Shown: in pieces, positions 1 through 64,000 of the stretch
How the letters are laid out: the number at the start of each line of letters is the position of its first letter
How positions within the stretch are numbered: position 1 is the stretch's first letter
Source: Spiroplasma helicoides
GTDB lineage: Bacteria; Bacillota_I; Bacilli_A; Mycoplasmatales; Mycoplasmataceae
Assembly (NCBI RefSeq): GCF_001715535.1
Contig: NZ_CP017015.1
Coordinates: forward strand, 744,001 to 808,000
Direction of reading: 5' to 3'
DNA: 64,000 nt
Made by a program: the position numbers and the translations under genes
The notes under the pieces: generated by a model
What the model was told of the DNA's origin: nothing
Databases searched by the model: none
The model's input: only the letters and a program-made list of their open reading frames with translations

Positions 1-1289
1 TCCTTATTTTCAAATTTATTACCAAAAGTTTTATAAAATTTTTGTTTAATTCATCCATTTAGACTTTCGGTTGGTGCATTATGTTTAAAGCCTTTTTTAG
101 ACATAGAATGAACTATAAAATCATTTTCATTTACATAGTTAAAAATAAGCTCATTAGCAAAGGCAGAACCTCTATCAGATTGTATTATCTTTTGATTTGC
201 TTTTTCAATGGCATAGTTATTTGTTTCTTTAAAAACAGATAATGCACTATTTGAATTTTCACTTTTATCAAAACTATAACTAACTATAGTTCTTTTTTCT
301 CAATCATATGATATTAAACAATTAATTTTACTTCTGTTTTTTCCATTATTTAAAAATATCTTAAAGTTTGTTCCATCCATACCAATTATATTTGGTCGAC
401 TATAATTCATTTCCACCAAGTCTTCTCTAACATAGATATTATGTTTTTTTGATTCTGATTTCTTAACACTACGTTTCTTTCTACTTGGATTATTTAATAT
501 TCATGGATGATCTACTCTAATTTTTCTAATCATTTTTTCAGATACTTTTACGCCTTTATTTACATAAATTCACTTACTTATTAAATTTGCGCCGCTTGCT
601 AAACTATTATTTTTTAGATTATAGTCTATTATTAGTTTTTTGGCTATTGTATATTTAGGACTATTAAAATTTGGTAAATCATTAAAATATAGACCATTTT
701 TAAATATAATTATTGGGTTCTCTAAATTATTTTTTAGTTTAAACTTAGAAAATGTATTTTTATGAATTTTAAAATAACTAATTAATCTATTAGTCCCCAT
801 ACCATGCTTAGCAATAAAATAATATATTTGACAGCATGCATAATGTTTATAAGCTTTTGTTGCCATTATCATTATCTTGTCCTTCTTGCTCATCTTCAAC
901 ATGTTCAACATTATAGTTGCTGTGCAAGAAGGTATGGACTTTTCCAAAATTTCTTTACTTGCCATTGCTAATATCTTTTCTTCTTTTTCGAACTTTAATT
1001 GTTTTTCTAAAAGTCTAATTTTTTCTTTTAAAACTTTATTTTCTTTTTCTTTTGTTTTTAAATCCTTATATACAAATTCTTTTTTTAATTTTTTACTCAT
1101 TATTTCAACTTCTTTGCATGTTTTAATTCTACTATCATAATGAGTAAGTTTACTTTTTTTATCTCAAATTCTTATTAATTGAGAACCAGCCTTAATATTC
1201 ATTTCTAAAGCGATTTTATCTAAATTTTCTCCTGACCAATACCTTTTTAAGGCATTCTTTTTTAAATCTTCACTATACTTTCTAGGCAT
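1..1289 (-). mobile_element. IS3-family transposase, 3' part beyond window
   Basis: Insertion-sequence transposase on the minus strand; the coding region runs off the window start. The N-terminus (MPRKYSEDLKKNAFKRYWSG) is a helix-turn-helix of the OrfA type, followed by a Lys/Glu-rich coiled segment around residues 60-110. The integrase core has the DDE acidic residues in context: Asp in IIGMDGTNF, Asp in IIQSDRGSAFA, and Glu in NAPTESLNGWIK. OrfA and OrfB parts are in one continuous reading frame once TGA is read as Trp, so I see no programmed frameshift site. A 22-base palindrome lies just upstream. The family call rests on domain order and DDE spacing; the exact IS group is not determined. 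Confidence 0.88.
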
Positions 1290-1308
1290 ATTTTCCTTTC
1301 TAATATAA

Positions 1309-1332
1309 AAACCAGTTGTATATACAACTGGT
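1309..1332 (-). terminator. Palindromic terminator upstream of the transposase
   Basis: A perfect 22-base palindrome (ACCAGTTGTAT and its reverse complement, 1311-1332) is followed on the minus strand by five Ts and an AT-rich run. It sits between the stop of the secreted-protein gene and the transposase start. It could end the upstream operon, or be carried by the IS to block read-through into the transposase. Confidence 0.7.
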
Positions 1333-1368
1333 CTACTTAGCTTCCTTTTTTCTATTTCAAAATACTAT

Positions 1369-1929
1369 TTAAATTAATGCTATTTTTTTGAAATATATTC
1401 TATTATAAGAATAAGTTAAAATATTTTCTCTAATATATATTTTATTTTTAAATTCAAATTTAAAAATGTTTATTACGATATTTTTATCCCCTTTTTGACC
1501 ATATAATGTAGGAATATACTGTGTAAAATCATCTCGATCATCACTATACTCAAATTCTTTTATATTTTTAAGTTCTATAAAATTATTTTTGAATATATCG
1601 AAACTAGAAACCACATTTCCTTCAATTGTTAAAAAATCTAAATATACATTATTTGCCAAACGTAGATTTTTTGTACAATTATAATCTTCTTCAAGAGTAA
1701 AATTTTTTTCATTTATATTAAGCCTTTTTTGAATTTTACTTCTACCATTATCATATAACTCTGGATTTATTTGCAAAAATTCATTTATAAAAGATTTGTC
1801 ATTTATTGATTCCACATAATTCAATCTGTTTAAATCACCTTCAATATGACATGACTGAGAATTAATTGATAATGTTATTGTATTTAATCCTGTTGTTGTA
1901 ATTGCTAAAAAGTTAAGTAAAGTTTTCAT
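1369..1929 (-). CDS. Secreted or anchored protein of unknown function
   Basis: 186 residues; I do not recognise the family. The N-terminus MKTLLNFLAITTTGLNTITL is a signal-peptide-like stretch resembling the lipoprotein leaders elsewhere in this window. A Cys follows at about residue 27 (SINSQSC), but the lipobox is poor, so it may be cleaved by ordinary signal peptidase or stay as an anchor. The rest is polar, rich in Asn, Asp, Lys and aromatic residues. It starts 10 bases after the helicase stop, with AGGA upstream inside that gene's end, so it is probably the last gene of the helicase operon. A palindromic terminator and the IS follow. Confidence 0.6.
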   Translation of the reverse strand: MKTLLNFLAITTTGLNTITLSINSQSCHIEGDLNRLNYVESINDKSFINEFLQINPELYDNGRSKIQKRLNINEKNFTLEEDYNCTKNLRLANNVYLDFLTIEGNVVSSFDIFKNNFIELKNIKEFEYSDDRDDFTQYIPTLYGQKGDKNIVINIFKFEFKNKIYIRENILTYSYNRIYFKKIALI

Positions 1930-1938
1930 ATATACATC

Positions 1939-4038
1939 CTACTGCTTCAAAATTCAATCAAGACATTTTTGTAGAAATTGTTCTTCACCAATTTCTTTTT
2001 TATTTTCGAGCTTGATTGAAATTATTTTTTCTACCAATCGTATTATACTTTCATCATCTAAATAAAATGTCATTTCTTTACATTTTTTTAAATTGAATAT
2101 TTTTAATTGGTAATCCTTATATTCTTCAAAATTTTCATTTTTTAATATTATATATTTATAAACTAAAAGTTGTAACATACTGGCCAATGAAACTTCATCT
2201 GTAAATTTAAAATCTCATATTGTTTTGGTTTTATGATCAAAACAACTAGCCACACCATATAACTCAATACTTTCAGTTTTTAATTCCAAATTTAATTCAA
2301 AAGTTGTATCATCAGATAAAATACTTTCATATAATTTAAATGCTGCAACTTTTTGTTCATCAGTAATTCAACTATTTTTTTGTATTTGATTTAATTTAAA
2401 AAATTTATGTTCTTTAAAAACATACACTATTAAAACTAACTCCATTAAGTTAAAGTCATTATTTTTGTAATTATCAATAAATTTTTTTATACGCTCTTTA
2501 TATGGTAATAGATAACTTAATTCCCCTTTGTAGTTTTCAACATTTATCAATTCAAATATGCTTTCAATTTTAGATATAAAATCATCAAGTTTATTTTTTT
2601 TATATTGATAATACATCTTGAAAAATAAAGCATTTAAAATATTAACGTTTTCTGTATAAAGAATTTGATTATCTTTTTCTTGTTTGTAGTAACTTATATT
2701 GCTTATAACTTCATTAAAATCATAATTAGAAACAAGATCTTTTTCATAAAACCTAAGACCTTGCAACTCATTTTTTAAATTAGTTATCAATACACTCCTA
2801 AGTAGTGTTTTAACACTATATTTATATTTTTTACCTTTTAAAGCTTCTTGATATTTATAGTCTGGTTCATCTAATATTTCTTTTCATTCATTAAACTTGT
2901 CATCTTCTAATGTAGTAGACACACATTTCAAAAGATTTTCTTTGTTTAAAAAACGCAAAGGACTAGACAAATAATCATTTAATATTATAGTTTTTTCCTT
3001 ACCTCTAGTAAGTCCTACCATATGAAAGTTGGTTGGTTTTTTATTATGCACATCTTGCATAACATAGTCCAGATACTCATTATCATAATCAAATAAAATT
3101 GCTACTTTTCTTTCAAAACCTTTTGAAGCTAGCACAGATGTAGCTACAATTTTATTTTTATAATCACTCACACTTACTTCATGATCTAGATGATTTTGTT
3201 TATATATTAAATGGTCTTGAGAAGATAAAAAATTTAAAAAGTTTGAAAAGTGACTTTGCTCATAGTATCTATATGCATAAGTGACGATTATAATTTCTTC
3301 ATCTTTATATTTGTCAAAAATTGGTTCTAATTTTTTATATAAATCATACACATCTGCAGAATCACAAACAATATAATTAAAAGAATTATTTATAGATATA
3401 TCACTTTCAATATAATCTTTTTGATAGTATATTTTATTTAAAAAATCTGTAATATCTTTTGTTAGCCTTAAACTTTTTGATAAATGTGCTTTTTTTCACT
3501 CTCTATCATTAAACTTAAATACCGCTTGAGCATTATCAAGAAATCTTGTATCAGAACCTTTAAATCTATATATATTTTGATCAGCATCACCCATAACAAC
3601 TAATTGAGAGTTTTTATAGGTTTTAGCAAGCACTTTAGTCAAACATTTATAAATAGAAAAATCAAGGTCTTGAGCCTCATCAATTATAATTATGTCATAA
3701 TTAGGTAATTCATCTAATAATGTGGTATTGTTTTCAATCAAGTGAATTAAATCTAAATCAGTTTTTATATCCTTATCGGTTGAATAAGAGTTTTGAAAAA
3801 AAGTATTAAATGATTTAACTTCAATATTATTCAGATTTTCTTTTTCTGCTAATATTTTGTATTCAACTGCTAACTTTTGACTATATGTTAAAAACAAAAT
3901 GCTTTTTTCAGAATTACTTTGAGCAATTATCAAACCAAGAGTAGATTTACCCGTACCGACTTTGGAATTTAATTCAACATTATAACCTTTATTGATATAG
4001 TCTAATATTTTTCTTTGTTCATCTGTTGTTATATACAT
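1939..4038 (-). CDS. UvrD/Rep-like superfamily 1 helicase
   Basis: 699 residues when four in-frame TGA codons are read as Trp. The N-terminal half has superfamily 1 motifs: Walker A SKVGTGKST (residues 25-33), Walker B IIIDEAQD, motif III-like GDADQNIYRFKGSD, and a motif VI-like LTRGKEKTII. After about residue 400 the protein departs from UvrD/PcrA; the last 300 residues are Lys/Glu/Asn-rich with no domain I recognise. It is shorter and more divergent than a housekeeping PcrA, so an accessory role is likely. AAAGGAAA lies upstream of the ATG. It follows the J-domain gene by 44 bases and precedes the secreted-protein gene. Confidence 0.82.
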
Positions 4039-4082
4039 TTAATATTTCCTTTCTATATATAAGTTTTTTAAAAAAAATTTAA

Positions 4083-5375
4083 TTAATGATTTTTGAAATG
4101 GTTATCTAAAAGCATTCTATATTTATTTAAAAGTGTCATCAGCTCTTGACTATTTTCCCTTCCACTATCTGGATGAAATGCTCTTGCTAACTCGCGATAT
4201 CTTTTCTTAAATTCTTCATAGGTTGTGTTACCACTTAAATTAAAAAACTTAAGTGCATTTTGTAATTCTTGATTATTATAATCTCCTTCATTATAGTTAT
4301 TTTCATTTTGATTACTACTATTATTTTTATATGCTTCTTTTCATCAATCTTCTCAATAATAATACTCATTTTTTAGATCTTTTGAATTTCTAAAATCTGT
4401 TGCATTGTCTTCAGAACCTTGATAAAAATTCTTGTTTTGTCTACTAAATTCTTCAAAGTTTTCTCTGTTGTTTTTATACATACTATTTCTTGAATTATAA
4501 TCAAATGTATTTGTATTATCATCAAAATTATTTGCAAAATCTTGATTTATAAACATTCTATTTTGTTCAATAGTAATATTTGGATTTAAAGTTCAATCAT
4601 TTGCAAAAAAACTGTTTGAGTCTTCCATAAAACTTGCATTTGAACCTAAAATGTTTGCAAAACTATCTTTATTATTTAATTTATTTAAGCTTGATATATC
4701 TTCTAATAACTGACAAACTTCTTCAAATAACTCAAACAAATATTCTGTGTATTTTTCATAGTAAGGTTTCCCCATTTCTATTATATCTATTATGATTTTT
4801 TCATTTTCTTTTCCCTCAAAATTCATGTTTACAGCTGTACTTAATTTTGAAACAAAAAAACTTGTTAACTCTTGTGACAATTTTAGTACTGTTAAAACAA
4901 AAAATTTATCTTTAAAAAGATCTATTTGATAAAAATGATTGAACCTTTTTACATTTTGATTTATGGTATAAGCTAAATATCTACAATATTTAAAAAAGCT
5001 TGTTTTAAATAGATTTCTGCTATATGTATATTTAATTGTTTGATAAAGTCAATCATCTAGCTGATCATCTTCAATATAAGATGGATATAACTTTAAATTA
5101 AATTCATTTCCTTGAATATTTATTTTATATTTAGAAACTTCGTTTCTTGTATTTAAAGGATAAAATGACTTTCCTAAAGTTCAGTTATATTGACCTCTTA
5201 TTGACGAAAGAACTAAATTATCTACATTTCCTTTAAAATTATCCGAATGCTCTTCAGAAATATTTTCGGGATATCAAAATAAATCTCGATAATCAAATAA
5301 TTTATTAGCTCTTAAAGTATAAGCTGGATTATTAGATAACAATTCATTAACTCATTCCTTATTGAATCTACCCAT
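4083..5375 (-). CDS. Protein with C-terminal J domain
   Basis: 430 residues. The last 60 residues form a J domain with the HPD tripeptide at about 401-403 (RELARAFHPDSGREN), expected to stimulate an Hsp70 (DnaK) ATPase. The first 330 residues have no domain I recognise, and a middle stretch (about 250-350) is low-complexity and Asn/Asp-rich. There is no Gly/Phe region or zinc finger, so this is not the chaperone DnaJ itself but a J-domain co-chaperone targeted to something specific. The start is set by GGAGGT seven bases upstream. It lies between a membrane protein gene and the helicase gene, all in one direction, which suggests one functional unit. Confidence 0.8.
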
Positions 5376-5475
5376 AAAATACCTCCAATAGTTTAATTAT
5401 ACCTAAATATATATAGATTTTTAATCTTTTGCGACCAATATTTTCTTGAAATAACCCTTGAAATGAGGTATTCTT

Positions 5476-6822
5476 CTAAATTTCCTCTTTTTTTATACTT
5501 TCTAAAAATAGATAATATCCTTCAACTCCTGAATCAATCAAAGCTTCACTTAATTCTTCTTCGCTTTTATAACCTTTTTTAAATAAAGTGGTTTTAAAAT
5601 CATTTGCAAGTTTTGACATAGTAAATTCATAAATTTTTAGTATTTTTCTAAAAACAATTTCTGATATTATGAAATCTTCTTGATCTTCTTTTAAATTTTC
5701 TACAAAGTCGTTCAAAACATTAATGCAATAAAATTTAAACTTAGTTATTGCAGCGATTTGAGATAAACTTATCAATTTAGAACAATTTATTTTTCCGTAC
5801 TTTTTAATAAACTCATTTTCTTTAAAATTAAAAAATATATTTGTAGATTCTATTTTATTTTCTAAAACTACTATGTCAAAATCTGAGTTTTGAAAACTAA
5901 AAGATAAAAAATCTATAACAGAGTTAAAACTTGCTTTATGTTTATCTATAATTTTTTGTATTGCTTGAAACTTATTTTTTTCATCAACAAAACATGTATG
6001 TTTTCAATAATTTTTTTCTTCTAAATTTAATGAAGACTTCAAATTCAAATCTACTTCACTATCTGAACTAAAGTTTTCTGGATTATAAACTGGAAAAACA
6101 TGTTTAATCGGTGGTAGAGGTATAATATCCTCTATTTTTAAGCTTTTAAAACCCTTATTTTCTTGTGTTAATTCAGTCTTTAAATTTTCTTTATTTTTGC
6201 TATCTTTCAAATTTAATAAATATATAGAATAACTATTTAAAAACAAAATAATAAAAAAATTAAAATAGTAAAAAAATACTATCGCATCAGCAATTTTAAC
6301 TAATACCAAACTGGTATTTCTATAATAAAAACCTGTTTCTTGATCTAATATTCAATAATTTGCAAATTCTCCTTTTGGAATAATTCTGTCGCTAAAATCA
6401 ATATCAAAATCAGCTTTTATTAATTTTATTAAAAATATAAGATTTAATATTATTTCTAAAAATAAAAATAATATCAATGTCACTATGGCAATTGTAACTA
6501 AAACATATATTTTTGAGCTTATTTTTGATTTAAAAAAATTTACTCAAATATAAAAACCTATTATTAAATAAACTACACTAAAAACAGATGTACCAATTTT
6601 AAATAAACTTAAAGAACTTGTGTCATTTATTAAAGAATATGAATCATTAACATTTCTAAAAGCAGCCTCTATCTGATCTTCATAAAAATCTCTATCATAA
6701 AAAAATCTTGTAAAATGATAGATTACAAAAAAACCAAGGACTAAAAAAGACATGTGCATGACATGAATTGTTTTTCTAAATAAAGCGCTTTCTTTATTTT
6801 TAACACCCATTTTTGCTTCCAT
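5476..6822 (-). CDS. Multi-pass membrane protein, unknown function
   Basis: 448 residues, not recognised. Hydrophobic segments lie near residues 20-40 (MSFLVLGFFVIYHF), 70-95 (FSVVYLIIGFYIW), 105-135 (two long Val/Ile/Leu runs) and 170-195. A soluble C-terminal part of about 250 residues follows. I chose the ATG at 6822 because GAGG lies 8 bases upstream; an ATG at 6840 is in frame but poorly spaced. It is the first gene of the cluster with the J-domain and helicase genes. A weak hairpin upstream at 6871-6908 may end the preceding methyltransferase gene. Confidence 0.7.
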
Positions 6823-6929
6823 CAATTTTTCCTCAAACATCAACTCTTTTTTTATTTTATCAAAAAATATGCATTTTAAGGTATTAAATAAAATTAAACT
6901 TATAAAATGCTTATTTTTTTTAAATGTGA

Positions 6930-7664
6930 TTATTTTTTAGCTATAAAAGTTATAGTTTTGATATTTATTAAACTTTTAAAGTTATAGTTTATTACTACTT
7001 CAATATCTACAAATCCAATACTCTTTAGCATATTTTTAAACTCATTAACTCCGTATCAACTTATTTTTATTTTTTGATTTTCTACATGTTTATCTTCATA
7101 GAAATAATCTATTTCATTAATGGTGAATTGATACAATCAATCAATTTCTTTACTATAATTAATAACTTTTAATTTTTTATTTTTTAGATTATGAATCATT
7201 TCATGTTTATAACCTTTATGAAAATCATTTGGTCAGATAAGGTCAATAGCTAACTTTCCATCTTTTATTAAATTGCAATAAAAATTTTTTAAAACTTTTA
7301 TAGCTTTTTCATAACTTTCTATTAAACAAAAACTTGCATTAGGCATAATTATAAATTCATAATAATCTTGTTTTATATAGTCACATAAATCTTGCTTAAT
7401 TATTTTTGCAGAAAGGTTATTTATGTTTAGATTCTCGTTACACAAGTCTATCATTTCATCTGATTTATCAATACCTTCTATATCCATTTTATACTTTAAA
7501 AATGGTATCAATAACCTCCCATTACCTACCCCTGCTTCTAAAATTTTTCCTTCAATAGGTAATAAAAGGTTTTTATAAAATTCCAAATCTCCATCAACAC
7601 TTGTTCCAGGAGGTTTTGTGTCATTATAAAATAAACTACTATATTTTAAGTACTTATTTTCCAT
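6930..7664 (-). CDS. SAM-dependent methyltransferase (class I)
   Basis: 244 residues. Motif I of class I methyltransferases is clear (ILEAGVGNGRLL, about residues 40-51), followed by the acidic end of beta 2 (IEGIDKSDEM) and the motif II region (IIKQDLCDYI, then FIIMPNASF). The architecture resembles small-molecule methyltransferases of the UbiE/Methyltransf_25 type; the substrate cannot be told from sequence. The ATG at 7664 is preceded by GGAG with 6-base spacing, which I prefer over an in-frame upstream TTG. It stands downstream of mtnN, which removes the SAH-derived product of such enzymes, so a link to SAM metabolism is plausible. Confidence 0.72.
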
Positions 7665-7693
7665 TTGAATCTCCAATTTTAAAAAAAATATTA

Positions 7694-8368
7694 CTAAACT
7701 ACATTGAAACTTTTTAAAAAAGCATAGATAACTTCTGAAATTTTATTACTTGCTTTATTTAAAATTTCATTAAATTGATTTTCGTTTGATTTTTTTGTTA
7801 GAACATCACTTATAATTTTTATTGCTAATATCGGTTTATTAAATAAGTAAGCTGATTGAAAAAAAGCACAACACTCCATATCAACGATTTCAATTTTAGT
7901 TTTAATCGGTTTTATTAAAGTATTTACAGCTTCAGAATTATTAATAAAAATGTCACTTGTGGCTATATTTAATTTTTTAAAGTTTTTTATTTGACTAATT
8001 TTTTTTGATAGTGATTGGTCAGATGTATAAAATGCAGGCATTTTTGGAATTTGACCGTATTCATATCCAAAACCAGTTGTATTGGCAGAACTATAAAAAG
8101 CTTTATCAACTAAAACAACATCTAAAACATTATTTTCATCAGAAATACACCCTGCAAGACCAGCATTTATATATATTTCTGGATTAAACTTGCCATCAAT
8201 ATAAGTAAAACATGATGATGCATTTGAAATGCCAATTCCACTTATAGCAATTATAATGTTATTTTTTTTAAACACTAAAAAAGGTTTTTCAATTATTAAA
8301 CTTGGATTCAATTTATATATTAATGGTTGAGCTTCATCAATCATTGCAAACAAAATGCATAAATTCAT
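7694..8368 (-). CDS. mtnN: MTA/SAH nucleosidase
   Basis: 224 residues, normal length for the Pfs/MtnN family. It cleaves 5'-methylthioadenosine and S-adenosylhomocysteine to adenine and the thioribose derivative, recycling the by-products of methylation. Family features seen: N-terminal ILFAMIDEA, which carries the catalytic Glu after the first strand; the Gly-rich IIIAISGIGISNAS; AGLAGCI; and VDMECCAFFQ, whose Met-Glu contacts ribose, followed by a conserved SDV. Its ATG begins 1 base before the nadD-yqeK stop codon, so the two are translationally coupled. Confidence 0.9.
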   Translation of the reverse strand: MNLCILFAMIDEAQPLIYKLNPSLIIEKPFLVFKKNNIIIAISGIGISNASSCFTYIDGKFNPEIYINAGLAGCISDENNVLDVVLVDKAFYSSANTTGFGYEYGQIPKMPAFYTSDQSLSKKISQIKNFKKLNIATSDIFINNSEAVNTLIKPIKTKIEIVDMECCAFFQSAYLFNKPILAIKIISDVLTKKSNENQFNEILNKASNKISEVIYAFLKSFNVV

Positions 8369-8369
8369 A

Positions 8370-9470
8370 TTATTTGTTACCTTTCACTCAATGATTATAG
8401 GCAATAAGTAGTTTTTCTCCAATAGTTTTATCATCATTCTTAGCGATTGAGACTTCATACTGATTTTTTAACAACTCAATAAAACCAAGTTTTAAATCAG
8501 ATCTTACTAAGGCTCTCAATCTTTCAACATCAGGATAATTTCTTTCAACCGATATTTTATCTGCACAAAATACTATCATATCAAGAACACTCATTTCTTT
8601 GTCTGCTACCGTATGTTTAAAAACTGCATTTATAATATCTTGATCATCAAAAAGTCAATCCCTTTTTAAATGAAAAGCACCTGCAAATGAGTGTAAAACC
8701 GGTTTTGGTTCTAGCATTAGTGATTTATCATAACTTTCAATTATTTGTTTTGTATCTTCAAAACTTCATCTTTTTGCAATATCATGTAAAGTTCCAGCTA
8801 ACAAAGCCTTATTTAAATTATAATTATTTAACTTTGCCAACAATAGCGCTTCTTGTCCAACATTTAGTGAATGATAATATCTATCTTGATCCATTTTTGA
8901 TTCTATTCTTTCATAAACATACATAAGAGAATTATTTATATAATCATTTACTTCTTTTATTTGAAGTTTAATATCTATAAGGTTTCTTATTTTTGTTGAA
9001 CTAAGATGATTATTATCAAACTCAAATGTTTCTAAATTATATTTTTTTACAATATCTTCATTTATTACATCAGTTCTAAGAAAAATTTTAAAATCAATTA
9101 TTTTTATCAAGTCACTAAAGTGATCTCATTTTTCAAACGTATCCAATTGATCAGATCCCATAATAAAACTAAAATTTATATTAGGGTATTTTTTTAAAAA
9201 ATGACAGACAGTATCATAAGTGTAGCTTCGTTCAGTTTTTCTAATTTCAAATGTTTCTACTCTAACAAAATCTAATCCTTTAATTGCAATCTCTATCATT
9301 TCAAGCCTTTGTGTAACACTAGAAGAAGATATTGTTTTAAAAGGATTTACATATGCAGGTAGAACCCAAACTTCATCAAAACCTAGTTTGTAATGACAAG
9401 TTTTAATAATGTTAACATGGTCGGTATGAATAGGATCAAAAGAACCTCCAAATATAGCAACTTTTTTCAT
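8370..9470 (-). CDS. nadD: NadD-YqeK fusion: nicotinate-nucleotide adenylyltransferase plus HD hydrolase
   Basis: 366 residues. The N-terminal half is NadD, which makes deamido-NAD: GGSFDPIHTDHVNI carries the HxGH-type nucleotidyltransferase site (here HTDH), and SSTKIR near residue 150 is the second ATP-binding motif. The C-terminal half is an HD-domain phosphohydrolase of the YqeK type: HSLNV, TLHDIAKR (HD pair), and a distal FCADKIS. YqeK proteins in Firmicutes hydrolyse Ap4A and are usually a separate gene next to nadD; the two are fused in many mollicutes. The ATG overlaps the stop of the HAD gene by one base (TAATG). Confidence 0.9.
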
Positions 9471-10327
9471 TATTTATTATTAACTAAATCCCTTAGATAT
9501 TTACCAACACCATTATTGTCAATGCTATCTAAAACATGTTTTGCGATTTTTTTAAGCGGTTCTACACCATTTTGAAGAGTACAGCCGTTATTAGATTGTT
9601 CTACCATTTCTAAATCATTATTATTATCTCCAATTGTGTGAATTTCTTTAACATCCACTTTAAGAATTTTAGCTATTTTTTTTAATGCATTTGCTTTATT
9701 ACAAGAATTATCTAATGCATCAATCAATATTCTTTCACTCATATTTGTTATTGGAAAATATAAGTTCAATTTTGTTAATAAAGATTTTGTTTTTTCTACA
9801 ATTTCTTCACTACCTTTTTCTGGAAAAGAAAACAAAAACTTGACAGGTTTGTGTTTTGCATTTATAGCATATTTTCGTAAATCTTGAAGATTATCAAAGT
9901 ATTTTATAACAGGTCTAAATTGTTTTTCTAAATGAGCATAAGTATTTTCAAAATATATTGCTCTTTCAGCTCCTTTTAAACTTACAAATTCCGTTGCTGA
10001 ATAAAAAATAAGTTCAATATTATTTTCAATTGCATAATCTAGTATAGTTTCGCATGTATTTATAGGCAATTGATTTTCATATAAAACCTCTTTTGTTGTT
10101 GGGTCAATTATTGTAGCTCCATTGCTTAAAACTACTGGTAATTTTACATTCAATTTATGTATATATAATTTGCTAGTTTCATATAATCTTCCTGTAACAA
10201 TAAAAAACTTATTATTACTTTTTTCTTGATAAAAATTTATATCTTCAACTGTTTTATCCAACATTGTAAAGTCTGAGTTTTTAACAATTGTTCCATCCAA
10301 ATCACAGCCTACATAAGGTAATCCCAT
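9470..10327 (-). CDS. Cof-type HAD phosphatase
   Basis: 285 residues. HAD motif I is CDLDGTI at residues 8-14, motif II FIVTGR, and motif IV GDNNNDLEMVE near residue 235. The size and the cap between motifs II and III fit the Cof/YwpJ subfamily, which dephosphorylates sugar phosphates, FMN or similar small molecules; the substrate is unknown. AGGAG lies 10 bases before the ATG. It is the first gene of a tight run HAD-nadD/yqeK-mtnN, and the upstream region holds the divergently placed RNA candidate. Confidence 0.85.
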   Translation of the reverse strand: MGLPYVGCDLDGTIVKNSDFTMLDKTVEDINFYQEKSNNKFFIVTGRLYETSKLYIHKLNVKLPVVLSNGATIIDPTTKEVLYENQLPINTCETILDYAIENNIELIFYSATEFVSLKGAERAIYFENTYAHLEKQFRPVIKYFDNLQDLRKYAINAKHKPVKFLFSFPEKGSEEIVEKTKSLLTKLNLYFPITNMSERILIDALDNSCNKANALKKIAKILKVDVKEIHTIGDNNNDLEMVEQSNNGCTLQNGVEPLKKIAKHVLDSIDNNGVGKYLRDLVNNK

Positions 10328-10455
10328 AATAAATATTCTCCTTTTAGTTAATTCTAGAAATATTTTACACCAATTAATTTAAAACAAATTATAAATAAAA
10401 TTCAAATAATTTACTCAAATTTTTATATAAAAAATTATTTTTTTTTATAAATTTG

Positions 10456-10483
10456 TTGACAAACTTTTTTAATTTGTTATATT
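10456..10483 (+). promoter_or_regulatory. Sigma-A-type promoter for the 10490 RNA
   Basis: A consensus -35 box TTGACA (10456-10461) and a -10 box TATATT (10478-10483), 16 bases apart, on the plus strand. No plus-strand protein gene follows before the terminator at 10707-10740. Confidence 0.75.
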
Positions 10484-10489
10484 TATATT

Positions 10490-10740
10490 GTCCTTTTGGA
10501 CGCATTTGTGGAAATCAAGTCTTTTATTTACATCACTTTCATTAAAGATTTGATTTATAATATAACATCCTTTCTTTCGACTTGACTTGTATCAAGTGCC
10601 ACAAATGAAAATTGATATAAGTCTTATTCATTACTCATTCATATCTTTTTAATTATTAGCAAATCAACAATTTATAATATGCGAAAGCATACAAAAATAA
10701 TAAAAGAAAAAAGCGTTATAAATGCTTTTTTCTTTTTTTT
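10490..10740 (+). ncRNA. Candidate structured small RNA, about 250 nt, unknown family
   Basis: This fills most of the 427-base space between the HAD gene and the next gene. Starting at the predicted start site there is a GTCC-TTTT-GGAC hairpin (10490-10501). A closing stem follows: CATTTGTGG (10503-10511) with CCACAAATG (10599-10607). Inside it CAAGTC (10516-10521) pairs with GACTTG (10579-10584), next to a small hairpin ACTTG-TAT-CAAGT (10585-10597). A tetraloop hairpin TATGC-GAAA-GCATA lies at 10678-10691. It ends in an intrinsic terminator. I see no RNase P, tmRNA or SRP core motifs. A long rod with a small hairpin on the 3' side of its bubble is reminiscent of 6S RNA, but this is only a guess. 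Confidence 0.6.
10707..10740 (+). terminator. Bidirectional intrinsic terminator
   Basis: An 11-base-pair stem AAAAAAGCGTT-ATA-AATGCTTTTTT (one G-U pair) is followed by a T-run on the plus strand. On the minus strand it also has Ts after the stem, so it can end both the RNA candidate and the membrane-protein gene at 10755. Confidence 0.85.
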
Positions 10741-10754
10741 ATTTTTTTATAAAA

Positions 10755-11492
10755 CTAATTATTATTTTTTTTAGAGTTTTTTTGAGATACTTTTTCAAGC
10801 TTTCTTGCTCTTTTTTCTTGTTTTTTAATATCTAGGTAAGATCTGTATTTATCAACAACTATCATTATTTTTGACCAAATTCATTGGAAAAATAATCCTA
10901 TTGTTCAAAAAAATGTTATTAACAAAAATAATAAACCTATAGTGTAATAAACTATTGAACAATTTGCTGCTATTCTATTGGTTAAGCTATCATCCCCTAA
11001 ACCTTTGAGCGCCATAAAAGTTTTGTGAGGCAGTAATCCTCCCCCGTTTAAATAACTTAATGATCCTGGTATTAATGTAAATAAAACGCCAATTATAAGA
11101 AAATGAAAATATCTAGCTCATTTAAGATATTTTTCTTTTTCAACATTAATAAATTTATCACTCAGTTTTTCTTCAATTAATCAATTTGCAAATGTAAAGT
11201 ACAAAACAACTAAAATAGGAATTGAAGGAATAGTTCCTAAAATAACAACAGCAAAAACAAATCCAACTAGAGATTTTGGTTCTTCTTCTGTTCATGATAA
11301 GTCAAGCATATTCATTATTCCTTTTCATCAATAATTAAATCCAGTATGTTTATTATAAGGAACAAATAAACAAATAATTAGCATTAGAATTTGAAAAAGT
11401 ACTAATGAAAAAAAGGCAAAAGATAATCAAAACATTTTATATAGTCTTCTATAAGGCTTGATTCTTATTATAAAATCTGCAAATTTTTTCAT
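10755..11492 (-). CDS. Membrane protein with four predicted segments, unknown function
   Basis: 245 residues, not recognised. Hydrophobic stretches lie near residues 20-45 (FWLSFAFFSLVLFQILMLI), 75-105, 125-145 and 175-205, with a basic Lys-rich C-terminal tail of about 35 residues. After the first helix it carries VPYNKHTGFNYWW; a very similar VPYNKY...FYW follows a helix in the membrane protein at 20574-21755, so the two may be distant paralogs. It is read alone, with its own leader, and shares the terminator with the small RNA. Confidence 0.65.
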
Positions 11493-11601
11493 ATTATTCC
11501 CCATCTATTTCTTTTATTTTAAATTATTTTTCAAAAATATAATGAATTTTTATTAGTTTTATTTTAAAAATTGACTAAAATATACATAGTGAGGTCATAT
11601 T

Positions 11602-12471
11602 ATGGAAGTTATTAAGATTATTCCAAGAGGTTTTTGTTTGGGTGTTGTTAAATCTATAAAAATGGCCAAAGAGGCTTTAAAAAAATATGGAGATAAATCT
11701 ATATATATGATTGGTTTATTAGTTCATAACAAAATAGTTGTAAAAGAGTTAGAAGAACAAGGAATAAAAGTAATAGATGATTGAAAAAAATCTAGAATGG
11801 ATATTATTAAGACTATACCTAAAAATAGTGTTGTAATTTTTTCTGCTCATGGAACCGATGAAAAAGTGATTAAAAAAGCAGAAGAACTTGGGTTAATTAT
11901 CATAGATACAAAATGTGAATGAGTTTTAGAAACAGAAGAGTTAATAAAAAAGCATATCTCAAATGATTACGATGTTATTTTTATAGGTAAACATCATCAC
12001 CCTGAAACCATTGCTTTAACTAGTATTGATTTTAATAAAGTACATTTGGTTACAAATATAGATGAAGTTAATAAACTTAAAATAGAAAATGAAAAAATAT
12101 TTGTGACAAACCAAACAACTCTATCTATAATAGATACCGATTTGATATACAAAGAAATAAAAGCAAAATATCCAAAATGTGTATTTAAAAACGATTTATG
12201 CGAAGCAACCTTAGTTAGACAAAAAGCTGTTCTGGACCTTGATTCAAATAAAGTTGACTTGTTGTATGTTGTTGGCGATGAAAGAAGTAATAATACTTTG
12301 AAATTAGTTGAATTAGGTAATTCTATAGGCATAAAAAGTCTTAGAATTAATGATAAAAGTGAAATTGACTTAAATGATTTAAAAAATACTAAGGTTGTGG
12401 CAGTGACTGCTGGGGCTTCTACAGCTAGTGTAGTTCAAAATGATGTAATCAAATTTTTAGAAACAATTTAA
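11602..12471 (+). CDS. ispH: 4-hydroxy-3-methylbut-2-enyl diphosphate reductase
   Basis: 289 residues, standard length. IspH is the last enzyme of the MEP isoprenoid pathway, an iron-sulfur protein that reduces HMBPP to IPP and DMAPP. The three cluster cysteines are visible in GFCLGV (Cys12), TKCEWV and NDLCEAT, as are the conserved SAHGT and the TNQTT loop. A GAGGT ribosome site lies 8 bases before the ATG. It stands alone on the plus strand with a terminator after it. Together with dxr and uppS in this window it shows that isoprenoids are made through the MEP route. Confidence 0.93.
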
Positions 12472-12474
12472 ATT

Positions 12475-12502
12475 AAAAAAAGCATTACAAATGCTTTTTT
12501 TA
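12475..12502. terminator. Bidirectional terminator between ispH and the Nif3-like gene
   Basis: A perfect inverted repeat, AAAAAAAGCATT and its complement around a CACA-like loop, with an A-run on one side and a T-run on the other. It serves ispH on the plus strand and the converging gene whose stop lies at 12500. Confidence 0.9.
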
Positions 12503-13294
12503 AACATATTTAAAGGGATTTTTTATATCAAAAGTATATACATTTATCTCACCATTAAAAGTTTTATTAATTTTGCTTTCTATGTCATCAATAAAATGAT
12601 TTTCCATATAGTGACCTAAAACTAACATATCTACATTATTTTGATCAGCATATAGTCATTCGCTTCATTTTGCTTCACCTGTTATAAAAACTGTATCTTT
12701 TAAATGAAGATATACCATTGTACTTGCTCCACTACCTGGGGTTATATAAATTGTTTTTATTTGATTTTCAAGATTTGAGTTTCTAGTTAGAAGAGTTGTT
12801 TCTTTGCCAAATATAAATTTCATTTTTTCAATAACTTCTTTTAAACTGATTTCTCTAAGTAGTTTTATTTTATTTCCTTCTAAAAACTCACCTACTTTTT
12901 GATTTTCATTAATATTAAACTGAGTCTCAATCAAATCCATCAAGTTATTATCTGGACTACTTTCATAATTTGTATGTATAGAATAAACTTGAATTTGATT
13001 TTCTACTAATTGATCAAAAATTTCTTTTTTTGCAGGATTCTTTAACTCCTCTTCTTTTTCTAAAAAGAAGAAAGGATGTCTTGTGATTATAAAGTTAACT
13101 TTTTTGTCAATTGCTTTTTTTAGAGCGTCCTTAGTTAGATCCATACAAACCAAAACATTTTCAACTTCATCTTGACTTGGCAAATTATATACATCTTCAA
13201 TTTGAAAACCTACTTTATCTCACTCAGCGGCATTAGATTGTGGAAATAAATCTTTTAAATAATTTATAAGATTATTAATTTTAACTTTTGACAT
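12500..13294 (-). CDS. Nif3/YqfO family dinuclear metal protein
   Basis: 264 residues, the short form without the extra PII-like insert. Metal-binding motifs of the Nif3 (GTP cyclohydrolase I type 2-like) family are seen: TRHPFFF, SIHTNYESSPDN, and near the C-terminus LGHYMEN. Known members form metal-containing toroids, and the physiological reaction is unsettled. The ATG lies 14 bases inside the end of trmK, so the two are translationally coupled. This trmK-nif3 pair after rpoD is the classical Firmicute arrangement. Confidence 0.88.
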
Positions 13295-13982
13295 TAATTG
13301 TTTTCTCCTTCTTTAACATTTTGGCAATAAACTTTCTACGTTTTGTAAATTGCTTGTATTTGACTTCAGATTTAGGAATTTTGCTAATCAAAGTAACTAA
13401 TTTTTGTTCTTCGTTTAACCATTTTTCAATAAATAAACTATTTTTAGGATTCTTTATTATTATGGGTCCAAAAATTATATCTTTTTTACTCTTCACTTTA
13501 TGACCGGCAAATTTATTAATTTTAAAAATTTCATAAATTAATCCATTATCTTTAACTAATGTTTCGCTCTCTATAAAATACTTTTTTTTCTTAACCCATA
13601 GTCTAATGGATTCAGCATTTGTATTTGATGAAATAACATAACAATCAATATTATCATTATCTTCTTTAAGAATTTGCAATACAGTGTTTGAGCCCATTCC
13701 AGCAATTATACATGAACTAATCTTCACATTTTTTTCTTTGACTCAAGATATTCCATCAGCTAAAATGGTCTCAATCTTTTCACTAACTCCAAAGCTATTG
13801 ATATTATTTTTGGCAACATTTAATGGTTGTTCTGCAATATCGGTTGCAAAAATTTTGTTTGCTTTATTATCTTTTGCAAGATAAATTGCAATATAACCGT
13901 GATCTGTTCCAATATCTGCTACTGTTTCTCCGTCAGAAATCATACCCGTTATAGCAAAAAGTCTGGGCGTTAAAAAACTCAT
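13281..13982 (-). CDS. trmK: tRNA (adenine-22-N1)-methyltransferase TrmK
   Basis: 233 residues. SAM-binding motif I VADIGTDHGYIAIYLA at about residues 20-35, followed by the acidic beta 2 end (IFATDI) and the family motif IIAGMGSNTV, where others usually have GMGG. TrmK methylates A22 in the D-loop region of bacterial tRNAs. It starts three bases after the rpoD stop and overlaps the Nif3-like gene, matching rpoD-trmK-yqfO in Bacillus. Confidence 0.9.
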
Positions 13983-13984
13983 AA

Positions 13985-15406
13985 CTACCCTTTAAAGAAG
14001 TCTCTTAATACTTTTGCTTTTGGGTTTGAAGCAGATGGTTTAAATTTTCTAATAGTTTTTGCTTCAATTTGACGAATTCTTTCTCTTGTAACTTTTAGTT
14101 CTTTACCAACTTCTTCTAAAGTTTTAGGTGAATCATATTTAGATAAATGCAACTGTATCATTTTTGTTTTGTATTTTTTATTTGATTGAACCTTTTCAAT
14201 AGTTGTATCATAATGAATATCTAACTCATTTATTGTATCTTTTAGCTCTTCATAAGTTTCATCTTCACACTCTTTTGCCAATCTTACCAATGTTCTTAAT
14301 TTTGTAGGTAAAATACCAAATCTCATTCTTATAACCTTTTCTTCTCTTGGTTGTAAAATTTCTGCAAAAACATCATCTATAACTTCTCTTAAAGCTTCTT
14401 TTTCAGCATATTCGTCTGGTGATGCTATGTCTTTATCTTCAACAAAATCACCAAAATGAGTATCATCTTCATCTCCAAATGGTTTTTCTAAACTTACAGG
14501 TTCAATTGAAAGTTTTTTAATTTCAACCACTTTTTGTGCAGTTATACCTTTACCAAATTTTTTTGCAATTTCTTTCGAAGTGGGTTCACGACCTAATTCT
14601 TGAGTTAATTGTCTTTCTATTCTTGTTAACTTATTAATTGTTTCAACCATATGCACAGGAATACGAATTGTTCTTGCTTGGTCTGCTATTGCTCTTGTTA
14701 TTGCTTGACGAATTCATCAAGTTGCATATGTAGAAAATTTAAAACCTTTTTTATAATCAAACTTATCTACTGCTTTCATTAAACCAATGTTTCCTTCTTC
14801 AATTAAATCTGCAAAATCTAAACCACGATTTAAATGTTTTCTAGCAACAGATATAACCAATTTTAAATTGGAAGTGATTAACTTATCTCTTCCCTCTTTT
14901 TTGATTAAGTCATCATCATCTTCAAGCATTTTAGCATATTCAACCTCTTCATCTTTAGTTAAAATTTTTGAAGATCCAATTTGATTAAAATAAGATTTAA
15001 TAATGTCTTGTATTTTTGTATCATTACTAATTCCACCAACCCTGTATTTAACAGGCCCAGAGCTTTGATTTTTTTCTTTTAGCTTAGCATTTTGTTTTTT
15101 ACGTTTTGTAAAATCTTTTGCTAACTCATCTGCAGTTTCTTCATCATCTTCGTCATCATCATCTTGGATGCTACTTAAACTTTCCAAATCTTCTTCATCT
15201 AATTCTTCATCAGTGAATGTAACATTTCTATTAGCTAACTCTTGAAAAATGTTAGATAGTTCATCTTCTTCAATATCTGGAAACTTTTTATTTATTGCAT
15301 CCTGGACTTCTTCTTGCGCTATTTCATTATCATTTTTTTCAAGATATTTAAATAGATAATCTTTAAATTCCTCAACTGTTTCAAACTTTTTTAAATTTAA
15401 TGCCAT
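13985..15406 (-). CDS. rpoD: RNA polymerase primary sigma factor
   Basis: 473 residues. Region 1.2 starts near residue 140. Region 2 is intact, with [16 protein letters not shown] and the -10 recognition helix containing FSTYATWWIRQAI; one of the two Trp is encoded by TGA. Region 3 follows, and region 4 ends in [20 protein letters not shown] for -35 recognition. The N-terminal 130 residues include an acidic run (about residues 75-90). Region 4.1 carries about 40 extra residues after FGILPTK compared with typical sigma-A, the segment around [13 protein letters not shown]. It follows dnaG by two bases, the conserved macromolecular synthesis order. Confidence 0.96.
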
Positions 15407-15408
15407 AA

Positions 15409-17346
15409 TTAACCTCTATTCTTGTTTATTAATTCTAATAACTGTTTTTGAAAACTTTCTTTATTTTCTGCAAGAATTTTTTTCATAGACAAGTCATTTG
15501 TGTTTCTCATTTTGTCATCGATATTACACATTTCAGTGTAAATGCTATAAATTTTTATTTGACAAAACATATCATCTATTGATTTTTGACTATAATTTTT
15601 AATAACATCTAAAAATAAAATATTTTTTATATCATAGAATGTTTCATAAATTTCTTTACTAACCTTTAACACTTCATCAGCGAATGTTTGAAAATCAATA
15701 TCTTCATTATTGTTATTGTTCTTGTATTTTTCTATTAAAAGTAAAGCAATCATTTTGACTCTAGGATTGTCAAAGTATTGTATATTTTGATTTATCAACT
15801 CAAGATGATCATCATTTTTTAACAAAACTTTTATTAAAGATGCCTCTGCTAGTCTCTTACCAATTTTTGCTTCTTTTCATTTTTTCTTGATATAAATTAT
15901 CTCTTCATCATTATTTTTGGCTGCTTCCCAATACTCTTTAAAAAGATAACCTTCTGAAACATCTGGAATTTCGGGTTGAAACATCGGTATTTCATTTTCG
16001 TAATTTATATTAAAACCATTATTTTCATATTCAATTTGCCTATTAAGATTTTTATCTATTGGATTAGCTAACTTTACTTGTTCGGATAATATATTTTTAT
16101 CTATTTTTGTGATGACAGCTAACTTCACCAAACTAGCTTCTCTAAGAATTGAATTTGATTCATGATTAATCATATCTACAACATTTTTTATAAATTCTGT
16201 GGTTTTAGATGAATCATTTAAACTTAATTCTTTTGAGAAATATTCAATAACAAAATCAATTGGATGTTTTGCATTATCAATCATGTTATTTATTTCATTG
16301 ATTTTACCACTAACAACCAGTTCATCAGGATCTTTTCCTGTTTCATTTAATATTATTGAAACATTGATTTTTCGATCCATTAAAAACTTTGCAGTTTTTA
16401 TAGTTGCATTAACTCCAGCTTTATCTCCATCCAAAAATAACTTAAAGTTTTTTGTGTATTTTGATATTAACTTGATATGATAATCAGTAAAACTTGTACC
16501 CATTATAGCAATAGAGTTTTTAATACCTATTCTTTCCAAACTTATAACATCCATAAAACCTTCCAAAATTAAAACTTCATTTTTAATTCTTAATTGATTT
16601 TTAACATTAAAGAAGTTATAGGCTAGATGAGATTTTTTGAAAACTAAGTTCTCTGAACTGTTTTTGTATTTTGGAGTATCACCTTCATTAAAAGCTCTAC
16701 CTGAAAATCCAATTACATTCCCATCTTCATCTGTGATGGGAAAAATAATTCTTCCTTCAAAAAAACATTTATAATTTACACCCTTAGAATAGATTAGACC
16801 TGAATTTAATATATCTTTTTGCTCAAAATTATTTTTTAAAAGATATTCATACAACTCAGCTTCTTTTGGACAATATCCAATTTGAAATTTTGTTATTTCT
16901 TTTTTTGTAATGTTTCTATTGGCTAAATATTCTTTTGCTCTTTTTGCAAAATTTGTTGCTATCATACCATTGAAAAACATAGTCGCCTTTTTATTTATTT
17001 CATATAACTTTTCTTGTTCGGTAGTATGCTTTGGTTTAGAACTAAAATCATTTAATCCATCAATTCTAAAATTAGCTTCTTTAGAAACAATGGATAATGC
17101 TTCAAAAAAATTAATATTTTTAAATTCTTGTACAAAACTTATTACATTTCCACCTGTTCCACAGACAAAACATTTAAAAATTTTTTTATCTGGTGAAATA
17201 TTTAGCGAAGGGTCTGAATCATCATGGAATGGGCATACTGCTAAATAGTTTCTACCTTTTTTTTGGATATCAACATATTGTCCAATAATATCAACAATGT
17301 TTGCAGTTTGAATCAAATTATCAATTTGCTTTTGATCAATTGCCAA
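15409..17346 (-). CDS. dnaG: DNA primase
   Basis: 645 residues. The N-terminal CHC2 zinc domain shows [11 protein letters not shown] and [10 protein letters not shown]. The TOPRIM core has [12 protein letters not shown] (catalytic Glu) and LFLDGDKAG (DxD) around residues 250-310. The C-terminal 200 residues are the divergent DnaB-interaction region. It makes primers for lagging-strand synthesis. It sits between glyS and rpoD, and its stop is two bases before the rpoD ATG. Confidence 0.96.
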
Positions 17347-17367
17347 AATGACACCCCCTTTAGAGTT

Positions 17368-18741
17368 TTATTTTGTATTTTCTTTTAGATATTCTTCTAA
17401 CTGATTTATAGGTACTCTATTTTGATTCATTGAATCTCTTTCTCTAACAGTAACACAACCGTCATTATCTGTATCAAAATCGATTGTTATACAATATGGA
17501 GTACCTATTGCATCCTGTCTTCTATATCTTTTACCAATGTTTCCTTTATCATCAAAAGTTCCAGAAATACCGGTTTTAGATATAAGATTTAAATAAATCT
17601 CATTCGCTTTTTCTACTTGTTGTTTTTGTAAAGGAAGAATAGCAAACTTATATGGTGCTAAATTATTAGGTAAACTTAGAACAACTCTCTCACCATTTTC
17701 TAATGCTTCTTCTTTATAACTTTGGCAAAGCACAGCCAATAAAAGTCTTTCAACACCAACACTTGGTTCAATTACATTAGCTAAATACCTTTCATTTGTA
17801 ACTGGGTCTAAATATGTTAAATCTTCTCCACTTACTTTTTGATGTTGTGATAAATCATAATCACCTCTATGTGCAATCCCTCACAACTCACCTATACCAA
17901 AAGGATACTTAAATTCTATATCAACTGTTCTAGATGAATAATGTGATAATTCATCTTTATCGTGTTCCCTTAAAAGATAATTTTCTTTTTTTATTTTTAT
18001 AGTGTTTTCTAAAAAATCTTGAACATTATCCAGTCAGTACTGAAATCAATTTTTTGAGTCATTTGGTGAAAAAAAGAACTCTAACTCCATTTGTTCAAAT
18101 TCTCTTGTTCTAAAAATGAAATTTCCAGGCGTAATTTCATTTCTAAATGATTTACCAATTTGACCTATACCAAAAGGTAATTGTTTTCTTAAAGCTCTTT
18201 GTGTATTTTTGTATTGAACAAAAATTCCCTGAGCTGTTTCAGGTCTTAGATACACTGTAGATGTCATATCTTCAATTACACCTTGATTAGTTTTAAACAT
18301 TAATGCAAACTTTCTAATTTCTGTAAAATTAGTTTTATCACATTTTGGACATTTAATTTTTTTCTCTTCGATAAAATTTTCTAATTGCTCGTTAGATCAA
18401 CCACCAACATTCATTTCAGTAAACTTTTCTTCTATTAGTTTATCCGCTCTTCATCTTGAATTACAAGCTTTACAGTCGATTAGTGGATCATTAAAGTTTC
18501 CGATGTGCCCACTTGCTTCTCAAACCTTTGAATTCATAATGATTGATGAATCTAGGCCGATATTATAAGGATTTTTTTTGATGAAAAAGTCCCATCAAGC
18601 TTGTTTTATGTTATTTTTAAGTTCTGCCCCTAATGGCCCATAATCTCATGAATTTGCTAAGCCTCCATATATTTCTGAGCCTTGAAATACAAATCCCATT
18701 GTTTTTAGATGAGATATCAATTTTTCCATTTCTAATTTCAT
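17368..18741 (-). CDS. glyS: Glycyl-tRNA synthetase, alpha2 type
   Basis: 457 residues. This is the single-chain class II enzyme, not the GlyQ/GlyS heterotetramer. Motif 2 is in [20 protein letters not shown], preceded by [11 protein letters not shown] zinc site is visible as CKAC and CPKC in the first 150 residues. Motif 3 is [10 protein letters not shown], and an anticodon-binding domain follows ([11 protein letters not shown]). Located recO-glyS-dnaG-rpoD as in Bacillus. Just upstream a strong hairpin with a U-run ends three bases before the ribosome site, so the gene's expression may be attenuated. Confidence 0.95.
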
Positions 18742-18758
18742 TTTTATTTAACTCTCCT

Positions 18759-18798
18759 AAAATAAAAACAACTAGTGGTATCAAAATACTACTAGTTG
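18759..18798 (-). terminator. Terminator hairpin directly before glyS
   Basis: A 13-pair stem (CAACTAGT with ACTAGTTG plus five inner pairs, one of them G-U) with a 4-base loop is followed by a T-rich run on the minus strand. It lies between the recO stop and glyS, and AGGAG of glyS begins three bases after the run. There is no room for a promoter between them, so glyS must be read through it. I see no T-box core sequence. Confidence 0.75.
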
Positions 18799-18851
18799 CA
18801 TTCTATGAGATTTTGTTCTCTTTGAAGGTATTTGTCAACCTACTATAAGTG

Positions 18852-19634
18852 TTATTTATATTTATTAATATTTTCTTCGCTAAGATATGTTGAAGCATTT
18901 TGTTTAAGTATTTTTGAAGCACTAATATATATACCTAATTCATTTTCATAATAATCAAGCAAAAAATTGTGCAATACAACAAGATCGTGTATTTCATACT
19001 TTTTTTCAATTAAGTAATGAAATGTGTGTCTATTAAAATTTGTAAAAATATTAACAAATGTTTCAGGTTGTATTTTTTCGCCTGGCCATAAACATTTTTT
19101 GCAAATGAGTGTTTTATCACTAAATTCAAATCGTACTATTTCATAGTTACTTTTTTTACATCTAGAGCACTTTTCTAAATTAAATTTATAATTTGTGTTT
19201 TGAATAAAGAATAATAAAAAAATAACATAATTCTTAAAAACATCTATTGAATTACTTATATTTTCAAGAACTATTTTAAAAGCTTTGTAAATAATTGGCG
19301 ACTTTTCTTCTGAAGATAAAAGTTGCTCAAAAATTGATGTTATAACAGAAATATAAATATAATTTGTATAATTTTTGGCAAGACCAAAATACTCTTTTTT
19401 CAAATTGCCAGTTTTTAATTTGCTTACTCTATTGGCACCTCTACTTTTAAATATTTCAAATTCACTTAGTGAATAAGTTTGTATAGAATACTTATTTTTG
19501 GAACTTTCCTTATTAACACCTGGAGCATAAAAAGATAAAATTCCAAATTCTTTTGAAAAAACTTTTATAACCTTATCATAATCGCGATAATCATAACTAT
19601 TAATAACTATTCCTTCAATTTTTATAGCAGACAT
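18852..19634 (-). CDS. recO: DNA repair protein RecO
   Basis: 260 residues. The N-terminal OB fold begins IEGIVINSYDYRDYDKVI, typical of RecO. A four-cysteine zinc site follows, CSRCKKSN and CKKCLWPG, near residues 155-185. RecO loads RecA on SSB-coated DNA in the RecFOR pathway. It starts 11 bases after era, with AGGTG upstream, in the conserved era-recO order. Confidence 0.92.
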   Translation of the reverse strand: MSAIKIEGIVINSYDYRDYDKVIKVFSKEFGILSFYAPGVNKESSKNKYSIQTYSLSEFEIFKSRGANRVSKLKTGNLKKEYFGLAKNYTNYIYISVITSIFEQLLSSEEKSPIIYKAFKIVLENISNSIDVFKNYVIFLLFFIQNTNYKFNLEKCSRCKKSNYEIVRFEFSDKTLICKKCLWPGEKIQPETFVNIFTNFNRHTFHYLIEKKYEIHDLVVLHNFLLDYYENELGIYISASKILKQNASTYLSEENINKYK

Positions 19635-19644
19635 AAATTATCAC

Positions 19645-20547
19645 CTAATATGTATCTTTGTCATAACCAAGTTGTTTTAGTAATGAAGCTGATTGTCTTC
19701 ATTTTTCTTTTACCTTTACAAATAATTCTAAATAGAACTTTTTACCAAAAATCAATTCTAGTTTTTCTCTAGATTTAATACCTACATTTTTAATTTTAGA
19801 TCCTTTATTTCCAATAACTATCCCTTTTTGACTATCTCTTTCACAAACAATTGATGCAATAACAGAAGTTATATGAGGTTTATCTTCAAATTTATCAATC
19901 AATATTGCAATACTATGAGGAATCTCTTGCTCGGTTTGTAATAAAAGTTCCTCTCGAATAATCTCTCTTATAAGAAATCTATCTGGTTGATCTGTATATT
20001 GGTCATCTGGATAAAATTTAAAACCAGTTTCAGGTAAATTTTCTTTGATTTTTTCAAGTAAAATATCAATATTTTTATTATCGGTTGCACTAATAGAAAT
20101 TACTGCATCAAATTTGAAGTCTTGTTGATTTCATTCATTAATTTTTTGATCTAATTGTTCATTAGTCACAAGATCTGATTTAGTTAAGACCAAATAAACC
20201 GGCACATCTCGTTGTTTTAATGATTTTAAAATAAAACTATCATTTTCACCAATGTATTCGTTACTTGGTGCTAAAAATAAAATTACATCAACACCTTTTG
20301 TTGATTGCAAAGCTACCCTATTCATATATCTATCTAATTCGTTTTGCGCTGTGTGCACTCCTGGAGTATCTACAAAAACATACTGACAATCTGATTCTGT
20401 TAAAATACCATTTATTCTATTTCTTGTTGTTTGAGCTTTGTGAGTTACTATTGCTAACTTTTTACCCAAAATAGTATTCATCAAAGTTGATTTTCCAACA
20501 TTAGGTCTACCAACAATTCCAATAAATCCCGATTTAATATTATCCAT
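19645..20547 (-). CDS. era: GTPase Era
   Basis: 300 residues. G1 is GRPNVGKSTL, G2 region QTTRNRI, G3 DTPGVH and G4 LTKSD. The C-terminal KH domain carries GIVIGNKGSKIKNVG. Era binds the 3' end of 16S rRNA and helps mature the 30S subunit, working with YbeY encoded 4 kb upstream in the same direction. Two internal TGA codons read as Trp. Confidence 0.95.
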
Positions 20548-20573
20548 ATTTAATTTCTCGCATTCTAAAAATT

Positions 20574-21755
20574 TTAAATTGAGTTTTCATCAACTTTTTT
20601 ATCTTCTTTTCTTTTATCTAAAAATTTTTCAAAGTCATCTTTATTATCAAACATGTTTAAAACAACTGCTTTAATTTCTTCTGCATCCTTTATTGTTCAA
20701 GTATATCTTATAGCTGATTTAAAACTTAAAATTCAAGGTATTATTAACAACCAATACAAATACATAAATCAATTTCCTGGAATATGAGCACTTCTATTCA
20801 TTATAACTAAGCCATAAATCAAAATACCCATAAGCACTGTTTGATTTAATCAATAAAAAATCAAACTATATTTATTATAAGGAACAATATATGAACCTAG
20901 AAAAACAATATATCCAAACCCTAAAATGATGTACTTCATAATACTATAATTTGTTGATGCAAAAACATCCATCAATTCAAAAGTCGATGATATAAAAATA
21001 GCTAACCATCCAGCAAAAATCATTCATTTTCTTGCTTTAACTTCTCCTGGTGTAACTCAAGTTTTAAATACAAAAGCATTTTCTTTATCTTCAGTTTTTC
21101 TATATCTATCAATTCTCATTCATTCTCTATTTCACATGTTTAAATCTTTAAAAATAGATATCAATGGAAAATAAGATCATAGTAAAAATACTATTGCTAA
21201 AATCCACAATCATTGTGTTTTAAGCATATCTAAAGCTGAATTTAAATCAGTAAATTTATGTAATAAACCAATTCAATCTAAAATAAACAAAAAACTTCCA
21301 TAAAGTAATGATTCTGATATAAATAAAAAATTATAAATAACTGTAAATATTACTGTTCCTTTACCCATAGTTTGATTTAAAAGAACTATAATTACTGTCG
21401 ATAATAAAAATATATGGTAGAGCATTAAATACATTGAAATATTTAATATATTAATTTGATCATAATACAAATAAGAATCTTCTGAATCTACAATAGTAGA
21501 ACTACCTAAGCTTTTTTGCACAAATATTCTAGCATACAAGAAAAATCCAATTCAAATTATTTGAAATGGTAATATATATGTTGCTGCACATAAGCATCTA
21601 ACTCTAGCTAAAAAATCACCTTCAGAAACCATATTAACATGCTTTGATTTTAAAAATATTTTTGTATAAAAATCACCCAAAAAACCGTGAATTAATCTAT
21701 CTCCTAGAGGTCCACGTTTAACTTTTTGATTGTCTAATTTTCTAGCCATTGCCAT
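20574..21755 (-). CDS. Multi-pass membrane protein, unknown function
   Basis: 393 residues; three internal TGA codons. At least eight hydrophobic segments, for example near residues 55-75, 105-135 and 140-175 and five more after residue 190. The cytosolic N-terminus is basic (KLDNQKVKRGPLGDRL). The motif VPYNKYSLIFYW resembles one in the 10755-11492 membrane protein. It is coupled to the upstream membrane-protein gene: that gene's stop lies 14 bases before this ATG, with GAGG between. Both are inserted between cdd and era, which adjoin in Bacillus. Function unknown. Confidence 0.68.
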
Positions 21756-21768
21756 ATAAAAACCTCTT

Positions 21769-22446
21769 TTAAAATGCTATGTTTATTAAAATAAACATAA
21801 ACCCAACAACAACAGGTGCAATTGAAGCAAAATATATAATCTTATAGTCTTTTCAAACCTTTTCTTTTTTTGCCAAATTGATCTGCCTAACTTCATCGTT
21901 TATTGCTCTTTTAACTTTTATTCACTCATAATATTTATTTAATCCAAATATTACAAAATTCATTAAAAACATTACTCAAATTGAAACATGACCTGAAACT
22001 TTAGTCAATCCTTTTTGGTTGAATAAAAAGTATAAAATATCTTCTCTTGAACCCCCAACAATTACTAATATTGTTAGTATTCATATTCAAAATACCATTC
22101 ATGCCCTTTTAGAAATAACGCTATGAATATATATTTTTGCATACAATTCATTGAAATACCAAACCATATCTCTATGATTGTACTCCATAGCCCCTCTAAA
22201 AATTGTTCTTGCATAATGAATATCTCTGTATAATCTTTTTTTATCAATACCTGTTACCCTTGGAATTCTTAAATCATATTTCAATTTTTCAAACAACTTT
22301 TCTCCATCTATTTTTGTATGGAGTCTTTGATTTAAAACTTTTCTATTCAAAGATAAGAAATATAGAGGTGAAAATATTATCATTAAAAAACCAGCTGCAG
22401 ATAGTATATCTGTAACTAATGTGTCTAATTGAAAAATATTATTCAT
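21769..22446 (-). CDS. Membrane protein with three segments, unknown function
   Basis: 225 residues. Hydrophobic stretches lie near residues 13-32 (ILSAAGFLMIIFSPLYF), 115-135 (MVFWIWILTILVIVGG) and 150-170, with a fourth at the C-terminus (IIYFASIAPVVVGFMFILI). A basic cytosolic loop of about 80 residues follows the first helix. AGG is well placed (GGAGG upstream). It is the first of a two-gene unit with the 20574 membrane protein. No family recognised. Confidence 0.65.
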
Positions 22447-22522
22447 AATTTTACCTCCAATATTTCAATTATATATAAAAAAAATTAATAAACAAAATAA
22501 CCTTTATTTATTAATTTAAAAT

Positions 22523-23248
22523 TTAAAAAGATGTAGATTCAAAAAAATATTCAGCGTTTGATATCAAAGTTTTCAAATAAGATTTAAAATTACTATTATT
22601 AGCTCATTGTTTAACAGGCATTATTTTGGCTTCAGAAACAACTGTATTAAGCAATTTAGAAATAGCCTGTATTTCTTCATCTTTTTCAGTAAGGTGAAGT
22701 GGTGGTATGTCTTTTAGAATTAAAATTCCATTTATTATCAAAATAGTATAAATACTTTCTATACTACCTAAAAAACCATTAGCAAGAATTCTTACATTCC
22801 AAATTGCTAGATCCTCAATAATTGTTTCAAAAACTGCATTATGATTTCAAATTCTAATTATCATTGCTTTTGTTATGTAAATAAAATCTCTATCAATAGC
22901 TGTTGATTCATACAATTTTTTCTTATCATCTAAATTTGTGCTCAAAATATCATATATTTTTAAAAAATCATCAAGTAATAGGTCATATATTTCATCATTA
23001 TTTGACTTTGGATAATTTGCATAATAAGAAATTCTTTCTTTTAAAAACATTCATGCTTTTGCCACATCAACTATTTCTTTCTCATAGTAATTAAAAACAT
23101 CTTCATTATTAAACTCATCTTCTGATAAACTATCAAATAATTCTTGGTAAGAAGTTTTTATACCTATTTTTGACCCATACTCTTGAATCATTTTGGCGCC
23201 TATATTATTTCAAACTTCATCTTTTCTATACAAATCACTCTTAAACAT
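22523..23248 (-). CDS. Hypothetical soluble protein
   Basis: 241 residues, no signal peptide and no clear membrane helix; helical, acidic and Lys/Asn-rich. I do not recognise any domain. It follows cdd by 19 bases with an AGAGGT ribosome site, so it is probably read with cdd, dgkA and ybeY. No terminator is seen between it and the membrane-protein pair beyond a weak TTAATAAA inverted repeat near 22490-22515. Confidence 0.55.
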
Positions 23249-23267
23249 AATCTTACCTCTTTTTTCC

Positions 23268-23675
23268 TTATTTATCTTTTAAATTATCGTTATTAAAAGC
23301 ATATGGCAATAATTCGCTTACACTATATGATCCCAAAAAACCATTTTTATTAAAAAAACTTATAGTTTGACTTTTTTTTAGTAACTCATATAGAGTTTGT
23401 CTGCAAGTTCCACAAGGAGATCCAAACTTACTAGAATCTGTGTATAATGTTACAAAATCAACATCTTCTTTACCAAACCCTTTAGTTATCATTTGTGATA
23501 GTGCAGTTCTTTCAGCACAGATTGTGGGATTATAGGCAGCATTTTCAACATTAACACCTTTTATTTTTTTTCCATTTTTAAGATAAATTATGCAAGCTAC
23601 TTTGAAATTAGAATATGGTGAGTAGGAGTTTTCTTTCAAAACTAAAAGTTCTTTTAAAATATCTTCATTTTTCAT
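23268..23675 (-). CDS. cdd: Cytidine deaminase
   Basis: 135 residues, tetrameric-type length. It deaminates cytidine and deoxycytidine in pyrimidine salvage. Zinc and catalytic motifs are intact: CAERTAL (Cys and catalytic Glu) and GSPCGTCRQ (two Cys), plus the substrate-binding PYSNFKVA near residue 20. The order ybeY-dgkA-cdd is the Firmicute one. With deoA and comEB elsewhere in the window it supports nucleoside salvage. Confidence 0.95.
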   Translation of the reverse strand: MKNEDILKELLVLKENSYSPYSNFKVACIIYLKNGKKIKGVNVENAAYNPTICAERTALSQMITKGFGKEDVDFVTLYTDSSKFGSPCGTCRQTLYELLKKSQTISFFNKNGFLGSYSVSELLPYAFNNDNLKDK

Positions 23676-23685
23676 ATTTTTACCT

Positions 23686-24090
23686 TTAATTAAATAATTC
23701 CTTAACCTTTTCGATAAATGGTTGTAAATAAATTAAAAAACCAATTCCGACAGAAAACACTGCATTTATTATACTTGCAGCAGCACATATGTCTTTGATT
23801 TTTTTAGCCTGAATATTATATTCAAAACTTAATAAATCAACAAAATTTTCAATTGAAGTATTTACAAATTCAAAACCTAAAAGTACTCCAATAGTTAAAA
23901 TAACCACTGCTCATTGAACTTCTGTCAATCTAAGTCAAATACCAAAACCAATACAAAAAATAATTACAAATATATAAACTATCAAGGTCGATTCTTCTTT
24001 AAATGCTGTAAAAATACCTCTTGCAGCATTACCAAACTTGTTTTTTACTCTTGTACCAACTTTAGTTTTTTTCTTAATTTTACTTGCCAT
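23686..24090 (-). CDS. dgkA: Diacylglycerol/undecaprenol kinase family protein
   Basis: 134 residues, three membrane helices after a basic N-terminus. The signature ...GFEFVNTSIENFVDL (catalytic Glu in E-x-x-N-T-x-I-E) and IKDICAAASIINAVFS match the prokaryotic DgkA family. In Gram-positives this enzyme phosphorylates undecaprenol or diacylglycerol. In a wall-less organism the lipid substrate is open. AGGAG lies upstream of the ATG. It sits between ybeY and cdd, the usual place. Confidence 0.88.
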
Positions 24091-24109
24091 ATTCTTACTC
24101 CTATTGTAA

Positions 24110-24580
24110 TTATACTATTTTATATGATACATTTATGTCTTTTAGTATTTTATCAGTTAATTTAAACATTTCTTTTTCATCTTCTTCGTTAGTTTCATGG
24201 TCATAGCCTAAAATATGTAAAATTCCATGTACAAATAGTCATGCCATTTCATCTTCAATTTTGTGATCGTAGTTTTTAGCCTTATTAAGAGCCTCTTCAT
24301 ATGTTATGAAAATATCTCCAATCTCTCTAAATTCCAATTGTTGATATATCCCTAATGGGTCATCAATCGGGAATGAGATTACATCTCCAACATATTCTTT
24401 ATTTCGGTACTTTTTATTTAATTCAAGTGATTTTTCTGGAAGTATAAAAAAAACTGATAACAATAAGTTTTGTTCAATATTCAAATGTTTTTTTGTAGAT
24501 GCTAAAAGTTTTGCGTAAATCATTTCATAATTTTTAAGTAATTTATTATTGTCTTCATAAATAAAGCTAATTTCGTCCAT
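24110..24580 (-). CDS. ybeY: rRNA maturation endonuclease YbeY
   Basis: 156 residues. The zinc motif HGILHILGYDH is intact near residues 118-128, preceded by the conserved YVGDVISFP and GDIFIT. YbeY acts in 16S rRNA 3' processing and ribosome quality control, together with Era. It is the first gene of the ybeY-dgkA-cdd run; the gene upstream belongs to the exporter unit. Confidence 0.93.
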
Positions 24581-24606
24581 AAATAAACCTCATTTATATT
24601 ATAGTA

Positions 24607-24987
24607 TTAATAAAGAGAAGATATTAAATAATTTAACAAATTTATCTTATTTCCGTATAAAATAACTCTATTTTTGTTAGGATCTAAATTAATCAAATCA
24701 ACATTTTTCAATGCTATGATTCCTTTATCGAAATATAAGTATTTGTTCGATAAAAGTTCATAACCATTTATATAATCAATTTTAAAATATTCTACTTCTG
24801 CTAAATTAATTTTTTTATCACAAAATAAATATCCATTTATTTTTATTTCTCCTTCTTCATCTACTTTTTGTTGAATTATTAATTGAGCTGAATAAATAGT
24901 TCTTTTGTTTGCAATTAACATAAAAACAAAGGTAAAAATAATTAAAAATATTCCTAGAAAAAAACTTCTTGTTGTTGATTTTTTCAT
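24607..24987 (-). CDS. Small anchored protein next to the C39 exporter
   Basis: 126 residues with one N-terminal membrane anchor (SFFLGIFLIIFTFVFMLIA) and an outside domain predicted to be beta-rich. The ATG directly follows the TAG of the exporter gene, with GGAG inside that gene, so the two are co-translated. Peptide exporters with C39 domains often work with an anchored accessory (HlyD-like) protein; the position and topology fit that. At 126 residues it is far shorter than HlyD, and no homology is evident to me. Confidence 0.6.
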   Translation of the reverse strand: MKKSTTRSFFLGIFLIIFTFVFMLIANKRTIYSAQLIIQQKVDEEGEIKINGYLFCDKKINLAEVEYFKIDYINGYELLSNKYLYFDKGIIALKNVDLINLDPNKNRVILYGNKINLLNYLISSLY

Positions 24988-27015
24988 CTATATCTCCATT
25001 CTATTTGAAAATAACTTTTGATATTCATTATCGTGATCGGTCATAATTATCAAACTATCTTTTTTTAAGCTTAAAAATGCTCGCATTAAGTAGTATGCAG
25101 TTTTTTTATCAACATTACTTAATGGTTCATCAACTAAATAAACATCTTTACTTGTAAAAAATAAACTTATAAAGCTTATTATTTGTCTCTGACCTTTACT
25201 TAAATTAGCCCCATTGTCAATTATTTTTTTATTTATATCAATATTATTGTTTTCCATTAGTTCAAATAATTTGTACTCTTTAAATATATTTAAGTCTATT
25301 TTATTTTTAAATTGTTGAATATTAGTTCACACAGATGCGTTAAATAAATAGTCATATTGTCCTAAATATGTTACTCTATTCTTTAAACACTGTTTATTTA
25401 TATTTTTAAAGTCAACTTGATTTATAAGGAAATTTCCTTCATAGTTTTCAATGTTTCCAGATAATAGTTTTAGTAAACTTGTTTTACCAGACCCACTTTT
25501 ACCAAAAATGAAAGTATTTGCGCTAAATGTGTGAGTTACATTATCAATAAGTTTATTCTCATTTTGAAATTTATATATATTTTGTAGCTCAATTTTTTCT
25601 ATTTTATCTATTTCTAACAAACTTTTATTTTCTTCAACTTCATTTTTTTCAAATAAAAATTTTAGTTCTTTGATACAAATTTTATTTTCTTCTTTACTAA
25701 TAATTAAGTTAAATATTGAATTGGTGAATATATAAATATAATTAGAGATTGATACATAAAATAGTAATTGAGAAAAGTTTGTTAAATTATTAGCAATTAG
25801 GTCTGCACTAACATAAAAGATTAATAAATAAAAAAACCTTGCTATTGTTTTTGTAGCTAACTCATTAAAATTTTTAATATAATTTAAATCTTTTTCATTT
25901 TTAATATTTTTTTTATACTTTTTTAAAAATTGTAACTCGAAATGATTGTTTAAGTTTTTTGCTTTTATCTCAAAATTTCCATCTATTATTTCTCTAAATG
26001 TAGTTAAAAACTTAATTTCATCTGTACTATGTTTGATATTTTTATCTTTAACTCAATTATAAAAAAGATAAGAAATAAAAACAGATATTAAGTTTTCGAT
26101 TAAAATAAATATTAATATAGATTTAGAAATACTTGCCACTATTATAAGAGACATTAAAAATAAAATAAATTGTGTTGGTATAAATAAAAAGTAATTAACT
26201 AGTCTATCAGAAATCAAATTTATATATTGCAATTTTTTTATTCATTCTTCTTTTCCTAATGAATCATATTTTTCTATATTCATTAAAATTATTTTATTTA
26301 TATATATCTTTATTATTTTTTTGTTAATAAGTTTTTTTATATTAAACAAAATTATATTATTAAATAAACCTACTACATTTTGTATCATAAACAATAACAA
26401 AAAAGATAAAAATAATATATTTAAATTATATTTATCATCTATCATAACATTATTCGAATAAACTTTTAAAAAGCTGTTAGAAATAATTATCAATGAATTT
26501 AAAAGGATAGATAGCACAAAAAACAAAACAATATAATTTATATAGTCACTAAATAATTTTATCCAATTAAAAAAAGACTTATTTTTAAAAATAATGGTTT
26601 CTGTTTTTCGAGCTATTCCAAAATAGCCTGTGTATTTTTTTGCAATATCAGAAAAAGAAACTCAAGTTAAGTCATTATTATTTGGATCAGCAACTAAAAA
26701 TAAGTTTTTTTTGCGTTTATAAATAATTATAAAGTGTTCTCCAGATGATTCTTCATTGATGTTAAGAACTACAGGATCCGAAACATTAAGTTCAATAAAT
26801 TCATTAAAATTGGCATGATAAGTTTTAAACTCTATTTTATATTTATTCAAAAGCTCTTCAATGTTATAAAAACTAAGCTCGCTATCTGAGATTTGATTTT
26901 CGTATTTAATTTCTTCAATAGTAAAGTGTTTTTTTTGTAAACTATTTATAAGCATAGTCGAAACTGCAACTCCGCAATCATAAATACTTTTTTGCCTTGT
27001 AAAGTTATACTCCAT
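24988..27015 (-). CDS. C39-peptidase ABC exporter (bacteriocin/peptide type)
   Basis: 675 residues. The N-terminal C39 peptidase has Cys14 (YDCGVAV), His94 (SGEHF) and Asp110 (VADPN), the full catalytic triad. A membrane domain of about six helices follows (residues 145-430). The ATPase domain has Walker A GKSGSGKTS, signature NLSKGQRQ and Walker B VYLVDEPLS. Such exporters cleave a double-glycine leader from a peptide and export it. The substrate gene is not seen next to it. The gene starts 40 bases after a terminator hairpin with no visible promoter in between. Three internal TGA codons. Confidence 0.9.
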
Positions 27016-27041
27016 ATTATCTCCTCAAATAATTAGTCGTA

Positions 27042-27070
27042 AAAAAAATTGACTTTAAGTCAATTTTTTA
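27042..27070 (-). terminator. Terminator overlapping the nucleotidyltransferase-fold gene stop
   Basis: Inverted repeat AAAAAATTGAC / GTCAATTTTTT around a 5-base loop, with Ts after the stem on the minus strand. The TAA of the upstream gene is inside the hairpin. The next ATG is 28 bases downstream, so the C39 exporter depends on read-through or on a promoter inside the upstream gene. Confidence 0.85.
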
Positions 27071-27924
27071 GAATTATTTATATAATTTATAACTAAATTT
27101 TCATAAGTAGTGCCAGCTTCTAATGATTTAAGCATATCTTCAGCTAATTTTTGTAACTGCTCAATTTGTTTAACCATCTCATTAGAAAACTCTCAGTGAC
27201 TATAGTTTTGATTTATATAATCTAGTAATTCCCCTTTTTGTAAGCTAGCTAAAAATATTTTTATTGCATCACTTCTCTCAACTTTTCCTAAACTAAGATA
27301 TTTATCCAGAATATAGTTTTGTATAGCTATTCCACTTATTTGATTAAAGCGAGATTGTATTATTATTTTTGCAGAAATTATAAACAAAATCAAATTTGCT
27401 AACGTTGATTTTTTACTAACTTTTTTAAGTTTTTTAAAAAATAAAGACTCTTCTTCAATATCATTTTCATAAATTAATGTTAAATTTCCATCATTTGTTT
27501 TATAAAGTCTTGTTATATTACTTTTAGAGTCAAGTACAAATGGAACTAATGAAATGCTAAAGTTGTTTTCTAATCAAATGTTAATGCTAGATTTATTAGG
27601 ATGTGTTTCAACTTTATAATTACTAAAGTAGTTTTTTACAAGTCCTTCAAATCAATTATAAATAAACAAATTATGATTGCTATCATTAGGTTTTGAAACC
27701 TTTTTAAGTAATATTCAAACATCAATGTTGGTTGTAAAATCACTATCTAAACCATGAGCAAATGAACCTCTAACTATGTATGGTTTACGTTTATTTCATT
27801 GCAAAAATAAAAAGTTATTGTCATCAATAAATTGATCTAATACTTTTATAGAATCTACATATCTTTTTTTTCTTAAACTTTCATTTTTATCTAAAACAGC
27901 TTTTAAAGCTTTTAAATTCTCCAT
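27055..27924 (-). CDS. Nucleotidyltransferase-fold protein with altered active site
   Basis: 289 residues. The N-terminal half has the polymerase-beta/OAS-like signature RGSFAHGLD (Gly-Ser at 53-54) followed by a strand NIDVWILL. The second Asp (69) is present but the first is Asn67. The third strand, normally h-D-h-h-P, reads ISLVPF with Ser125 in place of Asp. The C-terminal half is helical, with SGIAIQNYIL. The layout is like CD-NTase or OAS-type enzymes, but the metal ligands are reduced to one, so catalysis is doubtful. It follows rimP by 33 bases. No effector gene of a cyclic-nucleotide defence system is beside it. Confidence 0.6.
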
Positions 27925-27957
27925 CCTAACTTTCTCCTAATTTAGTAAATCACTTAT

Positions 27958-28449
27958 TTAAAATTTTATTGCAAATCTAATAAAACTTATATCATCAAAC
28001 TTCAATTTTGCTTTTTTTGGTCTACCTTTTATAAAAAATTCAAACACAAATTCATCACTTTCTTTATCGTAACTTTTCAATGTGGCATTAAATTCATAAA
28101 TATTCTCTATACCTAAATTACTTTTAATATAAAAGTATGAACCAATATTATTCAACAATGTTTCTTTGTCTTTTACCTGTCGTTCAGCACCTGCACTTGA
28201 CACTTCTAAAACATAAGCATTTTTTAACAATGTATCTTCATCAAGCATAGCAGATATTGCTTCATTACTTTTTACTAAAGCATCAAATTCAACATTTTTA
28301 ATACTTTCATCTTTATTAACAACCAAAATCTGTAATACATCAGTTTCATACTCAAAAACTCAGTTTAATTCATAAAGTTTCAGATTATTACTTTCTAATA
28401 TTTGATTAATTTTTCCTAAGTAGTTTTGTTCAACAATTTGTTTAGACAT
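27958..28449 (-). CDS. rimP: Ribosome maturation factor RimP
   Basis: 163 residues. The family core VLEVSSAGAERQ (usually LEVSSPGxxR) lies near residue 85, after an N-terminal domain containing LYELNWVFE. The C-terminal SH3-like domain contains FFIKGRPKKAKLKFDDI. RimP aids 30S assembly. In most Firmicutes it heads rimP-nusA-infB; here it follows polC and is followed by the nucleotidyltransferase-fold gene instead. AAGGGG is upstream of the ATG. A TATAAA-type -10 box lies about 30 bases before the start. Confidence 0.88.
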
Positions 28450-28556
28450 TTTTTACCCCTTAACTTTATTATTTTATATCAAAAAGTGACATATTTTGAA
28501 ATTCTCTGCATCTTATTTAAACTAAAAAAAAATTTTTAAAAAAATAAAGTATTTTT

Positions 28557-31500
28557 TTAAAAATCAAATGAAAGTTGTTCATCATCTTTTAGATTGTCTG
28601 TAACTTTTAGTTTATTTAAAATTGCCATCTGAGTTTGTGTTATTTGAGTTCTGTTTTTTAGATCCTTAATGCTTGTTATTTGTTTTTCTTTTCTTGCGTT
28701 AACAATAGATTTTGCAACAGCCTCACCCAATGAATCAATCACATTAAATGGTGGGTAAATAATTTTTTTACCTTTGCTATCTTTGACAATAACAAATTTA
28801 GTTGCATCAGAGATATTAAAATCAAGATTATTAATAGAAATCCCTCTTTCAAACATTTCTATTAATACTTCAAATGTTGATATTAGACCGACTTCTTTGG
28901 CTGACAACTTCTCTTTATCTGCTATTCTTTGTTTAAATGATTCTAATTTTGCTCTTACAGCATTTAATCCACCAATAGTAACTTCTAAATCAAAGAAGTC
29001 TGATCTTGTTGAAAATCAAGTTGCATAATATTCCTCTGGATAATATATTTTAAATCACGCTACACGATAAGCCATTAATACATAAGCAGTGGCATGGGCT
29101 TTTGGAAACATATATTTTATTTTCAAACAACTATTAATATATCATTCTGGGACATTATGTTGTTTCATAATATCGATTCATTCTTTTTTTAAACCATTAC
29201 CCTTTCTCACACTTTCCATAATTGTGAAACTTGTTGAAGGGTCAATATTTTTTGACATCAAGTAAACCATAATATCATCTCTACAACCAATTACAGATGA
29301 AATATTGGCGACCCCATCTTTAATCAACACCTGTGCATTACCAACATAAACATCAGTACCGTGACTCAATCCAGATATTTGAACTAAGTCGGCAAAATTT
29401 TTTGGTTGTGTTTCTTTTAACATAGATCTAACAAACTGTGTACCAAATTCTGGTAACCCAATCGCACCTGTTGACTCACCATACAATTGAGTTGGTTTTA
29501 AACCTAATGCATCTAGATTTGAAAAGAGCGAATATACTTTTTCGTCATTTGTTGGAATAGATATTGGATCAACACCTGTCAAATCTTGTAACATTCTCAA
29601 TGCTGTTGGATCAACATGACCTAATATATCCATTTTTAATAAATTGTCATGAATGGAATGGAAATCAAAATGAGTTGTTAGTCAACCACTAGTTTCATCA
29701 TCTGCAGGATAGTTCACTGGTGTGAAATCTTCAACATCATACTCTTTAGGTAATATGATAATCCCTCCTGGGTGTTGACCTGTAGTTCTTTTAACTCCTG
29801 TAGATAATTCTGCTAATCTATCAATTTCTACTTTTGGTACATTATTTTTATTTTGTTTTTCAAAGTAACCCATTGTATAACCATATGCGGTTTTATCAGC
29901 TACTGTTGAAATAGTTCCCGCTCTAAATACATTATTTTCACCAAAAATTTCTTTTGTGAAATTGTGAGCCACAGCTTGATACTCGCCAGAAAAGTTTAAA
30001 TCTATATCAGGAACTTTATCTCCGTCGAAACCTAAAAAAGTTTCAAAAGGTATATCGTGACCTTCTCCAACTAACTCACTATTACATTTTGGACAAAGTT
30101 TTTTTGGTAAATCATAACCACATTTATATTCTGGTGGTGTATCAAAATCAGAGAACTTACATTCTTTACAAATGTAATGAGCCTTAAGTGGATTTACTTC
30201 TGTTATTTTTGAAGTTGTTGCCACAAATGAAGAACCAACAGATCCACGACTACCAACCAAATAACCGTCATTGTGTGATTTTTTAACTAGTAAATGACTT
30301 ATTCAATAAACAACTGCAAAACCATGTTTTATGATTGATTGTAATTCTTTTTCTAATCTGTTTTTAACTATTTCAGGTAAATCTTCTCCATATATTTCTC
30401 TTGCATTTTTATAACATTCCTCTGTCAATAACTTATCAACATTTTCAATGTTAGGAGGATATGATCCGCTCTTGATAGGTTTAATATCATTATCAATTTG
30501 ATTTGCTATTTTTAAAGAATTATTAATAACTACATCATGAATTAATTCACTGTCTTCAAGTCATTTGAATTCTTCTAGCATTTCGTTTGTAGTTCTAAGA
30601 TGTTGATCTGGATAATCTTTTATTCTCTGTCTAAAGTCGTATAAAGGGTGATATTGACCGCCAAGTCCTTTTGTGCTAATATATATCTCTCTAACAATTT
30701 TTAATTCAGGTTCAACATAATGAGCATCACTTGTAGCTACAACTAAAACATTCATTTCTTTTGCAATTTCAATTATTTTTTTAATATACATTTTTATATC
30801 TTCTAAAGTTGAATCACCAGTTTGAATAAGATGTTTATATGCACTTAAGGGTTGTATTTCAACATAATCTAAATTGGCTATTTCTTTTTTTAGCATTTCA
30901 AAAGTTCCGGTTCTTATTAAGTCGAAAATTAAACCCCCTGAGCAACCAGAACCAATCAAAAGATTTTTTTTATTTCTAAATTCTAATAACTCAGACTTAA
31001 ATATTTTAGGACTACCAAAAAAACTTTTTGTATGTGTGTGTGAAATAATTTTGTATAAATCTTTTAACCCTTCTTGATTTTTAACAATAACGTTGATATG
31101 TTGACCACGCACTCTCTTAGGATTCTCATTTATGTATTTATCAACATTAAATTTATTTCAATCTTCCACATAATCTATTAAATGTGTTTTTTTAGCCTCT
31201 GTTCATAAATGCTCAAAAACATTTGTTAAAACCTCTGCATCATAATCTCCACGGTGAGCTATTTTTTCATCATATGTTATACCAAATTCCTTAGCAACAG
31301 TTCCTAATCTATGATTTTTTAATTTAGGTTTTACTTCTCTTGAAATTGTCAATGTATCAATTACTGTATTTGTTAATTCTCCATATCCTAACTTTTTGGC
31401 ATAGACATTTAAAAAATTAAAGTCAAAGTTTGCGTTATGAGCAACCAGAATACCATCTTTTATTATTTCCATAATATTTTTGAATTCAATTTCAATTGAC

Positions 31501-32984
31501 TGTTTATCTTCTAACATACCATTTGTAATATGAGTTAAGTCTGTTGTGAATTGTGATATTGGTTTTTTTGGTTTTATAAGTATATCGTATTTTTTTGAAC
31601 TACCCTTTGCATAATCATACACATTTGCTCCAAACTCAATTATTTCATCAAACTCTGGAGAAAGTCCTGTTGTTTCCAAGTCAAAAACCACGAATTTAGA
31701 TTCGCGCATTTTTTGATTATGTGGATTTTTTACCATTCAATAATCATCTTCAATCATTGAAAGTTCACATCCATAAATTAGCTTAAATTTTTCTTCATCG
31801 TTTAGTGATTTATTAATTTTATTTACTGAATAAAATGCTTCAGGAAATGCTTGTACATTTAAATGATCTGTTATTGCAATTGCTTTCCATCCTCACTTAT
31901 GGGCAGTTTCAATATAATCATTGACATGGCTTACTCCGTCCATAACACTCATTTTAGTGTGTGTGTGTAACTCCACTCTTTTTAAATCAGCTGTATCTTT
32001 TCTTGCAACTGATTTTGACTGAATTTTTTTATATTTATCAATATAAAAAATATAACAATTATCAAAAGTAGAATATGTGTAATTACCATTGAAAGAAACT
32101 CAATCACCTTTTCTGATTATTTTATTTTCATAACCTTCAAACTTTTCTTTATTTTCTTCGGTTACTTCATCAAAAAAAGTTGGTGCATCGTTTTTACCAA
32201 AATATGTACATTGCACTGATGATGAACCATCATTTATTGCTATTGAGTAAATGTTTCTACCAGCTTTTGAGACTCTAATATTTTTTGAAATTACTTTTCC
32301 ATGAATTGTAACGTTTTTTGCATTTTCTTCTAAATCTATAATTTTTTCGTAACTTGGATTATCTAGAATATCTTTATTGGACTTATATTTTGGTTTTTCA
32401 AAAATTGGTTTAGTTTCTTGGACTGGAACAAATTTTATTTTACTTGCCTCTTCAAACATTTTATTAACATCTTTTAAGACATCTTCATTAATATCATCTG
32501 TAACTTCAATTTCTAAATCAATGCTTTTAAATCCGTACTTTATTAATTTGTTTTTATAATAATTTTTATGCTTTTCTAATAAATCTTTTTGCATATCATT
32601 TCCAGTTATAAATTTTACAAGATTATAATCTGAGAAATACTTTACAGTTGATGGTGAAAGGGTTTTGATAACACCATTTTTTACCTCAGCTTTTAAATCT
32701 TTAATGTACTCTATGTATTTTCAAATTAATTCTTCATCATATTTTCGCTCTTCTACTTCGAAGTTTATTTTTGTTGGTATGTAACTATTATTAATTAGTT
32801 CATTTTCTAACTTATGCAATATATTAATTGGTAAAAAATTTTTTAGTTTGATGAATACTCTTAAATAATTTTCGTTTATTGAAAAAAAAGCATCAAAAAT
32901 ATAAGCATCTTCAAAATACTTCTCTTCTTCTTCACTAAAATAAATATTCATTTTTTCTAAAAAGGTCTTTAAATTATCTTGCAT
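28557..32984 (-). CDS. polC: DNA polymerase III alpha subunit, Gram-positive PolC type
   Basis: 1475 residues, full length. An N-terminal domain is followed by the OB fold (about 230-330). The PHP domain is split in two by the proofreading exonuclease, as in all PolC: PHP part 1 carries HTHTKMS and ITDHLN. The exonuclease has [25 protein letters not shown] and [13 protein letters not shown] part 2 has ATSDAHY. A zinc motif CKECKF...CPKC lies in the palm region, followed by [13 protein letters not shown] and the polymerase core and HhH region. It is the main replicative polymerase. GAGAGGTG lies before the ATG, and rseP's stop is 12 bases upstream, so it continues the rseP operon. Confidence 0.97.
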
Positions 32985-32996
32985 TGCACACCTCTC

Positions 32997-34286
32997 TTAG
33001 CCCCGTATAAAATCTAGAATTGTTACTGTTGCAAAAATTGTTAAAAATAATATTGCACCAATTGAGTAAACAATAATTTTGTATTTTTGAGATAATTCTT
33101 TTCTTATAATCATTTCAATTATTATTTCAATGACCTTATATCCATCAAGTGGCGGAATAAATATTAAGTTAATAATAAATAAGTTTGCACTAATCATTGC
33201 AACGTATAAGAAAAACTTATGTGCATCACCTAACATATTTGCTGTTTGAGTTGCAACTCCAACTGGTCCTGATAAATTACTAAAACTACCTGTAAATATC
33301 ATTCCAATAGACTTTAAAATTGATATAGATTGAGTGAAAGTTTCTTTTCAACCAGCTAAATAAGCGATTGAAGAATTTGCATAATATCTTATTGGTGGTG
33401 CTATACCCACTGATAATGAATCTTTATTATATTCATCACTTGTAGAAAATCTAGTAACTATTGGAGAGTTGTAACCATCAAGTGCTCTTCCAGAAAATTT
33501 ATCAACGTGTTTAAAACTAAATTGAATTTGTAAACCTTCTTTTTCTTTTCCTAAAGTTAAATTGTTAATAAAGTTATAAACAGTTTTTTCATAAGTTGCT
33601 GCTTGTTGATTGTCTGAATCATTAATTTTTTCATTATTTAATTCTGGATTAGTATTATCAATATTATTAAATAATACAACTTGCTCACTTTTTGTTTGAC
33701 CATCTGTTGAAGTCTCAGAATTAGCAACCAATTTTCAACCTCAAATAACATAACTTTGATCGATTGAGAAATTTTCTTTTGTCAGAGAACTATCTTTTTC
33801 TTTTTCAACTTCTAATGCTTTTTCATTGATTAATTTATATGCAATTTGATTTTGACCATATTTTGCTCCATAAAAACTCATATCATCAAGTTTAGATTGA
33901 GTTGCTGCAAAAATAATAGTAAATAAAAAAATTGCTACAAACAAGTTCATTAATGGTCCAAATAAGATAAATAATAATTTTTTTCATCTTGCAATGTAAT
34001 CCATATACCTTTCTGGCGGAACATCAACATCTTCTCTATCTGAAGGTGGATCAACTTTTTCTGATGCAATAGAACAAAATCCCCCTAGCGGAAAGATTCT
34101 TATAGAAACTCAAGTTTCTTTACCTTTGAATGTAAAAAGTCTAGGCCCAAAACCAATTGCAAATTCATAGACATAGGCACCTGATAATTTAGCAATAATA
34201 AAATGTCCAAATTCATGAACTGTTACAAGAATTAGTAAGACTAAAATTCCTACAAAAAAACCTAATAAAAATAAACCAGCATCCAT
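32997..34286 (-). CDS. rseP: Site-2 membrane metalloprotease RseP/RasP
   Basis: 429 residues. HEFGH near residue 24 is the zinc site in the first membrane helix, and LDGYK in the last helix pair supplies the third ligand. A PDZ-like outside part of about 200 residues lies between, here without a clear carboxylate-binding loop and with an Asn/Gln-rich stretch. The family clears signal peptides and cuts anti-sigma factors in membranes; no anti-sigma gene is visible here. The order dxr-rseP-polC is that of Bacillus except that proS is absent. Confidence 0.93.
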
Positions 34287-34289
34287 AAA

Positions 34290-35417
34290 TTAATCTCCCT
34301 TTATAATATTAGTCGTTAGATTTCTAACTTCTTTGTCAAAATTATCAATATCATTATAATCATTATAGTTTATTTTTGGTACGCTAGAAAATATTTTATT
34401 AACTATTTCAGTTATTTGATAAAAACTTATTTTATTTTCAATAAAAGCCTGAACACAAACTTCATTAGCAGCATTTATAGCTATTGCCAATGAATTTGGA
34501 GCGTTTATACATTTCTTGGCAAACTGTATTGGTAAAAAACGATTTTCATCAATTACTTGTAACTCTAAACTTAAAAGATTTTCAAAACTCATAAACTTTT
34601 GATTTTTAAATTCTTTTCTAATTGGATAATGCAAAAAATAATTTATTACTTGTTTCATATCAGGAACTGATAGTTGAGCTTTAATTGAACCATCACTAAA
34701 TTCTACCATTGAGTGAATGATTGATTGTGGGTGGACTAAAGTCACTATATCTTTGGTTTTAAATAAATGATAAACTTCTAATATTTCAAAAGCTTTGTTA
34801 AACATTGTTGCACTATCAATAGTTATTTTTGGTCCCATAATTCAATTGGGGTGTTTTAAAGCATCTTCTAATTTGACTTTTTTTGTTTCTTCAAGACTTA
34901 AATCTCTAAATGGCCCACCAGATGCAGTTAAATATATTTTTTTGATGTCGTTACTTTCTAAGCATTGAAATATTGCACAGTGTTCAGAATCCAATGGATA
35001 AATTTTTGCTTTTGTATGTTTATCAATTAAATCATTTATTAAGTTACCTGCAACAACAAGTGATTCTTTATTTGCATTTAAAAGAGTTTTTTCTTTTTTA
35101 ATAGTTTCTAAAGTTATTTTTAAACCAAAAAAACCAGATAAAGCATTTATTACAATATTTGCATCATCTGTTATTAAAGTTTCTATGTTTTTATCAATAA
35201 AAGTAATGTTGCTAAATTTTTTTTGTATCTTTATATCAATAACGTTTAAATAAACCAGTGATATTTTGTCAAAAGTTTCAAGGATATGTTCTAAATTTTT
35301 TGTATTATTCCCAATACTTATGGCAACTAATTCGAATTTATCTTTATTTTGTTCTAGTATTTCTAAAGTTTGTGTTCCAATATTTCCTGATGCACCAAAT
35401 AAAACAACTTTTTGCAT
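34290..35417 (-). CDS. dxr: 1-deoxy-D-xylulose 5-phosphate reductoisomerase
   Basis: 375 residues. NADPH-binding FGASGNIGTQTLEIL is at residues 7-21. Substrate and metal residues are in LLNANKESLV, PLDSEHCAIFQ and ASGGPFRD, then GPKITIDSATMFNK. It makes MEP from DXP, the committed step of the MEP pathway completed by IspH. It starts 15 bases after cdsA, and its stop is 3 bases from the rseP ATG. Confidence 0.96.
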
Positions 35418-35431
35418 ATTTTCAGCTCGCT

Positions 35432-36508
35432 TTATTTAACTGGAATAATTAATATAATCGGAAATAAAACAAACAATGAAACAATAATTGAATCTAATCG
35501 GTCTAAAACTCCACCATGACCAGGGATTAAATTAGAATAATCTTTTATGTTGACACTTCTTTTAATTCATGAAAACAATAAATCACCAAACATTCCAATC
35601 AATGGGAAAATGATTGCTAATAAAAGATATAAAACTATTCTTAGTCACTCAGAAGCAACTCAATCAATCCCGACATTTAAGGGTTTAAAATTATTTAAAG
35701 GATCTACAAAGTAGAATATAAAAACATAAACTAAACCAATTAAAAATGCTGCACTTAAACCAATTCCAGCCCCTTCTCATGACTTTGAAGGACTTATTTT
35801 TGGAGCTAGTTTTGTTTTACCAAATAACATTCCCCCAATGTAAGCAAATGAATCTCCAAAAATTATCATTAGTCATATTCAAACAATTGTGTTAAATGAA
35901 AATATTGGTTTGTTGCCACTTTTTAAAAGATCCATACTTGTAATACTAAATGTTTTAAATGCAACTACAATTATAATCATTACAATATAGTTCATCATTA
36001 TGTTGGTCATTGTTATTCCTTTTTTAAAATAACCTAAAATTGCATAAATAAAGAAAGTAAGTAAAAATAAAACTAAAATATGTCAACTATTTAACCATTC
36101 ATTTAAATTTAAATTTTTATAAAAAGAAAAATTATACAGTGTAGTAGATATTGGGTAAAGATATAAAACAAGTGATATTAAAATCAAAGGTATTTGTTGA
36201 TAAATTTTATTAAAACCAGTAGCTTTGTTCATTTCGAAGATTGCTGCTCCACAAATAACTAAACTGATTAGAATAGAAAAATAAGAGGCTATGTCAATAT
36301 TTTTTAAGTAGTTCATGTATGAATAAATTCCACCAGCTGCTAAATAAAAAACTAATATCACAAGCATTACAATTGAAGAAACTAGCCTTTTGTTGAAGGT
36401 TGCTTTTCCTTCTTTTGTTTTAAAATGATTGACAGCTTTTCTATTTGCCAACTCTTGATCATTATCTTTGTTTTGCGAGTCGTTTTTGTTGATGTTATTT
36501 TCTTTCAT
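35432..36508 (-). CDS. cdsA: Phosphatidate cytidylyltransferase
   Basis: 358 residues. An N-terminal cytosolic tail of about 40 residues is followed by about eight membrane helices. The family signature is seen as SPSKSWEGAGIG and, near the C-terminus, [20 protein letters not shown] followed by [12 protein letters not shown]. It makes CDP-diacylglycerol for phospholipid synthesis. It is preceded by uppS with 3 bases between stop and ATG, the standard uppS-cdsA-dxr-rseP order. Confidence 0.95.
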
Positions 36509-36511
36509 TTT

Positions 36512-37219
36512 TTAGTCCTCTATTCTTCCAAATCTTCTATCTCGATTTTTATAAGATTCAATTGCTTCTAAAAAATCTTTTTGTTGAAAATCTGGTCAAT
36601 ATGTTTTTGTAAAGTATAATTCAGCATAAGCTGATTGTAATAATAAAAAATTACTTAGTCTTTGCTCGCCACCAGTTCTAATTAATAAATCGACTGGAGG
36701 TACTGTTTTTGTGTACAAATTTTTATAAATTAAATCAAAATTTATATCATTGACTTTTAACTTATTTTCTTCTAAATCTTTAAATAGTTTTTGAAATACT
36801 TTTTCCAATTCTTCATAACTTCCATAATCAAAAGCAATATTTAATTGTATTCCATCATTGTCAAAAGTAAATTTTTCAAGATTTTCAAGAGCGTCTTTAA
36901 CTTTTTCAGGTACAGTTGATCTTCTCCCTATTCAAATAAATTTTATATTATTATCTTTATATTTTTTCTTATTTTTTTCATTAAAAATTGTGGCACAGTA
37001 ATCCATCAAAAAACCAACTTCTAATTTAGGTCTGTTTCAGTTTTCTGTAGAAAAACAAAAGAGAGTTATATACTTAATACCTTGTTCTTTTGCAAAAATA
37101 ACAGTATCAAATATTTTTTCAAAACCTTTTTTATGGCCAAAAGTTCTTGGTTTTGACTTTTGTTTAGCCCATCTACCATTACCATCAAGAATAATTGCTA
37201 CATGATTTAAAGGTTTCAA
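36512..37219 (-). CDS. uppS: Isoprenyl transferase (undecaprenyl diphosphate synthase family)
   Basis: 235 residues. HVAIILDGNGRWA carries the catalytic Asp, with GHKKGFEKI, LFCFSTENW and LLIRTGGEQRLSNFLL following. I take the TTG at 37219 as start: an AGAGAG purine run after the pepP stop lies about 9 bases upstream, and the resulting N-terminus MKPLNHVAIIL is the family standard. A GTG at 37228 is the alternative. It condenses IPP into a polyprenyl diphosphate. In a wall-less cell the product probably serves a lipid-carrier role other than peptidoglycan. Confidence 0.92.
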
Positions 37220-37235
37220 AAAACTCACTCTCTCT

Positions 37236-38306
37236 TTATTTATTTTTAACGATTTGTAAATCTCTAAAGTCATTAGTTAAATATTCATATCCATCCTTTG
37301 TAACAAGAATATCATCTTCAATTCTAACTCCTCCAACTCCAGGAATATAAATTCCTGGTTCAACAGTTACACACATACCTGGAGTTAATGCTATATTACC
37401 TGAAGGCGCATTGTTTGGTGCTTCATGAATTTCAATTCCAATTCCATGACCTGTTCCATGGGTAAAGTATTTCCCATAACCTTTACTTTCAATGTAATCA
37501 AAGCAAATTTTGTGAATTTCATGTCCAAATACTCCTGGTTTTATAGCTTCAATTCCCATTTGTTGAGAAGTATGAACAATATCATAAATTTCTTTTAATT
37601 TTTGATTATTATCATTTCCCAAAACAAATGTTCTAGTTTGATCTGAACAATATCCACCATAATAACATCCCATATCTAAAGTTACAAAGTCTCCTTCTTT
37701 CATAACTCTTTCACTAGGAACAGCGTGAGGTTTGCTTCCATTTTCTCCACTAGCAACAATTGTGTCAAAACTTAATTTTTCAGCTCCATGTTTTAAGAAG
37801 TTATCTGAAACAAATCTTGCAAGTTCTAACTCAGTCATTCCTGGTTTTACAAAATCTAATACATCTAAAAATACTTTGTGAGTAATTTCACAAGCTTTTT
37901 TGATTTGTTCAACTTCTCATTCATCTTTGATCATTCTTAAATCTGTAAAATCGTAAGGATGTAAATCAGCGTTTAGTTTATTTTCAAATGTTTTTGCTTC
38001 TTTGACAAAAACTCAATCTGATTCAAAAACTATATTTTTAATATTATGAGCTTTAATTTTTTCATTTAATAATTCAAATACACTACCAAATTCAATCAAT
38101 TCATCAACATTATTTAATAATTCACTTTCTCTAGCAGCAGTAATATATCTACCATCTAAAAATAAATAAGTTTTTTGCTTTGTATATAATAAATACCCTA
38201 AACTAGATGGGAATCTTGAAAATCAGTATCTATTTTGAGGTGAATAAAATAAAATTGCATCACTTTTTGTTTCTTCTAAAATTTTGTTTAATAATTCTTT
38301 TTTCAT
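37236..38306 (-). CDS. pepP: M24 family Xaa-Pro aminopeptidase
   Basis: 356 residues with the creatinase-like N-terminal domain and the pita-bread C-terminal domain. The metal ligands are visible: TLDMGCYY (Asp), CSDQTRTF (Asp), THGTGHGIGIEIHE (His), TVEPGIYI (Glu) and VRIEDD (Glu). It removes N-terminal residues ahead of proline in the cytosol. TAGGAG lies upstream of the ATG. uppS starts 17 bases after its stop, so they share a transcript. It replaces the frr/tsf genes that often precede uppS. Confidence 0.93.
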
Positions 38307-38321
38307 AACTTTCTCCTATTA

Positions 38322-38370
38322 ATAAAAAATAAGAATAGAAAAGCACTTATAAACTATTCTTTCTTATTTT
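38322..38370 (-). terminator. Terminator downstream of rpmG
   Basis: On the minus strand an AATAAGAAAGAATAG arm pairs with CTATTCTTATT around a 15-base loop, with a small bulge, followed by a T-run. The rpmG stop codon falls in the first arm. pepP starts 16 bases below. Confidence 0.7.
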
Positions 38371-38507
38371 TTTTGTTTATGTACTTGATGAGCATTACAC
38401 TTGAAACAGTGTTTTTTTACCTCGATTTTTTCTTTTCTTTTATCGTTCTTTGCAATGTAATTTTCTTCTTTACAAATTGAACAACGTAGAATAACTCCTT
38501 CACGCAT
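38364..38507 (-). CDS. rpmG: Ribosomal protein bL33
   Basis: 47 residues, short even for bL33. The four-cysteine form is present: RCSICKEEN and [11 protein letters not shown]. The basic sequence ends HKQKK. The ATG at 38507 is fixed by GGAGGA eight bases upstream; an in-frame ATG further upstream would add a hydrophobic tail that does not belong. It is read alone and followed by a terminator. Confidence 0.93.
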
Positions 38508-38671
38508 TATATATTCCTCCTTAATGGTTTTTACTTGAATAATACAATTTATTAATAAGCAAAATAATAATATCAAAAATATTAGTATTTAGGTTAATTT
38601 TTTTTACATTTTTTTACAATATCTAAGTTTTAAGTATTATTATTTATAAGAATATTAAAAAAAAACAATTA

Positions 38672-38700
38672 TTTACAATTAAATTAATTTTAATTATAAA
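38672..38700 (+). promoter_or_regulatory. Promoter for the thioredoxin-like lipoprotein
   Basis: TTTACA (38672-38677) and TATAAA (38695-38700) are separated by 17 bases, about 40 bases before the ATG of the plus-strand lipoprotein gene. The rest of the 38508-38740 intergenic space is featureless AT-rich sequence. Confidence 0.6.
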
Positions 38701-38740
38701 AAATGTGTAAAATTATATTAGGAATTTTAGGAGTGATTAA

Positions 38741-39673
38741 ATGAAGAAGTTATTAAACGTATTAGCGGCGTCAGCACTAATAAGTACTTCTACAGTGGCT
38801 GTTGTATCTTGCTCAAATAGGAATTTTACTGAGTTTCAAGGTTGAATAGCTAACAAAGAGAGTTTTGTTCTATATATTGGGGCAAAAGATTGTGATTATT
38901 GTAATAAATTTGAAGATTCTTTAACAATGGTTAAAGAATATAATGGTTATGACTTTATTCAAAGTAAGTTTGATTCATTATTAAATGAATATACAACTAT
39001 TTTAGATACTAAAGAAGTTGAACAAGAACCATTAACTGATTATGGACAAAAATTGTCTCATTCAAAAATTGATTTTAGACAATTTGTAATAGATTCAAAA
39101 GCAGATAACTTTAACGAAAAATGAAGCGAAAATCTATTAAAATGAGTAATTAGTCAAGCTACAGAAATGTACATGAATGATGAGTTTTCAAATCAAACAA
39201 ATTTTGATTCATGAAAACAAGGTTATAGAAATATAGCTAAAGAAAAAACAAAAAGCTACTTTAATAGTAGTAGTGTTAAGGGTACTCCACTATTTCTTGT
39301 AATAAGAAATGGTAAATTAGTATCTTGAATTAATGGTTTTGAACAATCAACACCAGTTGATTATGAAGCATCATTAAATACATGATTCCAAAACATTAGA
39401 TCAGATTTTTTAAACCCATTAATTGTTAAAACTAATAGTAAAAAAATTACAACTGCTGCGACAGATACTGATGAATCAAGTGGTTCAAACTCTGGTGGTG
39501 GAAGTGATGGAAGTTCAAGTGGATCTGGAGGTTCATCATCTGGAGGAAGTTCAGGAGAATCTTCTGGTGGAAGTTCAAGTGGATCTGGAGGTTCAGGAGA
39601 ATCTTCATCAAGTTCTAGTAGATTACCTTCATTTGATTACAGTTCAATCAATATGAATAAATACATCAAATAA
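38741..39673 (+). CDS. Lipoprotein with thioredoxin-like domain and Ser/Gly tail
   Basis: 310 residues. Lipoprotein signal MKKLLNVLAASALISTSTVA ends in VVSC, with the lipidated Cys at 24. The next domain has a redox-type motif: FVLYIGAKDCDYCNKF (Cys-Asp-Tyr-Cys) and later VKGTPLFLVIRNGK, whose Pro matches the cis-Pro of thioredoxin folds, separated by a helical insert. The tail (about residues 245-292) is almost only Ser and Gly with a few Glu, followed by a 16-residue end. It would act outside the cell, perhaps as a disulfide-handling protein tethered by a flexible linker. AGGAG precedes the ATG; a terminator follows. Confidence 0.75.
39490..39606 (+). repeat. Ser/Gly-coding internal repeat
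   Basis: Within the lipoprotein gene the unit GGAAGTTCAAGTGGATC, continued by TGGAGGTTCA, occurs twice (near 39509 and 39570), separated by related GGA/TCA-rich sequence. The repeat encodes the low-complexity Ser/Gly tail and could vary in length between strains. Confidence 0.75.
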
Positions 39674-39706
39674 AAAAATCAGTTTAATTAAACTGATTTT
39701 TTTATT
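39671..39706 (+). terminator. Terminator after the lipoprotein gene
   Basis: AAAAAATCAGTTT-AATT-AAACTGATTTTTTT, a 13-pair perfect stem with a T-run, starting at the stop codon of the lipoprotein gene. Confidence 0.92.
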
Positions 39707-39728
39707 GTTCAAGTTATTTAAATAAAAA

Positions 39729-39752
39729 TAAAAAAAACATGCTTAGCATGTC
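39729..39752 (-). terminator. Terminator of the tRNA cluster
   Basis: On the minus strand ACATGC-TAA-GCATGT is followed by eight Ts, 20 bases past the 3' end of tRNA-Leu. Confidence 0.88.
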
Positions 39753-39771
39753 ATTTTATCAAGTCCTAAAA

Positions 39772-39860
39772 TGGTCCCCAGGGCCGGACTTGAACCGGCA
39801 CGGCCTTTAAGAGCCGCTGGATTTTAAGTCCAGTGCGTCTACCACTTCCGCCACCTGGGG
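39772..39860 (-). tRNA. tRNA-Leu (UAA)
   Basis: 89 nt with a long variable arm as expected for class II tRNA. Anticodon loop CTTAAAA gives UAA. Acceptor ends CCCCAGG...CTGGGGACCA, with CCA encoded. T-loop GTTCAAGTC is intact. Last of the five-tRNA cluster. Confidence 0.95.
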
Positions 39861-39867
39861 TTATTAA

Positions 39868-39943
<76 letters not shown>

Positions 39944-39960
39944 GCTAATATAAAAAATAA

Positions 39961-40035
39961 TGGCTGGGCTAGCAGGATTCGAACCGGCGCATGATGGAGT
40001 CAAAGTCCATTGCCTTACCGCTTGGCTATAGCCCA
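39961..40035 (-). tRNA. tRNA-Gln (UUG)
   Basis: 75 nt. Anticodon loop CTTTGAC gives UUG. Begins TGGGCTA as tRNA-Gln usually does, paired with TAGCCCA, and CCA is encoded. Confidence 0.95.
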
Positions 40036-40042
40036 ATTAAGA

Positions 40043-40126
40043 TGGTGGGGAGAGACGGATTCGAACCGCCGAACCGTTAGGAGATGGTTTACAGCCACCC
40101 GCGTTTAGCCACTTCGCTATCTCCCC
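40043..40126 (-). tRNA. tRNA-Tyr (GUA)
   Basis: 84 nt with a long variable arm, as for bacterial tRNA-Tyr. Anticodon loop CTGTAAA gives GUA. Acceptor GGGGAGA/TCTCCCC, and CCA is encoded. Confidence 0.95.
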
Positions 40127-40133
40127 ATTATAG

Positions 40134-40209
40134 TGGTGCTGACTAAAGGACTCGAACCTTCGACCTATTGATTACTAGTCAATTGCTCTACCAACTGAGC
40201 TAAGTCAGC
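40134..40209 (-). tRNA. tRNA-Thr (AGU)
   Basis: 76 nt, first tRNA of the cluster. Anticodon loop CTAGTAA gives AGU. A-starting Thr anticodons are known in some mollicutes. Acceptor GCTGACT/AGTCAGC, and CCA is encoded. Confidence 0.93.
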
Positions 40210-40241
40210 AAGGGTGTCCTTCAAATTTAAGAACCTTTTCA

Positions 40242-40271
40242 ATTATACAAAAAAAATTAAAGAAAAGTCAA
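40242..40271 (-). promoter_or_regulatory. Promoter of the tRNA cluster
   Basis: TTGACT (40266-40271) and TATAAT (40242-40247) on the minus strand with 18-base spacing, about 32 bases upstream of tRNA-Thr. Confidence 0.8.
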
Positions 40272-40292
40272 TAAATTTTAAAATTTTTAAAT

Positions 40293-40317
40293 AAAAAAAA
40301 CTAATAATTAATATTAG
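40293..40317 (-). terminator. Terminator of the ABC exporter gene
   Basis: CTAATA-TTAAT-TATTAG on the minus strand followed by eight Ts, 8 bases after the exporter stop. Confidence 0.82.
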
Positions 40318-40324
40318 CTTTTCA

Positions 40325-42202
40325 TTATGAGTTTCCGGCCTCATATAACCTTTTAAAATGGCCATCTTGGTTAATTAATTCATTGAAAGTTCCTGACTGA
40401 ACAATTCCTTGTCCCGGAGAAATAACAAAAATTTTGTCAACATTTTTTATAGTTGTAAGTCGATGAGCAATTACAACTGTTGTTTTACCAATCATCAGCT
40501 CATTTAACTGTGATTGTATTTCTTTTTCAACAATATTATCAAGAGCACTTGTAGCTTCATCTAAAACCAGTAATTCTGGATTTTTTAACAATATTCTTGC
40601 AATTACTAATCTTTGCTTTTGTCCCCCAGAAAGTAACAATCCCCTTTCACCAAGAACTGTTTCATACCCCTCTGGTCATGAACTTATTATTTTATGAACT
40701 TGTGCTTTTTTACAAGCTTCATGAATTTCTTCATTTGTTGCATCAAAATAACCATATCTAACATTATCATATACATTACCATAGATGATTTGCGGTTCTT
40801 GTTCAACATAGCCAACATGAGATAAGTAACTTTTTAAGTTTAATGCTTTTAAATCTTTGTCATTAACAAGAACTGCACCATCAGTTGGATCATAAAATCT
40901 TAAAAGTAATTTTGAAATTGTTGATTTACCACTACCAGTTTCACCAACAAAAGCATAACTTTTACCTTTTTCAAATACTATGTTCAAATCACTTATTATT
41001 GTTACATTAGTTTTTTCTGGATAGCTAAATTTTATATTTCTAAATTCAATTTTTCTAATTTCTTCATCAAATAAAACCCCGTCTTCTTCATTATCATATA
41101 AAATTGGGTCTCTTTTAATTACTTCATATATTTGTTGTGTTGATGCACTTGCTCTAGATATTCCAGGTATTAAAGCAGCCATTTGTCACAATGGTCTTGT
41201 TAAAGTCACTGTTGCTGTTGTAATTGGAATTAAAATAGATAAAAATTTTGTAACATCTTGATTGTAAAAAATCACAGATGCTGCAATTACAAGCAAATTA
41301 GTAAGAATATCTGAAGCAATCAATGTTGCAAATAAATTACCATCAATTTTAGCAACTGGTTTAAAAATTGACATATAAGGTCTATGAATTTCTCTAATGC
41401 GTTTTTCTTCATAAACTCTAGTCGCACTTGATTTAATTAACTTAATAACCCCAATTCTATCAACCACATCACCATTAATGCTTGAAATTGTTTCTCTTAC
41501 TTTTTTATTTTTTTTACGATAAGTTATTGAATAACAAGCAACAAATATTCCCAATACAATTACTGAAATAGTTGCCACTAGTCCAACTTTTCAGTCAACA
41601 AGCATTATGCTAACTGAACCAAAAACTAATACAAATGGAACTTGAATTGATCAAACTATCAAACCATTTATTTCATTACCAATAACATTAGTATCTCCAA
41701 CAACCTTAGTCATTATCTCACCAGTTTTTTTATCACTATAGTAACTAATGTCTTGATCTAAAAGTCTTTTAATAACTAGTAATCTCAACTCAACTTCTAC
41801 TCTTACTGCTAACCTCACAGATAAAGCGCTTCGATAATATGTAAATATATACATAACAATCAAGTTAGCTCCACATATAATCATTCAAACTCAATATTTA
41901 ATGTCTCAGTAATTTTGTCCTGACCCAGCAACATCATATAAAGTTTGTTGAATCGCAATATTGATCAAATATGCATTAATACTTATTAAAACCGAGTTTA
42001 TTAGTATAACACTGATTAAAGAGTAGAATAAAAGCTTATACTTCTTCCCATAATTCATAATTATTCATAGAAATTTTAGTTTTCCTTTTTCATGGATTAA
42101 TTTCAACAAATTTGCATTAGCGTCAAAAGAGTCTTTTTTTATTTCATCTGATGGCTGTTCTTCATTAATAACACGCAAATTTTTATCAAAGTTTTTTATC
42201 AT
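40325..42202 (-). CDS. ABC exporter, lipid/multidrug half-transporter type
   Basis: 625 residues. A cytosolic tail of about 55 residues is followed by six membrane helices (about 60-340). The nucleotide-binding domain has Walker A GETGSGKST, Q-loop VGYVEQEPQII, signature LLSGGQKQR, Walker B LLVLDEATSALD and H-loop VIAHRL. It works as a dimer; the architecture is that of MsbA/LmrA/BmrA-like exporters, so the substrate may be a lipid or drug. The gene has a structured leader with an intrinsic terminator ending about 40 bases before its ATG, suggesting regulated elongation. Confidence 0.92.
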
Positions 42203-42242
42203 AAATATTTCCTCACTTACTTAATTAAGTATATAACAATAA

Positions 42243-42272
42243 AAATAAAAAAAGCACTCTGGGCGGAGTACT
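42243..42272 (-). terminator. Leader terminator before the ABC exporter
   Basis: AGTACTC-CGCCCA-GAGTGCT (7 pairs, one G-U) is followed by seven Ts on the minus strand, 41 bases before the exporter ATG. The loop again has GCCCA, as in the hairpin upstream. Confidence 0.85.
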
Positions 42273-42380
42273 TTGATCTAGAACAAGTGATTAATTATGT
42301 ATTATTAAAATATAAATTTATGTTCATTTGATAGGGCTAAATAAACATTATGGGCTAATGATTTAACCTGTCCTAGACAA
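42243..42380 (-). ncRNA. Structured leader RNA with terminator upstream of the ABC exporter; family unknown
   Basis: This lies in the 311-base space upstream of the exporter. After a strong minus-strand promoter, a perfect 12-pair stem TCTAGGACAGGT (42366-42377) with ACTTGTTCTAGA (42277-42288, two G-U pairs) closes a domain of about 77 bases. Inside are two hairpins, CATTA-GCCCA-TAATG and ATGTTTATTT-AGCCCTATC-AAATGAACAT, whose loops both contain TTAGCCC-like sequence. An intrinsic terminator follows at once (42243-42272), then the exporter ATG at 42202. The layout is that of a riboswitch-type leader, or of a free-standing small RNA. It does not match any riboswitch consensus I can recall; the rest of the gap toward 42513 shows nothing more. 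Confidence 0.65.
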
Positions 42381-42385
42381 TTTAT

Positions 42386-42414
42386 ATTATAGAACAAAAG
42401 TTTTTTATTTTCAA
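42386..42414 (-). promoter_or_regulatory. Promoter of the leader RNA
   Basis: TTGAAA (42409-42414) and TATAAT (42386-42391) with exactly 17 bases between. The predicted start is near 42380, a few bases before the closing stem of the structured leader. Confidence 0.8.
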
Positions 42415-42513
42415 CCTTTTTTTAAATTTAAAGTTTATGAATATACATAGTTTTTATGTAAATAGCAAGTTAAATATTTTCTATTTTATAAAAAATTTTT
42501 TATAAATTTCCAA

Positions 42514-43461
42514 TTATAAAGCCAATTTATCAATATTTTTATCAAAATAGAGAATAACTTCATTATGGTCTTCAATTGCCCTTATTTTGGCCCCACTGGC
42601 ACTTATATGACCCCCACCATTAAAGCTTTCTGCCACTATTCTTACATTTACTTGATTACTTCTAAACTCAACTCTTACATGATCTTCTTTTTGAACAAAA
42701 AATACCCAAGCTTTTATATCTTTAATATCTCCCAACATATTTACCCAAAGAGCAACTTTATCAGGATTTTTAACATTATATTTATCTAAGATGTTTTTTT
42801 CTAATACGATATATGCTACTTTTTTTGCTGATACTAAAAAATTAGATAATATATACCCTTTTAACTTCATTTCATCATCAGTTAATGAGTAAATATTTTT
42901 GTATACTTGATGAATATTTATACCTTTTTCTAATAAAACTTTAGCCATTGCAAAAGTATTTTGACTTACATTACGATACATAAAACGATCTGTGTCAGTA
43001 ACTAATCCATGATATAGATAAAATGCTGTTTTTTGAGAAAAATGCAAATTTGATTCATCATAAATTTTTGTTAATAACTCACAAGTTGCTGGAAAGCTTG
43101 GTTCTACTATTTCAAAATCTGCATATTTATCAACATTAACGTGATGATCAATTTTAAAGATAGTTTTTGCTTTTTTTAGTCAATCGAAATTAGGAATATC
43201 AATTCTTGCAAAAGTTGCAGTATCAGTGATTATAACAAGAGCATCTTCAAAATCTTTTTCAGATAAATCATCAACTATTCCTATACATTTATATTCGTCA
43301 GGTAATGATGTTCCTAATTTGATTGTCTTGTTTTCGAAATTATCATGTATAAATTGATACAAAGACATTTGCGAACCAATAGCATCAAAATCTGGTGAGA
43401 TATGTCTCAAAAGAACTATTTTGCTTGTATTTTTAATAAGTTCGAATAATTTATTGGTCAT
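42514..43461 (-). CDS. nrnA: DHH/DHHA1 phosphoesterase, NrnA-like
   Basis: 315 residues. DHH motifs: RHISPDFDAIGSQ (motif I), IITDTATFAR (motif II), KIDHHVNVD (the DHH triad, motif III) and LYHGLVTDTDRF. DHHA1 end: SFNGGGHISASGA. NrnA proteins degrade short oligoribonucleotides and pAp. The size and motif order match NrnA/YtqI rather than RecJ. It follows the permease gene by 8 bases. Confidence 0.92.
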
Positions 43462-43469
43462 ATTTTCTC

Positions 43470-46109
43470 CTAATAATCAAGATTATTAATCTGAATTCTT
43501 GTGTTCTTTTTAATATATTTTAGTGAATTTCTAAAGTCTTTTTTAAATGCTTTTTTTTGTTCTATATCTTGAATTTGAGATAACTCACTTCCAAAGTTAT
43601 TTAAAAGTTCATCTCTGTGTAGTAACTGTTTAGTTTTGATTGATTTAACAAGTTCTTTTCTTTTTAATTTAAATTCATAAATAGTTTCTTTAAATAACTT
43701 ATTATGTTTTTTATAAGTTTCTTTATATGAAACATTATTTTCATCACTTACTTTCAATTCAAAATATTGACAATATGCTTTGTATCAAGCTAAAATATAG
43801 CTTATTTTTTGCTCATTTTTAATTTCTTTAGCTTTTTTATCAATAAATTTATTTGTATAACCATAAAAAGCATACGATTCATTGAATTCTAGTGAATCCT
43901 TTTTATTTACAAGTTTTTCATTAGCTTTATAAATTGCAAATCAATATTGTTTAATTTGTATAATTAAATAATCAACTCATTTTGGATTAATTCCATAGTT
44001 AATTTTGTTTCTTAAAATTGTTGATATAGTTTCAACCAATAATGTAACACAGATTATACCTAATAATAATGCACCAAATTCTGGGAAATATTGTTGTTGA
44101 AAGTAACTATTAAGTAAGTATCCCATATTGCTTGCACCAACCGCTCCAAGTACCGATACTTCTTTAAAATTAATATCAAAACGATAAATTATATATGATA
44201 CAACACTACTTGAAGTTTGAGGTAAAATTCCATATCTAATTCTTTGCCAAGAATTCAAACCCGTTGCTTGTAGTTGTGCTACTAATTTCATATTAACTTC
44301 ATCAAATACTTCACGATTGTATTTTGAAAGCATCCCAACTGTCCCCATCATTAAAGCTAAAGCACCAGTAAATGGACCCATTCCAACTAATGAAATAAAG
44401 ATAATTGCATATATGTATGAAGGAATTGCTCTAAGAGCTGAAGTTATTCCAACAAAAAATTTAGCAACAAAAAAATTTGTTATGTTTTGTGAACTAACAA
44501 TTCCTAAAATATAAGCTATAATAGCTCCAAGAGTTGTACCAACTACTGAAATTGCAATTCCTTCAAATAGTAAGTAAATAACTGAATAAGGAGCTGAACC
44601 AGCCTTAGAAAATAGACTTGCCCAATTTATTTTGAACATTTCTATCAAGTGCTTATTTGTTTGGGTAATTGTAGCTTCATTTTCTAATTTAAATTCAATT
44701 AATGAAAGTGAATAACAAAATAAAACTAAAATTATTAAATACATAACAACTCTTTTTATAAATCCTAATGGGTTTGCTTTTAACACTTTCTCAACTGTCA
44801 AACTTTCATTGAATTTTTTATGACTATTATCTGCTTGATCTTTTAAATCAGCTTGCATTTGTGATTTTAAATTTAAAACATTAAAAGTAAATTCTGTTAT
44901 ATATATTTTATCAAGTCTGATGTCACAAGATATTTTTTCATCAAATATAAATCAAGATTTTGAGTTAACGTTTTCTAATTTATATTTTTGAAAACTTGCC
45001 TTATCTGCCTTAATTTTTTCTTTATGTTCTACTTTAAAATTTTTCACTAAACTTTTTTTCTCTTTTAAAAGAGTGTGAATTTCCTCTGCATTATTAACTT
45101 TATCTTTTTTTAATTGATTGTACTTTACATATCAATCTTTTAATAAAACATTTTTTATATAAAATACTAAATTATTTTCTTCTTTAATTTTTTTAATTTT
45201 ATTTCTAATTTTTTTCTGTTCTTTTTGATCTAATAAATAATCTTTGTCAAAAACTATATAAGTTTTAACAACATATATTAAAATTTCTAACATAATGATA
45301 ATGCAGATCAATATAAATAATAAAAATCCTACTCTGCCATACTTTCCATAGTTAACACTATTATCAATTAATTGACCAATTCCAATTCCTGTAACTCCAG
45401 CAATAACTGAAATATATCTAATGTTTGTCTCTAGTGCATAAAAAGCAGCTGATATTATATGTGATGATATCTGTGGTAAAACAGCTGCTCTAAAAGATTT
45501 TATTTTCCCAGCACCTGTTGCTTGCATTGAAATAAAAATTTTTGTATTAATGTGTTCTATTCTTTCAAAGAGGAATTTTGAAGTAATTGAAAAACTAAAT
45601 ATTGTAATTGCAATTGTAATGGTTAAAGTTGTTTGTCCAAAGTAACCCACCAATATTAATGCATAAGTAAATGATGGAATTGTTCTAAAAATTGCAATTA
45701 TAAATTTAGCAAAATTATTTAAAAACTTATTGGCAACCATATTTGAGGCAGCCATTATTGAAATGGGAATTGAAATAATTACTCCTAGTATGGAACCTGC
45801 AAATGCCATTGAAATTGTTGTTCAAACTGACTTAACAACATTTTTCATAAATGAGTTTCCAAAAGAATCGGTATTATTAAAATCTTTAAAGTCTCAAGAG
45901 ACCATTTCTTTTATTCTGTCACCAAAATCTTTCATACTTTTGAAAAAAGTCATTCATTTTGCGTCTAAAAAATAAAAACCAAATACTAACAGCAATATAA
46001 CAAAACATCAAAATGAGTAATAAAAAACTTTTTTAGGTGCTTTTGTATATTTATTGTTTATTTTAAAAACATTTCTTGAAATTAATGAATTAAATTTTCT
46101 GTTTAACAT
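43470..46109 (-). CDS. phnE: Fused double permease, p69/PhnE type
   Basis: 879 residues with two copies of the binding-protein-dependent permease domain. Copy 1 (about residues 90-300) carries SMQATGAGKIKSFRAAVLPQ. Copy 2 (about 510-720) carries AQLQATGLNSWQRIRYGILPQ. These are the EAA-like loops that dock the ATPase. A charged linker joins the two, and about 165 Lys/Glu-rich residues follow the second copy. PhnE is normally one domain acting as a dimer, so this is a fusion of both halves, as described for mycoplasma p69. It follows phnC by 2 bases. It is the membrane part of the p37/p29/p69 uptake system. Confidence 0.88.
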
Positions 46110-46111
46110 AA

Positions 46112-46879
46112 CTAATAATTCTTTCCATAAATTTTTTCAAGAACATCATTGGTTAGTTTTTCAGATGGACCATCAAAAACAATTTCTCCATCTTTAATAC
46201 CAATTATTCTTGAAGCATACTTCATTGCCAACTCAACATGGTGAATATTTATTATTACTGTCATTTTTTCAGATTTATTAATTGATGCAAAATCACTCAT
46301 TACTTGTTTTGCAAGGATTGGATCCAAAGCTGAAACTGGTTCATCTGCAATTATTAAAACAGGTTCTTGTGATATGGTTCTTGCCAAAGCAATTCTTTGC
46401 TATTGACCACCACTTAAGTTTTCAACTCTAACATATGCATAATCTAATAAATTAAGTTTTTCAAGTGAAGAAAGAGCAATTGTTTTGTCATGCTTTGAAA
46501 ATAGTCCTGTTAAAGATCTTCAGAAATTTAGTTTAGCAATTCTTGAGTTCAAAACATTTTTAAGTACACTTAGTTTATCAATGTTGTTGTATTCTTGTGA
46601 CATTAATCCAATCTTTTGTCTTAATCTTCTTAACTTTTTACCTTTAACTTGATTTACAATAAACTCTTCTTTTTCATTTTTTTTATTAAAAAAATCGATT
46701 TTTATTTCACCACTTGTGATTGAGTTAATTTTATTAATAGTTTTTAAAAGTGTTGTTTTACCAGCACCAGATAAACCAATAATCGCTACAAACTCACCCT
46801 CTTTAATTTCAAAATTAATATTTTTTAAAGCATGTTTTCCATTTGGTCAAACTTTATTTACGTTTTTAAAACTTATCAT
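46112..46879 (-). pseudogene. phnC: p29/PhnC-type ABC ATPase broken by an amber codon
   Basis: The reading frame would encode 255 residues with Walker A GLSGAGKTT and Walker B VLIIADEPVSALDP, H-loop INIHHVELA. Codon 160 is TAG (complement at 46400-46402), inside the signature motif: LSGGQ-stop-QRIALAR, where the family has LSGGQQQR. A C-to-T change of a CAG codon gives this. Both sides stay in frame with no other damage. It may be a recent pseudogene, a sequencing error, or suppressed. Located between phnD and phnE in the expected order. A terminator precedes the ATG. Confidence 0.85.
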
Positions 46880-46887
46880 TTTAGTTA

Positions 46888-46914
46888 AAAAAATATAGAA
46901 AGCAAAACTTTCTA
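46888..46914 (-). terminator. Terminator between phnD and phnC
   Basis: TAGAAAG-TTTTG-CTTTCTA on the minus strand followed by TATTTTTTT, 10 bases before the phnC ATG. It would reduce expression of the ATPase and permease relative to the abundant binding lipoproteins. Confidence 0.85.
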
Positions 46915-46941
46915 CATTTTCTTCGCTCCTTATCTATACTA

Positions 46942-48207
46942 TTATCAATTTTCTATCATTTTTAATACTTCTTGTGAGCCTTTAGTTGATTTTTCAATAG
47001 CCTCATCATTTGCTTTTTCTCAAGCATTTGCAGCTTCTTTTGAATCTGGTCCAACATATGAAGTATGATTGTAAATTTTAAATATATCTTGTTCAGTTGT
47101 TACTAATGATTTGAATGCATCTCTCAATTCATTTATAAGATCAGCATCAGCTAATTTTTTTCTTGAGTACATAATTCCATCATTAATAATTGAATCAGAT
47201 GCACCTAAAACTACTGTATTTTTGTATGCTTGCATTGATTCTGTTTCATCTTTAATTTCTGATCTAATATCACTAAATCCAACAGCCACATCAAATTGTC
47301 CTGTTGAAACACTTGATGCTCCACCTGGATAATCTTTTTGTGTATTTTTACCAGTTCATAAATCTTTAATTTGAGCGTCATCTAAACCAACTACATTTTT
47401 TAATCACATAATTGGATATAGAGTTCCAGCACTTGAAGTATTACTTGCTGAAAATGTAAATTTAATACCATAACTTTTATTTGTGAATAAATCTTTCAAT
47501 GCATCTTTGTAAGAAGCTTCGTCTGCTTTTGTAGCAGAACTTGGGTTAATAATATCTAATATTTTATTATCTTTAGCTTTATCTTTAATTTTTGCTACAT
47601 TTCCATAAATATATGATCTATAATATGTTGCTTTGTGTTCTGAATCTTGCAATTTTTTATTTGCTTCATCTTTTGATGCAAATCCTTGACCTACTAATTT
47701 GTTGTAATTAATAGCTAAGTTTTTTGATTTTGTGTCATCCATTGAAGCAAGTGCTTTAGAATTATCAAAATTTTTATCAGTTTGAAAATCACTTAATGTA
47801 GTGTCTGCAACTGCTCCATTTCTTGATGCACTTAATAATAAACCTGCTTTATCATGAACACCAGTTTCAGAGTTGGCATCACCTCAATAAGCTGCATATG
47901 AGTTAATTGGTAAGAATGCTAAATCAACTTTACCATCTCTTAATGATTGAGATGCTACTTCATAATTTGTAGAAGTATTTATGTTAATTTTTTTGTTAAA
48001 TTCTTTACCATCTTTTTTGGCTAGCTCTTTTAGTTTAGCCTCTAATTTTGATTCTAGTGGTTTAACAGTATTTATAACTTCAGTTGAATTATTTGAAGGT
48101 ATAAATAATATTTCCAAAGTATCTTCTGAGCTTCCACAAGCAACTGAAGTTGCGGCAGAAGTTGATATAAGTGAAACAACACCTAATATAGATAATAATT
48201 TCTTCAT
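46942..48207 (-). CDS. phnD: p37/PhnD-type substrate-binding lipoprotein, copy 1
   Basis: 421 residues. Lipoprotein signal MKKLLSILGVVSLISTSAAT ends SVAC (Cys24). The mature part matches the phosphonate-binding (PhnD/p37) family: LEILFIPSNNSTEVINTVKPLE at the start, KVDLAFLPINSYAAY, then an insert region and GYVGPDSK near the end. Mycoplasma p37 of this family binds thiamine pyrophosphate in crystals, so the ligand could be that or another phosphate compound. It ends MIENW, the final Trp encoded by TGA just before TAA. A promoter and long hairpin lie upstream. Confidence 0.9.
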
Positions 48208-48236
48208 TTTTCCTCCTGAGTGAATAGTTTATTTAC

Positions 48237-48294
48237 AAAAAAAAGAGGCAAAATACCAATTAAGATAAAAAATTCTTAATAGTATATTTACCTC
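48237..48294 (-). promoter_or_regulatory. Long leader hairpin with U-run before phnD copy 1
   Basis: On the minus strand GAGGTAAATATAC... pairs with ...GGTATTTTGCCTC (48245-48294) with three small bulges, then eight Ts. This is an intrinsic terminator. It begins only a few bases after a promoter-like pair (TTGAGG 48328-48333, TATAAT 48304-48309, 18 apart), and the phnD ATG follows 30 bases after the Ts. It either ends the upstream phnD copy or attenuates this one. Confidence 0.7.
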
Positions 48295-48378
48295 CTTCTA
48301 TGCATTATAAGCATATGGATAAACTACCCTCAATTTGATTATATATAAAAATTATGATTTTTTAAAAAAATAAAAAAT

Positions 48379-49605
48379 TTATCAATTTTCTATCATTTCT
48401 CTAACCTTTTGAGCCTCAACATTACTTTTAGTAATTGTTTCATCTTGTGCTTTTTCTCACGCATCAGAATTATCAATAGAGTCTGGTCCTACATACCCAG
48501 TATGTTCATATACACTAAATATTTCTTTTTCAGAAACAACCAACTCTTTAAATGACTCTCTTAAATCATTTAATTGTTTTTCATCATTTAGTCTTTTTTT
48601 AGAGTACATTATTCCATCATTTAATATAGCACTACTTGTACCAATGATTTGTGTGTTTTTGTATGCATCTACAACAGCTTCTTCAGTACCCAATTGACTT
48701 CTTGCATCACTATAATTTACAGAAGCATCATATGATCCAGTTGAGACTTTTGAAGCACCATCTTGATAATTTTCTTGCTTATTGCTTGAAATTCACATAT
48801 TGTGAATTTCTTCATTTGTTAAACCAACAACTTTACTTAATCACATTATTGGATATAAAACACTACCACTTGATGTTGTGCTTTTACCAAAAGTAAATTT
48901 AAAACTATTATTTATAAATAAGTCTTTCAAAGTTTTTACGTAATTATCACTTGTTAATGACTCTAAATCAAAGTTTAAGTTTTGCAATTTAGCTGAATTT
49001 GCAATTATATAAGTTCTATAATAGGTTGCTGGATTATTTGAATCTTGTAATTTAGAATCTGCATCCTTTTTTGAACTAATACTTTTTGTCAACTTGTTGT
49101 AATTTTTAGATAGTGCAAGCGATATTGAGCCATCCATAAGGTCTTGTGCTTTATTTGTGTCAAACTTTTTATCTGAGCCCATAAATTCTTCTAAAGTGGT
49201 GTCTGGTGTAGCACCATTTCTTGATGAAGACAATAAAATACCCTCATCACTATACAATCCTGTTTTACTATCTTGCTCACCTCTATAAGAATAGTATGTA
49301 TTTACAGGTAAAAAAGCCAGATCAGCTTTACCTGTTTTAAGTGCTTGTGCTGCAATTTCGTAACTTGTAGAAGTATTAATAACTACGTTTTTATTAAAAG
49401 TTCTTCCATCTTTTTCAGCTTTTGTTTTTAATTTTTCTTTTAATTTTTGTTCCAATGGTTTAACTGTATTTAATATCTCACTTGAGTTAACTGAAGGAAC
49501 AAATAATATTTCAAAATCATCTTGACCTTGAGAACATGCAATAGCATTTATTGCAGAAGTTGAAATAACTGAAATTGATGCAAGTAATGATAAAACTTTT
49601 TTCAT
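48379..49605 (-). CDS. p37/PhnD-type substrate-binding lipoprotein, copy 2
   Basis: 408 residues. Signal MKKVLSLLASISVISTSAIN ends AIAC. It has the same pattern as the copy downstream: FEILFVPSVNSSEILNTVKPLE, KADLAFLPVNTYYSY, NDGIMYSKKR, GYVGPDS and an identical MIENW end. The two are tandem duplicates that have since diverged over most of their length, so they may bind different ligands. AGGAG precedes the ATG. A hairpin of deoA-side origin ends the next unit. Three internal TGA codons. Confidence 0.88.
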
Positions 49606-49661
49606 ATCTTTCTCCTATTATCTTTAAATCTATTCTTTATTATTTTACCTTTATATTAAAA

Positions 49662-49692
49662 AACCTGTAATATTTTTTTGTTACAGGTTTTA
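49662..49692 (-). terminator. Terminator after deoA
   Basis: AAAACCTGTAA-loop-TTACAGGTTTTTT on the minus strand, starting at the deoA stop. It separates the nucleoside gene from the phnD copies. Confidence 0.88.
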
Positions 49693-50997
49693 ATTGCTAT
49701 TTAATATTAATTTCAAAATAACTGGTGTATCATCTTTTTTATCACTTATAACTATTTGATCATTTGCTTCATTCAAGAATTCATCGTTATTTGATATATT
49801 TGTAAATAAAGTCATTACAACTTCATCTTTTTTTACAAAGTCACCATTTGTTTTGTTTAAATAAATACCAGCCGAAAAATCTATTGTATCTTCTGCTCTT
49901 TCTCTACCAGCACCAAGTTTCATTGATAAATAACCCAGTCCTTCAGCAGATTTAAATGAGACATATCCTTCTTTCTTTGCAACAACCTCAATTTTATGAA
50001 GGGTTAAAAAGTTTTTACTATAATTTTCAATTAAACTAAAATCCCCTGATTGAGCTTCTACAAAATCCTTTAAAAAATGAGCAGCTTCTCCTGATTTTAA
50101 AACTTCATAAACTTTTTGTTTAGCTTCATCAAGAGAACTGAACTTTTTAGTATTCACAAGTGTAATTGCAGCTGCTGTAACACAAAGTTCGTTTAAATCA
50201 TCTGGTCCTTTGCCGTGTAAAGTTTCTCAAGCTTCTTTTACTTCAATGGCATTACCAATCGCTCTACCAAGTGGTCTATCCATATTTGTTAACATAACAC
50301 TTACATTTCTATTGTGAGATTTCCCAATCGATATCATTGTGTTTGCCAGAACCTCAGCAGATTGAAGATCTTTCATAAAAGCACCACTTCCAACCTTAAC
50401 ATCCAAAATAATTGATTGTGCTGGTATGATTAATTTTTTTGACATAATACTTGAAGCGATAAGAGGAACAGAATCAACTGTTCCTGTTACATCTCTTAAA
50501 GCATATAGTTTTTTATCTGCTGGAACAACATTTTTTGACTGACTCATAATTGACATACCAACAGTATTTAAAATTTCTTTAAATCTTTGTTCTTCTATTT
50601 CTCCGGTTCAACCTTTACAACTCTCTAATTTATCGATTGTTCCACCGGTTTGTCCTAAACCTCTTCCTGATAACTTAGATACTTTTACACCAAAATGTGC
50701 AACTAAAGGAGCGAATATAAGACTAGTTTTATCACCAACTCCGCCAGTCGAATGTTTATCAGCGAATGGACCTTCAACTCCGTCTAAATCATATGTTATT
50801 CCTGAATTAATCAAGTTTTCTGTAAAAACAGCCAACTCTTCATCATTCATTCCATTAAATCAAACAGCCATTAGAAAAGATGACATTTGATAGTCTTTGA
50901 TTTGACCGTTTAAAAATGATTCTACAAGTCAAGTTATTTCTTTACTTGTAAGATTAATCTTATTTTTCTTTTTGTTTATGATTGAAGTAAAGTTCAT
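49690..50997 (-). CDS. deoA: Pyrimidine-nucleoside/thymidine phosphorylase
   Basis: 435 residues. The family signature [20 protein letters not shown] is near residue 115, with [13 protein letters not shown] before it and [11 protein letters not shown] after. The C-terminal alpha/beta domain carries [14 protein letters not shown] and GAGR. It splits thymidine or uridine to base and (deoxy)ribose-1-phosphate. It works in salvage with cdd. It starts 20 bases after plsC's stop. Confidence 0.95.
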
Positions 50998-51017
50998 TTT
51001 AATTTCCTTTGCGCTAT

Positions 51018-51932
51018 CTAGTAGTAATAGATTTTTCTTTTTTTATCAACTTTTTTAGGTGGATTTTTATCTGAATGTACATCAAAGTCTAAATATTTAT
51101 CCATATTTTTTTGAACCTCTTTTTTAACATTTTGAGTTAATAATTCAGTTTTTATAGATATAAATTTATCTGGCATCATTGGTTTACCAAAAATTACTTT
51201 AATATCCAATCTTTTTTTTCTTTTATAGTAAAGTTTGTATGTATCAATAATTGTTACAGGCACAATTGGCACATAAGCCATTTGTGCTAATTTCATACTT
51301 GCTCCATGAAATTCATTCATCTCTGCTTTTTGACTTCTTGTACCTTCAGGGAAAACTACAACACTTCTTTTGTATTCGTTAATTAATTCTTTAGCTTCTT
51401 TCATAGCCCTTAAAGCACTTCTCGGACTATTTCTATCTAAAGGAACATTATCTATTAAATTCATAAAATGTTTATAAATTTTTGATGTTCAAAGTTCTTG
51501 TTTTGGAATAAATGATAATGGTTGTTGGTATTGGAAATCATTTATTGCAAGCAAAATTAGTGGATCAGCATTTGATTGATGATTTGGAGCTAAAACAACA
51601 CCTCTATCAAGTCAATTTTCAATTCCAAAAACATGTAAAGCTACATTTGGAATTTTTAATAATTTAACGACTTTTTTCTTAATTCAGTTATAACGGTATT
51701 CTTCCGAATATGAGTTTGGGTCTGTTTTAATTCTTTTTGTCATTTTTTTAGCTTTTGAAACTAATCTTCATAAGAATCATAATTTTAAAAAAAGTCTTCA
51801 TTTACTTAATTGATATTTTAATTTACGTTGTGACTTTTGTTCATTTTCTCCATTTGAAACTTCTAATTCATTTTTTGTTTGCTTCAAATCAATGTTATTT
51901 TCATTAGAAGCGTTCTTCAAACTTGTTGGCAT
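51018..51932 (-). CDS. plsC: 1-acyl-sn-glycerol-3-phosphate acyltransferase
   Basis: 304 residues. Acyltransferase block I is NHQSNADP (H-x4-D), block III VVFPEGTRSQ and block IV VPIVPVTII. About 100 extra residues precede block I, including a Lys-rich tail, and a basic end follows (KNPPKKVDKKRKIYYY). It adds the second acyl chain to make phosphatidic acid, the substrate of CdsA. It begins 5 bases after the folA stop. Confidence 0.92.
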
Positions 51933-51937
51933 TTATT

Positions 51938-52408
51938 TTATTTCCTTTCATATGTTATTACTTCAAATTCATCAAATTTTTTTATATCTAAGACTTTAAA
52001 GCTATTATCTGGTATTTTTGTAGCAAATATATCACCATCGTAATTTTCATAAATATAACTAACAACTAATTTATCAGCAAAATTGATTGCTATGTCAAAT
52101 ATTTGCTTTCCTCCAATAATTATAAGTTCTTCTGAACTATTTTTAAAGTCTTTTAGCACTATTTCTAAATTATTATTGATTTCTAAATTTTTATGTTCAA
52201 AATCTAAGCCTTTTCTGGTTATTACTATATTTTTTCTATTTGGTAATGGTTTTAATTTGAGTGATTCTCAGGTTAGTCTGCCCATCAATACAGTTTTTCC
52301 TCTTGTATAATCAATAAAATGTTGCATTTCTTGTTTAATGTTTCAAGGTAATTTACCCTCTTTACCAATTACTTCATTTTGTGATTGTGCTCAAACTAAA
52401 GTTATCAT
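51938..52408 (-). CDS. folA: Dihydrofolate reductase
   Basis: 156 residues. N-terminal VWAQSQNEVIGKEGKLPW holds the substrate-binding region, followed by VLMGRLTWESL, PNRKNIVITR and IIIGGKQIFDIAI, the usual NADPH and folate contacts. It regenerates tetrahydrofolate after thymidylate synthesis. The ATG overlaps the thyA stop by one base, so both are translated together. Confidence 0.94.
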
Positions 52409-53277
52409 TAAACAGCCACCTTGCCTTTTATTGTGGGGTGACTATCATAATTTACTAATTCAATATCCTCAAAATTAATATCAAAAATACTCTTATTTTT
52501 AAAGTTGATTTTTAGACTAGCTAATTTTTTAGGTTCTCGTTCAAGTTGAATTTTAATTTGTTCAAGATGATTTGAATAAATATGAGCATCTCCGATTGTG
52601 TGAATAAAATATCTAGGAGTTAAGTTGCATTCTAAAGCCACCAAAGTTAATAAAAGTGAGTAGCTAGCAATATTAAATGGTACTCCCAAAAATATATCTC
52701 CACTTCTTTGGTAAAGTTGCAAATCTATGAATCCCTCTTTTGAAACATAAAATTGAAATAAAGCATGACAAGGTGGCAATGCCATTTTATCAACCTCAGC
52801 AGGATTTCAAGCACTTATTATTAATCTTCTTGAATATGGATTTGTTTTAATTTGACCAATTAGTGACTTAAGTTGATCTTTTCCATTGAAGTCTCTTCAT
52901 TGCTTTCCATAAACAGGTCCTAGTTCGCCGTACTTTTTAGCAAAGTCATCATCATTTTTTATTTTTAGGACAAATTCTTCAATAGTTTCATTTTTAAAAT
53001 CTGTAGAGTTTTTAAAAATTTCATATGGTCATTCATTTCAAATTCTTACATTATTGTCAACAAGATATTTAATATTTGTGTCTCCTTTTATAAATCAAAG
53101 CATTTCATGAACAACTGCCTTAAAATAAACTTTTTTTGTTGTTAAAAGTGGAAAACCTTCTCTTAAGTCATATCTTGTTTGAATTCCAAATTTTGATATT
53201 GTTCCTGTATTAGTTCTATCTTCTCTTTTTTCACCATCTCTTAAAACTTCTTTTACCAAATTCAAATATTGCTTCAT
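52408..53277 (-). CDS. thyA: Thymidylate synthase
   Basis: 289 residues. The catalytic motif [13 protein letters not shown] contains the nucleophilic Cys. [21 protein letters not shown] and HIYSNH follow, as in all ThyA. The ATG at 53277 has GAGG 7 bases upstream; an upstream TTG is unlikely. It makes dTMP from dUMP. In tandem with folA and near dCMP deaminase. Confidence 0.96.
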
Positions 53278-53290
53278 AAACAACCTCTTT

Positions 53291-53611
53291 CTAAAAGCTT
53301 AGTGCAACTGCAACCGCATAATCTTTTTCATGTGATATTGATATTATTATATTTTGAAGATTATCATTCAAAATAATTGGTTTTTTATTTTTATAACCTA
53401 TTGAAATATTTTTTGGACTTATATTTTCATCTATTACTTTAAAAATTGCCTCTTTAACAGCCCATCTACCAGCAACAAATCTTATTTTTTCAGACTCATC
53501 AACAATGTTGTTAAAAAACTCAAATTCATCTTTATGCAAAATTCTTGCAATAAAATCTTTGTCAAGTTTTATTCTGTTAACTTGAACTATATCTATTCCA
53601 ATATTTTTCAT
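53291..53611 (-). CDS. acpS: Holo-acyl carrier protein synthase
   Basis: 106 residues. [10 protein letters not shown] at the start has the metal-binding Asp, [16 protein letters not shown] has the second Glu, and [15 protein letters not shown] is the C-terminal signature. It moves phosphopantetheine from CoA to ACP. Its stop is 13 bases upstream of thyA. Confidence 0.94.
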
Positions 53612-53614
53612 TTA

Positions 53615-55240
53615 CTATTTGTCCTCCAATTTTGCAAAATCAAAGTAATATTGTAACCAAAATCCTCTAAAGTCTTCATATTTTGCATCTTGTTTTTGAC
53701 CAAGTAGAAGTTTTGAATTTTCGTTTAAATTATCTCAATCATTGGCAAGTCTTGAAGTTAAGAAATTATAAATTCCTGGTGAAAATGATAACTCAAGTGA
53801 ATCTGCAACAAAATTTGAAGATCAAATTGAAGGAACAAATCCTGGAACTGATGAGTTATCTGAAGTTATTCAATTAACATAAAAGATATTTCTAAACAAA
53901 CTATAAGTTCTAACAGGATCTCTTAAAATTGAAGCTAATTTTTTATCAGAAGCTTTAGCGTTTTTGCCTTCTAAATTAGCAACGTTTTTTAAGAATGGGT
54001 TTTTTGTAACATCATCCCCAGCTCAATTATAATAACTTGTAAAATTATCCAAATTCATCAATGTATCATTTTTATTAAACTCTATTTGTTTTTCTGTTCT
54101 AAATTGTTCAAAAGAATTTAAAATATCTTTTGTTGAAGGTAAATTACTATAAATATTTTGACTATCATCATCTGCATTATTTGTGGTTGTGTTACCACTA
54201 TTTTGATCAGTTCCTTCAGTGGTTGTTGAGTCAGATGGTGAAATAACTTTTGAAAGCAATAGCATCATTTCTGTTGCAAATCTTAACAATACCCTAGTAT
54301 CATTTGGCATAATTTCAATACACATTGGTATTGGTGCTTTTCAGGGATCTTTAGAAGCATACCCATCCAATACAAGTTCAGAGTAAGTTTCTAAAACTGT
54401 TTGAGGCACAGATTTTATACTGTCAGTACTAAATCCCTTTTCAAAAAACTGAGAACCAATAGTTGCCACTGGAGCTAGTAAGTATTTTTGAATACAAGCA
54501 TTGGAGAATAAATATCCTGCAAACTTAACAACTGGTACATCAGTTGTCATTTTGTGACTTAATGCAAACCGAGAATATGAGTTTCCATATTTTGCCCAAT
54601 TATTTTGTTGATCTTCATCTAATTGGCTGTAACTCATTGTTCCAAACTTTTGTGTTTCTGTTGCTATAAAAGGCATTGAAATTATTCATGAAAACATCAT
54701 AGCAAAAATCATACCAACACCAAATCCATTGATTCCCCCAAGAATTTTGTCAGCATATCCCAAAACTTTGATTTTTCTAAATTTATTTTTTATACATGCA
54801 AAAACTATAAAACCAATTATATTAACTAAGATAAATATTGCAAAACTATATATTATGTATAAAGATAGACCAGCAGCAACTTTTAACAACAAGCTACCTA
54901 GGCTTTCTGAATTTAAATCAGGAACATTAAAATCACCGTTTGAAGAAGATCTATCAACAATCTCTTGTAACAATTTTCTAAAAACATTACCTACCTGCGT
55001 ACTTACAGAATCAAATTTACTTTCTAAACCTGCTTTTCTTAAAAGTGACATAACAGGGTCAATTGTTGCGTTTGTTAACATAGTTGGTATAAACATTAAC
55101 AAAATCACAGCAATCAACTCTATTCCGATTATGTATAAAGTCATAAAAAAACCACGTTTAATTCCAAAAATTAGTCCACCAACAATAATAGAGAGAGCAA
55201 TAATGTCATAAAGCCATCAAGGTCCTATATTTACTATCAT
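53615..55240 (-). CDS. CvpA-like membrane protein with large extra domain
   Basis: 541 residues. The first 180 residues resemble the CvpA family: DIIALSIIVGGLIFGIKRGF, a second helix, and two later helices around VAAGLSLYIIYSFAIFIL and GGINGFGVGMIFAMMF. The family is widespread and poorly understood. Here about 360 residues follow the last helix, with a Thr/Asn-rich stretch near residue 345. This part is probably outside the cell and unknown. GGGAGG lies before the ATG. acpS begins 3 bases after the stop. Two promoters may lie in the 105-base gap to rnhC. Confidence 0.65.
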
Positions 55241-55344
55241 TAATTATGCCTCCCTAACTAAAAAAATTATATCAATAATTAAATAATATAGATAAATTAT
55301 ATTTTTTAAAAGTATAATTGGTTTATTAGGAGAAATATTGATAG

Positions 55345-56241
55345 ATGAGTAACTTAAGTATTAAAAATGTCAACATAGAGACTATCAAAAAAATAATTAG
55401 AGAAAATCAGCAATATTTAGTATCCAGCACCAATCCAAGTGTAGCTTATTTTATAAAAACAAATAATGAAACAATTAATATTTATAAAAATAATACAGTT
55501 CTGATTCAAGGTTTAAACCCTGAAATTATAGCTAATAAGTATAATTTAATCAGTCCAAACTTGAGGGAAAAAAAAGAAGTTAGAGCAAACTCTAAGAAAT
55601 TACAAATTATAGGTTGTGATGAAACTGGAGTTGGTGACTTTTTTGGACCTTTAGTTACATGTTGTGCTTTTGTTAATAACGACTTTATAATCAAATATCC
55701 TGAATTATACAAAAAATTAAGAGACTCAAAAAAGATAGATGATAAAAATATCTATAAAATATATGACTTAATTAAAGATAAAGTGATTTATGAAATATAT
55801 ATAATGGATTGTTTTGAATACAATGAACTATATAACATCTATAAAAATACACATGTTTTAAAAGCCATTGCGCACAATAGAACTTTAATAGCATTTTTAA
55901 AAAATAATATCAATTTAGAATATGACAAAATTGTAATGGACCAATTCGCTGGTGCAAACAACTACTTTAATTACTTAAAAAATCAAGAAAAAGTTATGAA
56001 AAGTAATATGGAATTTATAACCAAAGCAGAAGATAAGTTTGTCTCTGTTGCTTGTGCTAGTATAATTGCGCGTTATTTCTTTTTACGAAGTATTAAAAAA
56101 TTAGAAGCAAAATATAATATAAACATTAAATTGGGTGCTAACAATGACGTTAAAAATCTTGTAAATTTGTACAAACAAAGTAAAGCAAATGATTTAGCTA
56201 ACTTTTTAAAATTGCACTTCAATAGTGAAATCAAAAAATAA
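55345..56241 (+). CDS. rnhC: Ribonuclease HIII
   Basis: 298 residues. The N-terminal 85 residues form the substrate-binding domain of RNase HIII. The catalytic core has IIGCDETGVGDFFGPLV (Asp-Glu pair), LRDSKKIDD, VMDQFAG and KAEDKFVSVACASIIAR. It removes RNA from RNA-DNA hybrids and R-loops. AGGAG lies 12 bases before the ATG, slightly long. Read divergently from the CvpA-like gene; a shared terminator follows. Confidence 0.93.
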   Translation: MSNLSIKNVNIETIKKIIRENQQYLVSSTNPSVAYFIKTNNETINIYKNNTVLIQGLNPEIIANKYNLISPNLREKKEVRANSKKLQIIGCDETGVGDFFGPLVTCCAFVNNDFIIKYPELYKKLRDSKKIDDKNIYKIYDLIKDKVIYEIYIMDCFEYNELYNIYKNTHVLKAIAHNRTLIAFLKNNINLEYDKIVMDQFAGANNYFNYLKNQEKVMKSNMEFITKAEDKFVSVACASIIARYFFLRSIKKLEAKYNINIKLGANNDVKNLVNLYKQSKANDLANFLKLHFNSEIKK

Positions 56242-56242
56242 A

Positions 56243-56284
56243 AATCCTATTGAATACATATATGAATATTCAACAGGATTTTTA
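56243..56284. terminator. Terminator after rnhC
   Basis: AAAATCCTATTGAATA ... TATTCAACAGGATTTTT, a stem of about 15 pairs with one mismatch. It has A and T runs on opposite sides, so it can stop rnhC and possibly the purine permease transcript. The remaining bases to 56420 show a GC-rich patch (56313-56335) of unknown meaning. Confidence 0.8.
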
Positions 56285-56420
56285 ATTTAATGTAAAACAA
56301 ATAAAATTTTTAGCGAGCGTACACATTCGCGTACATAGATATTTTACAACTTTAAATAAATAATTCTTTTATTTTAGCAATTTGTAAAGTTATTTTAAAA
56401 TATAAAAATAATTTTATCTT

Positions 56421-57947
56421 TTACTGAACGAAAGCCATTGCCACAAAGCAAACTAAGAAAATAACATCAAATATTCATATTACCGGGCTGATTTCTTTGC
56501 TTTTTTTGTTTGCTAGACATCCTATTGTATATGCAAATAGTCCTAGACAAATTCCAATTGCAATATTATAAGTAATTATCATAAATAAAATTATAAAGAA
56601 TGAAGATAAAGCAATTTCTGGTTTTTTTCATTCTATTTCAGTAATATTACCAATCATAATTATTCCTATAAATAATGTTGCAGCGCCAGTAATGCAATCT
56701 GGTATCATTCCAAAAATTGGAAATAAAGCAATACTTAATAATAAACCAAGTGAAGTTATCACTGATGCAAATCCAGTTCTTGCCCCTTGTGAAATACCTA
56801 CACAACTTTCTGCATAAACAGCCATATGAGATATCCCTACTAATGAACCAGCTATTGAAGTTCCCCCATCAATTATCATTGCTGCTTTTGGAATTTCGGT
56901 TGGTTTTTCTCTATTTTTATTAATAATTACATTAACAGAAGTTAATGTTCCAGTAGCATCAAAAAATGTTAATATTGTAAATACAAATATCGAAACATAC
57001 ATAGTTGGACTAGTTCAAATAGCTTTATTACCAGCATTTGTATATGTTTCTTTTAAGTTATGTACAAATCCGTTTCAAAGAAGATTATAGTCTCATCCAT
57101 CTGATTTTCATCTTGCGGTTGAAAATGCCTGATCAACAGCACTGTTACTTCCTTTTGGAACTACATTTGCAATTATAACAGCGATAATAAATCCCGCTAG
57201 CATCATAATTGCAACTGGTGCTATAAATTTTTTATAGTGCAAAACAATTGCCGCAAATACAACAACAGTTCCTAAGATGATTCCTATGTATGTTTGTTTA
57301 AAATCACTTAAAGCAGCTTTTGGAAGACCATCTCTAGATTCAGCAACTCAACCGATATTTTTAATACCAACATAAGCTATAAAAAAACCTATTCCTAAAC
57401 CAATTGCTATATGCAATGATTTTGGTAGAGCTTTTATAAGTATTTTTCTAACATTGGTAATACTAATTATACAAAACAAGATTGAAGAAATGGTTGTAGC
57501 CATTAATGCTCCTTCAAATCCAATTCCCTTAGATGCAACACTATATGTAAACATTGCATTTATCCCCATACTTGGAGCTAATGCTACAGGTACATTACTG
57601 CTTAATCCCATTAATAAAGTTGCTATAAACGATACAATTGCTGTTGATAAAAATACTCCTTGTGCATTCATTTTTACACTTTGATCAGCAACACTTGAAG
57701 CACCACTTAAGATACTTGGCTCAACTGATAAAATATAAATCATTGCAAGTAAAGTACTAATTCCACCAATAATTTCTTTTTTTAAAGTTGTATTAAATTT
57801 TGCGAATTTGAAAAATTTTGCTAAAGAGCTATTGTCTTCATCATATTTCTTTTTTGACTTTTCTGCGCTATTTATAATTATATTTTGTTCAACAAATTCT
57901 GATTTATTTTTTTTGTTACTTTTTACATCATCATTATTGTTTAACAT
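56421..57947 (-). CDS. pbuG: Guanine/hypoxanthine-type purine permease (AzgA/PbuG family)
   Basis: 508 residues, about twelve membrane helices after a charged N-terminal tail of about 55 residues. EIIGGISTLLAMIYILSVEP is the AzgA family start, ALAPSMGINAMFTY the conserved helix 3, and FDATGTLTSV with ESCVGISQGARTGFASV are the two half-helix regions of the NAT/NCS2 fold. It brings guanine or hypoxanthine into a cell that cannot make purines. It sits downstream of a guanine-type riboswitch, supporting the substrate call. TGGAGG lies before the ATG. Confidence 0.93.
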
Positions 57948-58028
57948 TTAACCTCCATAAAATTTAGAATAGTAAAAATTAAATATTTTGAGTGTAATTA
58001 AACAATAACCTATGAAGTACTTCTTAAA

Positions 58029-58097
58029 GCAACTTGTAGCGTCTAGATAGGTCTAGCGTAGAGACTTTGGCCCATTATGCCAAATTATATAAGTTAC
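58029..58097 (-). promoter_or_regulatory. Purine (guanine-type) riboswitch controlling pbuG
   Basis: On the minus strand P1 TAACTT/AAGTTG encloses J1/2 TATAAT, P2 TTTGGC-ATAATGG-GCCAAA, J2/3 GTCTCTAC, P3 around loop ACCTAT, and J3/1 with C-T-A. The L2 and L3 loop sequences are those I know from Mesoplasma florum guanine and 2'-deoxyguanosine riboswitches. The TCTAC core and the C at 58039 (position 74 equivalent) indicate guanine rather than adenine. The expression platform (57960-58028) has a GAAGTACTTC palindrome but no clear U-run, so it may act on translation. Confidence 0.88.
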
Positions 58098-58159
58098 ATT
58101 TAATTACATTTTTATTATATATTATATTTTCTTGTAAATGGTAAATGCATTTTCAATGA

Positions 58160-58191
58160 ATAAAAAAAGAATAGTTTTTACTATTCTTTTT
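58160..58191 (-). terminator. Terminator after the dCMP deaminase gene
   Basis: AAAGAATAG-TAAAAA-CTATTCTTT on the minus strand followed by six Ts. The gene's TAG is in the first arm. The riboswitch-pbuG unit begins downstream. Confidence 0.9.
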
Positions 58192-58657
58192 CAATTGTAA
58201 CTTTCACTGGTTTTTTAAATTCTAATTCTATATTAGCTGATTTTAATATCTTTAAAGAAACTTCATTTTCAATAGTTCCTTGGTACTTATTATCTGAGTA
58301 AATAATTTTTACTATTCCTGCTTGCACGATATTTTTAGAGCAATCATAACAAGGAAACTGAGAAGTATAAAGAATTGTTCCTCTTAAATTTGATGAAGAA
58401 GACAAAATTGCATTAAGTTCAGCATGAACTACATAAGGGTATTTTGTGTTTTGTCATTCTCCTTCTCTTGACCAAGAAAAATCATCATCACTTAAACCTC
58501 TTGGTAAACCATTATATCCAGTTGAAACAATTTGATTCAAATCATTAACAATAACAGCTCCAACTTGAGTATTGGGATCTTTACTTCTCATAGCATTTAT
58601 TTCGATCATTGCTAAAAAATAAGTGTCTCAATCTATGTAATCACTACGTTTTTTCAT
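58181..58657 (-). CDS. comEB: dCMP deaminase (ComEB type)
   Basis: 158 residues. Zinc motifs VVHAELNAIL (His and catalytic Glu) and SQFPCYDCSKNI (two Cys) are intact. The N-terminus has IEINAMRSKDPNTQVGAVIV, as in ComEB/Dcd. It makes dUMP for thyA. It follows the rhomboid-like gene by 21 bases with GAGG near the ATG. Confidence 0.93.
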
Positions 58658-58678
58658 AAAAACTTCCTCTTTTATAAA

Positions 58679-60010
58679 TTATAAGAATGGTCTTAATCAA
58701 GAACCTAATGGTGTATCTTGTACATAGTATTTCCATCCATTATCATCAAAAATTATGCTATTTACATAATCGCTGCTAAAGATCCCTTTTCTAACATAAT
58801 ATAGTAATGCTGCCATACTAATATCATCTGGTGCTAAACCATAAGTAGGAACTATTCAAAAAACTATTGGAATAATGATAATTGACCCAATTATCAAACA
58901 AGGAAAAGCAATGTAAAAATCAACTTTTGAATAATTGTATGTGAAGAATAGTGTAATTGATGAAGAGATACCAATAGCAACAATTATAACTACCATCGCT
59001 CCCATATCATTAACTAAAAAATTATATAAAATTAAAATTATTATAGGGAAAAATAATCTATTTTTAGAAAATAAAGTTATTGGATCATTTTTTTTAGTTC
59101 ATGTTGTTACAGCCAAACACCCAATAACACTAGCACTAAAAACCGAAACTCCACTAAAAATATATGAAGGCATCAAAACAGATGTAAATAACCCTGTTAA
59201 CGGATATGTAATAAACATTGCTAGTGCAAATTTATATGAACCCACTATACCTTCTGTATATTTAGACAACTTTAGACAAGGTACACTTATTAATAAAAGT
59301 TGTAGACCTCCAGCTATAACTCCGTAATTTTGAACATTAAATCCATATGTAAATAGCCTTCAAAATTGTTTTCCTATGATTGTAAGAGCTTTATTTGATG
59401 CTCCAAAAAATAGCGAACTTACAGGTCCTGAAGAAAGCAATGGGTCTGACTGTGCTCAATAGATTCCAATACCAAAGCAAATAATAGGTAATAATAAGAA
59501 CATAATCATTAAAATAATTGACACCAAACTATTAGAATTCATTCTAGAAGCTAGTTTTTTTAGCTTAATATTACTTGAACTGTTAGGATCTTGTAATGTT
59601 TTTAATAATTCTTCTTCTGATAGTTCTTCATCGTCATCATTTTGTTTTGTTTCTTCAACTTCTTTTAAGTTAATGATTTTAGCAAAATGTTGTTTTAATT
59701 TTTCTTTTGCATCAGCAATGCTAGTTATACAAATTACACCATCTTGTTTTCCTTCAAAAATTGCTATCTTAAGAACATTAATCTTTTCTCTTTTTGCACT
59801 TTTTAAAGAAATTGAAAGCTTTTCAATTTTTTTATTTTCTATTTCTAAGGATGCTTCTCCCACTGTAATGGAAATAACTTGATAAATTGAGTTTTTATTA
59901 TATAAAAAAACATTAAAATCACTACTTAATTTTGGGTCAACTTTATACTTTTCAACCTTTACTAAGTAATGAATTAAAGATATTTTTAAATCATTGTTAC
60001 TAATTGCCAT
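58679..60010 (-). CDS. Rhomboid-like membrane protein with N-terminal cytosolic domain
   Basis: 443 residues. A soluble domain of about 160 residues, ending in an acidic stretch (DDDEELSEEE), precedes six or more helices. The rhomboid core reads FWRLFTYGF and then IFSGVSVFSASVIG, in the place of the GxSx motif (Gly287-Val-Ser289). The later helix that normally has His-x-x-Gly reads LVNDMGAMVV, so the catalytic His is absent. The domain order resembles GluP/YqgP of Bacillus. It is probably a pseudoprotease or a much altered protease. AGGTG upstream selects the ATG at 60010. Confidence 0.72.
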
Positions 60011-60019
60011 TGCAAACAC

Positions 60020-60934
60020 CTATTTTTCTAACTCTTTTATTTTATCATTAAATTCTTTTGGCAAATCACAAGAAAACTCCATTTTTTCCCCAGTTATAGG
60101 GTGATTAAACGAAACTTTGTGTGAATGTAGATATTGTCCAAATTCATTTTTTTGGTCTTCTCTAAAACCATATAAATTGTCCCCCACCACAGGATGCTTA
60201 ATAAAATTCATATGAACCCTGATTTGATGTGTTCGTCCTGTATCTATAATACATCTAATTAGCGTGTTTTTTTCAAATCTTTTTAAAACTTCAAAATGAG
60301 TAACAGCCTTTTTAGAATTTATATCAGTTACAGTCATTTTTTTTCTATCGTTTCTATGTCTACCAATTGGCGCATCAATAGTACCTTTATTGGGTTCGAT
60401 AATTCCTTGTACAAGTGCTAAATATTCTTTGTGTATTTTATTTTCTGAAAGCATATTTGTTAAATTTTTATGCGTTTTATCATTTTTTGCAACCAACATT
60501 AAACCGGTTGTTTTTTTATCTAATCTGTGCACAATTCCAGGTCTTAATACACCACCAATAGAAGAAAGGTCTTTAACTTTAAATAAAAGTCCATTTACCA
60601 ATGTGTTATCAGGGTTTCCAGCAGCTGGGTGAACAACTAAATTATTAGGTTTATTTACAACTAGCATATCACTATCCTCATAAACAATTTCAAAATCGAT
60701 GTCTTGAGGTTTATTTTCTAATTCTTCTGGTTCTTTTAAAGTTATGTCAATTATGTCATTTGTCAAAAGATTATAGTTAGAATTTATGTTATTTTGATTA
60801 ACCAAAACTAGATTTTCACTAATCATTTTTTGAATAAAACTTCTTGAAAAATCATATTCTTCTTTAAAATAATCTGTTAAAAACTTGTCAATTCTTTCGC
60901 CGTTTTGTTCAATTATTATTTGTATTTTTTTCAT
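60020..60934 (-). CDS. rluD: 23S rRNA pseudouridine synthase, RluD type
   Basis: 304 residues. The N-terminal S4 domain (ERIDKFLTDYF) is followed by the catalytic motif GIVHRLDKKTTGLML with the Asp, then TGRTHQIRVHM and HPVVGDNLYG. It modifies helix 69 of 23S rRNA in other bacteria. It starts 1 base after lspA's stop, the frequent lspA-rluD pairing. Confidence 0.93.
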   Translation of the reverse strand: MKKIQIIIEQNGERIDKFLTDYFKEEYDFSRSFIQKMISENLVLVNQNNINSNYNLLTNDIIDITLKEPEELENKPQDIDFEIVYEDSDMLVVNKPNNLVVHPAAGNPDNTLVNGLLFKVKDLSSIGGVLRPGIVHRLDKKTTGLMLVAKNDKTHKNLTNMLSENKIHKEYLALVQGIIEPNKGTIDAPIGRHRNDRKKMTVTDINSKKAVTHFEVLKRFEKNTLIRCIIDTGRTHQIRVHMNFIKHPVVGDNLYGFREDQKNEFGQYLHSHKVSFNHPITGEKMEFSCDLPKEFNDKIKELEK

Positions 60935-60935
60935 T

Positions 60936-61751
60936 TTATGAGTCCTTAGCTTTATCGTTATCTTTTTGTGTTTTATCTAAAACTTTCAATTTAGATTGTG
61001 TCAGCAGTTTTTTTTGTTCAATTCAGTTTCTCTTCAATGTTTTTTTATTTTGTAAATAGTTTTTGTATAAACTAAATTGATTTTTAATTGACTTTTTTCT
61101 AACACTTTCTAAATAACTATTTTCTAAAATCGCCAAACTATCTCTGAATTCTAAAAACTCTTCATAAAAAACATCTTGTTTTTTGTATATGTATGCTTTA
61201 ATTTCTCCTCAACTAAAAATTATAAAAGCAATTATCAATACTGCTATTGAAATATTTACATAAACATCAGCTAAGTTAAAAGTATAACTTTGAGACCCTA
61301 GAAAATTAAAATCTCATTCTAAAAAGTCAACTACACCACCTTTGGTTCCTGCACTTGGAAATCCATCAGGAATAACTGGCGCTCAAATTCTTCCAACAAC
61401 ATTAGCAATACTTCCTGATAACATAAAATTAATAGGTTGTAGCCAAAGTTTTTGATTTAAAAATAATCACAATGCCATTAAAAATACAGTTACTAATGTG
61501 GCTAACAAAATAGCCACAAAAGGTTTACCTGCATTCATACTTAACGCAGCCCCAGGATTTAAAAGATATCTAAATCTTAGTAATCCTGGCACTCCACTAA
61601 CTGGATCTGAACTATATTCCATTTTAGAAACAACAATAGCTTTAGAAATTCAATCTAAAGCTATAAGGAATATTAAAATTGGTAGACATCAAAGTAGTTT
61701 GTATCTAAAAGCATAGTTGTGTTTTTTAAAAAAAATTTTAATGTTATCCAT
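60936..61751 (-). CDS. lspA: Lipoprotein signal peptidase with long C-terminal extension
   Basis: 271 residues; LspA is usually 150-200. Four helices. The catalytic Asp pair is present in GVVDFLEW and TFNLADVYV. The nearby conserved N-x-x-D-R reads NVVGR, so that Asp is Gly. It cleaves prolipoproteins such as the binding and thioredoxin-like lipoproteins in this window. About 100 Lys-rich, probably coiled residues follow the last helix in the cytosol. It sits between ileS and rluD in the normal order. Confidence 0.9.
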
Positions 61752-61764
61752 TTACTTCACCCTT

Positions 61765-64000
61765 TTATTTAATAACATCATAGCATCTTTGACAAATATC
61801 TTCTACTAATTCATCATAGATTGCTCAACAACGTTCACATTTTAAACCTTCTTTTAATTCAACTGTAACTTGTGCAACCTTGTTGCTTGAATCTTGTACT
61901 TTTGAATCAAATTCAATTGAATTAACTATTAAGATTTGTTGTAAATCTTGAATATCTTTTAAATATTCAAAACCTGGTTTTAAAGTAAGTGTTAATTTTG
62001 CCTCAAAACCTTTTTTAATTATTTTTTCATTTCTTGCTTTTTCTAAAGCTTCATTTATATCGTCTCTTAGCATTAAAACACTATTTCAAATTTCTAGGTT
62101 TTTTTCATCTCATAAGAAGTTTTGTTCTTTTACATCTAATAAATGTACTGAATCTAATTTATTATCAACTTCCAAATTAAAATAAGCTTCTTCGATTGTA
62201 TGAGGCAATATAGGTCTTAGCATATCAAATAGTGCTCATAATTGCTCATACATTACTGTTTGGACTTGTCTTCTTCTCAAAGAATCTTTTCCATAAACAT
62301 AAATTATATCTTTTATAAAGTCAAGATAAAATGCTGATAAATCATTTATTACATAGTTGTTTAAAACTTTTAAAGCTGCATTAAATTTGAAGCTATCGAA
62401 AAGTTCAACAAATTTTTGTTTTTTAACTGTTAAAGTATGTAAAGCAAATTTATCAACTGGTTCCAATTCCTTTTTATAATCTTTTTCAGTATTAAAATCA
62501 ACTAAATTTGACAATATAAAACGAATTGTATTTCTAAGTTTTCTATAAGATTCAGTAATTTGTTTAATTATTTCTTTTCCTAATTTTTGATCATCAGTAT
62601 AATCTGCAGAACAAACTCATAATCTTAAAATGTCTGCTCCTAAATCGTTTGACAATTCAATTGGGTCAACTGTATTACCAATTGATTTTGACATTTTTTT
62701 ACCTTGTTCATCATTTGTCATCCCATGAGAAATTAATTGACGATATGGAGATTTTCCATCATAAACAACTGAGTTAATCATTGATGAGTTAAATCATCCT
62801 CTATATTGGTCAGTTCCTTCACAATAAACATCATAAGGTCTTTTTAATCCAAAGTTATCTTCTAAGGCTATATTTGTACTTCCTGAATCAAATCAAACAT
62901 CTAAAATATCTTTTTCCTTAGTTCAACCTTTTCCTTTGTTTTCTGGTGCTAAAAATTCATCTGCATCTAATTCAAATCAAGCATTTGTTCCTTTTTCTTG
63001 AACAATTTTTACTGCATAATTTACAACATCTTTATCATAAATTGGATTTAAATCCTTATCATAAAAAGCAATAATTGGTACACCTCAAAGTCTTTGTCTA
63101 CTTATGGTTCAATCATTTCTTTCAGCAATAATGTTTCTCAATCTTTCTTTCGCTCAAGGTGGAGAAGTTGTAACATTATCAACAATTACTTTATCAATTT
63201 CTTTTTTGACATTTTCTAAACTAACAAATCATTGACTTGTTGCACGATAAATAATTGGTTTTTTTGTTCTTCAATCATGTGGATATGAGTGCTTTACAAA
63301 TTTTAATTTAAGCACTAAGCCTTTTTCTTCTAAAGTCATACCAACAATCTTGTTTGAATCATCATAAAAAACTCCCTCAAGTCTTTTATCATTTATTTTT
63401 GCATTAAATTTTCCTTGGTCATCAATTGGAACAAATGCTTCCATTCCGTTTTCAACAACAATGTTAAAGTCATCTACCCCAAATCCTCCAGCAGTATGAA
63501 CTAATCCAGTACCTGCTGAATCACTAACATGATCTCCAAGAACTATTCAAGCTTTTTTGTCATCATATCAAGGATGTTGATATTCAACTTTATTCAATCT
63601 AGTCCCTTTAAACTCGTCAAGTATTTCTACATTTTCTCACTCAACTATTTCTGAAACTTCTTCTAATAAATTTTTAGCTAAGATATATTTAACATCTTTA
63701 TTTGCTGGTTTTACTCAAACATAATCCATTTCAGCATTAACACAAGTTAATTGGTTTGATGGAAGTGTTCAAGGTGTAGTTGTTCATATTACTATTTGTG
63801 TATTTGTGAACTGTTCATCATTTTTTACAGGAAATCCAACATAAATTGATGGTCCTTTAATGTCTTTATATTCTATCTCAGCTTCAGCAAGAGCAGATTC
63901 ACTTGATGGTGATCAATATATTGGTCTTAATCCTCTGTAGATTAAACCTTTTTCAATCATTTTTGCATATAACTTTAATTGACTAGCTTCAAAATCTTTT
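61765..64000 (-). CDS. ileS: Isoleucyl-tRNA synthetase, N-terminal part beyond window
   Basis: About 745 residues of the C-terminal part are present. The KMSKS loop reads KKMSKSIGN (near 62690), after a catalytic-core segment with the editing domain before it. The zinc finger at the end is CERCW and CQRCYD. Class I synthetase that charges tRNA-Ile. Many TGA codons read as Trp. It is first in ileS-lspA-rluD. Confidence 0.95.

What the first reader, a model, noticed from the sequence alone, without database searches (positions are those of the whole stretch)
10456..10740. Stand-alone ~250-nt structured RNA with its own promoter and terminator
The plus strand has TTGACA/TATATT, five mutually compatible helices including a 9-pair closing stem and a GAAA-capped hairpin, and a terminator. 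There is no protein gene in the right direction. The conserved cores of RNase P RNA, tmRNA and SRP RNA are absent. It could be a divergent 6S RNA or a lineage-specific RNA.
Basis: partly seen in the sequence, partly recalled or inferred. Interest (0 to 1): 0.72.

Follow-up and report, generated by a model that had tools for sequence, protein, structure and literature searches.

The report
New pseudoknotted small RNA in Spiroplasma
A stretch between two genes encodes a stand-alone RNA of about 250 letters that every checked genome of one Spiroplasma group carries, folded into an evolutionarily preserved knot; it matches no catalogued RNA family and probably controls other genes' messages.

Summary
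Window 10490-10740 (+) is a real, stand-alone structured RNA gene. It is present in 20 of 20 genomes of the window's genus (the Spiroplasma Apis clade). One clear homolog lies in a MAG of another genus of the family, which the record calls Spiroplasma sp. No other convincing homolog was found among 320 genomes of the order. Nineteen of the 20 copies have an extended -10 promoter directly before the first helix; all 21 end in an intrinsic terminator.

Both helices are rebuilt from different letters in different species. In the MAG both have wholly new sequences and the topology is unchanged.

Two G-poor, nearly invariant stretches stay unpaired: AACATCCTTTCTTTCGA and ATTACTCATTCATAT.

It is not 6S RNA: no Rfam match, no 6S in the genome, wrong architecture. 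RNase P, tmRNA and SRP RNA genes lie elsewhere.

Best reading: a new family of trans-acting regulatory RNA whose exposed loops touch translation starts. One loop shares eight letters with the 16S anti-Shine-Dalgarno tail, but the statistical support is weak and no conserved target was found. Protein binding is the main rival.

The parts
10456..10483 (+). Promoter: -35 TTGACA (10456-10461), 16-nt spacer, extended -10 TGT-TATATT (10475-10483). In 19 of 20 genus members the copy is TG(A/T)TA(T/C)ATT, 15-16 nt before the first helix
   Evidence: L009 (TTGTTATTCT) is the one weak case; L004 has TACATT
10490..10740 (+). The RNA gene, about 250 nt here, 236-268 nt in the genus; about 216 nt in the MAG of another genus
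   Evidence: Conserved as a unit in 20/20 genus genomes, homolog in G183/JALAGN010000023. The 5' end is inferred from the promoter and the 3' end from the terminator; neither was measured
10490..10501 (+). P1: 5'-terminal hairpin GUCC-UUUU-GGAC
   Evidence: one C-G pair invariant in 20; U-A to U-G in 2; GTCCC-TTTT-GGGGC in the MAG
10503..10511 (+). P2, 5' strand (CAUUUGUGG)
   Evidence: RNAalifold: 7 of 8 P2 pairs have double compensatory changes; partner-swap test -14.9 own against -8.9 +/- 0.7 permuted, 0 of 5000
10512..10556 (+). P4 hairpin arm inside P2 (10512-10524 with 10544-10556); its loop carries M1, ACAUCACUUUC (10530-10540)
   Evidence: A hairpin is predicted in every genus member but with unrelated stem sequence. 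M1 is altered in L013-L015 and absent in the MAG, so it is not essential
10564..10580 (+). M2: near-invariant, G-poor single-stranded motif AACAUCCUUUCUUUCGA (AACAUCCUUUCU kept in the MAG)
   Evidence: ATCCTTTCTTTCGA invariant in 20/20; predicted 0.85 unpaired; shares UCCUUUCU with the genome's 16S 3' tail GGAUCACCUCCUUUCU
10584..10593 (+). P3, 5' strand (GACUUGUAUC): the pseudoknot helix, crossing P2
   Evidence: Partner-swap test -13.2 own against -7.1 +/- 0.85 permuted, 0 of 5000; each of the first seven pair positions has two or more standard pair types
10599..10607 (+). P2, 3' strand (CCACAAAUG), lying between the two strands of P3
10614..10623 (+). P3, 3' strand (GAUAUAAGUC)
10630..10667 (+). 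M3 block: AUUACUCAUUCAUAU (10630-10644) plus CUUUUUAAUUAUUAGCAAAUCAA; the most conserved stretch of the RNA, with a single G
   Evidence: Almost every column invariant in 20/20; AUUACUCAUUCAUAU unchanged in the MAG; predicted 0.91 unpaired
10678..10691 (+). P5: GAAA-capped hairpin UAUGC-GAAA-GCAUA
   Evidence: a hairpin of varying sequence recurs in most members
10703..10740 (+). Intrinsic terminator: A-rich 5' arm, GC pairs, T run
   Evidence: Stem plus T run detected in 21 of 21 sequences, with different stem letters
9470..10327 (-). Neighbour, not part of the RNA: HAD-family hydrolase, divergently transcribed
   Evidence: Pfam PF08282, 2e-48. Many relatives have an unrelated protein family ('c1') in this place
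10755..11504 (-). Neighbour, not part of the RNA: membrane protein converging on the terminator
   Evidence: weak match to 60KD_IMP, below cut-off. In most relatives a lipoprotein-like or other gene takes this place

Best explanation
A new family of stand-alone regulatory RNA in Spiroplasma. Shown by comparison: a separate transcription unit with an extended -10 promoter; a 5' hairpin; an H-type pseudoknot (P2 crossed by P3) that survives extensive sequence replacement; near-invariant, G-poor segments (M2 and M3) on the two sides of P3, predicted unpaired; an intrinsic terminator. Inferred: the 5' hairpin and pseudoknot make the RNA stable and present M2 and M3 for base pairing with mRNAs around translation start sites. 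M2 resembles the anti-Shine-Dalgarno tail of 16S rRNA and could mask Shine-Dalgarno sequences. This would be trans control like that of the C-rich loops of Firmicute sRNAs.
For: Presence in 20/20 genus genomes and a homolog in another genus. P2 and P3 covariation. Promoter and terminator kept in the members. Neighbouring genes differ between genomes and lie on the other strand, so there is no fixed cis partner. M2 and M3 predicted unpaired. M2 prefers translation starts over coding DNA more than shuffled M2 does in two separate gene sets: 2 of 100 shuffles as good for 44 window genes, 7 of 150 for 117 genes from ten relatives. The true anti-SD gives 0 of 100 and 0 of 150. M2 shares UCCUUUCU with the 16S tail.
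Against: No second, conserved near-full complement of M2 or M3 was found in the 20 genomes; recurring M3 complements are inside conserved coding sequence. M3 and M1 show no preference for translation starts. The M2 signal is weak and several motifs were tried. A near-invariant 38-nt block is more than short seed pairing needs. Strand-specific RNA-seq of S. diminutum and S. taiwanense, both carriers, reported only tmRNA and RNase P RNA as highly expressed ncRNAs in both species (PMC5726471).
Confidence: 0.45

Rival explanations
1. A lineage-specific RNP: the pseudoknot and the invariant single-stranded M2 and M3 bind one or more proteins (a dedicated partner or a ribosome-associated factor), and the RNA works as a scaffold or decoy.
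For: Long invariant unpaired stretches around a covarying pseudoknot are typical of RNA-protein complexes (general knowledge); no conserved antisense target found; M3 is kept across genera.
Against: No protein gene stays next to the RNA in all genomes, so no partner is suggested. Not found in the other genera searched, including other Spiroplasma, although a fast-evolving RNA could be missed.
Confidence: 0.3
2. A divergent 6S RNA that binds RNA polymerase.
For: Size is close, 6S is not found elsewhere in the genome, and the RNA is stand-alone.
Against: No Rfam 6S match; conserved fold is a pseudoknot with a 5' hairpin and long single strands, not an end-closed rod with a central bubble; conservation is concentrated in G-poor single strands.
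Confidence: 0.03
3. A cis element: antisense RNA to a neighbour, or a leader or attenuator of a downstream gene.
For: In many members and in the MAG of another genus it lies between the divergent c1 gene and a convergent lipoprotein-like gene, so synteny is partly old.
Against: The terminator follows directly and the next gene is on the opposite strand in the members examined; the RNA persists where both neighbours have changed, as in the window.
Confidence: 0.07
4. The functional transcript is the minus strand.
For: The minus strand also folds well (z -6.0), as expected for any perfect helices; its complements of M2 and M3 contain SD- and AUG-like letters.
Against: Promoter spacing and the terminator's T run fit the plus strand in the members. 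P2 and P3 hold 32 G-U pairs against 1 A-C mismatch (the helix finder favours G-U, so this is supportive only). No ORF of note on the minus strand.
Confidence: 0.04

Closest known systems
Firmicute trans-acting sRNAs with C-rich loops (RsaE/RoxS, RsaA of Staphylococcus and Bacillus), from general knowledge
   Same: Stand-alone gene, sigma-A-type promoter, intrinsic terminator, exposed pyrimidine-rich loops suited to Shine-Dalgarno pairing
   Different: No Rfam match to any of them; no UCCC motif; long near-invariant M3; no target identified
6S RNA (RF00013)
   Same: Size class and stand-alone gene
   Different: Pseudoknot instead of a rod with central bubble; no covariance-model match
tmRNA (RF00023)
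   Same: Bacterial RNA with pseudoknots
   Different: Genuine tmRNA is at 98357-98767 of the same genome; no match to the tmRNA model here
Ms1 RNA of Actinobacteria
   Same: Lineage-restricted stand-alone RNA found by comparative means (PMC9130861 abstract)
   Different: Described there as structurally related to 6S RNA, which this RNA is not

Membership tests
6S RNA (RF00013) | Match to the 6S covariance model | tested here: not met
   None in the window at gathering score, none in 10350-10780 up to E 10, none in the genome; the search rang in E. coli and B. subtilis controls
6S RNA (RF00013) | End-closed rod with a large central bubble | tested here: not met
   Comparative fold is P1 hairpin plus crossing P2/P3 with long unpaired 3' block
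6S RNA (RF00013) | Binds RNA polymerase and templates product RNAs | not testable with these tools
   Needs biochemistry or small-RNA sequencing
RNase P RNA (RF00011) | Is the genome's RNase P RNA | tested here: not met
   Found elsewhere, 294103-294452, 251.6 bits
tmRNA (RF00023) | Is the genome's tmRNA | tested here: not met
   Found elsewhere, 98357-98767, 113.8 bits
SRP RNA (RF00169) | Is the genome's SRP RNA | tested here: not met
   Found elsewhere, 8356-8452, 63.4 bits
Any Rfam 15 family | Match above gathering score at the locus or its homologs | tested here: not met
   No match at the locus; no match in 19 relatives' loci
Stand-alone structured RNA gene | Own promoter and terminator, no linked ORF, compensatory changes in helices | tested here: met
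Trans-acting antisense sRNA | Conserved complementary targets at translation starts | tested here: inconclusive
   No conserved near-full complement; weak TIR preference of M2 only
Trans-acting antisense sRNA | Detected transcript | not testable with these tools
   Read data not held; the published analysis did not list it among highly expressed ncRNAs

The most novel reading that the evidence does not exclude
A ribosome-tail mimic: a pseudoknotted RNA that displays a copy of the anti-Shine-Dalgarno sequence (M2) beside an invariant second strand (M3), and so competes with or tunes ribosome recruitment on many mRNAs at once in a reduced-genome bacterium.
Probability: 0.15. Interest if true: 0.8.

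Novelty: new variant of a known kind. Interest (0 to 1): 0.6.

Why it matters
Reduced-genome bacteria such as spiroplasmas are thought to have few regulators, and few of their RNAs beyond the housekeeping ones have been described. An RNA kept in all 20 genomes examined of an insect-associated clade, with a covarying pseudoknot and near-invariant exposed strands, very probably does something the cells need. It is small, has clear predicted ends, and can be tested at once in existing strand-specific RNA-seq of two cultured species. The alignment and covariance model also give annotators a new family to add.

Tried and rejected
Rfam at gathering and permissive thresholds: only weak, chance-level hits, mostly to the terminator. 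6S, RNase P, tmRNA, SRP: excluded. Exact pattern of the block in genome contigs and viral contigs: none; the tool warns that near records may be left out. Sequence-profile hits outside the genus: those inspected lie in coding or AT-rich DNA and lack the M2/M3 layout; only G183 survived inspection. c1 homolog in G024: the region beside it shows no such RNA. Antisense targets by near-full complementarity: about chance level for M2, coding coincidences for M3; a 27-of-29 match in a 5' UTR of one genome (G011, L097) is not conserved in others. Pairing of M2 or M3 with rRNA, tmRNA, RNase P and SRP regions: at best slightly beyond shuffles, not convincing. The count on the model-fitted alignment A6 understates P3 because the two subclades have different register; the register-free partner swap was used instead.

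Full report
WHAT WAS CLAIMED.

THE OBSERVATION. The sequence is as described. TTGACA at 10456 and TATATT at 10478 are 16 nt apart, with a TG dinucleotide making an extended -10. The first helix starts 7 nt after the -10. The predicted transcript folds at -53.7 kcal/mol, against -31.9 +/- 3.6 for shuffles. The minus strand folds about as well relative to its shuffles, as any set of perfect helices would, so folding alone does not settle strand or reality.

COMPARATIVE EVIDENCE. A DNA search of 40 relatives finds the element in all 20 genomes of the window's genus, the relatives at 70-88% identity over all or part of the query. A sequence profile (R1) over 320 genomes of the order again finds all 20, at E 1e-18 to 1e-23, and nothing else better than 1e-4. 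Four of these genomes can be named by exact chromosome length, using a published table (PMC5091035): G005 1075140 = S. taiwanense, G002 945296 = S. diminutum, G015 1175131 = S. culicicola, G018 1160554 = S. apis. The genus is therefore the Apis clade of Spiroplasma. The window's own species was not established.

A SECOND GENUS. One weak profile hit, in G183 (another genus of the family), turned out to be a complete homolog. It has AACATCCTTTCT, ATTACTCATTCATAT, a 5' hairpin GTCCC-TTTT-GGGGC, a P2 of TCGTAATAA/TTATTACGA, a P3 of AATTGTTTT/AAAACAATT crossing it, and a terminator. Its P2 and P3 letters differ from those of the genus, yet the topology is the same. A gapped two-motif pattern finds G183 and eight genus members and nothing else among 320 genomes, with no match of the backward control. 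The same record in GTDB contigs is JALAGN010000023.1, MAG: Spiroplasma sp. isolate feces_b_bin.14. Other weak hits were inspected and rejected.

STRUCTURE. RNAalifold on the 20-sequence alignment A2 recovers P1 and P2; 7 of 12 pairs have double compensatory changes, all in P2. It cannot draw crossing helices. Searching each sequence for its best helices gives in all 20 the order P2 5', P3 5', P2 3', P3 3', an H-type pseudoknot; in L007 the program's first P2 choice was replaced by hand with CTCAGGC/GCCTGAG. As a register-free test, the 5' strand region of each species was hybridised with the 3' region of its own and of other species. For P2, own partners average -14.9 kcal/mol and permuted partners -8.9 +/- 0.7 (best of 5000: -11.5). 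For P3 the figures are -13.2 and -7.1 +/- 0.85 (best -9.9). The crossed control pairings, P2-5' with P3-3' and P3-5' with P2-3', show little or no such difference. In a fixed-register count of P3, 94.8% of cells pair against 71.1 +/- 5.6% for shuffles, with up to four pair types per position; the register was chosen by eye. A count on a model-fitted alignment gives a covariation score of 0.434 against 0.148 +/- 0.023, although there the two subclades are out of register. P4, inside P2, is predicted in each genus member with different letters; its loop motif ACATCACTTTC is altered in three species and absent in the MAG. P5 is a small hairpin, GAAA-capped in many members.

TRANSCRIPTION UNIT. 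Nineteen of 20 genus sequences have TG(A/T)TA(T/C)ATT 15-16 nt before P1. All 20, and the MAG, have a stem plus T run at the 3' end, giving RNAs of 236-268 nt in the genus and about 216 in the MAG. The 5' and 3' ends are inferred, not measured. The neighbouring genes lie on the opposite strand and vary: a HAD hydrolase or an uncharacterised family (c1) upstream, lipoprotein-like or other genes downstream. The c1/RNA/lipoprotein order is shared with the MAG and so is probably old, but the window genome keeps the RNA without it.

WHAT IT IS NOT. No Rfam family matches the locus or its relatives. The genome has its own RNase P RNA, tmRNA and SRP RNA and no detectable 6S. The architecture is not that of 6S.

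HOW IT MAY WORK. With the P2 and P3 strands set aside as paired, M2 (AACATCCTTTCTTTCGA) and M3 (ATTACTCATTCATAT) are predicted 85% and 91% unpaired. They flank P3, so they should lie close in space. Both are poor in G. M2 shares UCCUUUCU with the 3' tail of this genome's 16S rRNA, GGATCACCTCCTTTCT. M2 prefers translation starts over coding sequence more than shuffled M2 does, in two separate gene sets (2 of 100 and 7 of 150 shuffles as good). The true anti-SD is stronger (0 of 100, 0 of 150), and M1 and M3 show nothing. Several motifs were tried, so this is weak support. No conserved extended target was found for M2 or M3. Antisense control through short seeds is the first choice; protein binding, especially by the M3 block, is the main rival.

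EXPRESSION. A published strand-specific RNA-seq study of S. diminutum and S. taiwanense reports only tmRNA and rnpB as highly expressed ncRNA loci in both species, after coverage cut-offs (PMC5726471). Both species carry this RNA (L012, L006). It is therefore probably not among the most abundant RNAs in that culture, or it fell below their cut-offs; the reads are public and would settle it.

NOVELTY AND SCORE. The paper searches returned no description of such an RNA, though most subscription journals are not in that library. It is a new family of a known kind of thing, a stand-alone bacterial regulatory or RNP RNA, with an unusual pseudoknot plus G-poor strands. Reality of the structured RNA gene: about 0.95. 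Proposed mechanism: about 0.45.

Noticed in passing
window 58017-58112 (-): Purine riboswitch (RF00167, 40.3 bits, just over the cut-off) upstream of a xanthine/uracil-type permease gene at 56421-57947 (-).
   Followed up: partly
window 8370-9470 (-): Fused gene: nucleotidyltransferase (NadD-like, PF01467) joined to an HD-domain part (YqeK-like); the c1 gene of genome G024 lies next to a similar fusion.
   Followed up: partly
L002:1-1398 (-) and relatives: Uncharacterised protein family (c1), no Pfam match, divergent neighbour of the RNA in many Apis-clade genomes and in the MAG; among 38 genomes searched, mostly outside the genus, clear matches only in G183 and G024.
   Followed up: partly
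L097 (G011:C1:922563-922591): A 5' untranslated region in one genome matches the complement of the RNA's M3 block at 93% over 29 positions; not seen in the other genomes, could be chance or a species-specific target.
   Followed up: partly
window 39772-40209 (-): Cluster of five tRNA genes (Leu, Lys, Gln, Tyr, Thr), the Thr tRNA with anticodon AGT.
   Followed up: no

Follow-up and report, generated by a model that had tools for sequence, protein, structure and literature searches.

A conserved, stand-alone structured RNA of Spiroplasma-type bacteria with C-rich loops and a pseudo-E2 gene as its candidate target

In the 64,000-nt stretch of Spiroplasma helicoides DNA analysed here (the window), a promoter on the minus strand leads into a structured RNA that ends shortly before the gene of an ABC exporter (40325–42202, minus strand; ABC_membrane and ABC_tran domains, Pfam PF00664 and PF00005). 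The locus raises the question of whether the RNA serves the exporter behind it or acts on other genes. The first-pass annotation had favoured a riboswitch-type leader of the exporter, with a separate small RNA as the alternative. We find that the RNA is a previously uncatalogued one, conserved across Spiroplasma-type bacteria, and that it most likely controls the translation of genes elsewhere rather than that of the neighbouring exporter.

All elements of the locus lie on the minus strand. The promoter (42414–42386) has the annotated hexamers, TTGAAA as the −35 element (42414–42409) and TATAAT as the −10 element (42391–42386), separated by 17 nt. The RNA gene covers about 131 nt (42378–42248); its 5′ end is predicted to be GUCUAGG, at about G42378, and its 3′ end probably lies in the U tract of an intrinsic terminator. 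The 12-pair closing stem P1 described earlier (42377–42366 with 42288–42277) is present and is lengthened by a 13th pair (42378–42276). It encloses, as had been noticed, two hairpins with related loops of the UAGCCC type: H1 (42360–42346; CAUUA-GCCCA-UAAUG, loop GCCCA), in which UAGCCCA is invariant in the genus, and H2 (42348–42320), whose loop AGCCCUAUC is a near-invariant element kept through the family. The earlier description requires one correction: bases 42348–42346 in the lower part of H2 are also used by the 3′ side of H1, so that the two hairpins cannot both be fully formed simultaneously. The terminator (42274–42247), found in all homologues, has the loop CGCCCA followed by the U tract and indeed repeats the GCCCA of the upstream hairpin. 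GCCC is thus found in three hairpin loops, and AGCCCUAU is almost invariant.

The structure is real. Its folding energy is −30.7 kcal/mol, compared with −17.8 ± 3.3 kcal/mol for 200 dinucleotide shuffles (z = −4.0), none of which equals it. In Rfam 15, nothing reached the gathering score for the RNA, and the earlier annotation had found no fit to purine, TPP, SAM, FMN, lysine, glycine, preQ1 or T-box patterns; at a relaxed threshold the best matches were RprA (E = 2) and Spd-sr07 (E = 3.6), which are at chance level and far below the cut-off. With no covariance-model match, homology to LhrC, RsaE and the other families in Rfam was rejected. A short reading frame in hairpin 2 (AUG UUU AUU UAG) was also rejected because its start and length vary across genera. 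Elsewhere in the window, Rfam identifies a purine riboswitch aptamer at 58017–58112 (minus strand), which scores 40.3 bits against a gathering score of 37 bits.

The RNA occurs in one copy in each of the 20 genus genomes, with all of its elements. The genus is probably Spiroplasma, judging by a fibril-type gene and several mreB paralogues. Every member has a −35 element of TTGA, TTGC or TTGT and a TATAAT in the corresponding position, the start is GUCU (GACU once), and both the loops and the terminator persist. A covariance model trained on 21 sequences and run on further genera of the family matched in five of them: g9, g42, g10 (both genomes), g3 (all three genomes) and most g5 genomes. Read directly, these copies show the GUCU-type start and a long closing stem whose sequence is quite different; UUUAGCCCUAUCAA is kept, with slight changes in one genome of g10 and two of g5. 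The terminator loop has CCC throughout the homologues, the exception being CACUC in a truncated copy. This copy, in the 1.1-Mb g5 genome G171 (L106), seems to be reduced to its 3′ part and to have no promoter, as in gene decay. The model gave no convincing match in g2, g4, g6, g7, g8 and g11, where inspection by eye of the weak matches showed that the conserved loop is absent, and it did not find the RNA in G129.

The closing stem had been proposed for a covariation check, and five of its 12 pairs change on both sides. The genus-level alignment consists of 21 sequences, of which 20 are distinct (G147 included); 95.3% of its cells pair, and seven pairs in total, the five of P1 among them, change on both sides. 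The covariation score was reached by none of 500 shuffles, and sliding the structures by one to three columns lowered the paired cells to 40–48%. RNAalifold recovered P1 and the terminator unaided. In the hairpins, 88.9% of the H1 stem cells and 99.3% of the H2 stem cells are paired; covariation support for both stems is weaker because both vary little. Judged from these comparisons, it is close to certain that the RNA forms a conserved, stand-alone structured transcript unit.

Does the exporter belong to this unit? A cis-acting riboswitch or attenuator leader would be consistent with a terminator that lies ~45 nt before the exporter start in the window, where no clear second promoter was noted, and with the exporter also being the next gene in G183 and G177. 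However, although all 20 genus genomes carry the RNA, the exporter directly follows it in just three of them (G000, G183 and G177), and lies ~680 nt further on in G141. In the other genomes, an unchanged RNA is followed by a lipoprotein gene, by something else or, in many of them, by a tRNA cluster that has a separate promoter; in g5 the following gene encodes a lipoprotein of the nucleoside-binding type. Many of the downstream neighbours have a promoter of their own. Apart from the exporter, identified with Pfam, the neighbours were named by eye, as was the usual upstream gene, which resembles deoA. The variety of downstream genes argues against a cis riboswitch, as does the lack of Rfam riboswitch matches. 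In addition, P1 and the terminator coexist in both the minimum-energy and the centroid fold, the two folds compared here. The leader reading is thus strongly contradicted by synteny and is very improbable, and the constant terminator in front of varying genes supports the separate small RNA that had been offered as the alternative.

The conserved RNA has come to adjoin different genes, and the exporter is outside its conserved context. Five tRNA genes are located at 39775–40209 (minus strand), beyond the exporter. As the corresponding cluster directly follows the RNA in many relatives, the exporter looks to have been inserted into an ancestral order. A search of the genome contigs with the exporter gave a distant Bacteroidetes MAG as its sole match. 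Another ABC transporter in the window consists of an ATPase (46112–46879, minus strand) beside a large two-domain permease (43470–46109); a stop codon not far behind the LSGGQ signature divides the ATPase into two in-frame ORFs, which may reflect a pseudogene or a sequencing error.

With its own strong-looking promoter and terminator, independence of its neighbours and a conserved C-rich unpaired motif (GCCC, not UCCC), the RNA has the features of an antisense sRNA. Genes were called mechanically in two complete genus genomes (G000 and G037), with the first ATG taken as the start, which gave 645 ortholog pairs, and the H2 loop UUUAGCCCUAUCAAA was scored against each ribosome-binding region of both genomes. 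The top gene ranked first of 1113 in G000 (−17.0 kcal/mol), and its ortholog ranked second of 796 in G037 (−14.8 kcal/mol); with the reversed loop as a control, the gene dropped to ranks 388 and 305. A second ortholog pair, encoding a membrane protein (449 and 417 aa), ranked fourth in both. Of 150 loop permutations that kept CCC, one attained the best joint score and none the second-best. Leaders as a whole are not enriched in complementary 8-mers, and the target claim therefore rests on specific conserved targets. The fibril and MreB genes were rejected as targets, their ribosome-binding sites having neither GGGCU nor GAUAGGG. The fibril-type gene of G000 (contig 1, ~424287–425850, L132; outside the window) is frameshifted after ~125 codons, which could be either a real loss or a sequencing error; in G037 it is an intact 511-aa ORF.

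The product of the top gene (G000, 854889–857012, minus strand) is 707 aa long. Its N-terminus is of the lipoyl type (PF00364; the G037 ortholog matches at E = 7.8e-6), its middle part resembles a coiled coil, and its C-terminus looks E2-like by eye. Alignment to the genuine E2 of G037 shows another residue in place of the ETDK lysine, for which reason we call the protein pseudo-E2; reading by eye, it also seems to have no catalytic His. A match to pseudo-E2 was found in all 30 genomes searched, although distant, weak N-terminal matches may represent a true lipoyl protein (G156).

The complementarity of pseudo-E2 is conserved, though not in all species. GGGCU stands in its ribosome-binding site in 13 of the 19 genomes of the genus and in all three of g3, and three more genus genomes have GGGC there; the background frequency of GGGCU at ortholog sites is below 1% (5/645 and 3/645 in the two genomes). 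The site has no GGGC in the remaining three of the 19 (G091, G070 and G088), where the RNA is intact. Ahead of the site, 12 of the 19 genus genomes have GGGC in or near the loop of a 5′ hairpin (weak in G079), whose stems differ between species, e.g., GUGUUU/AAACAC and GUUCAA/UUGAAC. A scan of G000 and G037 for intergenic hairpins with a GGGC loop gave a single clear case that lies immediately ahead of a gene in both, the one at pseudo-E2; a weaker hairpin of this kind in G000 overlaps a different start codon.

Because the C-rich loops are complementary to the ribosome-binding site of at least one conserved mRNA, control of translation in trans is the likeliest function. We suggest that the RNA is probably a trans-acting antisense sRNA with C-rich loops that represses its targets, among which pseudo-E2 is the best-supported candidate. 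The RNA would be started by its own promoter and ended by its own terminator, and the closing stem and terminator would present the C-rich hairpin loops. H2 (UUUAGCCCUAUCAAA) would then pair with a G-rich ribosome-binding site (AGGGCUAAA or UUGAUAGGG) and block translation initiation; on the pseudo-E2 mRNA, the partner over the ribosome-binding site would be AGGGCUAAA, and H1 (GCCCA) may add a second loop-loop contact with the UGGGC hairpin at the 5′ end of that mRNA. We infer transcription of the RNA, its pairing in the cell and repression as the outcome, the last from the position of the site.

An antisense RNA of the same kind might have its real targets elsewhere, among other genes whose sites are short and G-rich, such as those of the 449-aa membrane protein or DivIVA. 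UUGAUAGGG precedes two G000 genes (288557–289234 and 831668–833017), and at the first of them it constitutes a 9-nt match to the H2 loop; this gene (L125) encodes a 225-aa protein without a Pfam match and adjoins an mreB paralogue. GGGCU also precedes divIVA in G000, G037, G057 and G109, and the g5 clade keeps the loop although the pseudo-E2 site is absent there, suggesting other targets in that clade or another role of the loop. However, the divIVA site occurs in just these four of the genomes listed, whereas no other ortholog has a joint score as high as pseudo-E2, and most genus members have its site together with a matching 5′ hairpin. We therefore consider it unlikely that pseudo-E2 is not the real target.

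The loop might instead bind a protein or RNA polymerase, as in a scaffold or 6S-like RNA, with the mRNA match being coincidental or secondary. Such a role could explain why the loop is conserved over about 14 nt across genera, which exceeds what short mRNA sites need, and why G000 has elsewhere neither a long perfect target of the H2 loop (GATAGGGCT) nor a perfect 9-nt loop match. Nevertheless, the outcome of the loop permutations and a double site conserved within a single mRNA favour base pairing, and 6S RNA was rejected since there is no Rfam match and the folds show no large central bubble. We regard a protein-binding role as improbable.

If pseudo-E2 repression is extended to the other sites, a Spiroplasma-wide regulon can be imagined in which two kissing loops would set the translation of the pseudo-E2 scaffold and of membrane and DivIVA proteins, as part of a cell-architecture programme of helical mollicutes. 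We offer this as speculation that is rather unlikely to hold. Related genera of the family that have no RNA apparently also have no main target: the full-length pseudo-E2 query gave only partial, single-domain matches there, consistent with absence of the gene, although this query also performs poorly in distant clades that carry the gene, so that absence elsewhere is not firm.

Among known systems, LhrC of Listeria monocytogenes binds a G-rich Shine-Dalgarno region through three C-rich sites and thereby blocks translation; one site lies in a loop, another in a further unpaired segment and the third in the loop of the terminator (PMC4132741). The Spiroplasma RNA likewise stands alone, belongs to a low-GC Gram-positive lineage and has three C-rich sites. 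It differs from LhrC in its motif (GCCC instead of UCCC), in its copy number (one per genome instead of five), in its covarying closing stem and in a target with a GGGC hairpin of its own, and no sequence relation was detected. RsaE/RoxS and other UCCC-loop sRNAs of Firmicutes also use a C-rich unpaired seed against ribosome-binding sites (PMC4132741). The RNA shares such a seed with RsaE/RoxS but has a different architecture and no Rfam match.

RNAIII of Staphylococcus aureus, of about 514 nt, also encodes a peptide, and contacts the rot mRNA through two loop-loop contacts in which C-rich hairpins of the sRNA meet G-rich hairpins of the mRNA or its ribosome-binding site. This two-contact geometry resembles the one proposed for the Spiroplasma RNA, with no homology implied. 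In size and stand-alone nature, the RNA is similar to MCS4 of Mycoplasma capricolum, a U6-like small RNA of about 125 nt in a related mollicute; regarding this comparison, the covariance model detected nothing clearly homologous in those genera of the family that lack the RNA. To our knowledge, most trans-acting regulatory RNAs of mollicutes are predictions that lack support from comparison. In the present case, an RNA extends through several genera with a covarying structure and a loop that fits a named mRNA site in many species. Post-transcriptional control in genome-reduced bacteria thereby becomes directly testable, and the RNA provides an entry point to a pseudo-enzyme of Spiroplasma that is conserved but uncharacterised.
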